This document shows, in pieces, positions 1 through 64,000 of a DNA stretch of 64,000 nucleotides. How positions within the stretch are numbered: position 1 is the first letter of the stretch; every line of letters starts with the position of its first letter. Origin of the DNA: Verrucosispora sp. NA02020 (lineage in GTDB: Bacteria > Actinomycetota > Actinomycetes > Mycobacteriales > Micromonosporaceae); assembly GCF_013364215.1 (NCBI RefSeq), contig NZ_CP054923.1, positions 6,634,001-6,698,000 on the forward strand, given 5' to 3'. Under the pieces are notes generated by a model. The model was not told where the DNA came from, did not search any database, and saw only the letters and a program-made list of their open reading frames with translations. The position numbers and the translations under genes are program-made.

Positions 1-296
1 TCACCGTCGCCGCCACTGCGGCGGCAGCCGGGGTACCCGTCTCGCTCTGGCTCACCGGTGAGTCGACCTGGTTCGCGTTGCCCGGTCACGCACAGAACTT
101 CGAGCTGCCGCACTCGGCGCCCCTGGCCGAGCTGCTGCACGTGATCCTCTCCACCGGCACGGTGACCGCCTGCACCCAGTGCGCCGCCCGCCGGGACATC
201 GGCACGGGTGACGTGATCCCCGGCGTACGGATCGCCGGTGCCGCCGTCTTCGTGGAGGAGACGATGGCCGAGGGTGCACAGGCGCTCGTGTACTGA
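1..296 (+). CDS. DsrE-family protein, C-terminal part (5' end outside window)
   Basis: The reading frame is already open at base 3 and runs to a TGA at 294-296, so only the last ~98 residues are visible. They resemble the DsrE/DsrF fold: a small-residue helix, the strand VPVSLWLTGE, then PLAELLHVILSTGTVTACTQCAARRDI and a C-terminal VFVEETMAEGAQALVY. DsrE-like proteins are small soluble sulfur-relay or peroxiredoxin-like proteins. The TACTQCAARR segment holds two Cys residues spaced CxxC that could be redox active, which is inference. Its true start and any operon partner lie upstream of the window. Confidence 0.7.
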   Translation, partial: TVAATAAAAGVPVSLWLTGESTWFALPGHAQNFELPHSAPLAELLHVILSTGTVTACTQCAARRDIGTGDVIPGVRIAGAAVFVEETMAEGAQALVY

Positions 297-345
297 CATC
301 GCCGGCCTGCGCGCCGGAACTGGCCCGACAACTCGGACTAATGCC

Positions 346-351
346 TACGAT
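346..351 (+). promoter_or_regulatory. -10 hexamer of a leaderless promoter (TACGAT)
   Basis: TACGAT ends 6 nt before the GTG at 358. This matches the actinobacterial TANNNT -10 spaced so that transcription starts at or next to the start codon. No Shine-Dalgarno sequence precedes the GTG. Confidence 0.6.
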
Positions 352-357
352 TCGGGT

Positions 358-738
358 GTGACCGAGGCGACCGAGCAGTTCTTCGCGGCCCTGCCGGCCC
401 GGGCCCCGGAGGTACTCCGCGCCCCCGTGGCGGGCACGCTCCGGATCGACCTCTCCGACGGCCACCACACCGAGCACTGGCTGGTCCGGATGCGACCGGG
501 CGCGGCCGAGGTGAGTCAGGGTCCGGAGGCCGCCGACGCCGTCTGGTACTGCGGCGTGCACCTGTTCGACCGGCTGGTCACCGGCCAGTCGCAGAGCATC
601 TCCGCGGTGTTCCGCAACGAGAGCACGTACACCGGGGACGTGGTCCTGTTCCTCGCCTTCCGGCGCTTCTTCCCCCCGCCCCCCGGCACCCGGGACCCGC
701 GCGAGGTGGCCCGCGAGCACGTCAGGCGGACCCGGTGA
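358..738 (+). CDS. SCP2 sterol-binding-fold protein
   Basis: A 126-residue soluble protein resembling the SCP2 lipid-carrier fold: an amphipathic N-terminal helix (EATEQFFAALPARAP), strands TLRIDLSDG and HWLVRMRPGAAEVSQGP, and the DRLVTGQ segment where SCP2 proteins have their 'dllagk' helix. The ligand is unknown. I chose GTG 358 because it lies 6 nt behind TACGAT; an in-frame ATG at 238 would add low-complexity Arg-rich sequence. The stop overlaps the next start as GTGA (735-738), so it is translationally coupled to the debranching-type glucosidase. Confidence 0.75.
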   Translation: MTEATEQFFAALPARAPEVLRAPVAGTLRIDLSDGHHTEHWLVRMRPGAAEVSQGPEAADAVWYCGVHLFDRLVTGQSQSISAVFRNESTYTGDVVLFLAFRRFFPPPPGTRDPREVAREHVRRTR

Positions 739-2792
739 AAGAACTCGTCAGCATCCTGGACGGCAACACCTTCCTGGTCAGCGACCGGCGCGGCGACATC
801 GAGCCGGCCCTCGACTTCCCCACCGGCCTCTTCTCCTTCGACACCCGGTTCCTCTCCACCTGGCTGCTGCTGCTCGACGGCGAACGGCTGCACGCACTGT
901 CGCTCGACGACTCGGAGTCGCACCGGACCCGCTACTTCCTGGTGCCGGGCGAGCCCACCCACTTCCTGGACGCCAAGGTCTCGGTGATCCGCAGCCGGGC
1001 CATCAGCGGCAGCTTCGAGGAGGAGCTGACCGTGCTCAACCACTCCGGGCAGTCGATGATGTTCACCGTCCGGATCGAGATGGGTGCCGACTTCGCGGAC
1101 CTCTTCGAGATCAAGGACACCCAGCGCAAGCGCGGCGAGCACACCGCCACCCCCGGCGAGAACGCGCTGCGCCTGGACTACCGCCGGGAGGCGTTCCACC
1201 GGGAGACGGTGATCAGCAGCAGCGCACCGGCGGAGGTCGACCTGACCGGGATGACCTTCGCGATCGAGATCGGGCCGCACGGCGAGTGGACCACCCGGCT
1301 CGCCGTCACCACCACGATCTACGGCGCCCGGGGCGAGGACGTCCGCAGCCAACTCCCCTTCTCCGGTAGCCGGACGACCGCCGTCATCCAGGCCGAGCAC
1401 GCCGAGTTCATCGCCAAGGCACCGAAGCTGAGCTGCGACTACCAACCGCTGACCGAGGCGTACCGGCGCAGCCTCGACGACCTGGCCGCGCTCCGGTACG
1501 AGTCGATCGCGCTCGGCGTTCGACTGCTGGCCACCGGCCTGCCCTGGTTCATGACCCTGTTCGGCCGGGACAGCATCATCACCTCGCTCCAGGTCCTGCC
1601 GTTCCAGCCGGAACTGATCCCGCCCACGCTCACGATGCTGGCCGGTCTCCAGGGGCACCGGCTGGACGACTTCCGCGACGAGGAGCCCGGCAAGATCCTG
1701 CACGAGCTGCGCTACGGCGAGACCGCCGGCTTCGAGGAGCAGCCGCACTCGCCCTACTACGGCGCCGCCGACTCGACGCCGCTGTTCGTGATCCTGCTCG
1801 ACGAGTACGAGCGGTGGACCGGCGACGTGGCACTTGTCAAACGGCTGGAACTGGCCGTGAGGGGCGCACTGGCCTGGATCGACACGTACGGCGACCTGCT
1901 CGGCACCGGCTACCTCTGGTACCAGACCCGCAACCCGAAGACCGGCCTGGAGAACCAGTGCTGGAAAGACTCGTGGGACGCGATCTCCTACGCCGACGGC
2001 CGGCTGCCGAGCTTCCCCCGGGCCACCTGCGAACAGCAGGGCTACGCGTACGACGCCAAGCTGCGCGGCGCCCGGATGGCCCGGCTGTTCTGGAACGACC
2101 CGGAGTACGCCGACCGGCTGGAACGGGAGGCCGCCGAGCTGAAGGAACGGTTCAACCGGGACTTCTGGTTGCCCGAGAAGGAGTACTACGCGCTGGCCCT
2201 GGACGCCGACGGCACGCCGGTGGATGCGCTCAGTTCCAACATCGGGCACCTGCTCTGGAGCGGCATCGTCGAGGAGTCGAGGGCCCGACGGATCGCCGAC
2301 CACCTCGTCGGGCCGCGACTCTTCTCCGGCTGGGGTGTCCGCACCCTCGCCGACGACCAGGGGCGGTACAACCCGATCGGCTACCACGTCGGCACGGTCT
2401 GGCCCTTCGACAACTCGATCATCGCCTGGGGACTGTGGAAGTACGGCTTCCGCGAGCAGGCCGGGCAGATCTGCGAGTCGATCCTGACGGCGGCGCGCTA
2501 CTTCGACGGCCGACTGCCGGAGGCGTTCGCCGGGTACGAGCGCGACCTCACCGAGTACCCGGTGCAGTACCCGACCGCGTGCAGCCCGCAGGCCTGGTCG
2601 GCGGGGACGCCGTTGATGTTGCTGCGGGTGATGCTCGGGCTCGAACCGCAGGGCGAGCACCTGATCGTCGACCCGCACGTGCCGCAGGGGGTCGGGCGGG
2701 TCGAGCTGCTGGACATCCCCGGTCGCTGGGGTCGCGCGGACGCGCTGGGCCGCAGCCGCCGGCGGGACGACGGGAACGGTCAGCCGGTGTAG
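735..2792 (+). CDS. Amylo-alpha-1,6-glucosidase / glycogen debranching-type enzyme
   Basis: A 685-residue cytoplasmic glycoside hydrolase. The N-terminal ~270 residues (LDGNTFLVSDRRGDI, FSFDTRFLSTW) match the glycogen-debranching N-terminal beta domain. The rest is an (alpha/alpha)6 barrel with the family's WFMTLFGRDSIITSLQ, YWLWYQT-like (GYLWYQTRNPKTGLENQCWKD) and VGTVWPFDNSIIAWGL segments and the C-terminal PTACSPQAWSAGTP motif. Proteins of this type are annotated as acting on alpha-1,6 branches of glycogen or related oligosaccharides; the true substrate is not shown by sequence. The start overlaps the preceding stop by 4 nt (GTGA). It converges with the gene at 2797 with only 4 nt between the stops. 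Confidence 0.9.
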   Translation: MKELVSILDGNTFLVSDRRGDIEPALDFPTGLFSFDTRFLSTWLLLLDGERLHALSLDDSESHRTRYFLVPGEPTHFLDAKVSVIRSRAISGSFEEELTVLNHSGQSMMFTVRIEMGADFADLFEIKDTQRKRGEHTATPGENALRLDYRREAFHRETVISSSAPAEVDLTGMTFAIEIGPHGEWTTRLAVTTTIYGARGEDVRSQLPFSGSRTTAVIQAEHAEFIAKAPKLSCDYQPLTEAYRRSLDDLAALRYESIALGVRLLATGLPWFMTLFGRDSIITSLQVLPFQPELIPPTLTMLAGLQGHRLDDFRDEEPGKILHELRYGETAGFEEQPHSPYYGAADSTPLFVILLDEYERWTGDVALVKRLELAVRGALAWIDTYGDLLGTGYLWYQTRNPKTGLENQCWKDSWDAISYADGRLPSFPRATCEQQGYAYDAKLRGARMARLFWNDPEYADRLEREAAELKERFNRDFWLPEKEYYALALDADGTPVDALSSNIGHLLWSGIVEESRARRIADHLVGPRLFSGWGVRTLADDQGRYNPIGYHVGTVWPFDNSIIAWGLWKYGFREQAGQICESILTAARYFDGRLPEAFAGYERDLTEYPVQYPTACSPQAWSAGTPLMLLRVMLGLEPQGEHLIVDPHVPQGVGRVELLDIPGRWGRADALGRSRRRDDGNGQPV

Positions 2793-2796
2793 GAGA

Positions 2797-3657
2797 TCAG
2801 CCGGCGCAGCCGGTGGTGGCGGAGAGCACCACCTCGTCCGCGCCGAGGTCGGCGAGGACCGCGACGCCGTCGCGCCGGAAGGCGTACACCTCGTCGGTGT
2901 CGACCACCGGCGTGCCGCCGGCCAGCGGCGCGAGCGTGGCCTGCGGCGACGCGGGCAACGCGCCCGCAGCGGACCGGACGGTACGCGCCGACCCCCCGCC
3001 CGGACACGGCGCGGCCACCACCTCGTCGGGCTCGGTCGCCGTGCTGCCGAGCGTGCGCAGCGCCTCGGTCAGGGCACCCACCTCGGCTCCGGCGGCGTCC
3101 GCTCCCGGCGCGGCGTAGTCGTCGCCGATCATCCGGCACCCGGTGTCCGCGGTCAGCCGGATCCGGCCGTCGGCGACGCCCCGCCCCTGCACGGTGACGA
3201 ACTCGCCCGCGTCGGCGCGCAACCGGGGTCCCTCGGAGGTGACCCGGACACCGGCCCGCCACGCCGTGGGCAGCCGGTCGGAGATCTCCTGGAGCGCGGC
3301 CCGTTCCTCACCCACCGGCACCGCCAGGTCGACGGCGCGGATCAGCTCCGCGCCCTCCGCGAAGGGGGTGATCCGGCAGCCCCGGTCCACCTCGGGAGCG
3401 ACGAGCGCGGGCACCGCACCCCAGCTCGCCGCCACCAGCTCGCCGATGGCGGCGTCCACCACCGGGCCGGCCTCGGCGAGCGTGCGCTGCTCGCGGACGG
3501 TCGGCGGATCGTTCCGGGCGGAGCGCCAGGTGAGACCGGCGAGCAGCACCGCCCAGGCCACGGTCGCCACGATCAGCCAGCGCGGCCACCGGGTGCCGGG
3601 GGCCGGCGGCCGGGGACCTGCGGGCGGGAAATACCCCGTCTGGACAGCACCGCTCAC
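2797..3657 (-). CDS. Membrane-anchored extracytoplasmic protein of unknown function
   Basis: I do not recognise a family. The 286-residue product has a Pro/Gly-rich cytoplasmic N-terminus (~25 residues), one membrane segment (WLIVATVAWAVLLAGLTW, about residues 28-46), then an extracytoplasmic region. It contains four Cys (GCRIT, GCRMI, PCPGG, GCAG) that could form disulfides. It lies 12 nt downstream of the winged-helix regulator gene at 3670-4197 and is probably cotranscribed with it. The start is GTG with no strong Shine-Dalgarno, consistent with coupling. It may be the membrane partner of that regulator, which is inference. Confidence 0.75.
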   Translation of the reverse strand: MSGAVQTGYFPPAGPRPPAPGTRWPRWLIVATVAWAVLLAGLTWRSARNDPPTVREQRTLAEAGPVVDAAIGELVAASWGAVPALVAPEVDRGCRITPFAEGAELIRAVDLAVPVGEERAALQEISDRLPTAWRAGVRVTSEGPRLRADAGEFVTVQGRGVADGRIRLTADTGCRMIGDDYAAPGADAAGAEVGALTEALRTLGSTATEPDEVVAAPCPGGGSARTVRSAAGALPASPQATLAPLAGGTPVVDTDEVYAFRRDGVAVLADLGADEVVLSATTGCAG

Positions 3658-3669
3658 CGGGTCATGGTG

Positions 3670-4197
3670 TCACGCGTGGTGTACCGCCTCGCCGGGGCGC
3701 CCGTCGGCGCCCTCCGGCGGCGTGCTCAGCCGGTAGCCCACCCCACGGACCGTCTGCACCTGCGGGCCGCCGGGCAACGCCCGCAGCTTGCGCCGCAACC
3801 GCTTCACCGCCGAGTGCAGGATCGCCGTGTCACCGAGGTACGCGCCACCCCAGACGGAGGCGAAGAGCCGCTCGTAGCTCCAGAGCGCGAGCGGCGGGCT
3901 CATCAGCCGGGCCAGCAGCTCCCGCTCGGTACGCGTCAGACCCAACGGCACGCCCCGCCAGGTGACCAGGTGCCCGGCCCGGTCCACCACGAGGTCGCCC
4001 CAGTTCGTCGGTCGGCCGTTCGACTCGTCGGGCAGCGCGGCGGGCTCGGCCAGCGGAGCCGGGAACATCGCGCGCAACTGCGCGAGGTCACTACAGATCA
4101 CCACCGGTCCCACGCCGTCCAACCGCTGCATGACCCGTTGTCGCACCGAGGCGTCGGAGCTGACGCAGACCAGGATCGGTATCTCCTCAACGGACAC
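3670..4197 (-). CDS. OmpR/PhoB-type winged-helix regulator with shortened receiver-like N-terminus
   Basis: 175 residues. The C-terminal ~100 match the OmpR-family DNA-binding domain: GHLVTWRGVPLGLTRTERELLARLM, the recognition region SYERLFASVWGGAYLGDTAILHSAVKRLRRKL and the wing VQTVRGVGYRLS. The N-terminal ~60 residues (ILVCVSSDASVRQRVMQRL) look like the first strand and helix of a receiver but are too short for a complete domain and show no phosphoacceptor Asp environment. The start is GTG behind GGGGGAGGTAAC. The gene is divergent from the subtilase at 4494, and 11-bp direct repeats lie between them. No cognate kinase is adjacent. Confidence 0.8.
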   Translation of the reverse strand: MSVEEIPILVCVSSDASVRQRVMQRLDGVGPVVICSDLAQLRAMFPAPLAEPAALPDESNGRPTNWGDLVVDRAGHLVTWRGVPLGLTRTERELLARLMSPPLALWSYERLFASVWGGAYLGDTAILHSAVKRLRRKLRALPGGPQVQTVRGVGYRLSTPPEGADGRPGEAVHHA

Positions 4198-4307
4198 GTT
4201 ACCTCCCCCGAGAGCACCGTGCTGACCTGCGACTTTCCATTAATCGCCAACGATAGTCACCGATGGAGCCCCCGCCTGAAGACTAACGGTCAGCAACCCG
4301 CCCCGTC

Positions 4308-4329
4308 ACTGACCGAGTACTGACCGACG
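4308..4329. promoter_or_regulatory. Two contiguous 11-bp direct repeats, candidate operator
   Basis: ACTGACCGAGT (4308-4318) is followed directly by ACTGACCGACG (4319-4329), 9 of 11 matching. OmpR-family proteins typically bind tandem ~11-bp direct repeats. The site lies in the 296-bp divergent gap between such a regulator (3670-4197) and the subtilase (4494). Binding is inferred, not shown. Confidence 0.4.
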
Positions 4330-4493
4330 CCGTCCATTGATCACCGACTGTCGGAGCAAGAGCATGACTCTCAGCGGGCGGGCGCTCACCATCAGCCACC
4401 CACATCGCCCCGTCCGCTCCGCGACGTCGTAAGCCGGCGCGCGGGTTGTCCGGGCCCCGAACGGATCGGGACCGACGACGTGGGGGAGGAACC

Positions 4494-7400
4494 TTGTTCA
4501 CACGACCATCCGCACGGTCATCACGGTGGCGGGCGGTGACGTTGCTGGCCGCCGCCGTACTCGCCGTCACCGCCCAGCCCGCCGTCGCCGCACCGGCCCC
4601 ACAGCCGACGGCACACCGGGCCGCCGTCGACCAGGGCCTGATCGACCGGTTCGACACCGCGTCGACCGCGACGTTCCTGGTGTACCTGCGCGAGACCGCC
4701 ACACTGGCCGACGCCGCCCGGCTGCGTGACGCCGACCGCCGGGCGGACGAGGTGCACCGGCTGCTGACCGGCACCGCCAGCCGTACCCAACACGACCTGC
4801 GGGCGATGCTCGACGAGCGCAAGGTGCCGCACACCGCGTACTGGATCGCCAACGCGATCCGGGTCGAGGGCGACAAGGCGCTGCTGGACGAGATCGCCCG
4901 GCGGCCCGAGGTGGCCCGGATCTCCCCCAGCCGCAGCTACCCGCTGGTCCGGCCGACCGCCACCGACACCACCCGGGCCCGCACCACGGCCGTCGAGTGG
5001 GGCCTGACCAACATCGGCGCGCCCCGGGTCTGGGACGAGTTCGGCGACCGTGGCGAGGGCGTCGTGGTCGCCAACATCGACAGCGGCGTGCGCTACGACC
5101 ACCCCGCGCTGGTCGGCTCCTACCGGGGCAACCTCGGCGACGGCTTCGACCACGCGTACAACTGGTTCGACCCGACCGGCGTCTGCGCGGGCACCGCGCC
5201 CTGCGACAACAACGACCACGGCACGCACACCATGGGCACCATGGTCGGCGACGACGGCGCCGGCAACCAGATCGGCGTGGCCCCGGGAGCCCGGTGGATC
5301 GCCGCCAAGGGCTGCGGCACGAACAGCTGCGCGGACGCCTCGTTGCTCGCCGCCGGGCAGTGGGTGCTCGCGCCGACCGACGCCGCCGGGCAGAACCCCC
5401 GACCGGACCTGCGCCCCGACATCGTCAACAACTCCTGGGGCGGCGACGGGGGCGACCCGTGGTACCAGCAGACCGTCGCGGCCTGGCGGGCCGCCGGCAT
5501 GTTCCCGGTCTTCTCCTCCGGTAACGACGGACCGGCCTGCGGCAGCGCCGGCTCTCCCGGCGACAACGCCGACTCGTACGCGGTCGGCGCGTACGACGTG
5601 AACAACGCCATCGCCGACTTTTCCGGCCGGGGCTTCGGCACCGACCTGATCAAGCCGAACATCGCCGCACCCGGCAGCAACGTGCGGTCCAGCGTCCGCA
5701 ACGGCGGGTACGCCTCGTTCAGCGGCACCTCGATGGCCGCCCCGCACGTGGCCGGGACGATCGCGCTGGTCTGGGCGGCGGCACCGAGCCTGCGCGGCGA
5801 CGTGGCCGGCACCGAGGAACTGCTCGACCGCACCGCCCGGGACGTCGACGCCACCACCTGCGGCGGCACCCCGGCCGACAACAACGTCTTCGGCGAGGGA
5901 CGTCTGGACGCGTACGCGGCGGTGCGGGACGCCCCGCGCGGCCCGGTGGGCCGGGTCAGCGGCATCGTCACCGACGCGGCCGACGACGACCCGGTGGCCG
6001 GAGCCACGGTGACCGACGGCACCCGCAGCGCCACCACCGGCACCGACGGCCGGTACGCGTTGAACGTGCCGGCCGGCGAGACCCGCCTGACCGTCAGCGC
6101 CTACGGCTACGCCGGTCAGTCGGCGACCGTCACGGTGGCCGAGGGCGGGGCCGTCACCCGGAACTTCGCGCTGGCGGCCACCCCGACGGTCACGGTCAGC
6201 GGCAAGGTCACCGACGGTTCCGGACACGGCTGGCCGCTGTACGCGAAGGTCGAGGTGGCCGGACGGCCCGGCGGGCCGGTCTTCACCGACCCGGTCACCG
6301 GTCGCTACTCGTTCACCGCACCGGGCGACACCACGTACCGGCTCACCGTCACGGCCCGCTACCCGAGCTACCGCACGGTGACCCGGGAGGTGCCGGTCGG
6401 CGGCGCGGCCACCACGGTCGACGTGGCCGTTCCGGTCGATGCCGGGTGCACCGCCGCCGGTTACACCGGACGGTTCGGGACCCCGCTGCTGACCCAGAGC
6501 TTCGACGGCACCGGCACCCCGGCCGGCTGGCGGGTCGACAACCGCACCGCCTCCGGTGGCTGGACCTTCACCGACGCCCGGTCGCGCGGCAACCTGACCG
6601 GTGGTGCCGGCGGGTTCGCCATCGTCGACAGTGACGCCCTCGGCAGTGGCAACAGCCAGGACACCGACCTGGTCACCCCGCCGCTGGACTTCTCCGGCAC
6701 CGCCGCACCGGTGCTGCGTTTCCGCAGCGACTGGCGGGCCGTCGGGATCTCCGACACCGCGGACGTCGACGTCTCCGTCGACTCCGGCGCCACCTGGACC
6801 ACCGTCTGGCACCAGACCACCAGCCGGCGTGGCCCCCGCGTCGAGGAGGTGGCACTGACCCAGGCCGCGAACGCCGCCTCGGCCCTGGTCCGCTTCCGGT
6901 TCAAGGGCACCTTCGCCTGGTGGTGGCAGGTGGACGACGTGGAGGTCGTCAACCGCGAGTGCACGCCGGTGCCCGGTGGACTGGTCGTCGGCACCACCAC
7001 CGACCGCAACACCGGGGCACCCGTGGACGGGGTGACCGTGGTCAGCGACGACCGGCCGCAGGACCGGGCCGTGTCGGCGGCGACCCCGGAGGACACCGCC
7101 GAGCCGGACGGCTTCTACTGGCTCTTCTCCGGTCTGACCGGCGCCCACCCGTTCACCGCCAGTCGTCCGCCGTACCAACCGGCCACCAAGCAGGTCACGG
7201 TCGAGGCCGACCGGGTCAAGCGGGCCGACTTCGCCCTCGGCGCCGGGCGGCTCACGGTCAGCCCCGCGTCCGTCGTGGCGCACCAGCCCTACAACAGCAC
7301 CCGGACCACCAAGCTGACCGTCCGCAACACCGGCAGCGCGCCGGCCGCCGTCGAGCTGCTGGAACGCACCGGCGCGTTCGAGCTGCTCCGCCAGTCCGGC

Positions 7401-8867
7401 GCACCGCTGCGGGAACAGAAGATGAAGGGCATCAGCAAGGCCCACACCGGAGTCGCGTACGGCGGGGCGGCACCCGAGGTGCGTACCACGGCCGACGACG
7501 CGTGGAGCCCGATCGCCAAGCTGCCGGCCGCCATCTACGACAACGCCGCCGCGTGGCTGGGCGGAAAGATCTACTCCGTCGGTGGTGGCGGTGACACCGG
7601 CACCGAGCGGCGGGCCTGGGCGTACGACCCGGGTGCCGACGCCTGGACCGCCCTGCCGGACCTGCCGGTGGCGCGCTCCAAGCCGGTCGCGGCAGCGGTC
7701 AACGGCAAGCTGTACGTGTTCGGGGGCTGGGGCGCGGACGACCGTCCGGTGGCCACCGTCGACGTCTTCGACCCGGTCGCCGGCACCTGGAGCACCGTGC
7801 CGGGGGCGACGAACCCGGCACCGACCGCAGCGGCCGGTGGGGCGGTGGTCGACGGGAAGGTCTACCTGGTGGGCGGCTGTGCCGACGCCACCTGCACGGA
7901 CTCCGACCGACTGGTGGTCTTCGACCCGGCGACCGGCACGTTCGGCACCCGGGCGGCCTACCCGCACCCGGTGTCCTGGCTGGCCTGCGGTGGGCTCGGC
8001 GAGACGGTGCACTGCGCCGGTGGCACCGGCAGCACCGAGTACACCGACGCCTACCGGTACGACCTGACGGCCGACGCGTGGAGCCCGCTGCCGAGCATGC
8101 CGACCGAGCTGTGGGGCTCCCAGTACGCGGCAGCCGGCGGGATGCTCGTGCTGGCCGGTGGCGTGACGGCCGGTTCGACGGCGGTCAGCAACCGCACCAT
8201 CGCCTACGACCCCGCCACCGGGGCCTGGCGTGACCTGCCCAACGCCCAGTTCGGCCGGTACCGGGGCGCCGCCGCCTGCGGCGCGTACAAGATCGGTGGT
8301 TCGCCCAGTTCCTTCGTGGGCTCGGCGGACAGCGAGCTGCTCGGTGGTCTGGAGCAGTGTGCCGCCGCAGCGGACGTGCCCTGGCTGTCCAGCTCGCCGG
8401 CGACCTTCACGCTGGCACCGGGCGCGTCCCGGACGGTGACGGTGACGCTCACCGCCACGGCGGCGGCCGGACTGCAACAGCCGGGACGGTACGACGCCGA
8501 ACTGGTGGTCGCCTCGGACACCCCGTACCCGGTGACACCGGTGTCGGTGGAGATGAACGTCTCGCCGCCGTCGAGCTGGGGCAAGGTCCGGGGCACCGTC
8601 ACCGGCACCACCTGCGGTGGGGTGACGGTGACGGTGGCGGCGACCGTCCGGGTGAACCTGATCTCGGCCGGCACCGGCACGACGTTGACCTCCGGCGCCG
8701 ACGGCACGTACGCCTGGTGGCTGCCGAAGGGCCGGTACGAGGTGATCGTGGCCAAGGACGGCTGGGTGCCGCAGGTCAAGCGGCACCAGATCGAGGCGGG
8801 CATCGTCGGCTCCCTCGACTTCGCCCTTGATCCGGCATCCACCTGCACCAGAGCGACCGGTATCTGA
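4494..8867 (+). CDS. Secreted S8 (subtilisin-family) protease with Kelch and carboxypeptidase-regulatory-like repeats
   Basis: A large secreted protease (1457 residues from TTG 4494, chosen for GGGGGAGGA just upstream and because it puts RSSRWR before the signal peptide core). Order: signal peptide (~1-33, ending AQPAVAA), I9-like propeptide (~55-150), subtilase domain with Asp196 (NIDSG), His242 (DHGTHT), oxyanion Asn344 (SSGND) and Ser413 (SGTSMAAPHVAG). Then come two carboxypeptidase-regulatory-like beta domains (VSGIVTDA, VSGKVTDG), a jelly-roll/MAM-like domain with WWWQVDDVEV, another beta domain, about five Kelch repeats (LYVFGGWG, VYLVGGCA) forming a propeller, and a final beta domain. 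It is likely a cell-surface or extracellular peptidase. A 14-bp terminator follows. Confidence 0.92.
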   Translation: MFTRPSARSSRWRAVTLLAAAVLAVTAQPAVAAPAPQPTAHRAAVDQGLIDRFDTASTATFLVYLRETATLADAARLRDADRRADEVHRLLTGTASRTQHDLRAMLDERKVPHTAYWIANAIRVEGDKALLDEIARRPEVARISPSRSYPLVRPTATDTTRARTTAVEWGLTNIGAPRVWDEFGDRGEGVVVANIDSGVRYDHPALVGSYRGNLGDGFDHAYNWFDPTGVCAGTAPCDNNDHGTHTMGTMVGDDGAGNQIGVAPGARWIAAKGCGTNSCADASLLAAGQWVLAPTDAAGQNPRPDLRPDIVNNSWGGDGGDPWYQQTVAAWRAAGMFPVFSSGNDGPACGSAGSPGDNADSYAVGAYDVNNAIADFSGRGFGTDLIKPNIAAPGSNVRSSVRNGGYASFSGTSMAAPHVAGTIALVWAAAPSLRGDVAGTEELLDRTARDVDATTCGGTPADNNVFGEGRLDAYAAVRDAPRGPVGRVSGIVTDAADDDPVAGATVTDGTRSATTGTDGRYALNVPAGETRLTVSAYGYAGQSATVTVAEGGAVTRNFALAATPTVTVSGKVTDGSGHGWPLYAKVEVAGRPGGPVFTDPVTGRYSFTAPGDTTYRLTVTARYPSYRTVTREVPVGGAATTVDVAVPVDAGCTAAGYTGRFGTPLLTQSFDGTGTPAGWRVDNRTASGGWTFTDARSRGNLTGGAGGFAIVDSDALGSGNSQDTDLVTPPLDFSGTAAPVLRFRSDWRAVGISDTADVDVSVDSGATWTTVWHQTTSRRGPRVEEVALTQAANAASALVRFRFKGTFAWWWQVDDVEVVNRECTPVPGGLVVGTTTDRNTGAPVDGVTVVSDDRPQDRAVSAATPEDTAEPDGFYWLFSGLTGAHPFTASRPPYQPATKQVTVEADRVKRADFALGAGRLTVSPASVVAHQPYNSTRTTKLTVRNTGSAPAAVELLERTGAFELLRQSGAPLREQKMKGISKAHTGVAYGGAAPEVRTTADDAWSPIAKLPAAIYDNAAAWLGGKIYSVGGGGDTGTERRAWAYDPGADAWTALPDLPVARSKPVAAAVNGKLYVFGGWGADDRPVATVDVFDPVAGTWSTVPGATNPAPTAAAGGAVVDGKVYLVGGCADATCTDSDRLVVFDPATGTFGTRAAYPHPVSWLACGGLGETVHCAGGTGSTEYTDAYRYDLTADAWSPLPSMPTELWGSQYAAAGGMLVLAGGVTAGSTAVSNRTIAYDPATGAWRDLPNAQFGRYRGAAACGAYKIGGSPSSFVGSADSELLGGLEQCAAAADVPWLSSSPATFTLAPGASRTVTVTLTATAAAGLQQPGRYDAELVVASDTPYPVTPVSVEMNVSPPSSWGKVRGTVTGTTCGGVTVTVAATVRVNLISAGTGTTLTSGADGTYAWWLPKGRYEVIVAKDGWVPQVKRHQIEAGIVGSLDFALDPASTCTRATGI

Positions 8868-8881
8868 CGCACTACCCCTGG

Positions 8882-8912
8882 TGGCCGCCGGTTCGTCACG
8901 AACCGGCGGCCA
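8882..8912. terminator. Rho-independent-type hairpin after the subtilase gene
   Basis: A perfect 14-bp stem (TGGCCGCCGGTTCG with its complement) around a 3-nt loop TCA, starting 15 nt after the stop codon. There is no U-tract, as is usual in actinobacteria. Confidence 0.75.
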
Positions 8913-9102
8913 TCGCCGCCCTGTCCGCCCGGAATACAGGTCAGGGCTTGCGAAGCCAGGTGCTCGGACGGTCACGACAACACCCTTGCCCTGCCGCCTG
9001 TCGATCATTTCGAGCGCCTCAAGGCGAGCAGAAGCGCGGGGAACCCGGGCGGTTGAGAACCGGGCGAAGGCAGCCGAGTCAATGCCAGCCGGACGCATGA
9101 AC

Positions 9103-9158
9103 GCCGGACCAATGGCGGTAGCCGGACCAATGGCGGCACGCCGGACCATGGCGGCAGG
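9103..9158. repeat. Degenerate 18-19-bp tandem repeat, three clear copies
   Basis: Units begin at 9103, 9121 and 9140 with the core GCCGGACCAATGGCGG; the third copy lacks one A. More degenerate versions flank it (about 9085-9102 and 9159-9210). The one-base length differences argue against a coding repeat. Confidence 0.75.
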
Positions 9159-9288
9159 GCGCGTGACCGTCGGACGAATGACCGGCGGGCGCATCGCGGT
9201 CGGGCGGACGAAACCGGACTGCGGCATGACGCCTGAACCGTTCTCGCCGTCAGCTCGAAAGGACCCGACCCGACAGGGTGCGCACCCG

Positions 9289-9340
9289 CCACCCACCGCC
9301 GCCGTCCACCCACCGCCGCCGTCCAGCCACCGGGCGGCGT
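9289..9340. repeat. 17-bp tandem repeat, two exact and one diverged copy
   Basis: CCACCCACCGCCGCCGT occurs at 9289-9305 and 9306-9322, followed by an 18-nt variant at 9323-9340. Confidence 0.8.
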
Positions 9341-9541
9341 CCAGCCCTGTCGCGCGTCAGACCACCCGACTGTTTCTCCTGGTCATCGGCGTTTCCGACC
9401 GACCGGAGGGCCATCCGGCCGTCGGCCGAACGGACGAAAGCGATCACCGCTCTTGGCGACCAGCGGTCCGTCACTTAGCGTTAGCAGCACGCCTCAACGC
9501 GAGCGGCGTTCACATCCCCTCCCGCCTGCGGATTGGCTGTC

Positions 9542-10741
9542 ATGCTGGAAGTCCTCCTGGCCTCGACCATCACTGTGAGTGCCGTCGCGCTGCTGCTGAT
9601 CGTCGGGTCTTTCGGCTACGGCTTCGTCCGCCCCGAGGTGGCCTACCGGCCGCGTCACGCGCTCCGGTCGCCGCGCTACGGCCCGGTACGCCCGGACCAG
9701 GTGGCCGTCCTGATCGCCTGCCGTAACGGCGCCGCGACCATCGCCGAGACGGTACGCGCGGCACGCGCCACCGGCAGCGACGTGTACCTCGTCTCCGACG
9801 CCTCGACCGACGACACCGCTCACCTCGCCGAGTCCGTCGGCGCCCGGGTGCTGGCCCTGGCCCGCAACGTCGGCAAGCCGGCCGCCCTGCACGCCGGATA
9901 CGTCGAGTTCGGTCTCGGTACGCACTACCGCGCGGTCGCCATCCTCGACGACGACGTGGTGGTCGCGCCGGACTTCGTCAGCGCCGCCCTGGCCGAGCTG
10001 ACCGAGGAGGTCGGCATCGCGGTGGGCCACAACGTCACGTGGTGGCCGCCGGAACGGCGGTGGAACCCGTGGCTGGCCAAGCGCGCCTACAGCTACTGGA
10101 TGTATCAGGCGGTGATCCGCCGGATCCAGAGCCACTTCAACGTCATGAACTGCATCTCCGGCTCGAACTCGGTGTACCGCACCGAACTGCTGGACGCCGT
10201 GCTGCCGCAGCAGCCGCCCTACATCGTCGACGACACGTACTGGGTGCTGGAGACGCACCGGCGCCACCTCGGCCGGGTGGTGTACGCGCCGCGCGCACTG
10301 GCACACCTCCAGGACCCGACCACGCTGCCCGACTGGTACCGGCAGAACCTGCGCTGGATGTGGGGCACCTTCCAGGGCGTCATCGGGCACCGGGTGGGTC
10401 GGCACACGAGCCGCTTCGACTTCGCGTACCTGCTGCTGATGCTGCACTGGGTGCTCTATGTGGCCGGCGCCCCGATGACCCTCTGGCTGCTCGCCACCGC
10501 CGGTCCGGGGCTGTTGGCCGGGCTGGGGCTCATGCTGGCCGGGCAGAGCCTCTGGGTCGGGCTGGCCGCCTGGCGGCTCCGGCGCCCCCGCCTACCGCTG
10601 TTCCTCCCCGTGATCGTCTTCGCCGACCTGCTGTACCGGGTGATCCTGGTGCACGCCCTGGTGAAGGCGATCCGACAGCCGACGGTCGACCGGTGCGTCT
10701 GGGATTCCCCGGCGCGCATGGCGGTCGGCGTGAAGGGCTGA
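9542..10741 (+). CDS. Family 2 membrane glycosyltransferase
   Basis: 399 residues. An N-terminal membrane segment (about 5-28) is followed by a GT-A domain: nucleotide-binding CRNGAATI and VSDASTDDT, the DDD metal motif at 136-138 (AILDDDVV), an acceptor/base region YIVDDTYW, and the processive-type QNLRW motif. Three to four C-terminal membrane helices follow (from FAYLLLMLHWVLYVAG). This is the layout of cellulose, hyaluronan or NodC-type synthases, so it probably makes or extends a surface glycan from UDP- or GDP-sugar; the sugar is not predictable. ATG 9542 is chosen; an in-frame TTG 9533 is possible and neither has a strong Shine-Dalgarno. The LPLTG peptide gene follows 13 nt downstream. 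Confidence 0.88.
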   Translation: MLEVLLASTITVSAVALLLIVGSFGYGFVRPEVAYRPRHALRSPRYGPVRPDQVAVLIACRNGAATIAETVRAARATGSDVYLVSDASTDDTAHLAESVGARVLALARNVGKPAALHAGYVEFGLGTHYRAVAILDDDVVVAPDFVSAALAELTEEVGIAVGHNVTWWPPERRWNPWLAKRAYSYWMYQAVIRRIQSHFNVMNCISGSNSVYRTELLDAVLPQQPPYIVDDTYWVLETHRRHLGRVVYAPRALAHLQDPTTLPDWYRQNLRWMWGTFQGVIGHRVGRHTSRFDFAYLLLMLHWVLYVAGAPMTLWLLATAGPGLLAGLGLMLAGQSLWVGLAAWRLRRPRLPLFLPVIVFADLLYRVILVHALVKAIRQPTVDRCVWDSPARMAVGVKG

Positions 10742-10754
10742 GGGAGGTGACAAC

Positions 10755-10895
10755 ATGTCCGCGAACCAGGACCTCCCGCTGACCGGCGCCTCCACCGCCA
10801 CCGTCGGCCTGCTCGGCAGCATCCTGCTGGGGCTCGGCGCCCTGCTGGTGACCGCCGCCAAGTGGGGCGCCAAGGCCCGCCGCAAGGTCGGCTGA
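10755..10895 (+). CDS. 46-residue peptide consisting of an LPLTG sorting signal
   Basis: The product reads MSANQD, LPLTG at residues 7-11, a hydrophobic stretch (about 17-35) and a basic tail ending KARRKVG. That is exactly a sortase cell-wall sorting signal (LPxTG, membrane helix, positive tail) but with only six residues in front and no N-terminal signal peptide. The Shine-Dalgarno GGGAGGTGA (10742-10750) is strong and the gene begins 13 nt after the glycosyltransferase stop, so it is almost certainly expressed in that operon. A 19-bp hairpin follows. The function is unknown: it may be a tiny membrane subunit of the synthase or a sortase substrate. No sortase gene is in the window. Confidence 0.75.
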   Translation: MSANQDLPLTGASTATVGLLGSILLGLGALLVTAAKWGAKARRKVG

Positions 10896-10924
10896 CGTAC
10901 CGCGTCGCGGAAGGGCGCAGACGG

Positions 10925-10970
10925 CTCGTGGCCCGGGTCCCCCGGTGGTATGGGGGACCCGGGCCACGAG
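10925..10970. terminator. Strong bidirectional hairpin terminator
   Basis: A perfect 19-bp stem (10925-10943 with 10952-10970) and an 8-nt loop between the convergent LPLTG peptide gene and the DUF1416 gene. Confidence 0.85.
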
Positions 10971-10987
10971 GCCGATCAGAGCGTGGG

Positions 10988-11311
10988 TCAGTCGGTGACC
11001 GTGACGGTCACCTCGTTGACGCCCCGTCCGGCGGTGACGGCGGTGTCGCCGTTGCCGTGCCGGGACAGCGCCCGCAGGGTCCAGTTGCCGGGAGCGGCGA
11101 AGAACCGGAACTGACCGGCCGGAGAGGTCACCACCTCGGCGGTGAACTCGCCGGTCGAGTCGAGCAGCCGGACGTAGGCACCCGGCACCGGCTCACCCTC
11201 GGTGGAGCGGACGAGGCCGGTGATGACCGTCTCCTTCTCCAGGTCGATGCTGGCCGGCAACGGCGCGGCCTGATCCGGTGCGGCGCAACCGGCGGCGGTC
11301 GGTGCGGTCAT
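10988..11311 (-). CDS. DUF1416 protein (SseC-like), sulfurtransferase partner
   Basis: 107 residues: CAAP near the N-terminus, then a small beta sandwich (ETVITGLVRSTEGEPVPGAYVRLLDSTGEFTAEVVTSPAGQFRFFAAPG). This is the actinobacterial DUF1416 family, encoded next to thiosulfate sulfurtransferase in mycobacteria (sseC/cysA pairs) and streptomycetes. The start ATG is 1 nt beyond the sulfurtransferase stop, so the two are translationally coupled. The biochemical role is not established; a part in sulfur metabolism is inferred from this conserved pairing. Confidence 0.9.
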   Translation of the reverse strand: MTAPTAAGCAAPDQAAPLPASIDLEKETVITGLVRSTEGEPVPGAYVRLLDSTGEFTAEVVTSPAGQFRFFAAPGNWTLRALSRHGNGDTAVTAGRGVNEVTVTVTD

Positions 11312-11312
11312 C

Positions 11313-12161
11313 TCAGGCCTCCCCGGGCTCGTCGCCGAGCGCCACCGGCACGCCGACCAGCGAGCCGTACTCGGTCCAGGATCCGTCGTAGTTCTTCACG
11401 TTGCGGTGGCCGAGCAGCTCCTGGAGCACGAACCAGGTGTGCGAGGAGCGCTCGCCGATCCGGCAGTACGCGATGGTCTCCTTGCCGTCGTCCAGCCCGG
11501 CCTCGCCGTAGATCTTGCGCAGCTCGTCGTCGGACTTGAAGGTGCCGTCCTCGTTGGCCGCCTTCGACCACGGCACGCTGATCGCGGTGGGGATGTGGCC
11601 ACCCCGCTGGGCCTGCTCCTGCGGCAGGTGGGCGGGGGCGAGCAGGCGACCGGCGAACTCGTCGGGGCTGCGCACGTCGACCAGGTTCTTGGTGCCGATC
11701 GCGGCGACGACCTCGTCGCGGAAGGCCCGGATGCTGTTGTCCGGCTCCTGCGCGACGTACTGGGTCGCCGAGCGGGTCACCTCGTCCCGGACCAGCGGAC
11801 GGCCGTCCAGCTCCCACTTCTTGCGACCGCCGTCGAGCAGCTTGACGTCGCCGTGGCCGTAGAGCTTGAAGTACCAGTACGCGTACGCGGCGAACCAGTT
11901 GTTGTTGCCGCCGTACAGGACCACGACGTCGTCGTTGCCGACGCCACGCTCGGAGAGCAGCGCCTCGAACTGGGCCTTGTTGACGAAGTCCCGGCGGACC
12001 GGGTCCTGCAGGTCGGTCTTCCAGTCGAGCTTGATCGCACCGGCGATGTGACCGGTGTGGTAGGCCGAGGTGTCCTCGTCGACCTCGACGAAGACGACGC
12101 CCGGGGCGTCGAGGTTCTTCTCGGCCCACTCGGCCGAGACGAGTGCGGTGTCGCGACTCAT
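11313..12161 (-). CDS. Thiosulfate sulfurtransferase (two-domain rhodanese)
   Basis: 282 residues with tandem rhodanese domains. The first (SAEWAEKNLDAPGVVFVEVDEDTSAYHTGHIAGA) is catalytically inactive by family rule. The second has the active loop with nucleophile Cys in IAYCRIGERSSHTWF, the CRxGxR(S/T) signature of thiosulfate sulfurtransferases. It transfers sulfur from thiosulfate to a thiol acceptor or cyanide in the cytosol. The start ATG at 12161 has GGGAG 8-12 nt upstream; an in-frame GTG further up would add an unconserved tail. It is the first structural gene after the Cys-rich leader peptide at 12373-12450 and is followed at 1 nt by DUF1416. Confidence 0.93.
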   Translation of the reverse strand: MSRDTALVSAEWAEKNLDAPGVVFVEVDEDTSAYHTGHIAGAIKLDWKTDLQDPVRRDFVNKAQFEALLSERGVGNDDVVVLYGGNNNWFAAYAYWYFKLYGHGDVKLLDGGRKKWELDGRPLVRDEVTRSATQYVAQEPDNSIRAFRDEVVAAIGTKNLVDVRSPDEFAGRLLAPAHLPQEQAQRGGHIPTAISVPWSKAANEDGTFKSDDELRKIYGEAGLDDGKETIAYCRIGERSSHTWFVLQELLGHRNVKNYDGSWTEYGSLVGVPVALGDEPGEA

Positions 12162-12372
12162 CAGATCACTCCCTGGTGAGGATGGATGGTGAGCCAGCGC
12201 GCGGAATTCGCTGTGATGAAGGAGTCGCACCACGCGCGGGACCCATAGCTAGGAACGGATCACGGGATTCGTGCGACGGCGCCGCTGCCGGGCGTCCGGT
12301 GGGGTGCACCGGGATCAGGTACGCGTACCCCAAGTGCCGAAGGCCGCTAGGCGGCCCGAAACAGCCCCGCCG
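12162..12372 (-). promoter_or_regulatory. Transcribed leader between the Cys leader peptide and the sulfurtransferase gene
   Basis: 211 nt separate the leader peptide stop from the sulfurtransferase start. It holds several self-complementary stretches, including GGCCGC-TAG-GCGGCC (12342-12356) and the 12-bp palindrome GGTACGCGTACC (12318-12329). These could form the alternative structures expected of an attenuator. The mechanism is inferred from known cysteine-responsive leaders in mycobacteria. Confidence 0.5.
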
Positions 12373-12450
12373 TCAGATGACGGGGCGACACAGGCAGGTG
12401 GCCACGCGGCACAGGTCGACCGCGCGCCGTTTGGTGAGGAGCGTCCCCAT
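12373..12450 (-). CDS. Cys-rich leader peptide (25 aa), probable cysteine attenuator
   Basis: ATG at 12450 opens a 25-residue frame ending at TGA (12373-12375). The C-terminal part reads RRAVDLCRVATCLCRPVI, the hallmark of the actinobacterial 'putative leader peptide' family found upstream of sulfur-assimilation and sulfurtransferase genes. Three Cys codons lie within the last twelve codons. In mycobacteria such short frames sense cysteinyl-tRNA supply: ribosome stalling changes downstream structure and induces the operon. Here the next genes are the sulfurtransferase and DUF1416. A TAGGCT hexamer ends 8 nt before the ATG, so the message is probably leaderless. Confidence 0.85.
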   Translation of the reverse strand: MGTLLTKRRAVDLCRVATCLCRPVI

Positions 12451-12458
12451 GACCAGGG

Positions 12459-12464
12459 AGCCTA
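12459..12464 (-). promoter_or_regulatory. -10 hexamer (TAGGCT) of the sulfurtransferase operon
   Basis: Read on the minus strand, TAGGCT lies 8 nt upstream of the leader-peptide ATG, placing the transcript start at or within a base or two of that codon. Confidence 0.55.
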
Positions 12465-12522
12465 TCAGCGATCTCACGAATCTCCACCGGCCCGACCAGC
12501 ATCCGGGACGTGGGCGCCGGGA

Positions 12523-13308
12523 TCAGCCGACCGAGTTGATCGGCACGTCCCGTGCGTCCGCCGTCACCGTCAGCCCCTCCGGCCTCGGCACGACCTCCCG
12601 GACGGTGAGCTGGAACGGCAGCTCCGGCAGGGGTACGTCGACCGAGATGCTGCGGGCGAAATTGTTCAGCAGGGTGCGGGCGATCGGCAGGCTGGGCAGG
12701 CCCTCGGCGTCCAGGTCGTCGAAGCGGAGCGCGATCTGCCCCTGCTCCCCGACGACGATCTCGGCGGTGCCGGTGACCGTGAGGCGCTGGCCGAGCACGT
12801 CCAACGGGGCGGTCACCGAGAGCTTGCCGTCCTGCTCGCCGAGGGTCAGCCCCTCCCGGTCGAGCAACGCGGCGAGACTCTGGTAGTCGATGGTGCCGGT
12901 CCCGTTGACCGTCTCGGCCACCACGTCGCCCTGGCCGGTACGCAGCGTGTCCAGGCTGGCGCGGACGTTGCGGGCGTCCACGTCCAGGCTGGGCAGCGCG
13001 ACCGCGTCGCCCTGCACCGAGCCCTGCACGTCCCGCAGCCGGATGGTGACCCGCTCGTAGCGGCCGTCGAGCACCTGGGTGAGGAAGGGGAACCCGCCCA
13101 GCTCGACCTCGGGCGGGGAGGACTGCGCACCCTGCTGGGCCACCTGCTGGCGGACCTCGTCGGCGATGGTGCGTTCGGCCACGTTGGCCGCGACCCGGTC
13201 GGCGATCGCGAGCAGACCGACGAGTACGACCAGCAGGACAACGAAGCCGATCAGTACCTTGCGCCCCCGTCGCCGCGGGCGCCGTCCATAGGTCTGCTCG
13301 TGCTCCAC
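12523..13308 (-). CDS. LmeA-like phospholipid-binding protein (DUF2993)
   Basis: 261 residues. A basic cytoplasmic N-terminus (RRPRRRGRK) is followed by a membrane helix (VLIGFVVLLVVLVGLLAIADRVAA) and an extracytoplasmic domain typical of DUF2993: VELGGFPFLTQVLDGRYERVTIRLRDV, VRASLDTL and ITVTADARDV-like strands near the end. The mycobacterial homologue LmeA binds phospholipid and affects lipomannan elongation; a similar envelope role is inferred. GTG 13308 is chosen because AAGGAG lies 5 nt upstream; a longer in-frame start at 13371 has none. Confidence 0.85.
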   Translation of the reverse strand: MEHEQTYGRRPRRRGRKVLIGFVVLLVVLVGLLAIADRVAANVAERTIADEVRQQVAQQGAQSSPPEVELGGFPFLTQVLDGRYERVTIRLRDVQGSVQGDAVALPSLDVDARNVRASLDTLRTGQGDVVAETVNGTGTIDYQSLAALLDREGLTLGEQDGKLSVTAPLDVLGQRLTVTGTAEIVVGEQGQIALRFDDLDAEGLPSLPIARTLLNNFARSISVDVPLPELPFQLTVREVVPRPEGLTVTADARDVPINSVG

Positions 13309-13420
13309 ACCTTCTCCTTGTCCTGTCGCACGTCGATCCCGGCCGAATCGCCGGTACGCCCGGCGGCGCACCGGTGTTACCCGATGTCCGGATTCCTCAA
13401 CCGCCCGCCGCAGCGGCCGG

Positions 13421-14455
13421 CTACAACACCAGTCGGCACATCAGGTACGCGGCCGGGGCGGCCATCGCGAAGCCGGCGAGCGGCCCCTGCACGTGCCGCG
13501 CCGCCCACGCGTCGGGCAGCTCGCCCGCCATCAGTCGACCGGCCTCGGCGTATCCGGAGGCCAGGTCGGCCAGCACGGCGACGACTGCGGTGACCAGGGC
13601 GATGATCGCGGCCCGGGTCGGGGTGAACGGGGTGACCAGATAGCCGCCGAGCAACGCGCTCCCGAGCGTACCCACCATCGCGCCACCGACCACCCCGGCG
13701 GCCCCTCGCGGCACCTGGGGGGCGAGCCGGGGCCAGGCCGCGACGGCGTCGGTCAGCCGGGCCACGGTGAGCGCGACCGCGCTCGCCGCGAGGCAGACCA
13801 CGATCGCCTGGGTGCCGGCGGGAACCCGGGTGAGCACGATGAGCGTGGCGAAGGCGACCGGGCCGAGCACGATGGTCGCGGTGGTCCGCACCGAGTCGGT
13901 CACCCGTAGCCGGTCCACCCGCCGGACCAACTGGCCGAGCACCGCCACGAGCACCCCACCGGCCGCGACGTAGAACAGCGGCAGGATGCGGGGTTCGGCC
14001 GTCCGGATGGCCACGGTGTCGGCCACGGCGGCGGCCAGTACGCCGGCACCGATCACCACCGCGGCGGCGGGCGGCCGGTTCACCACCGTCCAGACCAGCA
14101 CGAACAGCACCTGCACGAGGAACACCACGATGGCGAAGGGCACCCGGTCGCCGGGTCCGGAGGTCTGCGCGCCGATGATCAGCCCGATGCCGAGCAGCGC
14201 GGCGAACCCGCCGACGGCGAGGGAGAGCTTCGTGGGGACCTCGACCGGTGGCTCGTCGTACTCGTCCTCCTCCTCGTCGAGCGCGTCGTCGGCACGTCGG
14301 GGCGAGCCGCCGCGCCTGAGGCGTCGCGGGCCCCGGGAGCGGCCCCGCTCCTCGGTTTCCACGGCCGGACCGGTACGCGGTGCCGAGCCGTCCCCGGGGG
14401 GCACGTCGTCCACCCACTGTTCGCGGTCGGCCTCGGGCGAGTTGGAGGGAAACAC
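13421..14455 (-). CDS. Multi-pass membrane protein of unknown function
   Basis: 344 residues from GTG 14455 (an ATG at 14482 is also possible). The first ~90 residues are charged and low-complexity, with an acidic run (DDALDEEEDEYDEPP). Roughly eight to nine hydrophobic segments follow (first LSLAVGGFAALLGIGLIIGAQ, last PLAGFAMAAPAAYLMCRLVL). I see no transporter or enzyme signature, and the CDP-diglyceride synthase motif is absent although the hydrophobic profile is similar. It lies between the LmeA-like gene (same strand) and the divergent glnR. Confidence 0.75.
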   Translation of the reverse strand: MFPSNSPEADREQWVDDVPPGDGSAPRTGPAVETEERGRSRGPRRLRRGGSPRRADDALDEEEDEYDEPPVEVPTKLSLAVGGFAALLGIGLIIGAQTSGPGDRVPFAIVVFLVQVLFVLVWTVVNRPPAAAVVIGAGVLAAAVADTVAIRTAEPRILPLFYVAAGGVLVAVLGQLVRRVDRLRVTDSVRTTATIVLGPVAFATLIVLTRVPAGTQAIVVCLAASAVALTVARLTDAVAAWPRLAPQVPRGAAGVVGGAMVGTLGSALLGGYLVTPFTPTRAAIIALVTAVVAVLADLASGYAEAGRLMAGELPDAWAARHVQGPLAGFAMAAPAAYLMCRLVL

Positions 14456-14705
14456 GCACCGATCGTGCCAGACCAGATGCACAACTCGGGTGCCACGGTT
14501 TCCACGACGTTAAAACCTTGGCCGCGATCATGGGCAGAAGGGGCAAACCGGAAACCATTACGCGGTCCAAGCAGGGCCATCGGCTACTCTCAAGCCGAAA
14601 CCCGCCCGTCAGCGACGCCGGGACCCACGGAAGTTCCCAGCGCCCACTCGTCCTGAGTGCCGCTGGTCGCGTGCGGCCACACCGGCCGCCGGGACGGAGG
14701 TGATC

Positions 14706-15443
14706 GTGGAGATCCTGCTGCTGGTGACCGCACGGGCAGGCGAACCATCCGCTGTGCTGCCCGCACTCGACCTGCTGCCGCACTCGGTGCGCACCGCACC
14801 ACGCGACGTCCGCACCCTGGTCGCCGGTCCGAGCCCGGACGCCGTGCTCGTCGACGCCCGCTCCGAACTCAGCGAGGCCCGGGCGACCTGCCGCATGCTG
14901 CACGCCACCGGGCTGGGCGTACCGCTGGTCGCGGTCGTCACCGAGGCCGGCCTGATCGCGCTCAACGCCGACTGGGGCGTGGACGACGTCATCCTCGCCT
15001 CCGCCGGTCCGGCCGAGGTGGAGGCCCGGCTGCGGCTCGCGGTCGGCCGGTTGAGCAACGCCACGGCCGGTGCCGGCGGCTCGATCCGGGCCGGCGAGCT
15101 GATGATCGACCCCGACACGTACGCCGCCAAGCTCAAGGGCCGCCCGCTCGACCTCACCTACAAGGAGTTCGAGCTGCTGAAGTTCCTGGCCCAGCACCCG
15201 GGCCGGGTGTTCACCCGCGACCAGTTGCTGCGCGAGGTCTGGGGCTACGACTACTTCGGCGGCACCCGGACGGTGGACGTGCACGTGCGTCGGCTGCGGG
15301 CCAAGCTCGGCTCCGAGTACGAGTCGATGATCGGCACCGTGCGCCAGGTGGGCTACAAGTTCGTCGTACCGTCGAACCGGGCGCTGGCCGAGGCCACCGA
15401 GCACGCGTCCCTGGCGTTGCACCCTCTCACCGTCGAGGGCTAA
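14706..15443 (+). CDS. glnR: GlnR-like global nitrogen regulator (orphan OmpR-family protein)
   Basis: 245 residues. The receiver-like domain carries [24 protein letters not shown] with the conserved Asp, and [24 protein letters not shown]. The winged-helix domain carries [39 protein letters not shown], and [17 protein letters not shown]. From memory these match Streptomyces GlnR closely across both domains. GlnR controls glutamine synthetase, ammonium transport and other nitrogen genes, and works without a conventional kinase; none is adjacent here. GTG 14706 is preferred to GTG 14700 because GGAGGTGAT sits immediately upstream. Confidence 0.87.
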
Positions 15444-15518
15444 TTCCCCCATATGCCCCTTTTGGGCAACTCGTCAGCCTTATGGTGACTGCCGAGTTGA
15501 CCAGCAAAAGGGGCTGCG

Positions 15519-16421
15519 GTGGGCACGTATTACGGGAGCTCGGCACGACGGCCGGTGAGTACGACACAGGCGGTCGGCATCATCGTGCTCGTGGTGTCCG
15601 CGGTGCTCGGCTCGACGTACCTGCTCGGGCGCAACCTGCTGCCCCAGGAGCCGCGCGACAACTCCGCGGTCACCGCGACCGGTGCCGAGCATCCCGAGTA
15701 CGCCGACCAGGTCCCGCCCTCGGCGGACGCCCCCGCACCCACCGGCACGCCCGGCGCCGTCCCGCCCAGCGGCGTCCCGCACGACCCGGACCAGGGCGAG
15801 GCCCAGGACCCCAACTTCGGTCCGATGGGCACCCGGGTCACCACCGGCACCGGCACCGTCGCCCTCACCTTCGACGACGGGCCGAACCCGGACTACACCC
15901 CGCAGGTGCTCGCCCTGCTGCGGGAGCACCGGGTCACCGCGACCTTCTGCCTGGTGGGCCAGAACGCCCAGGCGTACCCGTGGCTCGTCCAGCAGATCGT
16001 GGCCGACGGCCACACGCTGTGCAACCACAGCTGGGAACACGACGTGACGCTGGGCGCGCGGTCACCGGAACGGATCCGGAACGACCTGCTGCGCACCAGC
16101 GAGGCGATCCGCGCCGCCGTGCCGGACGCCCCGATCGCCTGGTACCGCCAGCCCGGCGGCGCCTGGACGTACTCGCTGATCGCCACCGCCCGGGAACTCG
16201 GCATGACGCCGCTGCACTGGACGCTGGACACCTCCGACTGGCAGCGGCCCGGCGCGAACCGGATCGCCGCGTCGGTGCTCGACGGGGTGCAACCCGGCTC
16301 GATCGTGCTGCTGCACGACGCCGGAGGCGACCGACAGGGCACAGTGGACGCCTTGTACCGCATCCTGCCCGAACTGCGTGGCCGACTCGACGTCCAGGCG
16401 CTACCGCGTCACGGATTCTGA
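15519..16421 (+). CDS. Membrane-anchored polysaccharide deacetylase (NodB homology)
   Basis: 300 residues: one N-terminal membrane helix (about 17-37), a Pro-rich linker to ~105, then a NodB domain. Motifs are TFDDGP at 117-122 (catalytic base and metal Asp), HSWEH at 170-174 with both metal His, YRQPGG and LLHDAGGDR. It is a metal-dependent carbohydrate esterase acting outside the membrane on peptidoglycan or another N-acetylated glycan; the substrate is not determined by sequence. The start is GTG with AAAAGGGG 5-13 nt upstream. It stands alone between glnR and mshD. Confidence 0.9.
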   Translation: MGTYYGSSARRPVSTTQAVGIIVLVVSAVLGSTYLLGRNLLPQEPRDNSAVTATGAEHPEYADQVPPSADAPAPTGTPGAVPPSGVPHDPDQGEAQDPNFGPMGTRVTTGTGTVALTFDDGPNPDYTPQVLALLREHRVTATFCLVGQNAQAYPWLVQQIVADGHTLCNHSWEHDVTLGARSPERIRNDLLRTSEAIRAAVPDAPIAWYRQPGGAWTYSLIATARELGMTPLHWTLDTSDWQRPGANRIAASVLDGVQPGSIVLLHDAGGDRQGTVDALYRILPELRGRLDVQALPRHGF

Positions 16422-16466
16422 CCGGCGCCGGCCCGCCCACCGCCGCGATGTCGCCGGTGACCCGGA

Positions 16467-16472
16467 TACGGT
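16467..16472 (+). promoter_or_regulatory. -10 hexamer (TACGGT) of mshD, leaderless
   Basis: TACGGT ends 6 nt before the mshD ATG, and there is no Shine-Dalgarno sequence. Confidence 0.6.
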
Positions 16473-16478
16473 GACGGG

Positions 16479-17405
16479 ATGAGCGGCACTCGATCGACCG
16501 GCGACCAGGTCCACCGCACCGAACGGCTCGGGCCCACGGAGATCGCCGAGGTGCTGGCGCTGGCCCGTACGGCGGGCGACACCGACGGCGCGGACCCGTT
16601 GGACGAACACGTCCTGCTCCGGCTGCGCGACGAGCGGGCACCCGCGATCCACCTGCTGACCCGCGCCGACGACGACACCCTCACCGGGTACGCCCACCTG
16701 GACACCGGCGACCCGGCCGACGGGATCGGCGCGGAACTCGTGGTGCACCCCGCGTACCGCCGACGCGGCATCGGTCGGGCGCTGGCCCGCGAGATGGTCG
16801 TCGCCGCCACCGGGCCACTGCGCGCCTGGGCCCACGGCGACCACCCGTCGGCCGCCGCGCTCGCGGTGGACCTCGGTTTCCGCCGTGCCCGGGTGCTCTG
16901 GCAACTGCGTCGACCGCTGACCGCACCACTGGACCCGCCGCGCCTGCCCGACGGGGTGGAACTGCGCGCGTTCCGACCGGGTCAGGACGACGACGCCTGG
17001 CTGGCCCTGAACGCCCGCGCCTTCGCCGACCATCCCGAGCAGGGCCGCTGGACCGCTGACGACCTGCGCGTACGCCTCGACGAGCCGTGGTTCGACCCGG
17101 CCGGTTTCCTGCTCGCCGTCGAATCGTCGACCGGGCGGCTGCTCGGCTTCCACTGGACGAAGGTGCACGCGCGGGAAGGGTCGGCGCGCATCGGCGAGGT
17201 CTACGTACTCGGGGTCGAGCCCACCGCGCACGGCGGCGGGCTCGGTCGGGCGCTGACCATGGCCGGGCTGGCGTACCTGCGGGAGCAGCGCGGGCTGGAC
17301 CGGGTGATGCTCTACGTGGACGAGTCCAACACCGGCGCGGTGGCGCTCTACGAGCGGACCGGGTTCGCCCGCTGGTCCGCCCACGTCAACTACCACCTCG
17401 GCTGA
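16479..17405 (+). CDS. mshD: Mycothiol synthase
   Basis: 308 residues with two GNAT domains. It carries the MshD signatures NARAFADHPEQGRWT, EPWFDPAGFLLAVE, LLGFHWTKVH, GEVYVLGVEP, GLGRALTMAGL and MLYVDESNTGAVALYERTGF. MshD acetylates Cys-GlcN-Ins with acetyl-CoA, the last step of mycothiol synthesis in the cytosol. Length and motifs agree with the family. Mycothiol synthesis restricts the host to Actinobacteria. It is convergent with the Nudix gene, with 6 nt between the stops. Confidence 0.95.
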   Translation: MSGTRSTGDQVHRTERLGPTEIAEVLALARTAGDTDGADPLDEHVLLRLRDERAPAIHLLTRADDDTLTGYAHLDTGDPADGIGAELVVHPAYRRRGIGRALAREMVVAATGPLRAWAHGDHPSAAALAVDLGFRRARVLWQLRRPLTAPLDPPRLPDGVELRAFRPGQDDDAWLALNARAFADHPEQGRWTADDLRVRLDEPWFDPAGFLLAVESSTGRLLGFHWTKVHAREGSARIGEVYVLGVEPTAHGGGLGRALTMAGLAYLREQRGLDRVMLYVDESNTGAVALYERTGFARWSAHVNYHLG

Positions 17406-17411
17406 GGTGGG

Positions 17412-18257
17412 TCAGCGCGTCGGCGGGGTATCCAGATAGAAGCGGGGATCGGCCTCGTCGGAGAGGTCCAGGACCGGCGTGATCGGGCTGCCCGCGTCCC
17501 GGGCCGCCGCCGCCCGCGCCACCGCCGCCAGGTCGGCACAGGCGGCCACCTCGGCGAGGGTGACCTGGGTCGGCGGCAGCATCGTCAACTCACCGGCCGC
17601 CGCGCGCTCGCAGGCGTCGCCGGGCCTGATCCACAGGGCGTGGTCGGCCTCGCCGGAGACCTCCCGGGTCCGCTGCCCCTCGGGCAGCAACGCGACGAAG
17701 AAGTACGTGTCGAAGCGGCGCGGCTCGAAGTCCGGGGTCACCCACCGGCTCCACGGCAGCAGCAGATCGGACCGGAGCGTCAGGTCCCGCGCGGCAAGCA
17801 ACTCGGCGAAGCCGGTCCGGCGCTGCTCCAGGTCGACCCGGGCGGCCTCCCAGCCGTCGTCGCTGACGTCGCCGACCACCCGTTCCGCGTCCGGACCGGC
17901 GAGCAGCACCCCGGCCTCCTCGAACACCTCCCGGGCCGCCGCGCAGACCACCGCCTGCGCGGCCTGCGGCGGCACGCCGAGGCGTACGCCCCAGTCGGCC
18001 GGTTCGGGCCCCGCCCAGTCGAGGTGCGCGGTCGAGTCCGAGGGGTCGACCCCGCCGCCGGGGAAGGCGTACATGCCGCCGAAGGCCATCGCCGCGACCC
18101 GGCGGATCAGGTAGACCTCGAAACCCTCGTCGGCGGGACGAAGCAGCAGCACGGTGGCGGCCGTCCGGGGCACCGTGGGAACCCCGCCCGACGCCTGGAA
18201 CCGGCGGGCGTGCTCCACCAGTGCGGGCGGCGCGGGATAACCACGGTCCAGGGTCAT
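17412..18257 (-). CDS. Nudix hydrolase, NUDT19-like
   Basis: 281 residues. The Nudix box is GGGVDPSDS followed after an insertion by AAAREVFEEAGVLL, the REVxEExG core that binds divalent metal. The insertion between the first Gly and the helix, and the surrounding MYAFPGGGV and LLPWSRWVTPDFEPRRFDTYFFVALLP segments, are typical of the NUDT19/acyl-CoA-type branch. It hydrolyses a nucleoside-diphosphate-linked compound, possibly a CoA derivative; the substrate is inferred from the branch only. It starts at ATG 18257, 6 nt after a TAAGCT hexamer. Confidence 0.88.
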   Translation of the reverse strand: MTLDRGYPAPPALVEHARRFQASGGVPTVPRTAATVLLLRPADEGFEVYLIRRVAAMAFGGMYAFPGGGVDPSDSTAHLDWAGPEPADWGVRLGVPPQAAQAVVCAAAREVFEEAGVLLAGPDAERVVGDVSDDGWEAARVDLEQRRTGFAELLAARDLTLRSDLLLPWSRWVTPDFEPRRFDTYFFVALLPEGQRTREVSGEADHALWIRPGDACERAAAGELTMLPPTQVTLAEVAACADLAAVARAAAARDAGSPITPVLDLSDEADPRFYLDTPPTR

Positions 18258-18263
18258 ACGCCG

Positions 18264-18269
18264 AGCTTA
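18264..18269 (-). promoter_or_regulatory. -10 hexamer (TAAGCT) of the Nudix gene, leaderless
   Basis: Read on the minus strand, TAAGCT ends 6 nt before the ATG. The divergent promoter for the oxidoreductase lies 53 nt away. Confidence 0.65.
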
Positions 18270-18321
18270 GAGCGATGTCCCGGCCGGTGGATCAGCGGTG
18301 CCGCCCGGAGGTGATCTTCGG

Positions 18322-18327
18322 TAGCGT
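18322..18327 (+). promoter_or_regulatory. -10 hexamer (TAGCGT) of the oxidoreductase gene, leaderless
   Basis: TAGCGT ends 6 nt before ATG 18334. No Shine-Dalgarno sits in the 6-nt spacer. Confidence 0.65.
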
Positions 18328-18333
18328 CACGCC

Positions 18334-19302
18334 ATGACTCGTTGGGGCATCCTGGCCACCGGCCACATCGCCGCCCGCTTCGCCGAAGACCTCCGCCTGG
18401 TGCCGGGCGCGGAACTGGTCGCGGTCGGCTCACGGACCACCGCCAGCGCCGAGCGCTTCGCCGAGCAGCACGGCGCGACGCGGGCGTACGGCACCTGGGA
18501 CGATCTGGTCGCCGACCCCGAGGTGGACGTGATCTACGTGGCCACCCCGCACGCCGCCCACCACGAGGCGGCCCGCACCTGCCTGGTGGCCGGCAAGCCG
18601 GCACTGGTGGAGAAGCCGTTCACGCTCGACCTGGCCACCAGCACCGAGCTGGTGGAGATCGCGCGCGCGGGCAACGTCTTCCTGATGGAGGCCATGTGGA
18701 TGCGGTGCAACCCGCTCATCCTGCGTGCCTGTGAGCTGATCGCCGAGGGGGCGATCGGCACCGTCACCGGCGTACGGGCCGACTTCGGCGTGGCCGGGCC
18801 GTTCCCGCCCGAGCACCGGATGCGGGCCCGGGCATTGGGTGGGGGTGCCCTGCTCGACCTGGGCGTCTACCCGGTGAGCCTGGCCCACCTGATCCTCGGT
18901 GTGCCGCAGCACCTTCGGTCGTGGGCGAAGCTGGGGCCGGAGGGCACGGACGAGAACACCGGCATCGTGCTCGGGTACGACTCCGGTGCCGTCGCCACGC
19001 TGAGCTGCGGCATGGTCGGAGCGACCGGGCTGACCGCCTCGATCGTCGGCACGACCGGGCGGATCGAGCTGCCCGATCCGTTCTTCCGGCCGGACGGCTT
19101 CACCCTGCACCGGGCGGACGAGCCGGCCGAGACGATCACCGCCGAGCTGGTCGGCAACGGCTACCAGTACGAGGCGATCGAGGTGCAGCGCTGCCTGACC
19201 GAGGGGCTGACCGAGAGCCCGTTGGTGCCGCACTCGGCGACCCTGGAGATCATGACCCTGCTGGACGACGTCCGCGCCCAGATCGGCGTCTCCTACCTCT
19301 GA
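18334..19302 (+). CDS. Gfo/Idh/MocA-family NAD(P)-dependent oxidoreductase
   Basis: 322 residues. The N-terminal Rossmann fold is seen in WGILATGHIAARFAEDL (a GxGxxA variant, ATGHIA), VAVGSRT and DVIYVATPHAAHHEAA. GKPALVEKPFTLD contains the family EKP motif, and the C-terminal half has GGGALLDLGVYPVSLAHLILG. Members oxidise or reduce sugars, inositols and similar alcohols with NAD(P); the substrate cannot be read here. It is monocistronic: its own leaderless promoter upstream and a 16-bp hairpin after it. Confidence 0.9.
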   Translation: MTRWGILATGHIAARFAEDLRLVPGAELVAVGSRTTASAERFAEQHGATRAYGTWDDLVADPEVDVIYVATPHAAHHEAARTCLVAGKPALVEKPFTLDLATSTELVEIARAGNVFLMEAMWMRCNPLILRACELIAEGAIGTVTGVRADFGVAGPFPPEHRMRARALGGGALLDLGVYPVSLAHLILGVPQHLRSWAKLGPEGTDENTGIVLGYDSGAVATLSCGMVGATGLTASIVGTTGRIELPDPFFRPDGFTLHRADEPAETITAELVGNGYQYEAIEVQRCLTEGLTESPLVPHSATLEIMTLLDDVRAQIGVSYL

Positions 19303-19310
19303 GCGATGTT

Positions 19311-19358
19311 AGGAAGGGTCCCCTGCCATACGCGAGGCGTTAGCAGGGGACCCTTCCT
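19311..19358. terminator. 16-bp stem hairpin, possible dispersed repeat
   Basis: AGGAAGGGTCCCCTGC (19311-19326) pairs perfectly with 19343-19358 around a 16-nt loop that itself carries a weak GCG/CGC pairing. It lies between convergent genes and can terminate both. I recall similar sequences as common in Micromonospora genomes, but this cannot be checked here. Confidence 0.8.
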
Positions 19359-19364
19359 TTCATC

Positions 19365-20369
19365 TCAGCTGAACAGGGGGCGGACGATGAAGTACATCAG
19401 CGCGCCGATCGAACCGGCGGCCGGGAATGTCAGGATCCAGGCGCCGACGATGTTGCCGGCCACGCCCCACCGCACGGCGGAGAGCCGCTTGGTCGCCCCG
19501 ACGCCCATGATCGCCGAGGTGATCGTGTGCGTGGTGGAGATGGGCGCGCCGAGCACCAGCGCGTTGAAGTAGAGCACGCCGCTGGCCACGGTCTCGGCCG
19601 CGAAGCCCTCCGGCGGGCGCAGGTCGATGATCTTCCGACCGAGGGTCCGGATGATCCGCCATCCACCGGCGTACGTGCCGGCGGCCAGCACGGCGGCGGA
19701 GGTCCAGAACGCCCACTCCGGGATGTAGGTGGCGTCGTCCTGGTAACCACCGACGAAGAGGGCGAGCACCACGATGCCGATGGTCTTGGCGGCGTCCTGC
19801 ATGCCGTGGCCGACCGACATGGCCGCCGCCGAGGCGGTCTGCGCCCAGCGGAAGCCCCGGTTGAGCTTGCCCGGGTGCCCCTTCCGGAAGATCCACTGCA
19901 CGGCGATCATCGCGATGTAGCCGAGGATGAAACCGACCATCGGCGAGAGGATCATCGGAATGATCACGCTCTCGCCGATGCCCTTCCAGAGCACGGTGCC
20001 CGAGGCCGCGACGGTCGAGCCGACCAGACCACCGATCAGGGCGTGCGAGGAGGACGAGGGAAGTCCGAAGTACCAGGTGATGATGTTCCAGGTGATCGCG
20101 CCGATCACACCGGCGAAGACGATACCGAGGCTGGACACACCGGTGGGCAGGTCCACCAGCCCGCTGCCGACGGTCTTGGCGACCTCGGCGCCGAAGTGCG
20201 CGCCGATGAAGTTGCCGACCGCCGCCATGGCGAGCGCGACCCGGGGTGTGAGCGCCCGGGTGGAGATGCTGGTCGCGATCGCGTTGGCGGCATCGTGGAA
20301 GCCGTTGGTGTAGTCGAACACCAGGGCCACCCCGATCACCGCCAGCACCGCGATGAGCTCGGGACTCAC
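19365..20369 (-). CDS. pit: PiT-family inorganic phosphate transporter
   Basis: 334 residues, about ten membrane helices. The duplicated PiT signature is visible: FDYTNGFHDAANAIATSISTRALTPRVAL near the N-terminus and GAPISTTHTITSAIMGVGATKRLSAVRWGVAGNIVGAW near the C-terminus. It is a low-affinity phosphate (metal-phosphate) cation symporter in the plasma membrane. The GTG start lies 4 nt after the stop of the DUF47 gene, making a two-gene operon. A PHO-box-like repeat lies upstream of that operon. Confidence 0.93.
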   Translation of the reverse strand: MSPELIAVLAVIGVALVFDYTNGFHDAANAIATSISTRALTPRVALAMAAVGNFIGAHFGAEVAKTVGSGLVDLPTGVSSLGIVFAGVIGAITWNIITWYFGLPSSSSHALIGGLVGSTVAASGTVLWKGIGESVIIPMILSPMVGFILGYIAMIAVQWIFRKGHPGKLNRGFRWAQTASAAAMSVGHGMQDAAKTIGIVVLALFVGGYQDDATYIPEWAFWTSAAVLAAGTYAGGWRIIRTLGRKIIDLRPPEGFAAETVASGVLYFNALVLGAPISTTHTITSAIMGVGATKRLSAVRWGVAGNIVGAWILTFPAAGSIGALMYFIVRPLFS

Positions 20370-20373
20370 AGGA

Positions 20374-21000
20374 TCAGGACTCCTTGACCGCGATGGTCTC
20401 GACGGTGTTCGCCACGTGCTCGAAGGCGTCGCAGGCGGCCTCCAGCTCGTCGGCGACCTCCTTCATCTTCAGCACGGTCAAGGCGTCGTACTCGCCGGAG
20501 AAGAGTCGCACCAGCAGCATCCGGTACGCCTGGTCGCCGTCGTTCTCCAGCCGGTTGATCTCGATCCAGTAGTCCTCCAGGTCCTTCATCGACTTCAACC
20601 GGGGCATCGCCTCGGCGGTCAACTTGGCCTGCTGGTCGAGGACGTGCACCAGCTCGTGCATCTCCCGGGGCAGCGAGGGCAGCTTGGTCAGCCCGTAGAG
20701 GTAGAGCAGGTTGCCGACCGCCTCCAGGTGGTCCATCACGTCGTCCAGCAGCGACCCCAACCGGTAGATGTCCTCCCGGTCGAACGGAGTGACGAAGGTC
20801 GAGTTGATCTTCTTGAACAACTCATGTGTGATCTTGTCACTGTCGTGCTCGACCTCGGTGAGCCGCTCACTGACCGACTGCACCTCGACGTCGGGCAGGG
20901 CCAGCTCGTTCAGCAGCGCGGTACCCCGGACCAGGTTCTGCGCAGCCCTGGTGAAGAGCTCGTAGAAGGCGCCCTCGTTGGGGCGAAATGAAAACCTCAC
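20374..21000 (-). CDS. DUF47 (PhoU-like) Pit accessory protein
   Basis: 208 residues, all helical and soluble: FRPNEGAFYELFTRAAQNL, EVEHDSDKITHELFKKINSTFVTPFDREDIYRL and LDDVMDHLEAV. The ExxxD metal-binding repeats are those of the PhoU/DUF47 fold. Genes of this family nearly always precede a pit transporter and are thought to regulate it. The start is GTG 21000. First gene of the operon; 117 nt upstream lies a triple 11-bp repeat resembling a PHO box. Confidence 0.92.
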   Translation of the reverse strand: MRFSFRPNEGAFYELFTRAAQNLVRGTALLNELALPDVEVQSVSERLTEVEHDSDKITHELFKKINSTFVTPFDREDIYRLGSLLDDVMDHLEAVGNLLYLYGLTKLPSLPREMHELVHVLDQQAKLTAEAMPRLKSMKDLEDYWIEINRLENDGDQAYRMLLVRLFSGEYDALTVLKMKEVADELEAACDAFEHVANTVETIAVKES

Positions 21001-21116
21001 AGCACGGACCTCGTCGTGTCGGTGGTAGGGGTGCAGCCGCCGTCCGGCGCCCTGCTGAGGGAATGCTAGGGAACCCCCCGAGCGGACCTTCGGCGGCCCA
21101 CCCCTGGCCAGGTGCC

Positions 21117-21149
21117 ATTCACCGCTCGTTCAACTTCCGTTCACCTTCA
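21117..21149. promoter_or_regulatory. PHO-box-like triple 11-bp direct repeat
   Basis: Three contiguous 11-mers: ATTCACCGCTC (21117-21127), GTTCAACTTCC (21128-21138), GTTCACCTTCA (21139-21149). Streptomyces PhoP binds 11-nt direct repeats with the core GTTCA, so this fits well. It lies upstream of the DUF47-pit operon and partly within the last codons of ppk2, both on the minus strand. PhoP control of phosphate uptake is inferred. Confidence 0.7.
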
Positions 21150-22062
21150 GCAGACCCGTTGTCCTCAGCAATCGCTCCCGTTCCCCCGCGATGTCGAAGT
21201 CCGCGGGCGGATACCCCAGCGGGAGGGTGTCGAACGTCTCACGCAGCAGGTGCGCCACCGCCCAGTCCCGGTACCACTTCCGGTCCGCCGGCACCGCGTA
21301 CCAGGGCGCGGCGTCGCTGCCGGCGCGGCCCAGCAGCTCCGCGTACGCGGACTGGTAGTCGTCCCAGCGGGCGCGGGCGTCGATGTCGGAGGGGTGGTAC
21401 TTCCAGTGCTTCGTCGGATCGTCCAGCCGGGCCAGCAGCCGACGCGCCTGCTCGGTGTGGGAGATGTGCAGGAAGACCTTGACGATCGCCACCCCGTCGT
21501 CGGTCAGCTCCCGCTCGAAGTCGTCGATCTCGGCGTACCGGGGGCGCCAGACGTTCTCCGGTGCGCGTTCCTGCACCCGGGGCACCAGGATGTCCTCGTA
21601 GTGCGAGCGGTTGAACACCCCCAGGTACCCCGCCGGCGGCAGCGCCTGTCGGATTCGCCACAGGAAATGGTGTCGGAGTTCCTCGGCGGTCGGCGGCCCG
21701 AACGCCCGGATGTGCACGCCGAGCGGGTTCATCGCGCCGACCACCCGCTTGACCGTGCCGTCCTTGCCACCGCAGTCCATCGCCTGGAGGACCAGCAGCA
21801 CCCGCCGCCCCGACCCCGGGTCGGCCTTCGCACCCGCGAACAGCATCTCCTGCTGGCGGGCCAGTCCGGCACCGACGTACCTGACCTGCCGACGGGCCCA
21901 CCCCTTGCGATCCGGCCCGGTCACCTCCGGGCCGGGCAACCCGGGCGTCGCGCGCGGATCGATCGCCCCGAGGTCGACCGGCGCTCCGGGTGGCACCCGG
22001 AGCAGGTCGCGTACCGCGCCGCCGATCGGCGCCACCACGTCAGTTCCACCGTCGTCGCCCAT
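21130..22062 (-). CDS. ppk2: Polyphosphate kinase 2 (PPK2) family protein
   Basis: 310 residues. The P-loop-like AMDCGGKDGTVKRV (Walker A at 96-103) is followed by the PPK2 motifs FNRSHYEDILVPRV, the lid-region ERELTDDGVAIVKVFLHISHTEQARRL, KHWKYHPSDIDARARWDDY and APWYAVPADRKWYRDWAV. It transfers phosphate between polyphosphate and nucleotides (NDP or NMP). ATG 22062 is chosen (GATGAT 6 nt upstream, a weak leaderless signal); the frame remains open further up without conserved sequence. Its neighbour is the phosphate transport operon and its last codons overlap the PHO-box-like repeat, suggesting a phosphate-storage cluster. Confidence 0.92.
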   Translation of the reverse strand: MGDDGGTDVVAPIGGAVRDLLRVPPGAPVDLGAIDPRATPGLPGPEVTGPDRKGWARRQVRYVGAGLARQQEMLFAGAKADPGSGRRVLLVLQAMDCGGKDGTVKRVVGAMNPLGVHIRAFGPPTAEELRHHFLWRIRQALPPAGYLGVFNRSHYEDILVPRVQERAPENVWRPRYAEIDDFERELTDDGVAIVKVFLHISHTEQARRLLARLDDPTKHWKYHPSDIDARARWDDYQSAYAELLGRAGSDAAPWYAVPADRKWYRDWAVAHLLRETFDTLPLGYPPADFDIAGERERLLRTTGLLKVNGS

Positions 22063-22120
22063 CGCAGCATCATCGCGCGCCGACGGTGGTGGCGCGCGGC
22101 GACGCCGGAGCCGGTCGGGC

Positions 22121-22627
22121 TCAGACCACCAGAGCCAACCACTTGCGGTACGAGGAGGCGAACGGCTCGGTGCCGTCACCCAGGGCGCCGAGCAGCCACC
22201 GTGCCGCCGCCTCGGCCTCCGCAACCAGGTCGTCGGGGTAGCCGAAGCGGGCCCGGTGCTCGGCGAACTCGTCCTCGTCGCGCAGCTCGACCAGGCCGGT
22301 CTCCCGCCGCCGGACCACGTCCAGGTCCAGGTCGATCAGGTGCACCGTGTCCTCGCCGTCCCAGCGGGCCGGGCTGGTGATGTCGCAGTAGACCTCGCTG
22401 GTGCGCGGGGGCGGGTTGAACATGCCGGTCCACCAGGCGTGATGCGGCACGAGCAGCACGAACGGGATCTGCTCGACCGACGGGCGGCCGTGGTAGACGG
22501 AGCTGGTGCCGGCCGACACGCCGAGCCAGACCCCGAGGTCGTCCTCGGTCAGTCGGCGGGCCGGGTAGTCGCGGTGGGCGCTGCCGTCGTACTTGCGGTA
22601 GATCACGCGGACCACGTCGCTCGGCAT
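22121..22627 (-). CDS. DUF402-domain protein
   Basis: 168 residues. It matches the DUF402/FomD-like barrel: VVRVIYRKYDGSAHRDYPAR, YHGRPSVEQIPFVLLVPHHAWWTGMFN, VYCDITSPARWDGEDTVHLIDLDLDVVRRRET, and an EF-type helix DEDEFAEHRARFGYPDDL. The conserved Asp residues (YCDI, DLDLDV) form the metal-dependent phosphatase site in characterised members such as nucleoside diphosphatases and FomD. The substrate is unknown. ATG 22627 is selected, 7 nt after TAGGGT; an ATG 9 nt upstream lies inside that spacer. Confidence 0.82.
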   Translation of the reverse strand: MPSDVVRVIYRKYDGSAHRDYPARRLTEDDLGVWLGVSAGTSSVYHGRPSVEQIPFVLLVPHHAWWTGMFNPPPRTSEVYCDITSPARWDGEDTVHLIDLDLDVVRRRETGLVELRDEDEFAEHRARFGYPDDLVAEAEAAARWLLGALGDGTEPFASSYRKWLALVV

Positions 22628-22634
22628 GAGTCGC

Positions 22635-22640
22635 ACCCTA
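22635..22640 (-). promoter_or_regulatory. -10 hexamer (TAGGGT) of the DUF402 gene, leaderless
   Basis: On the minus strand TAGGGT ends 7 nt before ATG 22627. Confidence 0.6.
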
Positions 22641-22754
22641 ACCGATTTCGCCCACCCGTCGCCGTCAGGAAGTTACCGGACGACGGGGAGATATGTGCCG
22701 CACCGTGACGCCGCAACACGGCCGATCGGTACGGCCCGCGTCAGCCCCGCCGGG

Positions 22755-22760
22755 TACCGT
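22755..22760 (+). promoter_or_regulatory. -10 hexamer (TACCGT) of the DinG-type helicase gene, leaderless
   Basis: TACCGT ends 6 nt before GTG 22767. Confidence 0.65.
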
Positions 22761-22766
22761 GCCACG

Positions 22767-24923
22767 GTGACTCCGCCCCGCGCCGCCACCGGCTCCGCCC
22801 GCGCCAAGGCCCGCCGCCGAGGTGACCGGCCCGGCGGGGCCGACCTGCTGGCCGCCGCCGTCGGCGCGGTGCCCGGCGGGGCCGCCCGCCCCGGGCAGCA
22901 GCAGATGGCCACGGCGATCGAGGAGTGCGTCGCCTCCGGCGACCACCTGCTGGTGCAGGCCGGCACCGGGACCGGCAAGTCCCTGGCCTACCTGGCGCCC
23001 GCCCTGACCGTCGACGGGCCGGTGGTGGTCTCCACCGCCACCCTGGCGTTGCAGTCCCAACTGGTCGAGCACGACCTGCCGCGACTGGCCGACGCGGTGG
23101 AGCCGGTGCTCGGTCGGCGGCCGACCTTCGCCGTGCTCAAGGGCCGCCACCACTACCTCTGCCTGGCCCGGTTGGAGAACTCCAACGAGGACGAGCCGGA
23201 GGACACCCTCTTCGACGCCCCCACCGAGCGCCCCGGCGGTGGCGCCAAGTGGCTGGGCGAGGCCGGTCGGCTCGGCAAGCAGATCCAGCGCCTGCGGGAC
23301 TGGGCCATGGAGACCGACACCGGTGACCGGGACGAACTCGACCCCGGCGTCGACGACCAGTCCTGGCGGCTGGTCTCCATGCCGGCCCGGGAGTGTGTCG
23401 GCGCGAGCCGCTGCCCGTACGGCGCGGAGTGCTTCGCGGAGGCGTCCCGGGCCCGCGCCCGCGAGGCCGACATCGTGGTGACCAACCACAGCCTGCTCGC
23501 CGTCGACATGCTCGCCGGACGGCACATCGTCCCGCCGCACAAGCTGCTGGTGGTGGACGAGGCGCACGAGCTGGCCGACCGGGTCTCCTCCGCGGCCCAG
23601 GCCGAGCTGACCCCGGAGCTGATCGACCGTTCCGCCCGGCGGGCCCGTCCGTTGCTGCGGCCGGAAACCGCCGAGGCGCTGACCGCGTCCGGTGACGCCC
23701 TCGCGGTCGGGCTGGCCGAGGCACCGGCCGGACGGATCACCGACGGCCTGCCCGACCCGCTGCGGAATGCCTGCACGCTGCTCGACGCGGCGACCCGCGC
23801 GGCGCTGGACGGCATCGGCGACATCAAGGCCGACGACCCCGACCCGGTACGCAAACAGCAGGCGAAGTCCGTGCTGGACGAACTCTCCACCACCGCCCAG
23901 CGGCTGCTGGACGAGGCGGAGCACGACGTGGCGTGGGTGGAGCGCAACGACAACACCGGGCGGCGGGCCCTCGTCGTCGCGCCCCTCTCGGTCGCCGGCA
24001 CGCTCGCCACCCACCTCTACGACGAGCGGACCGTGGTGGCCACCTCGGCGACCCTGGCCCTGGGTGGGCGATTCGACACCGTGGCCCGTGCCCTGGGTCT
24101 GGACGCGCCGCCGCCCACCCCGCCGACGCCGGCCGCCGCCGCGCTCGCCGACACCACCCGTCGACCCCGGACGGCACCGGGTGACGCGGCCCCCACCGAG
24201 ACCGGGTCGGGCGGCGCTCCCGTCGGGTCCGGCGCGGCGACCGACTCCGGCTCCGGCTGGCGGTCGCTGGACGTCGGATCTCCCTTCGACTATCCCCGCC
24301 AGGGCATCCTCTATGTGGCCGCGCACCTGCCCCGGCCCGGTGTCTCCGGGCTACCGGACGCCGCCGGGGAGGAGTTGCTTTCGCTGGTCACCGCGCTCGG
24401 TGGCCGTACGCTCGGGCTGTTCTCCTCCCGGCGGGCCGCGCAGCAGGCGGCGGAGTTGCTGCGGGCACGCACCGACCTGCCGGTGCTGCTCCAGGGCGAG
24501 GAGGCGCTGCCGCTGCTGGTGCGCAGGTTCCGCGAGGAGCGGTCGAGCTGCCTGTTCGGAGTGATGTCGCTGTGGCAGGGGGTGGACGTGCCCGGCGACT
24601 CGTGCCAACTGGTGGTGATCGACCGGTTGCCCTTCCCCCGGCCAGACGAGCCACTGGCCGCCGCGCGGGCGGCGGCGGTGGACGCCCAGGGCGGCTCCGG
24701 CTTCGCCGCCGTCAGCGTCCCCATCGCGGCGGTCCGCCTGGCCCAGGGGGTCGGGCGGCTGATCCGGGCCAACGGTGACCGGGGCGTGGTGGCGGTGCTC
24801 GACTCGCGGCTGGAGACCGCCCGTGGGTACGGGCCGTTCCTGCGCCGGTCGCTGCCGCCGTTCTGGTACACGACCCGCCGTGAGGTGGTCCAGGGCGCGC
24901 TGACCCGGCTCGCCGCCGACTGA
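22767..24923 (+). CDS. DinG-type ATP-dependent DNA helicase (XPD-like, Fe-S)
   Basis: 718 residues, superfamily 2. Walker A is GTGTGKS (66-72). The iron-sulfur insertion has Cys in GRHHYLCLARL, RECVGASRCPYGAECF and neighbours. Walker B is VVDEAHELAD, and the C-terminal helicase domain holds GVMSLWQGVDVPGDSCQLVVIDRLPF and AQGVGRLIRANGDRGVVAVLD. It unwinds DNA 5' to 3' and probably takes part in repair or R-loop/replication-conflict resolution. An unusual low-complexity Ala/Pro/Thr-rich insert of ~60 residues (about residues 448-490) interrupts the second half. GTG 22767 is chosen for its leaderless promoter; the frame is open upstream without homology. Confidence 0.9.
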   Translation: MTPPRAATGSARAKARRRGDRPGGADLLAAAVGAVPGGAARPGQQQMATAIEECVASGDHLLVQAGTGTGKSLAYLAPALTVDGPVVVSTATLALQSQLVEHDLPRLADAVEPVLGRRPTFAVLKGRHHYLCLARLENSNEDEPEDTLFDAPTERPGGGAKWLGEAGRLGKQIQRLRDWAMETDTGDRDELDPGVDDQSWRLVSMPARECVGASRCPYGAECFAEASRARAREADIVVTNHSLLAVDMLAGRHIVPPHKLLVVDEAHELADRVSSAAQAELTPELIDRSARRARPLLRPETAEALTASGDALAVGLAEAPAGRITDGLPDPLRNACTLLDAATRAALDGIGDIKADDPDPVRKQQAKSVLDELSTTAQRLLDEAEHDVAWVERNDNTGRRALVVAPLSVAGTLATHLYDERTVVATSATLALGGRFDTVARALGLDAPPPTPPTPAAAALADTTRRPRTAPGDAAPTETGSGGAPVGSGAATDSGSGWRSLDVGSPFDYPRQGILYVAAHLPRPGVSGLPDAAGEELLSLVTALGGRTLGLFSSRRAAQQAAELLRARTDLPVLLQGEEALPLLVRRFREERSSCLFGVMSLWQGVDVPGDSCQLVVIDRLPFPRPDEPLAAARAAAVDAQGGSGFAAVSVPIAAVRLAQGVGRLIRANGDRGVVAVLDSRLETARGYGPFLRRSLPPFWYTTRREVVQGALTRLAAD

Positions 24924-24948
24924 CCGGGCCGGGCAGGGCCCGGCCCGG
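24924..24948. terminator. Hairpin between convergent genes
   Basis: CCGGGCCGGGC (24924-24934) pairs perfectly with 24938-24948 across a 3-nt loop, directly after the helicase stop codon. Confidence 0.75.
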
Positions 24949-24957
24949 CGCTGCGGG

Positions 24958-26256
24958 TCAGGGGGCGCGGGAGGCGACGACCACCGCGTCCGGCGGGGTG
25001 TCCGGCACGGTGCGCGCGGCGAGGCGGCGGACCGCCGTGTTGAGCACCGCGATCAACGGCACGGCGACCAGGGCGCCGGTGATCCCGGCGAGCACCACGC
25101 CGGCGGCCAGCCCGATGATCACCGCGAGCGGGTGGATGGCCACCGCCCGGCCCATGATCAGCGGCTGGAGGATGTGCCCCTCCACCTGCTGTACGCCGAT
25201 CACCACGCCGAGGATGATCAGCGCGGTCACCGGGCCGCTGTCGACCAGCGCCACCAGCACCGCCACGCCACCGGAGAGGGTGGCGCCGACGATCGGGATG
25301 AACGCACCGAGGAAGACCAGCGCGGCCAGCGGGAACGCGAACGGGATGTCGAAGATGACGAGGAAGATGCCGATGCCGACGGCGTCGATGAACGCGACCA
25401 GCACCGTGGCCCGGACGTAGGCGCCCAGGGTCGCCCAGGAGGCCCGGCCGGCGTCGTCGACCTTCCAGCGTGCCGCCACCGGCAGCAACCGGACCAGGAA
25501 CCGCCAGATGACGGTGCCGTCGCGGAGGAAGAAGAACGCCGCGAAGAGCACCAGGACCGTGCCGGTCAGCACCTCGGCCAGGGTCGCGGCGGTGGAGAGG
25601 GCGCCGCTGGTGAAGCGCTCGGTGTTGTTGTTGACGAACTGCTGGACCTCCTCTATGTACCGGTCGAGGTCGTTGTCGGAGAGGTGCAGCGGCCCGGTCT
25701 TGAGCCAGTCCTGGATCTGTTGCAGGCCCTGGGTCGACTTCGCGGCCAGCTCCGGTACGCCCTTGATGAACTCGTTGACCACCAGGGTCAACGTGCCGAT
25801 CACCGCGGCCAGGCCGGCGACCAGCACCACCGCCGTCGCCAGCGACCTCGGGAACCGGGCCCGCAGCAGCCACCCGACGGCAGGCGCCAGCAACGCCGAC
25901 AGCAGCAGGGCGACGGCGAGCGGAATGATCACGATGCTGATCGTGCTGACGACCTTCACCAGCGCCCAGAACACGACACCGACCACGATCAACCGCCACG
26001 ACCAGCCGGCGGCGATGCGTAACGCGTGCGGCACGTCCGCGTCGTCACGACTGGAGGTGGAGGCGGGCCCGGGCTCCGGGGACTCCTCGTCGACCACGGT
26101 GGCGGTCGGCGACGCCACCGGACCGGGCCGCGACGGCGAGGCCGTAGCGGCGGGCTCCGGGACGTCCGGCGGCCGGTTCCGGGCGGTACGCACCGAATCC
26201 CGACCCGACTCGTACGCGCGACGCACGCGGCTGCGGATCCGCTCGAACCGGCTCAC
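24958..26256 (-). CDS. AI-2E/PerM-family transporter
   Basis: 432 residues. A charged N-terminal tail of ~95 residues is followed by about eight membrane helices in the AI-2E exporter layout: LIVVGVVFWALVKVVSTISIVIIPLAVALLLSALL, a long extracytoplasmic loop (GVPELAAKSTQGLQQIQDWL), then LRDGTVIWRFLVRLLP and the conserved GAFIPIVGATLSGGVAVLVALV and VEGHILQPLIMGRAVAIHPLAVI. Substrates of this family are mostly unknown. GTG 26256 has GGAGG 5 nt upstream; the frame extends further without conserved sequence. Arg-rich and Pro-rich N-terminal tails are common in actinobacterial members. Confidence 0.88.
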   Translation of the reverse strand: MSRFERIRSRVRRAYESGRDSVRTARNRPPDVPEPAATASPSRPGPVASPTATVVDEESPEPGPASTSSRDDADVPHALRIAAGWSWRLIVVGVVFWALVKVVSTISIVIIPLAVALLLSALLAPAVGWLLRARFPRSLATAVVLVAGLAAVIGTLTLVVNEFIKGVPELAAKSTQGLQQIQDWLKTGPLHLSDNDLDRYIEEVQQFVNNNTERFTSGALSTAATLAEVLTGTVLVLFAAFFFLRDGTVIWRFLVRLLPVAARWKVDDAGRASWATLGAYVRATVLVAFIDAVGIGIFLVIFDIPFAFPLAALVFLGAFIPIVGATLSGGVAVLVALVDSGPVTALIILGVVIGVQQVEGHILQPLIMGRAVAIHPLAVIIGLAAGVVLAGITGALVAVPLIAVLNTAVRRLAARTVPDTPPDAVVVASRAP

Positions 26257-26413
26257 GGGCACCTCCAGGCAGATTTCGGCCCGCGCATGGGCGCCAGGGG
26301 CGGACAGGATACGTCCGACCGCTCCACGGTAGGGCAAACTTCCGCCACACATTGCCCCCACGGACGGCTGCCCAACCCGGGTGACCACCGGCGGCGCGCC
26401 GGAGGCGACACGG

Positions 26414-26419
26414 TAGCGT
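26414..26419 (+). promoter_or_regulatory. -10 hexamer (TAGCGT) of the GroES-like gene, leaderless
   Basis: TAGCGT ends 7 nt before GTG 26427. No CIRCE element is present, so this paralogue should be outside HrcA control. Confidence 0.6.
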
Positions 26420-26426
26420 CTGCGGC

Positions 26427-26765
26427 GTGACAGCGGACCCGAATCTCGACTCCGGCCTGCCCATCCGGCTGCTGCACGACCGCGTGCTGGTGCGGGTGGA
26501 GGGAAGCGAGGGCGAGCGCCGTTCCACCGCCGGCATCGTGATCCCCGCGACCGCAGCCGTGGGCAAGCGCCTGGCCTGGGCCACCGCCGTGGGAGTCGGG
26601 CCGCACGTTCGCTCGATCGTCTCCGGCGACCGGGTGCTCTTCGACCCGGACGACCGCTCGGAGGTGGAGTTGCACGGGCGCGGCTACGTGCTGCTGCGCG
26701 AGCGTGACGTGCACGCGGTGGCCGCCGAGCGGGTCGAGGAGGACGCCACCGGGCTCTATCTGTGA
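26427..26765 (+). CDS. GroES-like co-chaperone paralogue
   Basis: 112 residues with the GroES beta-barrel: LLHDRVLVRVEGSEGERRSTAGIVIPATA, WATAVGVGPHVRSIVSGDRVLFDPDD and ELHGRGYVLLRERDVHAV. The mobile-loop region is altered relative to canonical GroES (ERRSTAGIVIPATAAVGKRLAWATA rather than KTxGGIVLP plus an adjacent KPxEG), and extra residues flank both ends. It is not next to groEL. It may be a divergent co-chaperonin or a regulator of a GroEL paralogue, which is inference. Confidence 0.85.
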   Translation: MTADPNLDSGLPIRLLHDRVLVRVEGSEGERRSTAGIVIPATAAVGKRLAWATAVGVGPHVRSIVSGDRVLFDPDDRSEVELHGRGYVLLRERDVHAVAAERVEEDATGLYL

Positions 26766-26926
26766 CCCCGGCGGCACCGAGACACCCGAAGGCACCAGGA
26801 CACCCGGCGACGACTGCGCCCCTCGTGGGCTGCCCGACCGTCCCCGGACGGCACTGACACCGTCCGCGTCGTTTGCCACGCTCCCCGGCGGGAAGCCAGC
26901 CGCACCACCGGCCCTGGGGAGGGACG

Positions 26927-27094
26927 ATGCCGGTATTCGTGAAGAAGGTGCTGGCCTGGGGCAGCCTCGCGTTCCTGATCTATTTCATGGCCTTCCGGCC
27001 GGAGGGCGCCGCCCAGATGTTCCGGTCGATCGGAGCGGCCCTGATGATGATGGCGCAGGGGCTCGGGGACTTCCTGACCAGCCTGATGGCCTGA
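26927..27094 (+). CDS. 55-residue single-pass membrane protein
   Basis: Start ATG 26927 has GGGGAGGG 4-10 nt upstream. The product has a short basic N-terminus (PVFVKK), a hydrophobic helix (VLAWGSLAFLIYFMAF) and a second amphipathic helix rich in Met (AALMMMAQGLGDFLTSLMA). I do not recognise a characterised family. It converges with the PrsW-like gene, 16 nt apart. Confidence 0.65.
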   Translation: MPVFVKKVLAWGSLAFLIYFMAFRPEGAAQMFRSIGAALMMMAQGLGDFLTSLMA

Positions 27095-27110
27095 CCGGGC
27101 ACCCGTCCGC

Positions 27111-28568
27111 TCAGCGGTGGCCCGGCGGCCAGTGCGCGGGCGGGTGCTGCCCGTGCCAGCCGTACGGGCCGTACCCGGCGGGGTAGGCGGGCGGCGGTGG
27201 GGGCGGGGGCGTGAGCACCACCGGGATGGGCACCACCGGCTCGTCCGGTGCCTCGACCGCCCGCTGGGAGCCGTCCGGGAAGCGCAGGTGGTACCGCTCG
27301 CCGTCCCAGACTCCCACCGGGGTCTGCGGATCCCGGCCCACGAAGTACGACCGGTACAGGCTGATCGAGTCCAGTAGCTCCCGTTCCTCCCGCGCCGTCC
27401 GTTCCCGGTCGGCGGGCCGACGGTCCAGGCCCCGCGTCACACCGTCGCGCAACAGCGCCAACCGGGTCGCCGCGAACTGGTAGCCGCGCATCGCCCGCAG
27501 CCCGGCCTCGCCACCCACCCGCTGGGCCCACACCCGGGCCGCGTGCCGCCGCCCGAGGCTGCTCAACGCCGCCACCTCCGGCGGGGTCAGCCAGCCGGCG
27601 CGGACGTAGTCGGGCAGGGTCCGCTCGGTGAGCCGGCCCTCCCAGGCCCTCAGCCAGACCGCGAAACCGACCATGCCGAAGAAGATCGGCACCATCACCC
27701 CGACGATGCCGACCACCGAGATCAGCACCTCGCCGGTGGCCTCGGCCAGCGTCGGCAGCAGGTTCCACGCGCCGTGCAGCATCATCGCCAGCAGCAGACC
27801 GGCGACCGGGGCGAAGAAACGGACCCGCCGGTCCGCCGCCCGGGCGGCGATACCGAGCCCGATACCCGCCAACGAGGTGAACAGTGGGTGGGCGAAGCCG
27901 AACAGCAGGATCCGGCCGATGAAGATGGCGATGACCTGCTGCGCACCGGTCGCCGGGCCGTACTGCTCGACGCCGGAGGCGTACCCGAGGCCGCCGAGGT
28001 AGAGGATGTTCTCCACCATCGCGAAGCCGATCGCGGAGAGTCCGCAGTAGACCAGCCCGTCGGTGATGCCCGACCACTCCCGCCGCCGGAAGATCAGCAG
28101 CAGGATCGGGCCGAGGGTCTTGGTCAGCTCCTCGATGAACGGCGCGACCAGCACCGCGGTCAGACCGGCGGGCAGTCCCTGGTCGTCGAACCAGTTGGCG
28201 GCCGTCTCGTTCACCAGCAACGAGATCGAGGTGGAGACGAAGGCACCCCACGCGAAGCAGAAGACGAGGTATTTCAACGGCTCCGGCTCGTACCGGTCGA
28301 GCCAGAGGAAGCAGGCCACCAGCACCGGGACCGGCAGGATCGCGGCGGCCGTACCGACCAGCAACGCCTCCCCGCCGAGACTGGCACCGAGCGTGAAGAT
28401 GATGAAGATCGCGCTGGCCGCGATCACCAGGATCACCCCGGCCAGCACCAGCGCCCGCCGCCAGCGGAACCGGCGACGCGGCATGCCGGGCGTACCGGGG
28501 CCACCGGGTGGCGCGCCGGGCACGGGAGGCGACGGCGGCAGGTATCCGCCGGACGGGGTGTCGGCCAT
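27111..28568 (-). CDS. PrsW-family intramembrane metalloprotease
   Basis: 485 residues. A Pro-rich N-terminal tail (~35) is followed by about eight membrane helices. The PrsW signatures are FIEELTKTLGPILLL (EExxK), LLFGFAHPLFTSLAGIGLG (the HxxF/His motif) and MLHGAWNLLP (HxxWN). Such glutamic-type or metal-dependent proteases cleave membrane proteins; Bacillus PrsW acts on an anti-sigma factor. The C-terminal ~130 residues are a soluble tail ending in a Pro/Tyr/Gly-rich region. ATG 28568 is 6 nt after TACGCT. No anti-sigma factor gene is near, so the substrate is unknown. Confidence 0.88.
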   Translation of the reverse strand: MADTPSGGYLPPSPPVPGAPPGGPGTPGMPRRRFRWRRALVLAGVILVIAASAIFIIFTLGASLGGEALLVGTAAAILPVPVLVACFLWLDRYEPEPLKYLVFCFAWGAFVSTSISLLVNETAANWFDDQGLPAGLTAVLVAPFIEELTKTLGPILLLIFRRREWSGITDGLVYCGLSAIGFAMVENILYLGGLGYASGVEQYGPATGAQQVIAIFIGRILLFGFAHPLFTSLAGIGLGIAARAADRRVRFFAPVAGLLLAMMLHGAWNLLPTLAEATGEVLISVVGIVGVMVPIFFGMVGFAVWLRAWEGRLTERTLPDYVRAGWLTPPEVAALSSLGRRHAARVWAQRVGGEAGLRAMRGYQFAATRLALLRDGVTRGLDRRPADRERTAREERELLDSISLYRSYFVGRDPQTPVGVWDGERYHLRFPDGSQRAVEAPDEPVVPIPVVLTPPPPPPPAYPAGYGPYGWHGQHPPAHWPPGHR

Positions 28569-28574
28569 GCGGTC

Positions 28575-28580
28575 AGCGTA
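28575..28580 (-). promoter_or_regulatory. -10 hexamer (TACGCT) of the PrsW-like gene, leaderless
   Basis: On the minus strand TACGCT ends 6 nt before ATG 28568. Confidence 0.65.
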
Positions 28581-28628
28581 GTCATGCCGAGCCCACCCGG
28601 CCCGGCGCATCGGCACCCCGCCCCCGGC

Positions 28629-29891
28629 TCAGCCGACCGGGGGTGCGGTGGGCGCCTTGGCGGCCGGTTCCGGGCCGGACGGCGCACCCGGCCGGTCCAG
28701 CTCACCGAAGGACTGCCGGACCAGCCGGTTCGCCTCCTCCTGGCTGATCCCCGACGCCACCATCAGGTCGCTGGCGGTGGTACGCACCTGGGCCACCACC
28801 ACGCTGCCGGAGAACCCGACCCCCTCGGCGTACGCCCGGCCGGCCTCGCTGACCGCGCGCAGCGACCGTTCCCGGGCCTGCTCGGGCTCCTCGCCCTGGG
28901 CGAACTCCTTCTTGAGCAGACGGACCGACTCGGCGAGGTGTGCGATCGCGTCCGGCATCGGCCCCGGGACCGGTTCGTCGTCCTCGACGAGGGTGACGGC
29001 CCGCCGGATCAGCGTGCCGCTGTTGCGCATCGCCCGGTCGATCGGCTCGGCCGCCTCCGCGTAGTGGGTCAGTTCGCTGCGCCGGTGCCAGCGTGCCGGG
29101 GAGAGCAGGGCGGTCTCCTTCGCCCCCTCGATCGCCTCGCTGAGTGCGGACAGTTCCTCCTTGTTGTTCCGCAGCCGGTCCAGCGCCTCCTGGATCCGGT
29201 CGCGGTCCCGGTCGCGCAGGCCGCCGGCGGCGTTGTCGAGTTGCTCGGCGAGCAGGTCCAGGGCCGGCCGGGCGGCGCGGTTGAGCACCCGTAGCGGGTT
29301 GAGCGGCAGCAGGACGGCGGTGACCAGCAACGCGATGCTGCCGCCGACGAGCGCGTCGATGAACCGGGGGATCTCCAGGTCCTCGACGGAGGGGCTGAGC
29401 GTCGCGATCAGCACCGCGGTGGCCGCCGCCTGGATGACGATGGCGACGCTGCCACCGGCGAAGATGGTGAGCAGGATCGCCGAGGTGACGATCAACGCGA
29501 GCTGCCACGGACCGGTGCCCAGGAAATAGACCAGCAGGTCGCCGACGAACACCCCGACACCCACCCCGATGATCAGCTCGGCGGTCCGGCGGAACCGCTG
29601 GCCCACCGAGACGGCGAGGGTGCCGACCGCCGAGATCGGGGCGAAGACCGGCTGCGGGTTGCCCAGCAGTTCGTGCGCGGCCACCCAGGCCAGCCCGGCC
29701 GCGAGACCCGCCTGGAGGGCCAGGGCGAGCGACATCCGGACCCGGTGCAGGCGGTCCTTGAGGGTGGCCTTGCCCCGGTGGTGCAGTTGCGCCACCGTCT
29801 CCGCGATCCGCTGGGTGTCCACGTCCGACAGGCCGTCCCGCATGCGGTTGCCGCGTAGCAGGGTGAATCGTCGGTCCCGGGCCACCGCCAT
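28629..29891 (-). CDS. FUSC-family aromatic-acid-exporter-like membrane protein
   Basis: 420 residues. About six membrane helices lie in the N-terminal half, beginning MSLALALQAGLAAGLAWVAAHELLG. The FUSC-type segment PVFAPISAVGTLAVSVGQRFRRTAELIIGVGVGVFVG is typical of the FusC/ArAE superfamily. The C-terminal half is a soluble coiled region (DRDRIQEALDRLRNNKEELSALSEAIEGAKE). Substrates are unknown; plant or phenolic acids are exported by some relatives. The start is uncertain: ATG 29891 is used, with ATG 29843 as an alternative closer to the conserved part. Confidence 0.82.
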   Translation of the reverse strand: MAVARDRRFTLLRGNRMRDGLSDVDTQRIAETVAQLHHRGKATLKDRLHRVRMSLALALQAGLAAGLAWVAAHELLGNPQPVFAPISAVGTLAVSVGQRFRRTAELIIGVGVGVFVGDLLVYFLGTGPWQLALIVTSAILLTIFAGGSVAIVIQAAATAVLIATLSPSVEDLEIPRFIDALVGGSIALLVTAVLLPLNPLRVLNRAARPALDLLAEQLDNAAGGLRDRDRDRIQEALDRLRNNKEELSALSEAIEGAKETALLSPARWHRRSELTHYAEAAEPIDRAMRNSGTLIRRAVTLVEDDEPVPGPMPDAIAHLAESVRLLKKEFAQGEEPEQARERSLRAVSEAGRAYAEGVGFSGSVVVAQVRTTASDLMVASGISQEEANRLVRQSFGELDRPGAPSGPEPAAKAPTAPPVG

Positions 29892-30079
29892 GGCCGCGAC
29901 TACCCGCCGCACGTCGGGACATTCCTCGCCGACCGGGTGCATCCTCCCGTCGGGTGACGGTCCGCCCGTCCCGGAACACTGCCGGACGCGACGCCCGCCG
30001 GAGGCGGTTCGGGCCGGGCCGGCACGGATCCGGAACCGCCGCGACGCGGACTCCCGGCCGGTGCGGCAGACTCGTCCGG

Positions 30080-30751
30080 GTGACGGGGTTGACGCACCGG
30101 TGGCGCGCTGCCGCCCTCTCGGCGGGCGCGACCCGGCCGACGGCGGTGGACGACGCCGGGGCCGAGCTGGTCGCCCGGTGGCAGGAGCCGCACCGCCACT
30201 ACCACACCCTCGCCCACCTGACCGCCGTGCTCGACGTCGTCGACCGGTACGCACCCGCCGCGCACCAGCCCGATCTGGTCCGGCTCGCCGCCTGGTGCCA
30301 CGACGCGGTGTACGACCCCCGGGCGCCCGGCGACCGCAACGAACGTGACAGCGCGGCGCTCGCGGAGGTCCTGCTCACCCGGGTCGGGCTGCCCGCCGCC
30401 GAGGTGGCCGAGGTCGGCCGGTTGGTCCTGCTCACCGCCGGGCACGCGGTGGACCCGGCGGACGCCGACGGCGTACTGCTCTGCGACGCCGACCTGGCGG
30501 TGCTGGCCGCACCCGAGCCGGAGTACGACAGGTACGCGGCGGCGATCCGGCGGGAGTACGCCCACGTGCCGGAGCCGGACTACCGGGTCGGTCGGGCCCG
30601 GGTGCTCTCCGGGCTGATCGCCCTGCCCACGCTGTTCCGGTCAGCTCCGCTGGCCGACGCCGGACAGGCGCGGGCCCGGGCCAACCTGACCCGCGAGCTG
30701 GCCGCCCTCACCGGCCGGGAACCGGGCGGCGAGGTGTTTGGGGCGACGTAG
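30080..30751 (+). CDS. HD-superfamily phosphohydrolase-like protein
   Basis: 223 residues. The N-terminal RHYHTLAHLTAVLDVVD and the following AAWCHDAVYDPRAPGDRNERDSA supply the His and HD metal ligands of the predicted HD family (COG4339-type). Later LCDADLAVLAAPEPEYDRYAAAIRREYAHV carries a further conserved Asp. It is a cytosolic metal-dependent hydrolase; the substrate is unknown. GTG 30080 is used, 7 nt after a weak CAGACT hexamer. Its 3' end overlaps the convergent DUF4031 gene by 111 nt. Confidence 0.83.
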   Translation: MTGLTHRWRAAALSAGATRPTAVDDAGAELVARWQEPHRHYHTLAHLTAVLDVVDRYAPAAHQPDLVRLAAWCHDAVYDPRAPGDRNERDSAALAEVLLTRVGLPAAEVAEVGRLVLLTAGHAVDPADADGVLLCDADLAVLAAPEPEYDRYAAAIRREYAHVPEPDYRVGRARVLSGLIALPTLFRSAPLADAGQARARANLTRELAALTGREPGGEVFGAT

Positions 30752-30985
30752 GCCGGTGGCCCGCAGGAGCCGGGCGATCTCGCGGCTCGGCACCACCTGC
30801 GCGCCGAGCCAGACCGCCATCGCGAAGCGTTCCGCCGGGATGTCGTAGTGGTCCCGGTCGAAGCCGCGCCGGGGCGCACCGAGCGCCTCGGCGAAGGCGT
30901 GCAGCTCGGCGACGGAGACGTCACTGATCAGGTGGGACCAGAGTCGACCCCGTGCCGGCCAGGCCGGCCGGTCCACGTAGATCAC
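30641..30985 (-). CDS. DUF4031 protein
   Basis: 114 residues. The core VIYVDRPAWPARGRLWSHLISDVSVAELHAFAEALG plus RGFDRDHYDIPAERFAMAVWLGAQVV is the DUF4031 signature. The function is unknown. GTG 30985 is chosen because TACCGT lies 7 nt upstream on the minus strand and the family begins at this VIYVDRP segment. The last ~35 residues (after RRPKHLAARF) lie within the convergent overlap with the HD-protein gene and appear less constrained. Confidence 0.8.
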   Translation of the reverse strand: MIYVDRPAWPARGRLWSHLISDVSVAELHAFAEALGAPRRGFDRDHYDIPAERFAMAVWLGAQVVPSREIARLLRATGLRRPKHLAARFPAGEGGQLAGQVGPGPRLSGVGQRS

Positions 30986-30992
30986 GGCAGCC

Positions 30993-30998
30993 ACGGTA
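30993..30998 (-). promoter_or_regulatory. -10 hexamer (TACCGT) of the DUF4031 gene, leaderless
   Basis: On the minus strand TACCGT ends 7 nt before GTG 30985. Confidence 0.6.
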
Positions 30999-31040
30999 CC
31001 CGGCGGCGACCCGAGGTTGATGATCACCATCGGCCGGTCG

Positions 31041-31046
31041 TAGCCT
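31041..31046 (+). promoter_or_regulatory. -10 hexamer (TAGCCT) of the FAD-oxidase gene, leaderless
   Basis: TAGCCT ends 7 nt before ATG 31054. Confidence 0.6.
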
Positions 31047-31053
31047 CGGCCCC

Positions 31054-32448
31054 ATGGCCAGCCTCCTCGACGACCTCCGCGCCGCGCTCGGCCCGGACGC
31101 GGTCCTCACCGACCCGGACCTGCTGCGCGGGCACGAGCGGGACGAGGCCGACCTGTGCGCGTCCGGCACCCCACTGGCGGTCGTCCGGCCGCGCAGCACC
31201 GAGGAGGTGGCCGCCGTGGTCCGGGCGGCCGGGCGGCACGGCGTACCCGTGGTGCCGCAGGGCGCGCGGACCGGTCTGGCCGGCGCGGCGAACGCCGTCG
31301 CGGGCGCGGTGGTGTTGAGCACGGTGGCGATGGACACCATCCTGGAGATCGACCCGGTGAGTCGGATCGCGGCGGTCCAGCCCGGCGTGGTCAACGCGGC
31401 GCTCAGCGCCGCCGTGGCCGAGCAGGGCCTGTGGTATCCGCCGGACCCGGGTTCCTGGGAGTCGTCCACGATCGGCGGCAACGTCGCCACCAACGCGGGC
31501 GGGATGTGCTGCGTCAAGTACGGCGTCACCACCGAGTACGTGCTCGGCCTGGAGGTGGTGCTCGCCTCCGGTGAGGTGCTGCGCACCGGCCGGCGTACCG
31601 CCAAGGGGGTCGCCGGGTACGACCTCACCCGGCTCTTCGTCGGCTCCGAGGGCACCCTCGGGGTGGTCACCGAGGTGACCGTGGCGCTGCGGCCCGCTCC
31701 GGCGGAGTCGTTGACGATGGTGGCGGTCTTCGGCTCCACCGCCGAGGCGGGCGACGCGGTGGCCCGGATCGCCGCCCGTGGCCTCTCCCCCAGCCTGCTC
31801 GAACTGCTCGACCGCACCCACCTGGTGGCGATCGAGGCGTACCGGCCGATGGGGTTGCGCACCGACGCCGAGGCGCTGCTGCTGGCCGCCGCCGACACCG
31901 GTCCCCGCGCCGCCGAGGACCTGGCCGAGCTGGCCGCCGTCTGCACGGCGGCCGGTGCCGCCGAGGTGTACGCGGCCACCGACGCGGTGGAGGCCGCCGC
32001 CCTCCTCCAGGCCCGACGCCTGGCGCACCCGGCGATGGAGAAGTACGCCTCGGACACGTATCCGGACGGCAACGGTGGGCTGATCATCGACGACGTGGCG
32101 GTGCCCCGGGCGGCGTTGGCCGCGCTGCTCGACGGGGTCGCCCGGATCGCCGCCGAGTGCCGGGTGCCGATCGGTGTGGTCGGTCACGCCGGTGACGGAA
32201 ACATGCACCCCAACATCGTGGTCGACCGGGCCGATCCGGCCAGTCTGGAGCGGGGCCGCCGGGCCTTCGACGAGATCATGCGACTCGGCCTGGCACTCGG
32301 CGGCACCTGCACCGGCGAGCACGGCGTCGGGCTGCTCAAGCGGGAGTGGCTGGCCCGCGAGATCGGGCCGGTGGGCGTCCGGGTGCATCAGGCGATCAAG
32401 GACGCACTCGACCCGGCCGGGCTGCTCAACCCCGGCAAGGTGCTCTGA
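31054..32448 (+). CDS. FAD-linked oxidase, GlcD / D-lactate dehydrogenase-like
   Basis: 464 residues. The PCMH-type FAD domain shows PVVPQGARTGLAGAANAV, PPDPGSWESSTIGGNVATNAGG and KYGVTTEYVLGLEVVLASGEVLRTGRRTAKGVAGYDLTRLFVGSEGTLGVVTE. The C-terminal cap shows VVGHAGDGNMHPNIVVD and TCTGEHGVGLLKREWL with the metal/substrate His residues. It oxidises a 2-hydroxy acid such as glycolate or D-lactate at the membrane face; which one is not resolved. The GlcE and GlcF subunits are absent nearby, favouring a single-subunit D-2-hydroxyacid dehydrogenase. Confidence 0.9.
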   Translation: MASLLDDLRAALGPDAVLTDPDLLRGHERDEADLCASGTPLAVVRPRSTEEVAAVVRAAGRHGVPVVPQGARTGLAGAANAVAGAVVLSTVAMDTILEIDPVSRIAAVQPGVVNAALSAAVAEQGLWYPPDPGSWESSTIGGNVATNAGGMCCVKYGVTTEYVLGLEVVLASGEVLRTGRRTAKGVAGYDLTRLFVGSEGTLGVVTEVTVALRPAPAESLTMVAVFGSTAEAGDAVARIAARGLSPSLLELLDRTHLVAIEAYRPMGLRTDAEALLLAAADTGPRAAEDLAELAAVCTAAGAAEVYAATDAVEAAALLQARRLAHPAMEKYASDTYPDGNGGLIIDDVAVPRAALAALLDGVARIAAECRVPIGVVGHAGDGNMHPNIVVDRADPASLERGRRAFDEIMRLGLALGGTCTGEHGVGLLKREWLAREIGPVGVRVHQAIKDALDPAGLLNPGKVL

Positions 32449-32488
32449 TCCGGGCCGTCCGGGGGCGGGGTGCTTCTGACGGGCCGCC

Positions 32489-33016
32489 TCAGCCGACCAT
32501 CTCGGCCGGGGTGTTCTGGGTGAGCAGCAGCAGGATCTCCTCGGCCACCTCGGGTCGTTCCTCGCCGGGGCAGTCCTGCGAGGTGATCAGGCCCGCCGAG
32601 GTGAGCAGGCTGGACGTCAACGCGCCGACGCAGGTGACCCGGTAACCCCGGGCCTCGTCGGTCTCCCGGGCCAGCCTCGGATCGGCGAGCAACTGCTGCA
32701 ACCGCTCGCGGAGTTCCTCGTTGAGTGTGCCGGTCGAGGTGACGCCGTCGCCGGCACAGTCGATGCACTCCCAGCGGCCGTCGGGGGTCACGTTCAGGGT
32801 GCGCAGCGGCCCGTCGCTGCCGAGGTTCTGCAACAGGCTGACCCGCCCCTGGCCGCTGGTCGCGGCGCCGCCGGCACCCGGCTGGTCGGCGGCCGGTCCG
32901 CTCACCGACGTCTCCGGTTCGGCGCGCTGGCCGAACGGGGCGCATCCGCTCAGGGCGACCACCACCAGGGCGGTGACGGGCAGGGACAGCAGCCGTGACC
33001 AGGGTTGCGCTATCAC
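32489..33016 (-). CDS. Lipoprotein of unknown function
   Basis: 175 residues. The signal peptide ends in the lipobox LSGC (VVALSGC, Cys at residue 25), so the mature protein is lipid-anchored outside. The body has four Cys (WECIDC, VTCVG, QDCPG) that could pair as disulfides, the first within DGRWECIDCAGDG. Some such actinobacterial lipoproteins carry this WECxxC pattern, but I do not know a function. GTG 33016 lies 6 nt after TAAGTT, with an inverted repeat just upstream of that hexamer. Confidence 0.82.
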   Translation of the reverse strand: MIAQPWSRLLSLPVTALVVVALSGCAPFGQRAEPETSVSGPAADQPGAGGAATSGQGRVSLLQNLGSDGPLRTLNVTPDGRWECIDCAGDGVTSTGTLNEELRERLQQLLADPRLARETDEARGYRVTCVGALTSSLLTSAGLITSQDCPGEERPEVAEEILLLLTQNTPAEMVG

Positions 33017-33022
33017 GCGCGG

Positions 33023-33045
33023 AACTTACCCTACCGTAGGTAGGG
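33023..33045 (-). promoter_or_regulatory. Leaderless promoter with an adjacent 7-bp inverted repeat
   Basis: On the minus strand TAAGTT (33023-33028) ends 6 nt before GTG 33016. Immediately upstream, CCCTACC-GTA-GGTAGGG (33029-33045) is a perfect inverted repeat abutting the -10, a position suited to a repressor. Confidence 0.55.
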
Positions 33046-33099
33046 CACGGAACCGTCCGGACGGACATCCACCGGCAGCGATATCCAGAATGGACCTGG

Positions 33100-34923
33100 T
33101 CAGCGTGGCAGCCCCGCCGCCCCGTCGTCGGCACCACGGTCCGCCGGATAGCCGCGCACGTCCGGCGCACCCAGCCGGGCGGCGTCCGCCGTCGCGTCGT
33201 CCGGCATCAACTGCGACTGCCGCTCCGCCTCCACCCGTGCCCGGTAGTGCGTCACCTCGCGCTCCCGCCGTGCCTCGTCCCAGCCCAGCACCGCACCCAT
33301 CAACTCGGCCGCGTGTCCGGCCGACTCCAGCCCCCGGTGCGTGGTCTCGAAGGAGACCCGGGTACGCCGGGTGAGCACGTCCTCCAGGTGCAGCGCGCCC
33401 TCGGCACGGGCCGCGTAGGTCACCTCCGCCGCGAGGTACTCCGGCGCACCGGCCAGCGGAGACGCCTGCAACGGGTCGGCGTCGATCAGGGCGAGCAGGT
33501 CCATGGCCAGGCTGCCGTAACGCTCCAGCAGGTGCTCGACCACACCGACCGGCACCCCGTGCCGGCGGGCCAGGTCGGCCCGGTCCCGCCACATCGACGC
33601 GTACCCGTCCGCGCCGAGCAACGGCAGGTCGGCGGTGCGCGAGGGACGTTGTGCCCCGAGCCGGTGCGCGGCCCGGTCGACCACGTCCGAGGCCATCACC
33701 CGGTACGTCGTGTACTTGCCGCCGGCCACCAGCAACAACCCGAGCATCGGCTCGATGACGGCGTGCTCCCGGGACAGCTTCGAGGTGGAGTCGGCCTCGC
33801 CGGCCAACAACGGGCGCAGCCCGGCGTAGACGCCCTCGATGTCGGCCGTGGTGAGCGGCCGGTCCAGCACGGTGTTCACCTGTTGTAGCAGATAGTCGAT
33901 GTCGCTGGCGGAGGCCGCCGGATGCGAGCGGTCCAACTGCCAGTCGGTGTCCGTGGTGCCGATGATCCAGTGCCCGCCCCACGGGATCACGAACAACACG
34001 CTCCGGGCGGTACGCAGGATCAGCCCGGTCTCACCGGTGATCGCCGAGCGGGGCACCACCAGGTGCACCCCCTTGGACGCCCGGACCCGGATGCCACGCC
34101 GCAACCCGACGTCGTCGAGCATCCGTGACATGTCGTCGGTCCACACGCCGGTGGCGGCGATCACGGTGCGGGCGCGTACCTCGAACTCGCCCTCCGGGGA
34201 CCCGGCGGGCGACTCCAGGTCACGGACCCGCACCCCGGTCACCTCCCGGGCCTGCCGGATCAACCCGACCGCCCGGGTGCTGCTCACCACCGTCGCGCCC
34301 AGGCTCGCCGCGGTCCGGGCCAGCGTCACCACCAGGCGGGCGTCGTCCACCTGGCCGTCGTAGTAGCGGATCGCGCCGGCCAGTCCCTCGGTCCGCAGGC
34401 TCGGGAAGACCCGGCGGGCGCCCTCGCGACTGAGGTGCCGGTGCAACGGCATGCCCCGGCCACCGCCGAAGAGACCCGCGAAGGCGTCGTACGCGGCCAC
34501 CCCGGCGCCGTAATAGGCCCGCCGCAGCACCCGGGCCGGAAGATCGCGTACGCCCTGCCCGGCGGGAAGCGGCACCAGGATCGGCACCGGACGCACCAGG
34601 TGCGGCGCCAGCCGGGTGGCCAGCAGACCTCGCTCGGTGAGCGCCTCGTGCACCAGGTGGAACTCCAACTGCTCCAGGTAGCGCAGGCCGCCGTGGATCA
34701 GTTTGCTGGACCGGCTGGACGTGCCGGCCGCGAAGTCGCGGGCCTCGACCAGGGCCACCTTCAGCCCCCGGGAGGCCGCGTCGACGGCGGCACCGGCACC
34801 GGTCACACCACCGCCGATGACCAGAACGTCGAAGCGCTCGGCCCGTAGCCGACGCAGGTCGTCGGCCCGGCGGGCGGGCGAGAGCTGGCCGGCAACGGAT
34901 CGCAAGACGTGGGGATCGCGCAC
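33100..34923 (-). CDS. glpD: Glycerol-3-phosphate dehydrogenase (FAD)
   Basis: 607 residues. The FAD-binding N-terminus is FDVLVIGGGVTGAGAAVDAASRGLKVALVEARDFAAGTSSRSSKLIHGGLRYLE, followed by VIAATGVWTDDMSRML and, toward the C-terminus, GVYAGLRPLL and VAGGKYTTYRVMASDVVD. A DAO C-terminal helical domain follows (about 460 on). It oxidises sn-glycerol 3-phosphate to dihydroxyacetone phosphate at the membrane, passing electrons to quinone. GTG 34923 is 6 nt after TACCGT. No glycerol kinase or facilitator is adjacent. Confidence 0.94.
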   Translation of the reverse strand: MRDPHVLRSVAGQLSPARRADDLRRLRAERFDVLVIGGGVTGAGAAVDAASRGLKVALVEARDFAAGTSSRSSKLIHGGLRYLEQLEFHLVHEALTERGLLATRLAPHLVRPVPILVPLPAGQGVRDLPARVLRRAYYGAGVAAYDAFAGLFGGGRGMPLHRHLSREGARRVFPSLRTEGLAGAIRYYDGQVDDARLVVTLARTAASLGATVVSSTRAVGLIRQAREVTGVRVRDLESPAGSPEGEFEVRARTVIAATGVWTDDMSRMLDDVGLRRGIRVRASKGVHLVVPRSAITGETGLILRTARSVLFVIPWGGHWIIGTTDTDWQLDRSHPAASASDIDYLLQQVNTVLDRPLTTADIEGVYAGLRPLLAGEADSTSKLSREHAVIEPMLGLLLVAGGKYTTYRVMASDVVDRAAHRLGAQRPSRTADLPLLGADGYASMWRDRADLARRHGVPVGVVEHLLERYGSLAMDLLALIDADPLQASPLAGAPEYLAAEVTYAARAEGALHLEDVLTRRTRVSFETTHRGLESAGHAAELMGAVLGWDEARREREVTHYRARVEAERQSQLMPDDATADAARLGAPDVRGYPADRGADDGAAGLPR

Positions 34924-34929
34924 CCGTCC

Positions 34930-34935
34930 ACGGTA
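34930..34935 (-). promoter_or_regulatory. -10 hexamer (TACCGT) of glpD, leaderless
   Basis: On the minus strand TACCGT ends 6 nt before GTG 34923. Confidence 0.65.
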
Positions 34936-34997
34936 GCCGCAGCGATCACCTGGTGGCATGCCACGGCCGCCGGGGACGACCGGTGGAGGCCGGACCG

Positions 34998-35003
34998 TAG
35001 GGT
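34998..35003 (+). promoter_or_regulatory. -10 hexamer (TAGGGT) of the membrane subtilase gene, leaderless
   Basis: TAGGGT ends 6 nt before ATG 35010 and decides that start over the GTG at 35004, which would lie inside the spacer. Confidence 0.65.
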
Positions 35004-35009
35004 GTGCGG

Positions 35010-37601
35010 ATGCGTGACGATCACTTGACGTCCGGTGACGCCGGGAGCCCCTGGGCCGTTGTCGCGGCGGTGCTGGTCGGCGGGGCGACAGTCACCATCG
35101 CCCTGCTGACACAGGCCGGTGGCTGGCTGGTCGACCAGGTGCTGCTGCTCAGCGGGCTGGACCGGTTCGTGCCGCTCTGGCCGCTGGCCGCACTGTTCAC
35201 CGTGCTCCTGATCGGTGCCGCCACGCTGCCGCTGGCCCTGGTCCCCCGCTCGACGACGATCCGCGCCGCCGGCCGGGGCTGGCTGGTCGGGGCGCTCGCG
35301 ATGGGCGTGCTCGGGCTGCTGCGGACGATTCCCCCGGTGCACCACGAGGCGTACCTGGCCGCGCTGGCCGTGACCGCCGCGCTGCTGGCGCTGCTCGCCC
35401 ACCGGCTCTCCCCCCGTCTGGCCCCCGCTCCCCGCCCGGCCCGTCCCGGTCCCCTCCCGCCGCCCGGGTGGCACACCACACCGCCGGGTTGGCCCACGAC
35501 ACCGCCGGGTCCGACCGGGGCGGGGCCAGGTCCGACCGGGGCGGGGCCGGAGTCGTCCGGCGAGCAGCCCGTCCCCGCGCCGGGCGGCGATCGGGCCGAG
35601 CCGGTGGGTGATCCGCCGGGCACGGCCGGACCCGACCCGGCCGCTCCCCCGGCTTCCCGGCCGACCCCGGTGACCCTGCTCGGCATCGCGGGCGGGCTGG
35701 TCCTGCTGATGCCCTGGGTCCGGTTCGGCGCGCTCGGCGGGCTGCTGGAGACGGTGCTGGCCGGGCTGGCCGCCGCCGCCGTGGGCGCGCTGGCCGCCGA
35801 ACTGCTGGACGCCCGCTTCTGGGGCCACCACGAGGTCGGCGAGCCACCCCGACCGGCCCGGCTGGTGCTGCTCGGCGGGCTGGTCGCCGGCGTGGTGCTG
35901 CTGCTGGTCGGCGCCGGTACCGGTCAGTCGGGTGCCCAGTTGCCGCTGCTGCTGACCCTGCCACCGGCCGCCTTCGCGCTGGCCGCGCTGCGGGCCCTGG
36001 CCCGGCGTACCGACCGGCGGCACGGTCGCCTCCCCACCGCCTGGCTGGTCGGGCTGGGCGTGTTCGGTCCGCTGGCCTTCACCGACCCGGAGGAGGTCAC
36101 CCTGCTCCTGTCGGGCAGCCGGGACATCCCGTTCTGGGTGGCCGTCACCACCGGCGCCGGGCTCCTCGTCGCGCTGCTGCTGTCGGCCGCGTACGCGGTG
36201 GTGCTGGCCCGGCCCTCGGCGCGCCCGCCACGCCGGGCCACCGCCTGGACGACCGCCGTGGTGATGCTGCTGACGGTCGGCGTCGGTGGCGTCGTCGCCG
36301 GCCAGCCCGGGCTGCACGGGGAACGGTTGTTCGTGGTGCTGCGCGAGCAGGCCGATCTGACCGGTCTGCCCGCCGGGGCGGGGAAGGCAGGTCGGGACGC
36401 CCGCGCCGAGGAGGTCTACCGGCGTCTGGTCGACACCGCCGAGCGGACCCAGGCCGACCTGCGCCGGGACCTGCGCCGGCTAGGGCTGGACCACACCGCC
36501 TACTACCTGGTCAACGCGATCGAGGTGGACGGCGGGCCGGTGACGCGAGCCTGGTTGTCGACCCGACCCGAGGTGGCGAAGGTCCTGGTCAGCCAGCGGC
36601 TGCGTCCGCTACCGGTGCCGGACGGTACGACGCGCGGCGACGCGTCCGCGCCGACCGGCCCACCCTGGAACATCACCATGATCGGTGCGGACCGCGTCTG
36701 GTCCGAGCTGGCGGTGACCGGCGCCGGGGTGACGGTGGGGAGTTCGGACTCCGGAGTGGACGGTGGACATCCGACCCTCGCCCCGGGTTTCCGGGGCGGT
36801 GACGACTCGTGGTTCGACCCCTGGAACGACACCCGTACGCCGACCGACCGCAGCGGGCACGGCACCCACACGGCGGGCAGCGCCGTCGGGCGGGGTGGTA
36901 TCGGTGTGGCACCGGGGGCGCAATGGGTGGGCTGCGTGAACCTCGACCGCAACCTGGGCAGCCCCGCCGCGTACCTGGACTGCCTCCAGTTCATGCTGGC
37001 GCCCTTCCCGCCCGGCGGCGACCCGTTCGCGCAGGGGCGCCCGGCCCGGGCCCCGGAGATCCTCACCAACTCGTGGGGCTGCCCACCGATCGAGGGCTGC
37101 GACCCCCGGGTGCTGCTGCCGGCCGTCGACGCGCTGGAGGCCGCCGGGATCCTGGTGGTGGCCGCCGCCGGCAACACCGGCCCGTACTGCCGGTCCATCC
37201 AGGACCCGCCGGCCCCGTACCCGGACGTGCTGACGGTCGGTGCGGTGGACGAGCGGCGGCGGGTCACCGACTTCTCGTCCCGGGGACCCACCCCGTCGGG
37301 CGTGAACAAGCCGGACCTGGTGGCGCCGGGCGCGGACGTCCTCTCCGCGATGCCCGGGGGCGGTTACGCCACGCTCGCCGGTACGTCGATGGCGACCCCG
37401 CAGGTGGCCGGCGTGGTGGCGTTGATGTGGTCGGCCAACCCGGACCTCGTCGGTGACCTGGACCGGACCCGGCGGATCCTGCGCGAGACGGCCACCCCGA
37501 TCGACGCCCCGACCGGCTCCGGCAACTGCGGCGGTACGGCGAACGTGGCCGGTGCCGGGCTGGTCGACGCGTACGCCGCCGTCGAGGCCGCCCGGGACTG
37601 A
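35010..37601 (+). CDS. S8 (subtilisin-family) protease with multi-pass membrane N-terminus
   Basis: 863 residues. About nine hydrophobic segments fill the first ~430 residues (for example 14-40, 55-78, 90-105, 115-131, 221-265, 284-330, 374-400, 412-430), interrupted by a Pro/Gly-rich linker at ~135-220. An I9-like prodomain follows (about 438-535) and then a subtilase domain with Asp580 (SSDSGVD), His617 (SGHGTHTAG), Asn722 (AAGNTG) and Ser793 (AGTSMATPQVAG). There is no cleavable signal peptide, so the protease domain is tethered on the extracytoplasmic side if the last helix is counted. The prodomain resembles that of the secreted subtilase at 4494. Confidence 0.9.
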   Translation: MRDDHLTSGDAGSPWAVVAAVLVGGATVTIALLTQAGGWLVDQVLLLSGLDRFVPLWPLAALFTVLLIGAATLPLALVPRSTTIRAAGRGWLVGALAMGVLGLLRTIPPVHHEAYLAALAVTAALLALLAHRLSPRLAPAPRPARPGPLPPPGWHTTPPGWPTTPPGPTGAGPGPTGAGPESSGEQPVPAPGGDRAEPVGDPPGTAGPDPAAPPASRPTPVTLLGIAGGLVLLMPWVRFGALGGLLETVLAGLAAAAVGALAAELLDARFWGHHEVGEPPRPARLVLLGGLVAGVVLLLVGAGTGQSGAQLPLLLTLPPAAFALAALRALARRTDRRHGRLPTAWLVGLGVFGPLAFTDPEEVTLLLSGSRDIPFWVAVTTGAGLLVALLLSAAYAVVLARPSARPPRRATAWTTAVVMLLTVGVGGVVAGQPGLHGERLFVVLREQADLTGLPAGAGKAGRDARAEEVYRRLVDTAERTQADLRRDLRRLGLDHTAYYLVNAIEVDGGPVTRAWLSTRPEVAKVLVSQRLRPLPVPDGTTRGDASAPTGPPWNITMIGADRVWSELAVTGAGVTVGSSDSGVDGGHPTLAPGFRGGDDSWFDPWNDTRTPTDRSGHGTHTAGSAVGRGGIGVAPGAQWVGCVNLDRNLGSPAAYLDCLQFMLAPFPPGGDPFAQGRPARAPEILTNSWGCPPIEGCDPRVLLPAVDALEAAGILVVAAAGNTGPYCRSIQDPPAPYPDVLTVGAVDERRRVTDFSSRGPTPSGVNKPDLVAPGADVLSAMPGGGYATLAGTSMATPQVAGVVALMWSANPDLVGDLDRTRRILRETATPIDAPTGSGNCGGTANVAGAGLVDAYAAVEAARD

Positions 37602-37638
37602 CGCCGGACCACGGACTGACACCGGACTCGATGTGATC

Positions 37639-37644
37639 TAGGGT
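37639..37644 (+). promoter_or_regulatory. -10 hexamer (TAGGGT) of the tandem GNAT gene
   Basis: TAGGGT ends 8 nt before ATG 37653, consistent with a leaderless or near-leaderless transcript. Confidence 0.5.
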
Positions 37645-37652
37645 CGGCTGCC

Positions 37653-38594
37653 ATGGACGCGACCACCATCGCCGAGTTGACCGTCGAGCGGGCCGCCGAG
37701 GGGGTCGAGCTCTGTCGCCGGGCGCTCGACCTGCCGGAGGACGCGGCCGAGGCGGAACCGCTCGTGGCGACGCTCTGGCACCGGGCCGCCGCCGACCGGC
37801 CGGTGCGGGTGTTCGGCGCGTACCGGGGTGACGACCTGGTCGGGGTCCTGATCGGATCGCACTCCGGCGAGGCGGGGCACGTCGACCTGCTGGCCGTGCA
37901 CCCGCGGGTACGCCGTCAGGGCGTGGCCCGGGCCCTGCTCGGGCACGCCGAACGGGCGCTGGCCGAGTCGGGCGCGGTCGAGATGGTGCTCGCCGGCAAC
38001 CCGCCGTACTACGGCTGGCCCGGCATCGACGTCCGCTACACCCCGGCGATCTGTCTCGCGCTCGCCCTCGGCTACCGCCAGGACCGCACCGCGTGGAACA
38101 TGACCGCCGACCTGTCGTCCGACTCGTCACCGGCGCTGCGCGCCACCGAGGCGGCCGAGGCCCGGCTGGCCGGGCAGGGCGTGACGGTACGCCGGGCCGA
38201 GCCGAGCGACCTGCCGGCGCTCACCACCTTCGCCCGTACCACCTTCGGCGGGGCGTGGGACGGCGAGCTGGCCGGTTCGGTGGGTCGCCCCGACGCCGGC
38301 TGCCATCTGGCCGAGCGCGACGGCGAGCTGCTCGGCTTCGCCGCGTACGGATCGTCCCGGCCGAGCTGGTTCGGGCCGATGGGCACCGTCCCCGCTGCCG
38401 AGGGGTCCGGCATCGGCGGCGTCCTGCTGCGGCGCTGCCTGCGGGACCAGCGGACGGCCGGCATCGAGTTCGCGCAGATCGGCTGGGTCGGTCCGGTGCC
38501 CTTCTACTCGCGCAGCGCGGGTGCCCGGATCGAGCGGGTCTTCTTCCTGTACCGCAGGGCGCTCGGCAGCCCGAACGAGTCAACCGGCGCATAG
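37653..38594 (+). CDS. Tandem GNAT N-acetyltransferase
   Basis: 313 residues with two GNAT modules. The first shows VDLLAVHPRVRRQGVARALLGHAERAL, the acetyl-CoA pyrophosphate loop (RRQGVA). The second shows GPMGTVPAAEGSGIGGVLLRRCLRDQRTAGIEFAQIGW and ends PFYSRSAGARIERVFFLYRRAL. The family acetylates amino groups of small molecules or proteins; the substrate is unknown. The neighbouring small gene is on the same strand with its own promoter. Confidence 0.85.
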   Translation: MDATTIAELTVERAAEGVELCRRALDLPEDAAEAEPLVATLWHRAAADRPVRVFGAYRGDDLVGVLIGSHSGEAGHVDLLAVHPRVRRQGVARALLGHAERALAESGAVEMVLAGNPPYYGWPGIDVRYTPAICLALALGYRQDRTAWNMTADLSSDSSPALRATEAAEARLAGQGVTVRRAEPSDLPALTTFARTTFGGAWDGELAGSVGRPDAGCHLAERDGELLGFAAYGSSRPSWFGPMGTVPAAEGSGIGGVLLRRCLRDQRTAGIEFAQIGWVGPVPFYSRSAGARIERVFFLYRRALGSPNESTGA

Positions 38595-38637
38595 GCGCCG
38601 ATACCACCGTTCACCCTCCCCGGTCATCGACGCCCCC

Positions 38638-38658
38638 TACGGTTTTGCGTAGAGGAGG
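38638..38658 (+). promoter_or_regulatory. -10 hexamer and ribosome binding site of the small gene at 38664
   Basis: TACGGT (38638-38643) would start transcription near 38650; GAGGAGG (38652-38658) is a Shine-Dalgarno 5 nt before ATG 38664. This gives a very short 5' leader, unlike the leaderless genes nearby. Confidence 0.5.
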
Positions 38659-38663
38659 CAGCC

Positions 38664-38906
38664 ATGACCACGGATGACGAGCAGACCCGGGACACCCTGG
38701 CGGTGCCCTTGGTCGCGGTTCCCGAACTCCCGGCCCAACTGCCGATCGACCGGCTGGACTACGGCGACGCCGAGCAGTTGGCGGAGATGACCGGGGCAGC
38801 CGAACCACCCGAGGAGCCGCTCATCCTGGTCGACGAACCGGCACCGCACCGCCCACCGTACGACCGGGCGCAGCAGCGGCGCGACGAGCGGCCGCTACCG
38901 ACATAG
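38664..38906 (+). CDS. Small acidic protein of unknown function (80 aa)
   Basis: A good Shine-Dalgarno and a terminator right after the stop make this a real gene. The product is acidic and Pro/Glu-rich (LAVPLVAVPELPAQLPIDRLDYGDAEQLAEMTGAAEP), has no Cys or membrane segment, and ends in a basic DRAQQRRDERPLP tail. I do not recognise it. It converges with groEL. Confidence 0.65.
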   Translation: MTTDDEQTRDTLAVPLVAVPELPAQLPIDRLDYGDAEQLAEMTGAAEPPEEPLILVDEPAPHRPPYDRAQQRRDERPLPT

Positions 38907-38908
38907 GA

Positions 38909-38940
38909 AAAGGGCGGACCGCTGACGCGGCCCGCCCTTT
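38909..38940. terminator. Bidirectional terminator between the small gene and groEL
   Basis: AAAGGGCGG (38909-38917) pairs with CCGCCCTTT (38932-38940), with an inner CCGC-TGAC-GCGG helix (38919-38930). It has a run of A on one side and T on the other, so it works in both directions. Confidence 0.85.
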
Positions 38941-38959
38941 CCGGCGTGTGGAGCTGGAC

Positions 38960-40805
<1,846 letters not shown>

Positions 40806-40814
40806 ATGACTTGT

Positions 40815-40841
40815 TTAGCACTCTGCCCTGCCGAGTGCAAG
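40815..40841. promoter_or_regulatory. CIRCE element 2 (HrcA operator)
   Basis: TTAGCACTC (40815-40823), a 9-nt spacer, then GAGTGCAAG (40833-40841). The left arm is the exact consensus; the right arm differs at its end. It lies 9 nt upstream of element 1 with respect to groEL transcription. Confidence 0.85.
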
Positions 40842-40855
40842 CACGACCGCCGTGA

Positions 40856-41932
40856 TCAGCCGAGTTCATGGGCCAGTTGGGCGTCGTTCACCGGCCCCTC
40901 GTGTCCCCGCTGCTCGGCGTACGTGACGACCAGCCCGACCAACTGGGCAAGCTGGCCCGGCAGGGTGAGCAGCGCCGCCAGCACCGTCACCACGACCGTG
41001 CCCGCCGTCACAGTCCGGGTCTCCATCGGGCCGGTGCCGATCAGCAGCAGGCCCACCTGCTCGATCGCAGCCGCGACCAACGACACGGCGATCACCGCGC
41101 CGATCACCAGCGCCAACCGGCCGAGCAGCAGGCCCAGGCGCTGCCGCAGCATCTGGTGCGAGCGGCCGATCGGGTTGTCCCGCTCGAACAGGTAGACCGG
41201 GCCGACCATGGCCAGCGCGAACACCGCGTAGATGCCGGGCAGGAAGCAGAGGCAGAGGCCGAACAGCACGATCATGCCGAACAGCAGGGTCCACCCCCAG
41301 AGCCCGAGCGCCCGCCGGACCCCGTAGCGCATGGCCGCGCCCAGGTCGACCGGCGCACCGGCCGCCTGCCGGGCGATCACCCAGGTCCCGGCCGCCCAGC
41401 CCACACACTGCACCAGGCTCGCGATCAGACCCGCCCCGAAGAGGCTGCCCACCCACACGAGGCTGTCGGCCCAGAATCCGGAGGGCAACGCGCTGCTGTC
41501 GTCGGCGAGCTGCTCCTCCCAGCGCGCGGTGGGGTCGATCACCAGCGCGAGCACCGCCAGCACCACCGCCGGCAGCACCTGGGTCAGCAGGACGATCGGC
41601 AGCAGGAGCGACCAGCCCCGGCGGAGCGCGCCGACACAGCGCGCGTACCAACCACCTACACCGGCACCGGGCGGATTCACCAACGGGCTGGCCGGGTCGA
41701 GGCCGTACCCCGGTTGCGGGTACCCACCGTAGGGCGACGTCGGATATGGCTGGCCCGGGTAGGGCTGGCTTGGATAGGGCTGGCTTGGATAGGGGGCGGT
41801 CGGGTCGACCGGTGGCCGCCCGTCACCCCGATCGGGCTCGTTCGCCGGCGGGGTCGGCTCGTTCGCCGGCGAAGGCCGGGCCGGCTCGTCGGGGGACGAG
41901 GACGGACCCGCCGGGGGCGGCTGGTCGGACAT
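40856..41932 (-). CDS. Multi-pass membrane protein with Pro/Tyr-repeat N-terminus
   Basis: 358 residues. The first ~95 are Pro-rich with repeats of the form QPYPSQPYPGQPYP (about residues 48-70). About six membrane helices follow: WSLLLPIVLLTQVLPAVVLAVLALVI, then SLFGAGLIASLVQCVGWAAG, LFGMIVLFGLCLCFLPGIYAVFALAMVGPVYLFERDNPIGRS and LALVIGAVIAVSLVAAAIE. This resembles the DUF7847/glycerophosphodiester phosphodiesterase-membrane-domain group. The function is unknown. Its 3' end is close to the groEL CIRCE sites, but it is transcribed toward groEL. Confidence 0.78.
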   Translation of the reverse strand: MSDQPPPAGPSSSPDEPARPSPANEPTPPANEPDRGDGRPPVDPTAPYPSQPYPSQPYPGQPYPTSPYGGYPQPGYGLDPASPLVNPPGAGVGGWYARCVGALRRGWSLLLPIVLLTQVLPAVVLAVLALVIDPTARWEEQLADDSSALPSGFWADSLVWVGSLFGAGLIASLVQCVGWAAGTWVIARQAAGAPVDLGAAMRYGVRRALGLWGWTLLFGMIVLFGLCLCFLPGIYAVFALAMVGPVYLFERDNPIGRSHQMLRQRLGLLLGRLALVIGAVIAVSLVAAAIEQVGLLLIGTGPMETRTVTAGTVVVTVLAALLTLPGQLAQLVGLVVTYAEQRGHEGPVNDAQLAHELG

Positions 41933-42063
41933 GGACGCTCCTCAGCGATGGCTGGATCGGCCCATGATCTTCCCTGGTCGGCCCCGGCGCCGCTGCCCTG
42001 CACCGGCCACGATCCCATAACCCCACCCGAGGATCAGCCGGCGAGGTGGACGCGGCGGGTGAC

Positions 42064-42264
42064 TCAGATGGCGCGTACCCGCTCGGCCTGCGGGCCCTTC
42101 TGGCCCTGGCCGATCTCGAACTCCACCCGCTGGCCGTCGTCCAGCGCCTTGTAGCCGTCCATCTCGATCGCGGAGAAGTGAACGAAGACGTCCTGCCCGC
42201 CGTCGACGGCGATGAAGCCGTAACCCTTCTCGGCGTTGAACCACTTCACGGTGCCCTGTGCCAC
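42064..42264 (-). CDS. Cold-shock protein (CspA family)
   Basis: 66 residues. [33 protein letters not shown] contains the RNA-binding motifs RNP1 (KGYGFIAV) and RNP2 (VFVHFS), followed by [23 protein letters not shown]. It is an RNA chaperone binding single-stranded nucleic acid. Start GTG 42264 has GAGG about 11 nt upstream. Confidence 0.95.
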
Positions 42265-42475
42265 GGTGTTGTCCTCACTCTGCGCGGCGTACCACAACTC
42301 CGGGCACCGGCACGCCGAACACCCGGAGACCACCGGTTTCAGCGATCCGCGACGACCCCGAAAAACGGTGACCGAAATCGCACGGTACACGAGGCGTGAC
42401 GACCGCGCACGACCACAAATCGGGCATATTCCGACTGACGGCATCGCCGTACGTCATTGTGGTAAGCATGCCGAC

Positions 42476-43006
42476 ATGACCAGCGCCATCGACGAGACCA
42501 GCACCCTGCGGGCGGACGTCCGTCGGGTCGAGCCGGCGGACGCCGCCCGGATGCGGGCCCTCCGTCTGGAGATGCTCGCCGACGCCCCGCTGGCCTTCCT
42601 GGAGACGATCGCGGAGGCCGCCGCCCGCCCGCACGCCGAGTACGCTGCCCGCGTCGCCCAGGTCTCGGCCGGCACCCACACCGCCCAGTTCGTGGCGGAC
42701 CCCGGTGGCCGACTGGTCGGGCACGCAGGTGGCGTCGCCCATCCCACGGAACTCGCGGTCACCGTGGTCTACGCGGTCTACGTCACCCCGACGTGGCGCG
42801 GCACGGGCCTGCTCGCATCCCTGATCGACGCGGTCGGCGCCTGGTCACGGGAGTGCGGGCGGCAGGAGCTGATGCTCGAAGTCGTGGTGGGCAACGACCG
42901 TGCCTACCGCGCCTACCAGCGGATCGGCTTCGCCGACACCGGCGTACGGGTGCCGCACCCGACCGTCCCCGCCCTCCGCGAACTCCAGATGCGCCGCCGG
43001 GCGTAG
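42476..43006 (+). CDS. GNAT N-acetyltransferase
   Basis: 176 residues. VRRVEPADAARMRALRLEML opens the fold; VYAVYVTPTWRGTGLLASLIDAVGAW is the acetyl-CoA loop (RGTG); LEVVVGNDRAYRAYQRIGFADTGVRVPHP closes it. The substrate is unknown. ATG 42476 is chosen; a TAAGCA hexamer lies 7 nt upstream but lacks the terminal T. The first of the two conserved-loop hairpins starts 18 nt after its stop. Confidence 0.85.
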   Translation: MTSAIDETSTLRADVRRVEPADAARMRALRLEMLADAPLAFLETIAEAAARPHAEYAARVAQVSAGTHTAQFVADPGGRLVGHAGGVAHPTELAVTVVYAVYVTPTWRGTGLLASLIDAVGAWSRECGRQELMLEVVVGNDRAYRAYQRIGFADTGVRVPHPTVPALRELQMRRRA

Positions 43007-43023
43007 TGGGGGCGGGGTGGGGA

Positions 43024-43091
43024 TTTCCGGGCAGCCCACCCTGCTCCGGGCGGTCAGGCTTGATCCCGCCGCAGGGTGGGCTGCCCGGAAA
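43024..43091 (+). terminator. 3' hairpin E1 with conserved 26-nt loop
   Basis: A perfect 21-bp stem (43024-43044 with 43071-43091) encloses a 26-nt loop (43045-43070) containing GGTCAGGCTTGATCCC. It follows the GNAT gene (+) by 18 nt. A further GGG/CCC pairing across one bulge extends the stem at its base. The loop is shared with hairpin E2 at 43482-43555, read on the opposite strand. Confidence 0.85.
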
Positions 43092-43224
43092 CCCGACGTG
43101 GTCCGGCTGATCGGGTGGGCCTGCCCTCGGATCGGACCGACCCACTCCCCTCGCCCTGCTCGGTAGCGACGGTCGCGGGCTGGCCAGGGTGTCCGGCGGA
43201 TGCGGCGGGTGCCAGGTCTCCCGC

Positions 43225-43371
43225 GCCGCCTTTGCTCTGCTTCAACCCACGCAACGAACAGGGCGATTCGTTCCTCCTGGCAAATGCCGCACTGGCAAAG
43301 CTATGACAATTGACCAGAACCGGTGCGTTCTCCCGAAAGTATTGCGTGGAGTGAAGCAGAGCAAAGGCGGC
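43225..43371. repeat. 147-bp inverted-repeat element (MITE-like)
   Basis: A perfect 20-bp inverted repeat (43225-43244 with 43352-43371; core TTTGCTCTGCTTCA) continues inward with CCACGCAA matching TGCGTGG after two mismatches, giving ~30-nt ends. The ~87-bp centre is AT-richer than the surroundings and contains no credible gene. Confidence 0.75.
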
Positions 43372-43402
43372 AAGGCGCAGTACCGCCGCCCACCGTCCGC
43401 CT

Positions 43403-43460
43403 CCGCACCGCACCGCACCGCACCGCACCGCCCAAGCTCAACTCAGCTCAACTCAGCTCA
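43403..43460. repeat. Two adjacent short tandem repeats
   Basis: CCGCA is repeated 5.6 times (43403-43430), followed by GCTCAACTCA repeated 2.5 times (43436-43460). Both lie between the inverted-repeat element and hairpin E2. Confidence 0.85.
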
Positions 43461-43481
43461 TGCTCCAACGGTGACCCAGCA

Positions 43482-43555
43482 GGGTTCCGGGGCAGCCTGA
43501 CCCGCGCAGGGATCAAGCCTGACCGCCCGGAGCGGGTCAGGCTGCCCCGGAACCC
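43482..43555 (-). terminator. 3' hairpin E2 with conserved 26-nt loop
   Basis: A perfect 24-bp stem (43482-43505 with 43532-43555) around a 26-nt loop (43506-43531). It follows paaN (minus strand) by ~43 nt. Read on the minus strand, 24 of 26 loop bases equal those of E1, including GGTCAGGCTTGATCCC. On the plus strand AGCCTGACC occurs both in the left stem and in the loop, so alternative pairings exist. Confidence 0.85.
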
Positions 43556-43598
43556 CCACCGTGAGAAGACCCGACCCCCCCCACCGTGAGCAGCAGAC

Positions 43599-45272
43599 CT
43601 AGGCGTGCCGCCGACTCTGCACGATGCGGAAACGGTTGGCGACGTACGCCCCGTCGGTGAGGGCCGAGTTGGCCGCCGCGTTCGCCCCGCTGCCGTGGAA
43701 GTCGGAGAACGCCGCCGACTGGTTCACGAAGACGCCTCCGGTGAGGTTGCCGGACAGGTGCACTCCGACCTCGATCGCGGCGTTCTCGGCGGCGTCCAGC
43801 ACCGCCTCGTCGGTGGAGTAGACGGCTGCCGTGAGCGCGCCCTTCTCCCCCACGGTCGCCCGGAGGATGTCCAGGCTGTGCGTGGTGGAGTCGGTGGCGA
43901 TGGCGAAGGAGATGGGTCCGAACCACTCCCGCGAGTAGGTCGCGGTGTCGCCGGCGTCCAGCTTGACGACGGTGGGCGTACGGACCACCGCGTCCGGGAA
44001 CGACGGGTGCGTGACGGTACGCGACTCCAGCACCGGCGTACCGACCTTGGTGACCTCGTCGAGGCGGTCCAGGACGCCGTCGTTGACGATGGCGCCGGTC
44101 AGCTCGACCCCACGCGCCGGGTCGGCGGTGAGCTTGCCGACGGCGGCGGCGATCCCGGCGGCCACCTCGTCGAAGCTCTTGTGTCCCTGGTCGGTGTCGA
44201 TGCCGTCGCGGGGAATGAGGATGTTCTGCGAGGTGGTGCACATCTGGCCGCTGTAGAGCGTCAGGGTGAACCCGAGGTTGCGGCACATGCCGGCGAAGTC
44301 GTCGGTGGAGTCGACCACCACCGTGTTGAGTCCGGCCTTCTCGGTGTAGACCGCCGCCTGGCGGGCGTTGGCCTCCAGCCAGTCGCCGTACTCGGTGGAA
44401 CCGGTGAAGTCCACGATCTTGACGGCCGGGTGCAGGGCCAGGGTCGAGGCCAGCTTCTCGCCGGGCGCCTCCGGGGCGAGCAGGACCAGGTTCGGGTCGA
44501 AACCGGCCTCGGCGAGCACCTGCCGGGCGTAGCGCACCGTCACGGCCAGCGGGAGTACGGCGCGCGGGTGCGGCTTGACGACCACCGGGTTGCCGGTGAC
44601 CAGCGACGCGAACAAGCCCGGGTAGGAGTTCCAGGTCGGGAACGTGTTGCAGCCGATGACCAGGGCGACTCCTCGCGGCACCACATGGAACGTCTTGGTC
44701 ATCCGCAGCGGGTCGCCCTTACCGGCGGCCTTCTCCCAGGCGGCGGTCCCCGGGTGGCGGGTCATCTCCGCGTACGCGTAGGCGACGGCCTCCAGCGCCC
44801 GGTCGAGCGCGTGCGCGCCGCCGGCCTGGAAGGCCATCACGAATGCCTGCCCGCTGGTGAACTGCACCGCGTTGGCCAGTTCGAAGACGTTCTTGTGCAG
44901 CCGGTCGAGGATCTCCAGGCAGACCCCGACCCGCGCCTGCGGACCGGCGTCCCGCCACGCGGGCAGCGCCGTGGACGCGGCGGCGACGAGCTGTTCGGCG
45001 GTGGCGTGCGGGTAGCGGACGTCCAGCGGGACGCCGAAGGGGCTGGTCTCGGTGGCGACCTGGTCGCCGTCGCCCGGCTGGTCGAGCGGGAAGCCTCCAC
45101 CCAGGTACGCCTCGAATGCGGCCTTGCCGTCGGCGGCTGCGGTCTCGCCGTACACCCGGGGGCTGGGTGATTCCGGGTAGGCGGACCAGTACCCGCGCTC
45201 CGTGATCGCGGTCAGCGCGCGGTCGAGGGTCTCGGCGTGCCTGTCGTACAGGGGGTGCGGGGTCTCCGTCAT
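43599..45272 (-). CDS. paaN: PaaN-type aldehyde dehydrogenase (phenylacetate catabolism-like)
   Basis: 557 residues. The N-terminus TETPHPLYDRHAETLDRALTAI and the ALDH body match stand-alone PaaN proteins: GVALVIGCNTFPTWNSYPGLFASLVTGNPVVVKPHPRAVLP, LAPEAPGEKLASTLALHPAVKIVDFTGSTEYGDWLEANAR, and the catalytic Cys in LTLYSGQMCTTSQNILIPRDG. Oxidation of an aldehyde to the acid with NAD(P) is predicted; PaaN proteins are linked to phenylacetate-type catabolism, but no other paa gene is in the window. ATG 45272 is used; ATG 45281 and 45284 are nearby in frame. Confidence 0.9.
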   Translation of the reverse strand: MTETPHPLYDRHAETLDRALTAITERGYWSAYPESPSPRVYGETAAADGKAAFEAYLGGGFPLDQPGDGDQVATETSPFGVPLDVRYPHATAEQLVAAASTALPAWRDAGPQARVGVCLEILDRLHKNVFELANAVQFTSGQAFVMAFQAGGAHALDRALEAVAYAYAEMTRHPGTAAWEKAAGKGDPLRMTKTFHVVPRGVALVIGCNTFPTWNSYPGLFASLVTGNPVVVKPHPRAVLPLAVTVRYARQVLAEAGFDPNLVLLAPEAPGEKLASTLALHPAVKIVDFTGSTEYGDWLEANARQAAVYTEKAGLNTVVVDSTDDFAGMCRNLGFTLTLYSGQMCTTSQNILIPRDGIDTDQGHKSFDEVAAGIAAAVGKLTADPARGVELTGAIVNDGVLDRLDEVTKVGTPVLESRTVTHPSFPDAVVRTPTVVKLDAGDTATYSREWFGPISFAIATDSTTHSLDILRATVGEKGALTAAVYSTDEAVLDAAENAAIEVGVHLSGNLTGGVFVNQSAAFSDFHGSGANAAANSALTDGAYVANRFRIVQSRRHA

Positions 45273-45324
45273 GCCCGCCATCATGCAACAGGAAGCCCCG
45301 CGATCAGTAGGGGCGTGTCACAGC

Positions 45325-46344
45325 TCAGACGTCGAGTTGCCAGTTGCTCCAGCGATCCATCACCCGGAAACCGAGCTGCTCGTTGATCGTGATCATGTGA
45401 TCGTTGCTGTCAGCGTTGAAGGTGTCGATCACCTGGATCGCGGGTTCGTGGGCGAGCAGGTGACGAAGGTTCTCGATCTTCGTGAGCAGGCCGAGGCGGC
45501 GGCCCCGGTGCTCCGGGTCGACGATGGTGATCTGTTGGAAGGCGTGCCAGTCGGCGGTCGGTGACATGTCGAGCAGGGTCCAGGCGACCAGCCGACCGGA
45601 CTCCTGATGCCGTACGCCCGCGTGGTAGCGCCGCTTGCCGCGCGCTTCGAGCGCCCGCTCGGTGCCGCGTACCCGCTCCGCGTCGACCTGCTCGGGCTCC
45701 CATGCCAGGTCACCCATGGGCGCGTCGGCCAGCAGCCGCCCGTCCAGGTACGCGACGTCGGCGATCAGATCGTCCGGCGTACCCCCGCGCCAGAACAGCA
45801 CCTCGTAGCCGGTGGCCCGGGATCGTGCGTCGGCCAGCAGCGCGTCCAGGGCGGCCTGGTCCAGTTCGGCGACGTGCAGTCGCCGTCGTACGTCGGCCAG
45901 GGCGTCGACCGCGCCGACGGTGGCGGCGAACCGGGCGGCCGGGGCGGGGTGGTCGGGATCGTCGCGCAGGTGCGCCCGGCTCAACGCACTGACCCGTTTC
46001 CGCCCGCGCTCGCGCAGTACGCGCAGGCCGCGCTCGAACAGCGCCCGACCGACCCCCCGGCTGCGATGGTCCGGGTGCACGACCAACTCGCCGGAGGCGT
46101 TCTCGGTGTTGTCGAGTTGCGGCAGGTCGAGCAGCAGGTAGCCGGCCGGGGTGCCGTCGACGTGGGCCAGCAGGGCGAGGGTCTCGGTGCCCGGCATCGG
46201 CTGGTGGAACAGCGAGGTGAACCGCTGCCGACTGAACGGGGGGTAGTCCGGCAGGTCGGTCGCGGTGTAGTCGGCACCGATCCGGTACGCCTGTTCGATG
46301 GCCGACTCGTCGTCGGGACCGAAGGAGGTGATGGTGATGGCCAT
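45325..46344 (-). CDS. Tandem GNAT N-acetyltransferase
   Basis: 339 residues, two GNAT modules. The first has SGELVVHPDHRSRGVGRALFERGLRVLRERG; the second has QQITIVDPEHRGRRLGLLTKIENLRHLLAHEP and ends INEQLGFRVMDRWSNWQLDV. This is the common actinobacterial two-domain layout also found at 37653. The substrate is unknown. It lies 52 nt downstream of the start region of paaN on the same strand, and a hairpin lies upstream. Confidence 0.88.
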   Translation of the reverse strand: MAITITSFGPDDESAIEQAYRIGADYTATDLPDYPPFSRQRFTSLFHQPMPGTETLALLAHVDGTPAGYLLLDLPQLDNTENASGELVVHPDHRSRGVGRALFERGLRVLRERGRKRVSALSRAHLRDDPDHPAPAARFAATVGAVDALADVRRRLHVAELDQAALDALLADARSRATGYEVLFWRGGTPDDLIADVAYLDGRLLADAPMGDLAWEPEQVDAERVRGTERALEARGKRRYHAGVRHQESGRLVAWTLLDMSPTADWHAFQQITIVDPEHRGRRLGLLTKIENLRHLLAHEPAIQVIDTFNADSNDHMITINEQLGFRVMDRWSNWQLDV

Positions 46345-46368
46345 CTCCGCAGCCTGCGGGACGACCGA

Positions 46369-46402
46369 CGAAGGGGCCAGCGATTATTCGCCGGCCCCTT
46401 CG
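46369..46402. terminator. Hairpin between thrC and the tandem GNAT gene
   Basis: CGAAGGGGCC (46369-46378) pairs with GGCCCCTTCG (46393-46402) around a 14-nt loop. It lies downstream of thrC and upstream of the GNAT gene; the rest of the 282-bp gap (46345-46626) shows no gene. Confidence 0.6.
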
Positions 46403-46626
46403 GAAAGCTTGGTCGGGAGGGACGATCGCACAACGCCTCCGGCGCTGGGTCGTAAAGACTGAAAGTCTACGGCGAAACGCCCTCCCGCACGAAGCATCTT
46501 GCGCCGCCCGGTTCCTGCCGTCAAGTACTCGACGGCGTGTTTTCCGCACTCACCGCTAAAAGCCCGTTACCCGGCGGATCGGTCGGCGTGCAACATGCCA
46601 CTCGGGCGACGGGCTCGCGGTGTGTC

Positions 46627-47913
46627 TCAGCCGAGCAGGCCGGCGTCGCGGGCGGCCCGCAGCGACGGCTTGATCCGGTGGGTCGGCCCGACCTCGCCCG
46701 CGACCGCGTCGAGCGTCTTGAGCCCCTCACCGGTGTTGTAGACCACCGTCTCCGCGGTCGGGTCCAGCTTTCCGGACTCGACCAGCTTGCGCAGCACCGC
46801 GACGGTCACCCCGCCCGCCGTCTCGGCGAAGACCCCGGTGGTACGCGCCAGCAGCCGCACGGCGGCACGGATCTCGTCGTCGTCGGCGTAGTCCATCCAG
46901 CCGCCGGTCCGGCGTACCGCCTCCAGGGCGTACAGACCGGCCGCCGGGTCGCCGATGTTGAGCGACTTGGCGATCCCGGTCGGCTTGACCGGGGTGATGG
47001 TGTCACCGCCGCCGTGCAGGGCGGTGGCGATCGGGTTGCATCCGGCCGACTGGGCGCCGAAGACCTTCCACCCGCCGGCCGGCACCTCGACCAGGCCGAT
47101 CTCGACCAGTTCGCTGAACGCCTTGTCGACCTTGGTGAGCAGCTCACCGGAGGCCATCGGGATGACCACCTGGGCCGGGATCCGCCAGCCGAGCTGCTCG
47201 GCGACCTCGTAGCCGAGCGTCTTGGAGCCCTCCGCGTAGTACGGCCGGACGTTGACGTTGACGAAGGCGGTGTCCTCGAACTCGTCGGTCTCCACCAGCT
47301 CGCCGCAGAGCCGGTTCACGTCGTCGTACGAACCGTCGATGGCGACCAGCTCGCCGCCGTAGACGGCGGTGGTCACGACCTTGCCCTGCTCCAGGTCGCT
47401 GGGGATGAACACCACCGACGGGGTGCCGGCGCGGGCCGCGTGGGCGGCGACGGAGTTGGCCAGGTTGCCGGTGGAGGCGCAGGCGAACCGGGCGAAGCCG
47501 AGCGCCCGGGCGGCGGTCAGCGCGACCGAGACGACCCGGTCCTTGAACGAGTGGGTGGGGTTGGCGCTGTCGTCCTTGATCCAGAGCGGGCCGGTGATGC
47601 CCAGCTCGGCGGCGAGCTGGTCGGCGGCGACCAGCGGCGTGAAACCGGGGTCCAGGGTGACCCGGGTGGCCGGGTCCTGGCCGGCGGGGAGCAGCGCCGC
47701 GTAGCGCCAGATGTTCTGCGGGCCCGCCTCGATCTGCTCACGGGTCACGGTGGCGAGGGCCGCCGGGTCGTAGTCGACCTCCAGCGGGCCGAAACACTCG
47801 TAACAGGCGTGCTGCGCGGCCAACGGGTAGCGGGCGGAACAGGCGCGGCAGACCAGGGCGCGGGCGGGGCTGGCGGTGGTGTCGATCCCGGTAGGGGCGA
47901 GCGTCGACGTCAT
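46627..47913 (-). CDS. thrC: Threonine synthase
   Basis: 428 residues. An N-terminal zinc-ribbon pair (Cys22/Cys25 and Cys37/Cys40: CRAC, CYEC) is followed by the PLP fold-type II domain with Lys124 in THSFKDRVVSVAL. Other motifs are ACASTGNLANSVAAHAARAG (phosphate cup) and VIPMASGELLTKVDKAF. It converts O-phosphohomoserine to threonine. The start ATG (47911-47913) is preceded by GAGAGGA inside the P1 helix of a SAM-I riboswitch, so SAM should shut off translation. It is not in an operon with hom or thrB here. Confidence 0.96.
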   Translation of the reverse strand: MTSTLAPTGIDTTASPARALVCRACSARYPLAAQHACYECFGPLEVDYDPAALATVTREQIEAGPQNIWRYAALLPAGQDPATRVTLDPGFTPLVAADQLAAELGITGPLWIKDDSANPTHSFKDRVVSVALTAARALGFARFACASTGNLANSVAAHAARAGTPSVVFIPSDLEQGKVVTTAVYGGELVAIDGSYDDVNRLCGELVETDEFEDTAFVNVNVRPYYAEGSKTLGYEVAEQLGWRIPAQVVIPMASGELLTKVDKAFSELVEIGLVEVPAGGWKVFGAQSAGCNPIATALHGGGDTITPVKPTGIAKSLNIGDPAAGLYALEAVRRTGGWMDYADDDEIRAAVRLLARTTGVFAETAGGVTVAVLRKLVESGKLDPTAETVVYNTGEGLKTLDAVAGEVGPTHRIKPSLRAARDAGLLG

Positions 47914-47922
47914 GTCCGAGTC

Positions 47923-48056
47923 CTCTCATCTTCCCCCACATCGCACCCTGCGGCGGGGACGGAATTGGCACCTGCCCCACGGGACGCTCAGCGATGAGCG
48001 CGCGGGGTGGTTGCCGGGGCGTCTTCGGGCCGTATCCCTCAGCCCCTCTGGATGAG
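47923..48056 (-). ncRNA. SAM-I (S-box) riboswitch controlling thrC
   Basis: Read on the minus strand from 48056, CTCATCCAGAGGGGCTGAGG is followed by GGCCC, then CCCCGGCAACC, later GGTGCCAATTCC and finally GATGAGAG. These are the conserved SAM-I core segments (kink-turn, GGCAACC junction and GTGCCAATTCC). P1 forms between CTCATC at the 5' end and GATGAG at the 3' end (47925-47930). The 3' P1 strand overlaps the thrC Shine-Dalgarno GAGAGGA, and only ~10 nt separate it from the ATG with no room for a terminator. Control should therefore be by blocking translation when SAM is bound. Confidence 0.93.
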
Positions 48057-48075
48057 GTATTCAGTTGTGCCGCCG

Positions 48076-48081
48076 AGTCTA
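48076..48081 (-). promoter_or_regulatory. -10 hexamer (TAGACT) of the riboswitch-thrC transcript
   Basis: On the minus strand TAGACT would start transcription near 48069, about 13 nt before the riboswitch, giving a 5' leader of roughly 155 nt. Confidence 0.55.
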
Positions 48082-48162
48082 GGCAATCCCGCCGCGCTCG
48101 TCAGCGTTCGATCTCAGCCTGTGAGCGATTCCTCACCGCCGCCACCACCCGCGCAAGCGCGT

Positions 48163-48215
48163 CGACCCTGGATCGGGCAGCCCCGGCAGCGCCGGGGTGA
48201 CCTGGTCCAGGGTCG
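48163..48215. terminator. Two-tier hairpin downstream of the DoxX gene
   Basis: An outer 10-bp helix CGACCCTGGA/TCCAGGGTCG (48163-48172 and 48206-48215) encloses an inner CCCCGGC-AGC-GCCGGGG hairpin (48181-48197). It lies 36 nt after the DoxX stop on the minus strand and separates it from the thrC promoter. Confidence 0.75.
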
Positions 48216-48250
48216 CGCACGAGCGTCGGTCGGTCACCGCACCGGCCGGG

Positions 48251-48700
48251 TCAGGCCGGTACGGACCTGCGTTCGGCCGCCTTCAGGTCCAGTGCGGCAC
48301 CGTTGCGCTGGCGCAGCAGGTTGTCCAGCGCCCAGCTACCCGGGCCGAGCACCGCGATCAGCAGGAACGACCAGCAGAACAGCACCGACAGCTCGCCGTG
48401 GTTGCGCAGCGGCAGCAGCGCCTCGGGCTGGTGGACGACGAAGTAGGCGTAGGCCATCGAGCCCGACGCCACCAGTGCCGCCGGTCGGGTGAAGAGACCG
48501 AGGAGCACGAGGGCACCGCAGACGGCCTGGATCAGCGCGGCCCACCAGCCCGGCCAGGTGCCGAGCGGGACGGGTTCACCGCTCCCCCGGGCACCGCCGA
48601 AGACGCCGAACAGAGACGACAACCCGTGGCAGAGAAACAGCAGGCCGATGACCATGCGGAACAGGGACAGGGCCGGCCCGCCGAACCGGTCAGTACGCAT
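48251..48700 (-). CDS. DoxX-family membrane protein
   Basis: 149 residues with four membrane helices: ALSLFRMVIGLLFLCHGLSSLFGVFGG, WWAALIQAVCGALVLLGLFTRPAALVASGSMAYAYFVVHQP, and LSVLFCWSFLLIAVLGPGSWALDNLL. DoxX-type proteins are small membrane proteins with suggested redox partners in mycobacteria. Start ATG 48700 has GGAGG 7 nt upstream. A CebR-like palindrome lies ~80 nt upstream of the start, so sugar-responsive repression is possible. Confidence 0.88.
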   Translation of the reverse strand: MRTDRFGGPALSLFRMVIGLLFLCHGLSSLFGVFGGARGSGEPVPLGTWPGWWAALIQAVCGALVLLGLFTRPAALVASGSMAYAYFVVHQPEALLPLRNHGELSVLFCWSFLLIAVLGPGSWALDNLLRQRNGAALDLKAAERRSVPA

Positions 48701-49078
48701 TCCGAAACCTCCATTGTGGATGGACGAGGGCAACCAGAATGCGGGACTGATAAATATTTGTCGATGCAATCTCTTCCTTTGGGAACGCTCCCACATCGAT
48801 GGTAGCGACTGAAACTCCCGAGGGAACCCCCCTCGGCGAAGATCATTTCGATCACCCTCCGTAACGACTCCCTGTACACCCTGGACATCTGACGGCAACA
48901 AGTCGCGGTCATCCGATCCGGGGCCGCGCGCCCACCCGGGTCCGGAAGCGGCCACCGTCGTCCCACCAGCCGGTACGCGGGGCGGTCCCCGACCGACCGG
49001 GAGGCCGTCCCGAAGCGCCCACCTCGCCACCCCGACTGCCCGCCGAACGATCGAGGACCGTGATGCGACGATGGGCCG
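48701..49078. other. 378-bp gene-free regulatory interval
   Basis: This lies between divergent DoxX (-) and the DUF4232 lipoprotein (+). Its DoxX-proximal part is unusually AT-rich (around 48745-48765, ATAAATATTTGTC on the plus strand) and contains a LacI-family-type palindrome (48780-48793). No gene is evident. Upstream of the lipoprotein, GACGAT ends 6 nt before ATG 49079, a weak leaderless -10. Confidence 0.55.
48780..48793. promoter_or_regulatory. CebR-like 14-bp palindrome upstream of DoxX
   Basis: On the minus strand it reads TGGGAGCGTTCCCA, one base from TGGGAGCGCTCCCA, the operator of LacI-family regulators CebR and CelR of Streptomyces and Thermobifida. It is ~80 nt upstream of the DoxX start, in a position to repress it. 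Confidence 0.6.
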
Positions 49079-49789
49079 ATGCGAGAAATCCACGGGGGAT
49101 CGATGCCGGATACGACCACGAGACGCGGCGACGGAGGCCGGGCCTACCGGCGTCCTCGGCTCGTCGCGCTGCTGACCGCCTTCGCGCTGCTCGCCGGCTG
49201 CGCACCGACCGACGCGTCCGGCAACGTCCCGGGTGACGGACCGACGGAGCAGGCCGACCCGGCCACGAGCCCGACCACGGCCGGCCCGGACGCGCCGGAG
49301 GTCTGTCCCGAATCGGGGGTACGGATCCGCTACCTCGGCGTCAGCGCGGCCATGGGGCTCCGGGCGATGGGCGTGGAGCTGGTCAACTGCGGCGACCGCC
49401 CGTACAAGCTGCGCGGCTATCCGGCGCTGCGTCTGTTCGACGGCGAGGGGGCACCGATCACCGTCCGGGTGGTCGAGGGGGCGGCCGGAATCGCCTCGGG
49501 CTTCGACGACCCACCCCGGCCGCTGGTGCTGGCACCGGGCGCCACGGCCGGAGCGGCCGTGATCTGGCGCAACCTGGTCGACGATCCGACCGTGGTCGCC
49601 ACCGACGCCGCGCGGGTGGAGATCGCGGCGGCCAAGGGGCAGCCGGGGCAGGAACTCGACATGGAGGGGCCGATCGACCTCGGCAACACCGACCGGATCG
49701 GAGTCAGCGCCTGGAAGAAGCGGACGGGCCCGACGCCGACGCCCACCGAGTCGGCGGACGACGGCGTCGACGCCGCACTCAGCTGGTGA
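49079..49789 (+). CDS. DUF4232-type lipoprotein
   Basis: 236 residues. The signal peptide ends in the lipobox LAGC (FALLAGCAPT), so it is exported and lipid-anchored. The mature part has a Thr/Pro-rich linker then a DUF4232 beta sandwich (VRIRYLGVSAAMGLRAMGVELVNCGDRPYKLRGYPALRLFD) with a conserved Cys pair (VCPES, VNCGD). The function is unknown. An alternative start is ATG 49103. Its last 11 nt overlap the convergent ABC permease gene. Confidence 0.8.
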   Translation: MREIHGGSMPDTTTRRGDGGRAYRRPRLVALLTAFALLAGCAPTDASGNVPGDGPTEQADPATSPTTAGPDAPEVCPESGVRIRYLGVSAAMGLRAMGVELVNCGDRPYKLRGYPALRLFDGEGAPITVRVVEGAAGIASGFDDPPRPLVLAPGATAGAAVIWRNLVDDPTVVATDAARVEIAAAKGQPGQELDMEGPIDLGNTDRIGVSAWKKRTGPTPTPTESADDGVDAALSW

Positions 49790-50681
49790 TGTCCTTGCGG
49801 GTGAAGCGCCAGAAGGCGAGCCCCCAGAAGAGGGTGGCGTAGCAGATCGCCGAGACGGCGCCCCGGACGATGTCGTCGGTCTGCACCGGCGTGGAGAGCA
49901 ACCCCAGCCAGGCGGTGCTGTAGTGGGTCGGCAGGAACGACCGGATCGCGCCGAGCGCGGTGATCTGGTCCAGGATGCTGGAGAGGATCCACAGCAGCAC
50001 CGCACCACCCACCGCGCCCAGCGCGGCATCGGTGACCACCGAGAGCAGGAACGCCAGACCGGCGACGACCAGCAGGACGACCGCCAGGTAGCCGAGCACC
50101 GCGAGCAGGCGGAGCAAACCCTCGCCGGGTTCGAGCTGTGCGGCGACCGTGCTGCGCAGCGGCGACCAGCCGTACCGCAGGGTGCCGATCAGCAGGGCCG
50201 TACCGGCGAGCAGCACCAGCGCGAACGCCGAGTAGGCGAGCGCCACCAGCAGCTTCACCGTCAACAGCCGGGCCCGGGGCACCGGCACCGCCAACAGGTA
50301 ACGCAGGCTGCCCCAACTCGCCTCGCTGGCCACCGTGTCGCCGCAGAACAGCGCCACCACCACGACCAGCAGGAACGAGGCGGAGACGAAGATGGTGAAC
50401 AGGGTGAAGTTCAGTCCGCCGGAGGTGGCGAACGAGACGAGGCTGCCGAACTCGCCCCGGCCGCTGTCGTCGTCACCCGAGTCGAACTGGAAGGCGATCA
50501 GGATGATCAACGGCAGCAGCACCATGAAACCGAGCGCCAACTGGGTACGCCGCCGCGCCGCCTGACGGCGGAACTCGGCGCCGAACGGCAACGTCCTCGA
50601 CGGCCGGTAGCCGGCGGCGGCACCCGACGGAGCCACCCCGGACTCCTCCCGCGTCGGCTGCACGGTCGATCCCGCCATCAC
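49779..50681 (-). CDS. ABC-2-type export permease
   Basis: 300 residues with about six membrane helices: LALGFMVLLPLIILIAFQF, then LNFTLFTIFVSASFLLVVVVALFCGDTVASEASWGSLRYLLAVPVPRARLL (the conserved coupling segment after helix 2), LKVKLLVALAYSAFALVLLAGTALLIG-type, LAVLGYLAVVLLVVAGLAFLLSVVT, and a C-terminal helix ending WRFTRKDITS. It overlaps the hydrolase-ATPase fusion upstream by 4 nt (ATGA), so the two form one exporter. It is probably homodimeric; the substrate is unknown. Confidence 0.88.
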   Translation of the reverse strand: MMAGSTVQPTREESGVAPSGAAAGYRPSRTLPFGAEFRRQAARRRTQLALGFMVLLPLIILIAFQFDSGDDDSGRGEFGSLVSFATSGGLNFTLFTIFVSASFLLVVVVALFCGDTVASEASWGSLRYLLAVPVPRARLLTVKLLVALAYSAFALVLLAGTALLIGTLRYGWSPLRSTVAAQLEPGEGLLRLLAVLGYLAVVLLVVAGLAFLLSVVTDAALGAVGGAVLLWILSSILDQITALGAIRSFLPTHYSTAWLGLLSTPVQTDDIVRGAVSAICYATLFWGLAFWRFTRKDITS

Positions 50682-53545
50682 CGGTCCCCGCTTCCCCGAG
50701 AGTTCTCGCCCACCAGGGCGAGGAACGCGTCCTCCAGGCGGCGCCGGGGCACCACCCGGTCCACTCCGATACCGGCCCGTACCAACTCGGCGACCACCTC
50801 GCTGCGCGCGGTGCCGTTGGTGTCCACCACCAGGTGCCCGTCGGCGTCGTCCAGCACCCGTACGCCACCGAGGTCGTTGAGCACGTCCCGGGCCGCGGTC
50901 GGGTCGCTCACCTCGAACAGCACGCTGGGCGAGTCACCGACGATGTCCTCCACCGGCCCGGAGGCCACGATCCGGCCCTTGTTGACCACCACGGCGTGGG
51001 TGCAGGTCTGCTCCACCTCGGCGAGCAGGTGACTGGAGACCAGCACCGCGCGCCCGTCGGTGGCGTACCGCTGGAGCACCCGGCGCATCTCGGCGATCTG
51101 TGGCGGGTCCAGCCCGTCGGTCGGCTCGTCGAGCACCAGCAGCTCGGGCAGGCCGAGCATGGCCTGGGCGATGGCCAACCGCTGCCGCATTCCGTGGCTG
51201 TACTTGCGGACCCGCCGGTGCACCGACGAGCCCAGACCGGCGATCTCCAACGCCTGCTCGAAGTGCGCGTCGGCCTCCGGCCGTCCGGTCGCCCGCCAGT
51301 ACGCCCTGAGGTTCTCCAGGCCGGAGAGGTGCGGCAGGAATCCGGGCCCCTCGACGAGCGCGCCGATCCGGGAGAGCACCGGCGAGCCCGGCACCAGCCG
51401 GTGCCCGAAGACGTAGATCTCCCCGGCGGTCGGCTGGGTCAGCCCCATCAGCACCCGCAGGGTGGTGGTCTTGCCGGCGCCGTTGGGCCCGAGCAGGCCG
51501 ACCACCTGACCGGGGTGCACCTCGAAGTCCACCTCGGAGACGGCCACGAAGCCGTCGGCGTACTCCTTGCGCAAGTGGCGCACGGCCAACGGGGTGTCCG
51601 CGTACTCGGGATGGATCGAGGTGTCCTGGCGGCGGTGCCGCAGGCGCAGCACGGCCACGAGCACGACGAGCCCGATCACGATCGCGGCGATCAGCCCGAC
51701 CAGCACCCAGCGCCAGAGCGCCGCCTCGGTGGGGATCGGGTCGCTGTCGACCGTCGGCAGGCTGACCGGTGTGTCACCGACCGCGACCGTGTACACGGCC
51801 GGCTCGATCGGGGTCGTGTAGGCCTGGTCCGAGGTGGCCACCACCAGCCGGAGCCGGTGCCCGGCCTCCACCCGGTGCACGATCGCCGGCAGGGTCACGG
51901 TGACCGGCGCGGCGGCGTCGACGGTGGCCGGCAGACCGCTGAGCCGGATCGGCGCGATGAGTCCGCTGGGCAGGGTGGCCGCCCCCTCCGGGTCGACCAC
52001 GTAGAGCTTGGCGAAGAGGACCGCCTCGCCGCTGCTCGACGCGGCGCGCACCGACACGGTGGGCGCGCCGACGATGTCGACCGCCTCGGTCAACGGCTCG
52101 GACTCGAACCGGGCGTGCTGCCCGGGTATGTCACCGGCCACCCCACTGAGCAGTGAGCTCAACGAGCCGGCGAACGGCACCGAGGAGATCGCGGCGGGGT
52201 TGCCGCCGGGCGGGTTGGCCACCGGCTGGGGCGGCCCGGCCACGGTCACCTCTCGGCGGGCGTCGCCGCCGAGACCGGGGTAGTCGTCGGTGCGGTAGCC
52301 GGTGGCGACCAGCCCCCGGTCCATCGCGTCGAAGCCGGCGATCCGGGAGAAGGTGAAGGTGTCGCCGGGCGCGTCCCCGGTTCCCGCGACGTAGTGGTCG
52401 AGCCACTGCGCGGTCAGGAACTTCACCCGGTCGGAGTCGGTCTGCGGGCCGGAGCCGCCGTCGTGGCCGCCGGTGAACCAGGCGACCCGCACCGGGGTGC
52501 CGTTGGCGGCGATGCCCCGGGCGTTGGCGTCGGCCTCGCCGAGCGGGAAGAGGGTGTCCGCCGCGCCCTGGACCAGCAGGGTGGGTGCCTCGATCCGGTC
52601 CAGTACGCCGGCCGGGCTGGACCGGCGCAGCAGGTCGACGGCGGCCTGGTCGGCCTGACCGGTGGCGGCGATGCGCAGGTACGCGGCGCAGACGTCGGAG
52701 GCGAAGCGGCCGCAGGAGGGGTCGGGCAGGCCGCCGGCCATCGGGGCGACCGGCGCGGTGCCCGGTCCCTGGCCCGGCGCGGGGCTGGGCGGCCCGGCGT
52801 CCGGCGCGCCCTCCGGCGACTCGGCGCCGGTGCCGGAGATCCCGGCCGGTCCGGAGCCGGCGGCACCGCCGCCACCGAAGAAGATGCCGGCCCAGCCGGA
52901 CTTGAACACCCCGGCGGTCGGTTCCCCTCCGGTGCTCTCCGGCAGGAAGGAGCGGGACAGGTCGTTCCAGGTGATCATCGGGACGATCGCGTCCACCCGC
53001 TGGTCCTGGGCGGCGAGCAACAACGCCAGCGCGCCGCCGTAGGAGCCGCCGACCACGCCGACCCGGGGGTCGCCGGTCGCGTCGGTCCGGATCTCCGGGC
53101 GGTCGGCCAGCCAGTCCAGCAGTCGTTGCGCGTCGCGGACCTCGTGGTCGGGGCTGTCCAGGTGGATCTGGCCACCACTGCGGCCGAAGCCCCGGGCGGT
53201 CCAGGTCAACACCGCGTAGCCCCGGTCGGCGAGGTCCTCGGCGTCGGTGCGGACCGAGTTCTTGGTGCCGCCGAACCCGTGCGCGAGCAGCACCGCGGGC
53301 ACCTTCTGGTCGGCGGCGGCCTCGCGCGGCAGGTACAGCGTGGTGTCCAGGTCGACGGGCTCGTCGCCGTTCGGCCCGGACCGGACGGTGAGCATCGCGG
53401 ACTCGGTCCGGAAGCTCGGCCGCTCCGGCCACACCGCCCAGACGACGACCGCCGCGAGCAGGGCGACGGCCACTGACGCGGCGACGGCCCGGCGGCTGGT
53501 GGGCAGGGCACGGCGGATCCGCGCGGCCGAGAACGGCGATCTCAT
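50678..53545 (-). CDS. Membrane-anchored S15-like hydrolase fused to an ABC-transporter ATPase
   Basis: 955 residues in one frame. Order: N-terminal membrane anchor (~17-38); alpha/beta hydrolase of the X-Pro dipeptidyl-peptidase (S15/CocE) type with Ser168 in GGSYGG, Asp330 in QGAADTLF and His361 in GGHDGG; a C-terminal jelly-roll-like region (to ~600); a second membrane helix (WRWVLVGLIAAIVIGLVVLVAVL, ~611-633); then a full ABC ATPase from ~652 with Walker A GPNGAGKTT (686-694), YSHGMRQRLAIAQAML signature, LLVLDEPTDGLDP and SSHLL. If the hydrolase is outside and the ATPase inside, one chain couples an exoplasmic hydrolase to export. ATG 53545 lies 7 nt after TACCGT. Confidence 0.9.
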   Translation of the reverse strand: MRSPFSAARIRRALPTSRRAVAASVAVALLAAVVVWAVWPERPSFRTESAMLTVRSGPNGDEPVDLDTTLYLPREAAADQKVPAVLLAHGFGGTKNSVRTDAEDLADRGYAVLTWTARGFGRSGGQIHLDSPDHEVRDAQRLLDWLADRPEIRTDATGDPRVGVVGGSYGGALALLLAAQDQRVDAIVPMITWNDLSRSFLPESTGGEPTAGVFKSGWAGIFFGGGGAAGSGPAGISGTGAESPEGAPDAGPPSPAPGQGPGTAPVAPMAGGLPDPSCGRFASDVCAAYLRIAATGQADQAAVDLLRRSSPAGVLDRIEAPTLLVQGAADTLFPLGEADANARGIAANGTPVRVAWFTGGHDGGSGPQTDSDRVKFLTAQWLDHYVAGTGDAPGDTFTFSRIAGFDAMDRGLVATGYRTDDYPGLGGDARREVTVAGPPQPVANPPGGNPAAISSVPFAGSLSSLLSGVAGDIPGQHARFESEPLTEAVDIVGAPTVSVRAASSSGEAVLFAKLYVVDPEGAATLPSGLIAPIRLSGLPATVDAAAPVTVTLPAIVHRVEAGHRLRLVVATSDQAYTTPIEPAVYTVAVGDTPVSLPTVDSDPIPTEAALWRWVLVGLIAAIVIGLVVLVAVLRLRHRRQDTSIHPEYADTPLAVRHLRKEYADGFVAVSEVDFEVHPGQVVGLLGPNGAGKTTTLRVLMGLTQPTAGEIYVFGHRLVPGSPVLSRIGALVEGPGFLPHLSGLENLRAYWRATGRPEADAHFEQALEIAGLGSSVHRRVRKYSHGMRQRLAIAQAMLGLPELLVLDEPTDGLDPPQIAEMRRVLQRYATDGRAVLVSSHLLAEVEQTCTHAVVVNKGRIVASGPVEDIVGDSPSVLFEVSDPTAARDVLNDLGGVRVLDDADGHLVVDTNGTARSEVVAELVRAGIGVDRVVPRRRLEDAFLALVGENSRGSGDR

Positions 53546-53552
53546 GCGGCAC

Positions 53553-53558
53553 ACGGTA
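53553..53558 (-). promoter_or_regulatory. -10 hexamer (TACCGT) of the hydrolase-ABC operon, leaderless
   Basis: On the minus strand TACCGT ends 7 nt before ATG 53545, which removes the Arg-rich upstream extension of the frame. Confidence 0.6.
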
Positions 53559-53913
53559 CGGCGCGCAACCTGAGTGGTAGCTGAGATCCGCCGTACGTCC
53601 GTCCTACTCGGCCGATCGTCATCCGCAAGAGGTCGACCGCACATCCTCCGCAGGCGAACCTTTGGGATGAGTTCGCATCATGGAAATTAATGCCTTTCAC
53701 TGGAAAATACGCGTAACCACGACGTACCTCCACGGAAAGAGCCACCCACCGTAGTCAATCAGTTAATCCTCCGTCACATCGCTCGAAGTGACGCAAACCT
53801 GACCCGGAGAGACCGATACAGACAGTCCCGGTTCGATTAGTTTTCCGGTCCGGCGCACGGGACCGGCTCCTTGACGCCATCCCCCGATCGTTGCGCCACC
53901 CGGAGGAGTAACC
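53559..53913. other. 355-bp gene-free interval, upstream of the conservon operon
   Basis: This divergent region is AT-rich for this genome (notably 53676-53720 and 53755-53780) and carries no credible gene. The conservon start at 53914 has GGAGGAGTAACC just upstream, so, unlike most genes here, it is read from a conventional leader. I cannot place its promoter with confidence. Confidence 0.55.
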
Positions 53914-55086
53914 ATGACCGTTCCCGCTTCGCGGGTCCGTCGCCGGCCCCCGACACCGGGCCGCTTGTTGCCGCTGCTACTCGCCACCGCGCTGCTGCTG
54001 CCGGTGGCGTTCCTCGTCGTACGGGCCCACCAGTACATCGACGCCGACCGGGAGGCCCTCAAGCAGGAGCGGTTGGGCGTGGAGTACCTGCGCGCCCTCG
54101 GACCGGTGACCGAGGCGCTGGTGGACGCGCAGAGCGCCGCCGTGGCCGACCGCCAACCGCCCCGGGAGAACCTCCAGAAGGCCGTCGAGCGGGCCGCCGC
54201 CGTCGACGCCCGCATCGGTGCCGAGCTGAGCACCAGCGAACGGTGGGCCGGGATCCGGGCCAAGCTGGAGGCGCTGCCCGAGCGGTCGCTCGACCCGGAG
54301 GCGGCCTTTGGCGCGTACCGGGAGGTCACGGACCTGCTGCTGGCCCTGCACGGCAAGGTGCGCGAGACCTCCGGCCTGATCCGGGACTCCGGCGCCGCCT
54401 CGTACTTCCTCCAGGACGGCGTCGGCGAGGAGATGCCGGAGGCGACGGTGGCCGGCGGGCGGCTCGTCGACATGGCCGTCCTGGCCGCGCAGCGGCCCGT
54501 CGCCGACCGGGTACGCACCCTGAGCGAGCTGGCGACCCTGCGGCTCGCCGCGCTGCAACCCGCCAACGACCTGGTGAACAACCTGCGCGCGGTGGTGGAC
54601 AGCTCGGCCAGCGCCGACCTGGGCGCGAGCGTGCTCACGCCGTTCGACGCCTACCAGCGGGCGACCGAGGCGATGGCGGTCCACTCCCAGCCGGACAACC
54701 GGACCGGCACGATCAACCTGGTCCGGCTGACCAGTGCGCGGGACGACGCCCAGCGGGCCGCCACGCAGCTCCAGCCGATCCTGCTCGACGAGATCGACCG
54801 GCTGCTGGTGGAACGGATCGACCAGCTCGACCGGGACGACCTGCTGACCATGGTCGCGGGCGGCGTGGCCGGTCTGCTGCTGATCGCCCTGGCGGTGACC
54901 GGATGGCTGTCCCGTTCGAGGGACACCACCGGTCGACCGCATGCCACCGACGCCGCAGCCGGGGACCCGGAGCAGCCCGTCGACGACCGGTGGGAGCCCG
55001 CTCGTCCGCCGGGCGACCGCGCGCTCCAGCCGGTCGGACACGGCCACGACCCGGATCGGTGGAGGCCCTTCGATGCTGCTCGATAG
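53914..55086 (+). CDS. Conservon-associated membrane protein with extracytoplasmic helical domain
   Basis: 390 residues. Membrane helix 1 (LLPLLLATALLLPVAFLVV, ~18-37), an all-helical extracytoplasmic domain to ~310 (for example ALKQERLGVEYLRALGPVTEALVDAQSAAVADRQPP), membrane helix 2 (LLTMVAGGVAGLLLIALAVTGWL, ~310-333), then a cytoplasmic Pro/Arg/Asp-rich tail. The layout mirrors the sensor half of the kinase that follows but there is no kinase domain. It overlaps that kinase by 14 nt. It may be a co-receptor or a degenerate duplicate of the sensor domain; both are inference. Strong Shine-Dalgarno GGAGGAG. Confidence 0.8.
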   Translation: MTVPASRVRRRPPTPGRLLPLLLATALLLPVAFLVVRAHQYIDADREALKQERLGVEYLRALGPVTEALVDAQSAAVADRQPPRENLQKAVERAAAVDARIGAELSTSERWAGIRAKLEALPERSLDPEAAFGAYREVTDLLLALHGKVRETSGLIRDSGAASYFLQDGVGEEMPEATVAGGRLVDMAVLAAQRPVADRVRTLSELATLRLAALQPANDLVNNLRAVVDSSASADLGASVLTPFDAYQRATEAMAVHSQPDNRTGTINLVRLTSARDDAQRAATQLQPILLDEIDRLLVERIDQLDRDDLLTMVAGGVAGLLLIALAVTGWLSRSRDTTGRPHATDAAAGDPEQPVDDRWEPARPPGDRALQPVGHGHDPDRWRPFDAAR

Positions 55087-57697
55087 GCTCCGGATCCGGG
55101 GCAAACTCGCCCTGTTGGTGCTCATTCCCCTGCTCTGCATGCTCGGGCTGACGTTTCCGGTGGTATGGGAGCGCGCCGGGGTCGCCCAGCGGGCAGGCGA
55201 CATCGAGAGCACCGTCAAGGTCGCCAGCCGGATCGGCACCCTGCTCCAGCACCTCCAGCGGGAGCGGATGCTCGCCATCGGTCTGCTGCTGCGGCAGGTC
55301 GAGCGCACCGATCTGGTGCAGGAGATCGCGGAGGTGGACGACCTGATCGTCGACCTGCGCACCGAGTTGGCCGACGACCTGTCCCCCGACGTGTCGACCG
55401 CGCTCGACGGGGTCCGGCAACTCGCCCCGGTACGCACCGCCACGCTGGCCGGACAGGCCAGCCCGGACCAGGTCATCGGCGCGTACGGGCCGGTCCACCT
55501 CAAGCTGATCGACTCGTTGCGGCTGCCGTACGACGTGGACACCCGCACCTCGGCCGGGCGGCAGGTGCTGGCGCTGGACGGGATCCTGCGCAAGAGCGAG
55601 GGGCTCGGCAGCGGCGCCGCCCTGCTGGTGCTGGTCGCGGCCAAGCCCAGCCCGCAGCTCGCCACCGTCTTCGTGGCCAACATGGCCACCCTCCAGTCGG
55701 AGACCAACCAGTTGCTCGGCCTGATCACGCCCGAGCAACTGGCGCTGATGGACGTCGAGCAGGCCGCCCTGGACGCCCGGACCGGGCCGGGCTTCCTGGA
55801 CCAGAGCTCGCTGGACCCGGTGGGCGCGGTGTCGCAGACGCCCGTCGAGGTCCTCTACCCGACCATCTCCTCTCTGATCACGCTGGGTCAGTTCGTGGAG
55901 AAGAAGCTGGTCGCCGACGTGACCGCCGAGGTGCGGGCGGACCGGCAGACCGCGATCGCCGAGGCGTACTGGGTGGCCGCCCTGGTGCTGCTGATCCTGG
56001 TCGTGGTGGTGCTGCTCGCCCTCGCCATCGGCCGGACCGTCGCCCGGCCGCTGACCCGGCTCACCCGCTCCGCCGACCGGGTCGCCCGGGTCGCCGAGTC
56101 CGAACTGGTGCGGGTCGCCGACGACGAGACCGACGCCGCCCAGCCGATCCGGCTCGACCGGGTCGACGTCCGTGCCCGGGACGAGATCGGTGACCTGGCC
56201 CGCGCCTTCGAGCGGGTGCAGAGCACCGCCGCCCTGCTGGTGGAACGCCAGGTGGCCAGCCGGCGCAACGTGGCCCAGATGTTCGGGCACGTCGGCCGAC
56301 GTACGCAGAACCTGGTCGGTCGGCAGATCGCGCTGATCGACCGGCTGGAGCAGCAGGAGGCCGACCAGGGGCGGCTGGAGAGCCTGTACCGCCTCGACCA
56401 CATCTCCAGCCGGCTGCGGCGTAACGCGGGGAACCTGGTGGTGCTCTCCGGCGCCACGGGCGACGTCACCCACGTCGCGCCGGTCCCGCTGGCCGACGCG
56501 GTCCGCCTCGCGCTCGGTGAGATCGAGGACTACACCCGGGTCGACGTCGCGGTCCCGGCCGAGGTGTCGGCGGCCCCGGCGATCATCGGTGACCTGGTGC
56601 TGGCGCTGGCCGAGCTGATGGAGAACGCCACCGTCTTCTCCCCGCCGCACACCCGTGTGGTGGTCGGCGGTGAGATCACCGACGACGGCGCCCGGCTGAC
56701 CGTGGTCGACCACGGGATCGGCATGACCGAGGCGCGGCTGGCCGCCGAGAACGTCCGGCTCACCCGCCGGGAACGGCTCGACCTCGCCCCGACCGAGGTG
56801 CTCGGACTCTTCGTGGTGGGTCGACTGGCGCGCCGGCACGGCTGGGGCGTCGGCCTGTCCGCGACGCCGGGCGGTGGCGTCACCGCCACCCTGCTGATCC
56901 CCCGGTCGTCGCTGGTCTTCGGCACCGGCGGGGCGACACCCACCGCCCGGGCCAGCGTGCCCGTCGCGCTGCCGACCCGGCACCAGCCCGAGCCCGGCAT
57001 CCCGATGTCGCCGCCGGTGCCGACGCTGGACGGCCCGGCCCCGGCCGAGCCGGTCCACGTCGGCGCGGGCGGTCCGACCCACCTGCCGGCCGAGGCCGCC
57101 GCATTGCCCGGCTTCGACCAGAAGCTGCTCAGCCGGGCCACCGAGAGCATGGAGGTGGGTGCGTCCTGGGACGCCTTCGCCACCGCTCCGGGCGCCGTCG
57201 AACCGGACGGCACCGTCACGCCGGACCGACCGGCCGACGGCGACACCGCCGTACCGACCGGGAGAGGGCCGGCACCGGCGGAGACCCCGCCGCCCGCTCC
57301 GACCGGTCCGGTGCCCGGCATCCGGCAGCGGGTGCCCGGCGCCAGCCTGTCCAGGAGCGCACCCCGGGTGGGTCCGGTGGACGCCACCCGCGCCGACCCG
57401 GTCGCCGCCCGCGCCCTCGTCGAGCAGTTCGAGTCGGGCGTACGGCGGGCCGAGCAGAGCCGGGCGGCGGCACTTCCGCAGCCGGTCGAGCCCGCGCCCT
57501 CCGGCGCACCCACCCAACTGAGTCGGCGGGTGCCGGGCGCGAACCTGATCGCCACCACGCCCCGCCAGACGATGGCGCAGAACCCCGGCGACCCGGCCGA
57601 GGTCCGCGATCTCCTCAACGCGTTCGAGACCGGCGTCGCCCGGGCTCTGCGCGATGTCCGTCCCGACCACAGCGACGAAGAAGGAACGCCACTTTGA
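55073..57697 (+). CDS. cvnA: CvnA-type sensor histidine kinase with NIT-like sensor domain
   Basis: 874 residues. Helix 1 (~10-32), an extracytoplasmic domain to ~297 with LLQHLQRERMLAIGLLLRQ resembling nitrate/nitrite-sensing (NIT) domains, helix 2 (~298-321), a HAMP-like segment (RTVARPLTRLTRSADRVAR), then RRTQNLVGRQIALIDRLEQQE and LDHISSRLRRNAGNLVVLSG (His region) and a HATPase domain with N-box ELMENATVFSPPHT (~514) and VDHGIGMTE. A long Pro-rich tail (~620-874) carries RVPGA motifs twice and FESGV/FETGV twice. It starts inside the preceding gene. It is expected to signal through the following small GTPase set rather than a response regulator. Confidence 0.9.
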   Translation: MLLDRLRIRGKLALLVLIPLLCMLGLTFPVVWERAGVAQRAGDIESTVKVASRIGTLLQHLQRERMLAIGLLLRQVERTDLVQEIAEVDDLIVDLRTELADDLSPDVSTALDGVRQLAPVRTATLAGQASPDQVIGAYGPVHLKLIDSLRLPYDVDTRTSAGRQVLALDGILRKSEGLGSGAALLVLVAAKPSPQLATVFVANMATLQSETNQLLGLITPEQLALMDVEQAALDARTGPGFLDQSSLDPVGAVSQTPVEVLYPTISSLITLGQFVEKKLVADVTAEVRADRQTAIAEAYWVAALVLLILVVVVLLALAIGRTVARPLTRLTRSADRVARVAESELVRVADDETDAAQPIRLDRVDVRARDEIGDLARAFERVQSTAALLVERQVASRRNVAQMFGHVGRRTQNLVGRQIALIDRLEQQEADQGRLESLYRLDHISSRLRRNAGNLVVLSGATGDVTHVAPVPLADAVRLALGEIEDYTRVDVAVPAEVSAAPAIIGDLVLALAELMENATVFSPPHTRVVVGGEITDDGARLTVVDHGIGMTEARLAAENVRLTRRERLDLAPTEVLGLFVVGRLARRHGWGVGLSATPGGGVTATLLIPRSSLVFGTGGATPTARASVPVALPTRHQPEPGIPMSPPVPTLDGPAPAEPVHVGAGGPTHLPAEAAALPGFDQKLLSRATESMEVGASWDAFATAPGAVEPDGTVTPDRPADGDTAVPTGRGPAPAETPPPAPTGPVPGIRQRVPGASLSRSAPRVGPVDATRADPVAARALVEQFESGVRRAEQSRAAALPQPVEPAPSGAPTQLSRRVPGANLIATTPRQTMAQNPGDPAEVRDLLNAFETGVARALRDVRPDHSDEEGTPL

Positions 57698-58164
57698 CCA
57701 GCCCGCACGTACACGAGAACCTCGACCACCAGAGCCACCCGGCCGGGGACCTCAGCCCCGAGGCCCGCACGTTCAACTGGCTCCTGGACACCTTCACCTC
57801 GAGCACGGCAGGGGTGCTGGAGGCGATCGCCGTCTCGTCGGACGGGTTGCTGATGGCCATGTCCGCGATCAAGGACCGGTCCAACGCGGAGCGGCTCGCC
57901 GCAGTGGTCTCCGGCATGACCAGCCTGGCCGGCGGCGCCGCCAGCTGGTACGCGTTGGGCGGGCTGAACCGGGTCGTGGTGGACATGGCCGAGGGCTACC
58001 TGCTCATCAGCGCGATCAGCAGCGGCTCGGTGCTCGGTGTGGTCGCCGACCGGTCGGCCAACCTCGGCACCGTCGCGTACGAGATGACCCTCTTCGCCGG
58101 TCGGGCCGGAAGCGCGCTCACCCCGCGCCTGATCGCCGAACTCAAGAACTCCGTTCAGCAATGA
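57694..58164 (+). CDS. cvnB: Roadblock/LC7-domain protein (CvnB-type)
   Basis: 156 residues. EARTFNWLLDTFTSSTAGVLEAIAVSSDGLLMAMS, then AERLAAVVSGMTSLAGGAASWYALGGLNRVVVDMAEGYLLISAISSGSVLGVVADRSANLG is the roadblock fold, which binds and regulates small GTPases. The start TTG overlaps the kinase stop (TTGA) and the stop overlaps the next start (ATGA). It is presumably the GTPase-regulating subunit at the membrane. Confidence 0.92.
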   Translation: MTSPHVHENLDHQSHPAGDLSPEARTFNWLLDTFTSSTAGVLEAIAVSSDGLLMAMSAIKDRSNAERLAAVVSGMTSLAGGAASWYALGGLNRVVVDMAEGYLLISAISSGSVLGVVADRSANLGTVAYEMTLFAGRAGSALTPRLIAELKNSVQQ

Positions 58165-58667
58165 ACCCCGACGCCGCCGGTGCGGAACAGGAGCCGGTGT
58201 TCCGGATCCGGCCCTACCTGCGTGAGCCCTCCTCGGTCGGCGACGCCGCCCCGGTGGACGCACCGGCGGCGGTCGGATCGGCGGCGGCGTCGGTCGTCGG
58301 ATCGGAACCCGAGGCGGCCGGTCCGACCGGACTCCGCCCGTTCGTGCTCACGGCCGGGCGGGTGGCCGGCGCCGACCCGTCGATCGGCCTGGAGACCCAG
58401 GTGACCGCCCGGCCCGGCCCCGAGCCGTGGACCAGTGTGACCGCGCGGCTGACCCCGGAACTCCAGGCGATCGTGGCACTCTGCGGCGACCCGATCTCGG
58501 TCGCCGAGATCTCCGCCAAGACCCGGTTGCACTTCGGTGTGACCCGGGTCCTGGTGGGCGACCTGCGGGCCGCCGGCCACCTGGACGTACACGTCAACGA
58601 CGCCGACGACGCCCTCGACCCCGACGTCATCCTGCGAGTGATTGATGGACTTCGTGCAATCTCCTGA
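58161..58667 (+). CDS. cvnC: DUF742 protein (CvnC-type)
   Basis: 168 residues. The N-terminal ~75 are low complexity; RIRPYLRE and GLRPFVLTAGRVAG precede the DUF742 winged-helix-like core LTPELQAIVALCGDPISVAEISAKTRLHFGVTRVLVGDLRAAGHLDVH. The domain is found in Streptomyces conservons between cvnB and cvnD. ATGA overlap upstream; 23-nt overlap with the GTPase gene downstream. Confidence 0.92.
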   Translation: MNPDAAGAEQEPVFRIRPYLREPSSVGDAAPVDAPAAVGSAAASVVGSEPEAAGPTGLRPFVLTAGRVAGADPSIGLETQVTARPGPEPWTSVTARLTPELQAIVALCGDPISVAEISAKTRLHFGVTRVLVGDLRAAGHLDVHVNDADDALDPDVILRVIDGLRAIS

Positions 58668-59409
58668 CTGGCCGGTCGCCCCGCAGGGCGCGCTCGCCGC
58701 CAACAGCGCCACGGCCCGCTACGGCGGCTCCGCGCCGGTCCCCCCGTCGGTGGGACGGGCCACCCCGCCGCCGCCCCCCGCACCGGTTGCTTCGCCACCG
58801 CCGTACCGGCCGCCCGCGGCGACCGGCGGAAGGGGTGCGCACCGCCGGACCCCGCCGATCCCGGTCAAGATCCTGGTGGCCGGGGGCTTCGGGGTGGGTA
58901 AGACGACCACCGTGGGTGCCATCTCGGAGATCGTGCCGCTGACCACCGAGGCGGAGATGACGATCGCCGGTATCGGGGTCGACGACCCCGGCCAGCGCTC
59001 GGACAAGACCACGACCACCGTGGCGATGGACTTCGGCTGCGTCACCATCGACCGCAGCCTGAAGCTCTACCTGTTCGGCACGCCCGGCCAGGCCCGCTTC
59101 GGCTTCATGTGGGACGACCTGGCCCGGGGCGCGCTCGGCGCGCTGGTGGTGGTGGACAGCGCCCGGCTGGACGACTGCTACCCGGCGATCGACTTCTTCG
59201 AGCGGGCCGGCCTACCGTTCGTGGTCGGGGTGAACGCCTTCGACGGGCAGCTGGCGCACGACCTCAACGCGATCCGGTGGGCCCTGGCCATCGGTGAGCA
59301 CGTACCTCTGGTGCAGTTCGACGCCCGGGACCGGCTCTCCGTGCGGGACGCCCTGCTGGTCGTCCTCGATCGGGCGTTGGACCGGGCGATCCGGGACAAG
59401 CGGGCCTGA
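58645..59409 (+). CDS. cvnD: Small Ras-like GTPase (CvnD-type)
   Basis: 254 residues. A Pro-rich N-terminal ~75 residues is followed by a GTPase domain: P-loop ILVAGGFGVGKTTTVGAI, switch-like DDPGQRSDKTTTTVAMDFG, LYLFGTPGQARF (DxxGQ replaced by GTPGQ), VVVDSARLDDCYPAIDFFE and FVVGVNAFDG where NAFD replaces NKxD, as in CvnD proteins. ATG 58645 directly follows an in-frame TTG. It probably cycles with the roadblock and DUF742 proteins and the kinase as a membrane signalling complex. Confidence 0.93.
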   Translation: MDFVQSPDWPVAPQGALAANSATARYGGSAPVPPSVGRATPPPPPAPVASPPPYRPPAATGGRGAHRRTPPIPVKILVAGGFGVGKTTTVGAISEIVPLTTEAEMTIAGIGVDDPGQRSDKTTTTVAMDFGCVTIDRSLKLYLFGTPGQARFGFMWDDLARGALGALVVVDSARLDDCYPAIDFFERAGLPFVVGVNAFDGQLAHDLNAIRWALAIGEHVPLVQFDARDRLSVRDALLVVLDRALDRAIRDKRA

Positions 59410-59450
59410 GCCGACCGGCTCACGGCCGCTCGTGGGAAGGGGTGAGGCGG

Positions 59451-59960
59451 ATGAGGGGCGGACTGGACGAGACACTGGCCCGGATGCGTCGGCGCGAGGA
59501 GGCGCTGCGCCGCCGGTCCACGGATCCGTCGACCGACGACCAGCCCGATCCGGGGCCGGACGCGCCGTCCGGTGCGGCGGCGAGCCGGACGGACAGCCGG
59601 AACGCGGGACCCGGCTGGACGGGTGCGCCGGAACGCGTACCCGGGACGTCTCCGCGGCAGGTCGCGGAGGAGGTGGCCGAGGCGTTGCGCGCCGTGGTCG
59701 CGGCCCGTCCGGGCACCAGCGTCACCGCCCGGGTCGACCACGACGGCACCGCGTACGACCTGCGGGTGGCCTGGATCGGCCAGGAGGTCGTGGTCAGCGG
59801 GCAGCCCGCCACGCCGCCGCCGGCCTGGCCGGTACCGATCAGCGACGCGACCGGCTGGTCCGACGCTCCGGAAGCACCGCAGCCGGACCCGGCGGCCCGG
59901 CTGGCCGAGCTGATCCGTCGTGACCCGTCGCTGCTCACCGGTGAGGATCAGCCGGGCTGA
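59451..59960 (+). CDS. Small protein of unknown function, last gene of the conservon set
   Basis: 169 residues from ATG 59451 with GGGGTGAGG upstream. An N-terminal helix (LDETLARMRRREEALRRRS), a disordered acidic middle and a small alpha/beta region (EEVAEALRAVVAARPGTSVTARVDHDGTAYDLRVAWIGQEVVVSG) are visible, then a helix LAELIRRDPSLL. I do not recognise it. It follows the GTPase by 41 nt and precedes the Cdc48-like ATPase, so it is probably part of the conservon transcript. Confidence 0.72.
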   Translation: MRGGLDETLARMRRREEALRRRSTDPSTDDQPDPGPDAPSGAAASRTDSRNAGPGWTGAPERVPGTSPRQVAEEVAEALRAVVAARPGTSVTARVDHDGTAYDLRVAWIGQEVVVSGQPATPPPAWPVPISDATGWSDAPEAPQPDPAARLAELIRRDPSLLTGEDQPG

Positions 59961-59985
59961 TCGCACGGGGGGTGACCGGGCCGGT

Positions 59986-59991
59986 TAGGGT
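59986..59991 (+). promoter_or_regulatory. -10 hexamer (TAGGGT) of the Cdc48-like gene, leaderless
   Basis: TAGGGT ends 7 nt before GTG 59999, giving the ATPase its own promoter inside the cluster. Confidence 0.65.
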
Positions 59992-59998
59992 CGCTCGG

Positions 59999-62296
59999 GT
60001 GGGCGAACCCGAGTTGACCCTGATCGCCAGTCTGCGTCCGGCCGCGCTGGACGCCCGGCGTGGCATCGTCCGGCTGCACCCCGAGGCGCTCACCGCGCTC
60101 GCGCTGCGGCCAGGCGATCCGGTCCGGTTGACCGGCAGGCGGGTGACCGCCGGCATCGCCGCCGAGGCCGAACCGGGCTCCGGTGCCGGCCTGCTGCACG
60201 CCGACGACCTGACGCTGGGCAACCTCGGCGTCCGCGACGGCGGGGAGGTCACGGTGCGCCCGGCACCCGTCACCGCCGCCCGCCGGGTGCTGCTCTCCGG
60301 CCCGGCCCAGATCGTCGCGGTGGTCTCCCCGGAGATGCTGCGACTGGCGTTGCTCGGCAAGGTGGTCACCGCCGGGGACGACGTCTCCCTGCTGCCCCAG
60401 GACGTCCTCCCGGACGCGTCGACGCGCACGCTGGTGGAGGCGGCCCGACGCAGCCTCTCCACCCGGGTCGGCTACGCCTGGACCAGCACGCTCCTCCGCG
60501 TCGTCGACGCCGACCCGGCCCCGGGGGCGCTGGTCACCATGGACACCCTGGTCGGGTGGGAGCACGGCCCGGAGACCCGGGGAAAGACCGACGCCCGCAG
60601 GTCGGCGACCGCCGTCTCCGCCGGGCTCGGGCGACCGACCGGTGGGCGTACGACGGTGGGCGCTGACCGGCACACCGACGCGGACGCGGAGACCGGTGCC
60701 GAGGTCTGGGCCGACAGCGAGGTGCACCAGGAGCACCTTCCGTCGGTGGACGAGCTGCCCGGCCTGCGGTCCCAGGCGGAGGAGCTGACCGAACTGCTGG
60801 ACCTGGGCTTCCACCACGGTGAGGTGCTCGGCCGACTCGGCACCACCGTCGCGCTCGGCGTACTCGTCGCCGGTCCGGCCGGCTCCGGGAAGTCCGCGCT
60901 GGTCCGGGCGGTGGCCGCGCAGGTCGGTGCCCGGGTGCACCAGCTCTGGGCTCCCGAGGTCGCGGCGCTGACCAACTCCTCGGCCGCGGCCCGGCTCCGG
61001 GCGGTGACCGCCGAGGTGGTCGCCGGTGGCCCGGCCGTGCTGCTGGTCTCGGACGTGGAGGCGCTGGCTCCGGCGGACAGCCCCGGCCCGGTGGGGACCG
61101 TGTTCCGGCAGTGCCTGGCCGAGGTCGTCCGGGCCGGCTCGGCGGTGGTCTGCACCACGGGCCGACCGGAGGCCGTGGACCCGGCGCTCCGCGCCCCGGA
61201 CCTGCTCTCGCTGCGGATCGACGTCCCGCTGCCGGACGCCGCCCTGCGCCGGGAACAGCTCACCGTGCTGACCCGCCCGGTGCCGCTCGCCGAGGACGTA
61301 CGGCTGGACGAGGTCGCCGGGCGTACCCCCGGGTTCGTCGCCGCCGACCTGGCCGCGCTGGTGCGGGAGGCCGGCGTGCGCGCGGCCCTGCGGCAGAAGT
61401 CGGTGGAGAACCCGACCGTCGCGATGGCCGACTTCACCGCCGCGTTGGAGGTGGTACGGCCGACCACCATGGCCGCCTCCACGCTCGAACTGGCCCGGGT
61501 GACCCTCGACGACGTCGGTGACCTGGTCGAGGTCAAGCAGACGCTGACCGAGTCGGTGCTGTGGCCGCTGACCTACCCGGACACGTTCGCCCGCCTCGGC
61601 GTGCAGCCACCGCGTGGCGTGCTGCTCTACGGTCCGCCCGGCTGCGGCAAGACGTACCTGGTGACCGCGCTGGCCGGGTCCGGCCGGGCGAACGTGCTCT
61701 CGGTCAAGGGCGCCGAACTGCTGTCGAAGTGGGTCGGCGAGAGCGAACGCGCGGTCCGTGAACTGTTCCGGCGGGCCCGGGAAGCCGCGCCGACGCTGGT
61801 GTTCCTGGACGAGGTGGACGCCCTGGCCCCGGTACGCGGCCAGGCCAGCGACGGCGGCACCACCGACCGGGTGGTGGCCGCGCTGCTGACCGAGATGGAC
61901 GGCGTCGAGTCACTGCGCAACGTGGTGGTGATCGGCGCGACGAACCGGCCCGACCTGATCGACCCGGCGCTGCTGCGGCCCGGACGGCTGGAACGGCTGG
62001 TCTACGTACCGCCGCCGGACGCCGAGGCGCGGACGGCGATCCTGCGGGCCGCGGCCCGCAACGTACCGCTCGCCGAGGACGTCGACCTGCCCTCGCTCGG
62101 CGCGGAGCTGGACGGCTTCTCCGCCGCCGACTGCGCGGCGCTGGTCCGGGAGGCGGCGCTGGCCGCGATGCGCGAGTCGCTGACCGCCGCCACGGTCACC
62201 GCCGACCACGTCGCCACCGCCCGATCCCGGGTACGCCCGTCCCTGGACCCCGACCAGGTCGCCTGGCTGGCCGCCTACGCCGACAAACGCAGCTGA
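59999..62296 (+). CDS. Cdc48-like AAA+ ATPase (actinobacterial type)
   Basis: 765 residues: an N-terminal Cdc48-like double-psi barrel (~1-130), D1 ring with Walker A GPAGSGKSALVRAV, and D2 ring with Walker A GPPGCGKTYLVTALA, Walker B LVFLDEVDALAP and ATNRPDLIDPALLRPGRLERLVYV. Such hexameric unfoldases extract or remodel proteins; actinobacterial homologues have been described but partners are unclear. In D1 the Walker B reads LLVSDVEAL, with Val in place of the catalytic Glu, so D1 may bind but not hydrolyse ATP. It ends inside a hairpin shared with the convergent GNAT gene. Confidence 0.93.
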   Translation: MGEPELTLIASLRPAALDARRGIVRLHPEALTALALRPGDPVRLTGRRVTAGIAAEAEPGSGAGLLHADDLTLGNLGVRDGGEVTVRPAPVTAARRVLLSGPAQIVAVVSPEMLRLALLGKVVTAGDDVSLLPQDVLPDASTRTLVEAARRSLSTRVGYAWTSTLLRVVDADPAPGALVTMDTLVGWEHGPETRGKTDARRSATAVSAGLGRPTGGRTTVGADRHTDADAETGAEVWADSEVHQEHLPSVDELPGLRSQAEELTELLDLGFHHGEVLGRLGTTVALGVLVAGPAGSGKSALVRAVAAQVGARVHQLWAPEVAALTNSSAAARLRAVTAEVVAGGPAVLLVSDVEALAPADSPGPVGTVFRQCLAEVVRAGSAVVCTTGRPEAVDPALRAPDLLSLRIDVPLPDAALRREQLTVLTRPVPLAEDVRLDEVAGRTPGFVAADLAALVREAGVRAALRQKSVENPTVAMADFTAALEVVRPTTMAASTLELARVTLDDVGDLVEVKQTLTESVLWPLTYPDTFARLGVQPPRGVLLYGPPGCGKTYLVTALAGSGRANVLSVKGAELLSKWVGESERAVRELFRRAREAAPTLVFLDEVDALAPVRGQASDGGTTDRVVAALLTEMDGVESLRNVVVIGATNRPDLIDPALLRPGRLERLVYVPPPDAEARTAILRAAARNVPLAEDVDLPSLGAELDGFSAADCAALVREAALAAMRESLTAATVTADHVATARSRVRPSLDPDQVAWLAAYADKRS

Positions 62297-62319
62297 CCCC
62301 ACCACGGGGGTGGGGTCAG
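62293..62319. terminator. Hairpin containing both convergent stop codons
   Basis: CTGACCCCACC (62293-62303) pairs perfectly with 62309-62319 across a 5-nt loop. The ATPase TGA (62294-62296) lies in one arm and the GNAT stop (62316-62318, minus strand) in the other. Confidence 0.8.
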
Positions 62320-62816
62320 GGGGCGGGGTTGAGGGCGATCTCGGCGTACACCCGGTCGCCGTCCTCGCGCAGTTTGGCGCCGCACCTCTCCAGCACGTAC
62401 AGGGCACCGTGGTTGTCCGCCGTGGTGTCCGCGACCACGGTCCGCACTCCGACGTCCGGCGCGAGGTTCATCAGCTCGCACAGCGCCGCCCGCCCGATGC
62501 CCTGGCCCCGGGCGGACTGGCCCAGCCACATGCCCACCTCGACGGTGTCCGGGGCGTCCCGCCGGGTCATCCGGATCATGCCGACCACCTCACCGCCGGC
62601 CAGGATGGCGTACATGGCGGTGCGTGTGGGCCCGTCGAGCCCGCCGAAGCTGGCGCGGTGGAACTCCCGGAACGCCTCCCGCCGCGCGTGCGACCAGCCC
62701 GCCGGTGCCTCCACCGGCGGCATCACCTCGGCCGGTTCCGCCTCGGCCGCCGCTACGGAGAGCAACGGTTCGAGGTTCTTCTCGTCTACCGGCTCCAACC
62801 GGACCGCACCCGTCAC
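62316..62816 (-). CDS. GNAT N-acetyltransferase
   Basis: 166 residues. VRLEPVDEKNLEPLLSVA opens it; YAILAGGEVVGMIRMTRRDAPDTVEVGMWLGQSARGQGIGRAALCELMNLA carries the acetyl-CoA loop (RGQGIG); VVADTTADNHGALYVLERCGAKL closes it. Similar to ribosomal-protein-acetylase-type members, but the substrate is unknown. GTG 62816 is 7 nt after GAGACT, a weak hexamer. Confidence 0.87.
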   Translation of the reverse strand: MTGAVRLEPVDEKNLEPLLSVAAAEAEPAEVMPPVEAPAGWSHARREAFREFHRASFGGLDGPTRTAMYAILAGGEVVGMIRMTRRDAPDTVEVGMWLGQSARGQGIGRAALCELMNLAPDVGVRTVVADTTADNHGALYVLERCGAKLREDGDRVYAEIALNPAP

Positions 62817-62919
62817 GTGCCGCAGTCTCCCGCGCCCGACGCCGCAAGTCCACCCGGTCCGCGTCGACCGACCCCTCCGGCGGACGGGTTCGACCGGTCG
62901 GACCGGATTTCGTCCGACC

Positions 62920-63891
62920 TCACGCTCCGCTGTCGTCCGACCGAGTGAATTCGCAGTAGACGGCAGACGCGTCGTCGGCCGGCTTGTGCCGGCGCAGCCG
63001 GTCGGGGTGCTCCCGCTCGGCCGACCGGACCAGGTCGACGAGCGCGCCCGGACCGCCGGTGGACACCACGTCCAGCAGGCCGGCCCAGTCGAAGAGGCCG
63101 AACTCCTCGACGGCGGCGGAGGCCCCGTCGGTGAGCAGCACCGCGCGCCGCAGCGCCTCCGGGCCCCGCAAGGGCAGTGTGCCGACCACCGCCTGGTAGG
63201 CGGCGTCCGGATCGGCGGCGGCGACCCAGTAACCGTGCGTACGGTTCATCCGCTCGCGCTGCGCGGTGACGGCGTGCCGGAAGCGGGTCGCCCGGTCCGT
63301 CGAGTCGGGCAGTGCGGTGGCGACGGCGCGCAACCGGGCCACCGAGGCGGCCAACCGGTCGTCGGTGACCACCCCGACCCGACCACCGATGTCGAGCACC
63401 AGGGGGCTGTCGCAGAGCACCAGGTAGTCGACCTGGTCACCACCGTCGCGCAGCAGGCACACCGTGCTCGACGGCGTTCCGGGGTGGTCGAGATCACACT
63501 GCCCGCCGTGGTCGGAGCGGACCGCCAGGATCGCCGCCGCCAGGTTGCTCACCAGCGTCGCCGCCGGGCGCGCCGCCTCGGCCAGCCCCAGTCGGGCGGC
63601 CAGGTGCCGGACGTACCACTGCGGCCCGTGTACGCAGCCGGTGTCGAAGCCCTCCGGCACGGTCGCCCCGTCCAGGACCCCGACCAGCGGGCCGAACCGG
63701 AACACCAGGTCCTCGTTGACCGCCCGGCCCGGTGGCGGGGCGGACGCGGAGCGTACCCGCATGGTCGGCGCGGCACCGACCGCCGGGCCCCGCCGACGTT
63801 CCTCGGAGACGGCCTCGGGCAGCCCCGCGTCCGTCCTCGGATACGTCACCTGTGCGGTACGCCCCGGTCGCGTCGGGCCTGATCCGGTCAT
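62920..63891 (-). CDS. PP2C-like Ser/Thr phosphatase-domain protein
   Basis: 323 residues. NEDLVFRFGPLVGVLDGATVPEGFDTGCVHGPQWYV has the DG motif of the PP2C metal centre; LCDSPLVLDIGGRVGVVTDDRL, AVLLTDGASAAVEEF and KPADDASAVYCEF match PP2C motifs 7, 8 and 11. It dephosphorylates phosphoserine/threonine proteins if active. ATG 63891 is preferred (GGAGG 8 nt upstream) over ATG 63936. It follows the partial gene at the window edge with a short gap on the same strand. Confidence 0.8.
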   Translation of the reverse strand: MTGSGPTRPGRTAQVTYPRTDAGLPEAVSEERRRGPAVGAAPTMRVRSASAPPPGRAVNEDLVFRFGPLVGVLDGATVPEGFDTGCVHGPQWYVRHLAARLGLAEAARPAATLVSNLAAAILAVRSDHGGQCDLDHPGTPSSTVCLLRDGGDQVDYLVLCDSPLVLDIGGRVGVVTDDRLAASVARLRAVATALPDSTDRATRFRHAVTAQRERMNRTHGYWVAAADPDAAYQAVVGTLPLRGPEALRRAVLLTDGASAAVEEFGLFDWAGLLDVVSTGGPGALVDLVRSAEREHPDRLRRHKPADDASAVYCEFTRSDDSGA

Positions 63892-63945
63892 CGTCGCCAC
63901 CTCCGTGCCCCGGCTACCCGCCGCACGGTCCGACATTCTCCCCGG

Positions 63946-64000
63946 TCAGCGGCGCCTGTTGCGTGCGCGGGAAGCGCGCAGCCGGACCAGCCGGCCCACC
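63946..64000 (-). CDS. C-terminal end of an unidentified protein (extends beyond window)
   Basis: An open frame on the minus strand enters from the window edge and ends at TGA 63946-63948, encoding LVRLRASRARNRRR at its end. The Arg-rich tail and the short distance to the PP2C gene suggest an upstream operon partner. Too little is visible to name it. Confidence 0.35.
   Translation of the reverse strand, partial: VGRLVRLRASRARNRRR

Follow-up and report, generated by a model that had tools for sequence, protein, structure and literature searches.

In the 64,000-nt stretch of Verrucosispora sp. NA02020 analysed here (the window), two convergent genes are each followed by a long hairpin, and the two hairpins share nearly the same loop on stems of unlike sequence, which raises the question of what kind of element they are and on which strand that element is recognised. 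The features concerned are as follows.

42476..43006, plus strand: GNAT acetyltransferase gene (PF00583), upstream of E1
43024..43091, plus strand: E1 hairpin, with a 21-bp stem and a 26-nt loop (43045-43070), 17 nt past the GNAT stop codon
43035..43080, minus strand: putative strand-specific module of E1 (loop and inner 10 bp), proposed from the family-level mismatch asymmetry, boundary approximate
43052..43066, plus strand: loop core of E1, GGTCAGGCTTGATCC
43482..43555, minus strand: E2 hairpin, with a 24-bp stem and a 26-nt loop (43506-43531), 43 nt past the aldehyde dehydrogenase gene
43496..43541, plus strand: putative strand-specific module of E2 (loop and inner 10 bp), proposed from the family-level mismatch asymmetry
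43510..43524, minus strand: loop core of E2, GGTCAGGCTTGATCC
43599..45284, minus strand: aldehyde dehydrogenase gene (PF00171; named paaN in the first-pass annotation), upstream of E2

The geometry described in the first-pass annotation was reproduced in full, including the identity of 24 of the 26 loop bases, the unlike but still paired stems, and the position of each hairpin 3' of its gene in the same sense. Both hairpins fold better than any of 200 shuffles (z -7.80 for E1 and -8.36 for E2), and a covariance model derived from 31 copies matches the window at these two sites alone, with 89.3 bits for E1 and 100.1 bits for E2 (both being among its 31 source sequences) and lower scores on the other strand of each. 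No Rfam 15 family scored above its gathering threshold at the window hairpins or at those of 18 further loci, the sub-threshold matches being mostly miRNA precursors, and a search for hidden RNA genes returned no tRNA in 33 loci (ARAGORN) and only two TPP riboswitches in 18 loci (Rfam). No description of such an element was found in the literature searched, which was a limited collection. The reading favoured here, with a probability of roughly 0.4, is that E1 and E2 are copies of a dispersed module, a strand-specific hairpin of about 46 nt, which caps hairpins already in place and is spread by some agent.

E1 and E2 are not an isolated pair. Their own genome (7.28 Mb) holds 26 matches to the core GGTCAGGCTTGATCC at up to two mismatches, of which 13 are exact, none has one mismatch and 13 have two, against 12 matches and no exact one for a reversed-core control. 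A long hairpin underlies all 13 exact cores, with differing stems, and the prospect that no further copies exist, on which the first-pass annotation had made its proposal depend, thereby fell away. Six of the 13 two-mismatch cores read GGTCACGCTCGATCC; five of these represent a different hairpin family and one lies inside a called gene. A repeated hairpin family of the same genome (L017, L018, L021, L024, L025) reads AAGGTCACGCTCGATCC(T/A)GGATCGAGTGG and has a frozen stem and a variable loop, which is the mirror image of the design of the family studied here.

For the family as a whole, copies were taken from fetched loci by the core at up to one mismatch, with duplicates and matches near locus ends excluded and uncounted; after 11 stemless core matches had been dropped, 307 copies in 123 locus groups remained, with stems that covary across the set. 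Among 31 aligned copies, two-sided changes occur in 23 of 24 pairs and 95.8% of the cells are paired, versus 65.2% after shuffling and at most 53.4% after sliding, so that the compensatory stems first seen in two sequences represent real covariation. The nearest orthologous copies (groups of at least three, inner 22 positions, up to six differences) show 92 two-sided differences that are still paired, 51 one-sided differences that break a pair and 6 one-sided differences that yield a wobble, counts that are not all independent. That orthologous copies persist while two-sided changes occur in place suggests that resident copies are either under selection or maintained by template switching. The tip is nearly frozen, the exact 15-mer being present in 300 of the 307 copies, though that 15-mer itself drew most of them; two variants, TCTGGGC...CCCGAC (5 copies) and TCCAGGC...CCTTCC (3 copies), are altered on both sides of the tip helix.

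Template switching in replication, which is able to create and maintain hairpins (PMC8794818, in excerpt), could keep inverted repeats perfect in an element that has no function, with the tip spreading by recombination between hairpins, and the tandem and partial duplications found in the family are in line with such a process. It leaves unexplained, however, both the near-frozen tip, for which the way in which copies were drawn has to be kept in mind, and the mismatch asymmetry tied to the loop strand that is described below, and it is considered highly unlikely. At one locus (L316:1480-1680), the tip and right arm recur in partial tandem repeats with a period of about 59 bp, which suggests replication slippage at the element.

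The family consists of dispersed extragenic palindromes with a marked preference for gene ends. With genes called by a GC3-based script, which called few genes in low-GC hosts, 85 of the 123 locus groups are found no more than 200 nt past a same-sense stop codon and 4 are farther away; the others are near an antisense 3' end only (10), between divergent genes (7), over a called gene (5), geneless (2) or otherwise placed (10). The same-sense 3'-end bias anticipated from E1 and E2 is thus borne out, the median distance from stop codon to hairpin being 19 nt in the 222 copies whose left gene runs in the same sense. Where both neighbours were called (100 groups), the strands of the left and right genes are +- in 48, ++ in 30, -- in 14 and -+ in 8. 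Copies also occupy tight gaps between co-directional genes, in sense in six groups and reversed in three; operons were deduced here from spacing, and the gene names are presumptive assignments from the protein sequences. In Micromonosporaceae, one six-copy group lies in sense 1-8 nt past rpoB and ahead of rpoC; genome G386 carries copies in the pdxS-pdxT and rapZ-yvcK gaps (sense) and in the grpE-dnaJ gap (reversed), and genome G543 carries one, reversed, in the rpoB-rpoC gap.

These positions bear on the terminator family that had been offered as one explanation, and that option was not supported. A U-tract is absent, T amounting to 10-28% at each of the first 30 downstream positions in 181 copies, and judging from their location between co-directional genes, rpoB-rpoC in sense included, the copies are unlikely to act as strong terminators. 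In the flank profiles of 181 copies no base exceeds 59% at any flank position, and the sense-strand flanks are G+T-rich for at least 120 nt downstream, that is, C+A-rich on the opposite strand. A sense hairpin could nevertheless protect, process or end the mRNA of the upstream gene, with a protein or small RNA reading the apical hairpin. Such an mRNA element stays the main rival because of its position just past same-sense stop codons and the persistence of orthologous sites with two-sided stem changes, and G.U pairs are used in the sense fold of the tip. The absent U-tract and the sense copies between rpoB and rpoC count against it, as do the inner-stem mismatches, and it is judged unlikely.

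Stem mismatches were counted, once per locus group, in 275 of the 307 copies; the other 32 were set aside because of their loop offset, their length or a mismatch count above five. Read in the sense used by the first-pass annotation, the stems hold 75 A.C and 16 G.T mismatches in all (p 3e-10). The inner 10 bp, a limit chosen after the per-position table had been seen, contain 51 A.C and 2 G.T, and the outer 10 bp 24 and 14 (Fisher 5e-5); without positions 6 and 7 the inner counts are 22 to 1. The comparisons of C.T with G.A (23 to 3 inner, 6 to 9 outer) and of C.C with G.G (10 to 4 inner, 5 to 11 outer) go in the same direction. Since a constrained sense RNA would tolerate G.U, the excess of A.C makes the opposite strand look constrained, and the sense strand as read in the first-pass annotation does not seem to be the one under pairing constraint, wobbles being tolerated on its complement instead. 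The A.C to G.T bias is equal in copies that are not in sense (19 to 4) and in sense copies (53 to 11), and therefore belongs to the element, namely to its loop strand, and not to the gene. On these sequence patterns, the wobble-tolerant strand looks like the one antisense to the upstream gene in most copies, and the constrained strand would be minus for E1 and plus for E2. A replication-strand effect was rejected, since the copies of the own genome are split 2 plus and 3 minus over the first contig half and 4 plus and 4 minus over the second (with the origin assumed near the contig ends).

Transcription of the other strand could likewise yield an RNA, antisense to the upstream gene, that folds into the hairpin and acts in cis or trans. 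The strand asymmetry of the mismatches and the C+A-rich flanks on that strand agree with this possibility, and the right-hand gene is convergent in 50 of the 83 sense groups with a called right gene (median 157 nt), so that read-through antisense RNA is possible there. In the other 33 groups, however, the right-hand gene is co-directional, and a -10-like motif occurs in the 120 nt downstream at 0.019 per 100 nt on the antisense strand versus 0.106 on the sense strand; an antisense RNA is regarded as quite unlikely.

The module reading draws on sites at which the tip alternates with plain hairpins. For the rpoB-rpoC gap, 62 loci were assembled: 60 plus L145 and L248, two loci chosen because they bear the tip, of which L248 comes from another order. 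Of these, 59 were parsed, three being dropped for an unrecognised rpoC start. A plain hairpin was found in 45 of the 59, the tip in sense in 9, the tip reversed in 2, and no or a weak hairpin in 3. The plain hairpins have a 4-nt loop in 33 of 45 cases and contain 9 A.C and 14 G.T mismatches under a neutral score, without a bias of the inner-stem type, a count that depends on the score (23 G.T and 3 A.C with a score favouring G.T). Two pairs of closely similar loci show presence and absence at one site with intact flanks. In the first, L412 and L410, the apex carries an indel of 44 nt and only 2 further bases out of 77 differ; in the second, L416 and L374, the apical indel measures 39 nt and 6 further bases out of 80 differ. 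The short direct repeats GGCC and GGG occur at the indel ends, so that the empty sites may be deletions, and the TCA loop of L416 hints in the same direction; the reversed copies (L397, L248) and the scatter over genera favour several independent gains. For the cdd-deoA gap, 28 of 30 fetched loci were parsed (L455 and L456 excluded), of which 13 carry the tip by exact core, one carries a variant tip (L449) and 14 lack it. Nine of these 14 tipless loci have no stem above 9 bp, indicating that the whole hairpin and not merely the cap is missing there, and the remaining five show other pairing. A search of the own genome for a plain GGTTTCCGG...CCGGAAACC hairpin found none, so that the outer arms look element-specific there; for lack of any plain hairpin with those arms, the idea that a bare loop had been inserted into this genome's ordinary terminators was rejected.

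Under the module reading, each copy would comprise a 26-nt tip that hardly varies, together with about 10 bp of stem that is free to vary as long as it stays paired, and would be recognised as a folded single strand, solely on the strand reading GGATCAAGCCTGACC, which is mostly antisense to the upstream gene. It may cap hairpins just 3' of stop codons, intra-operon ones included, and be gained and lost there as a non-autonomous element that spreads within and between genomes, served by a putative agent. Mobility, single-stranded DNA as the recognised form and the agent itself are what we infer from the alternation and the asymmetry; no transposition event was observed, nor was any mobilising gene found. 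As for the options in the first-pass annotation, a structured, repeated element with a conserved loop, compensatory stems and a 3' bias holds, and of the identities offered for it a hairpin mobile element fits best.

The taxonomic distribution is dense near the source and patchy beyond it. Of 151 genomes from the genus, 131 contain the exact 15-mer, with at most 21 copies each; at family level it is present in 48 of 150 genomes, spanning 17 of 44 genera, and the reversed 15-mer was found in none in either scan. At the level of the order, 15 of 121 genomes match the covariance model, 4 of them outside the family; an exact 17-mer matches 5 of 394 genomes at class level, 2 of these from outside the order, and 2 of 296 at phylum level, both belonging to the own genus. 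These counts are lower bounds, as exact patterns overlook variants. In a scan of named genomes that returned at least 120 stretches, the matches listed beyond Micromonosporaceae are Trueperella bonasi, an Actinomycetaceae MAG, another actinomycete MAG and two proteobacterial MAGs; the last two (alphaproteobacterial and deltaproteobacterial; L237, L243) lack a stem and were discarded together with nine other core matches. T. bonasi, one of whose two copies has a poor stem and was left out of the 307-copy set, and the Actinomycetaceae MAG share an identical tip on unrelated stems, and more generally the identical core sits on unrelated stems in 4 genomes from other families of the order and 2 from other orders. 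Fourteen copies occur in the distant genome G490, and the ones inspected there are built on stems related to one another, several being arranged in tandem at spacings of 115-163 bp; in its congeners G510, G662, G678, G725 and G740 an exact 17-mer was not found. Outside the family, the element is thus rare and patchy, with unrelated stems. A TPP riboswitch adjoins the element in T. bonasi (L136:3042-3145).

A plasmid search with 671 nt spanning the E1/E2 pair gave no match, E2 gave only weak partial matches to phage and plasmid sequences (Nonomuraea, Streptomyces, phage), of which the 21-nt Nonomuraea match lacks such a hairpin, and the single match in an IMG/VR scan has no stem. It is conceivable, although doubtful, that the family represents a new class of mobile DNA, in which a noncoding hairpin of about 46 nt with a near-invariant tip enters the exposed apices of 3'-end and intercistronic hairpins on one strand by means of a putative single-strand recombinase and crosses actinobacterial orders while its stem drifts.

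Several known systems resemble the element in part. In integron attC sites the bottom strand folds and the site lies at a gene 3' end, with conserved boxes at the stem base and a variable tip; compared by description, the folded bottom strand and the 3' position are shared, whereas the element studied here has the reverse arrangement of base and tip. The M. tuberculosis terminator model TRIT, from the RNIE paper of Gardner et al. 2011, reportedly describes a lineage-specific repeated hairpin after genes that was found with a covariance model. The likeness to TRIT, drawn from descriptions and not from sequence comparison, is that of a lineage-specific repeated post-gene hairpin, but the element studied here has no U-tract and occurs inside operons. 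The TRIT model was used in one further study (PMC3526491, in excerpt). I-shaped (U-less) terminators, GC-rich stem-loops at transcript ends of S. clavuligerus, also lack a U-tract, but their loops are of 4 to 8 and the excerpt of that source mentions no conserved loop (PMC8269248).

REP sequences are the closest in kind, being short dispersed extragenic palindromes, partly clustered, that are recognised as single-stranded DNA by RAYT, with stems of 5-13 bp in the GTAG family and 8-9 bp in the CGTC family and a tag at one end (PMC3733652, in excerpt). The element studied here is likewise a short dispersed extragenic palindrome with some copies clustered, yet it combines a conserved tip with a variable stem mostly of 23-27 bp, in contrast to the short stem and end tag of REP. 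Movement of a REP-type element by a Y1 (RAYT/IS200-like) transposase would be consistent with the extragenic palindromes, the 3' location and the strand-specific folding, all of which are REP-like in the same excerpt (PMC3733652). Against it, no GTAG or CGTC tag was found at the stem base, with no flank base above 59% in the 181 copies, and the Y1 transposase domain PF01797 was detected in none of 15 genomes, 6 of them carriers of the element, versus 5 of 14 control genomes. As both the tag and the transposase fail, the element does not appear REP/RAYT-like in its machinery, and this origin is extremely improbable.

The family studied here reverses the usual design of bacterial palindromic repeats, with the tip frozen and the stem free, and its many natural replicates allow the constrained strand of a hairpin to be asked for, the answer in this case contradicting an mRNA reading that seems obvious at first. 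Should the module be mobile, common soil actinobacteria would contain an enzyme, still to be found, that acts on hairpin tips; if it is not, hundreds of gene ends, including rpoB-rpoC, bear an unlisted regulatory structure.

Other repeats and regulatory elements were observed in and around the locus. Between E1 and E2, a 147-bp stretch of 56% GC (window 43225-43371) lies within 30-bp inverted repeats that are 93% complementary, and it looks like a MITE-type insertion. At the 3' ends of paaN genes, a different palindromic family, GGGGCCCCTTCTTAACGCCTCCGGTAGAGGAGGGGCCCC-like, occurs in 9 of 30 loci (L072, L075, L078, L079, L082, L089, L090, L091, L094). In addition, a SAM riboswitch (RF00162, 72.6 bits) is located at window positions 47923-48058 on the minus strand, directly upstream of a PLP-dependent enzyme gene (46627-47913, minus strand) that we take to encode threonine synthase.
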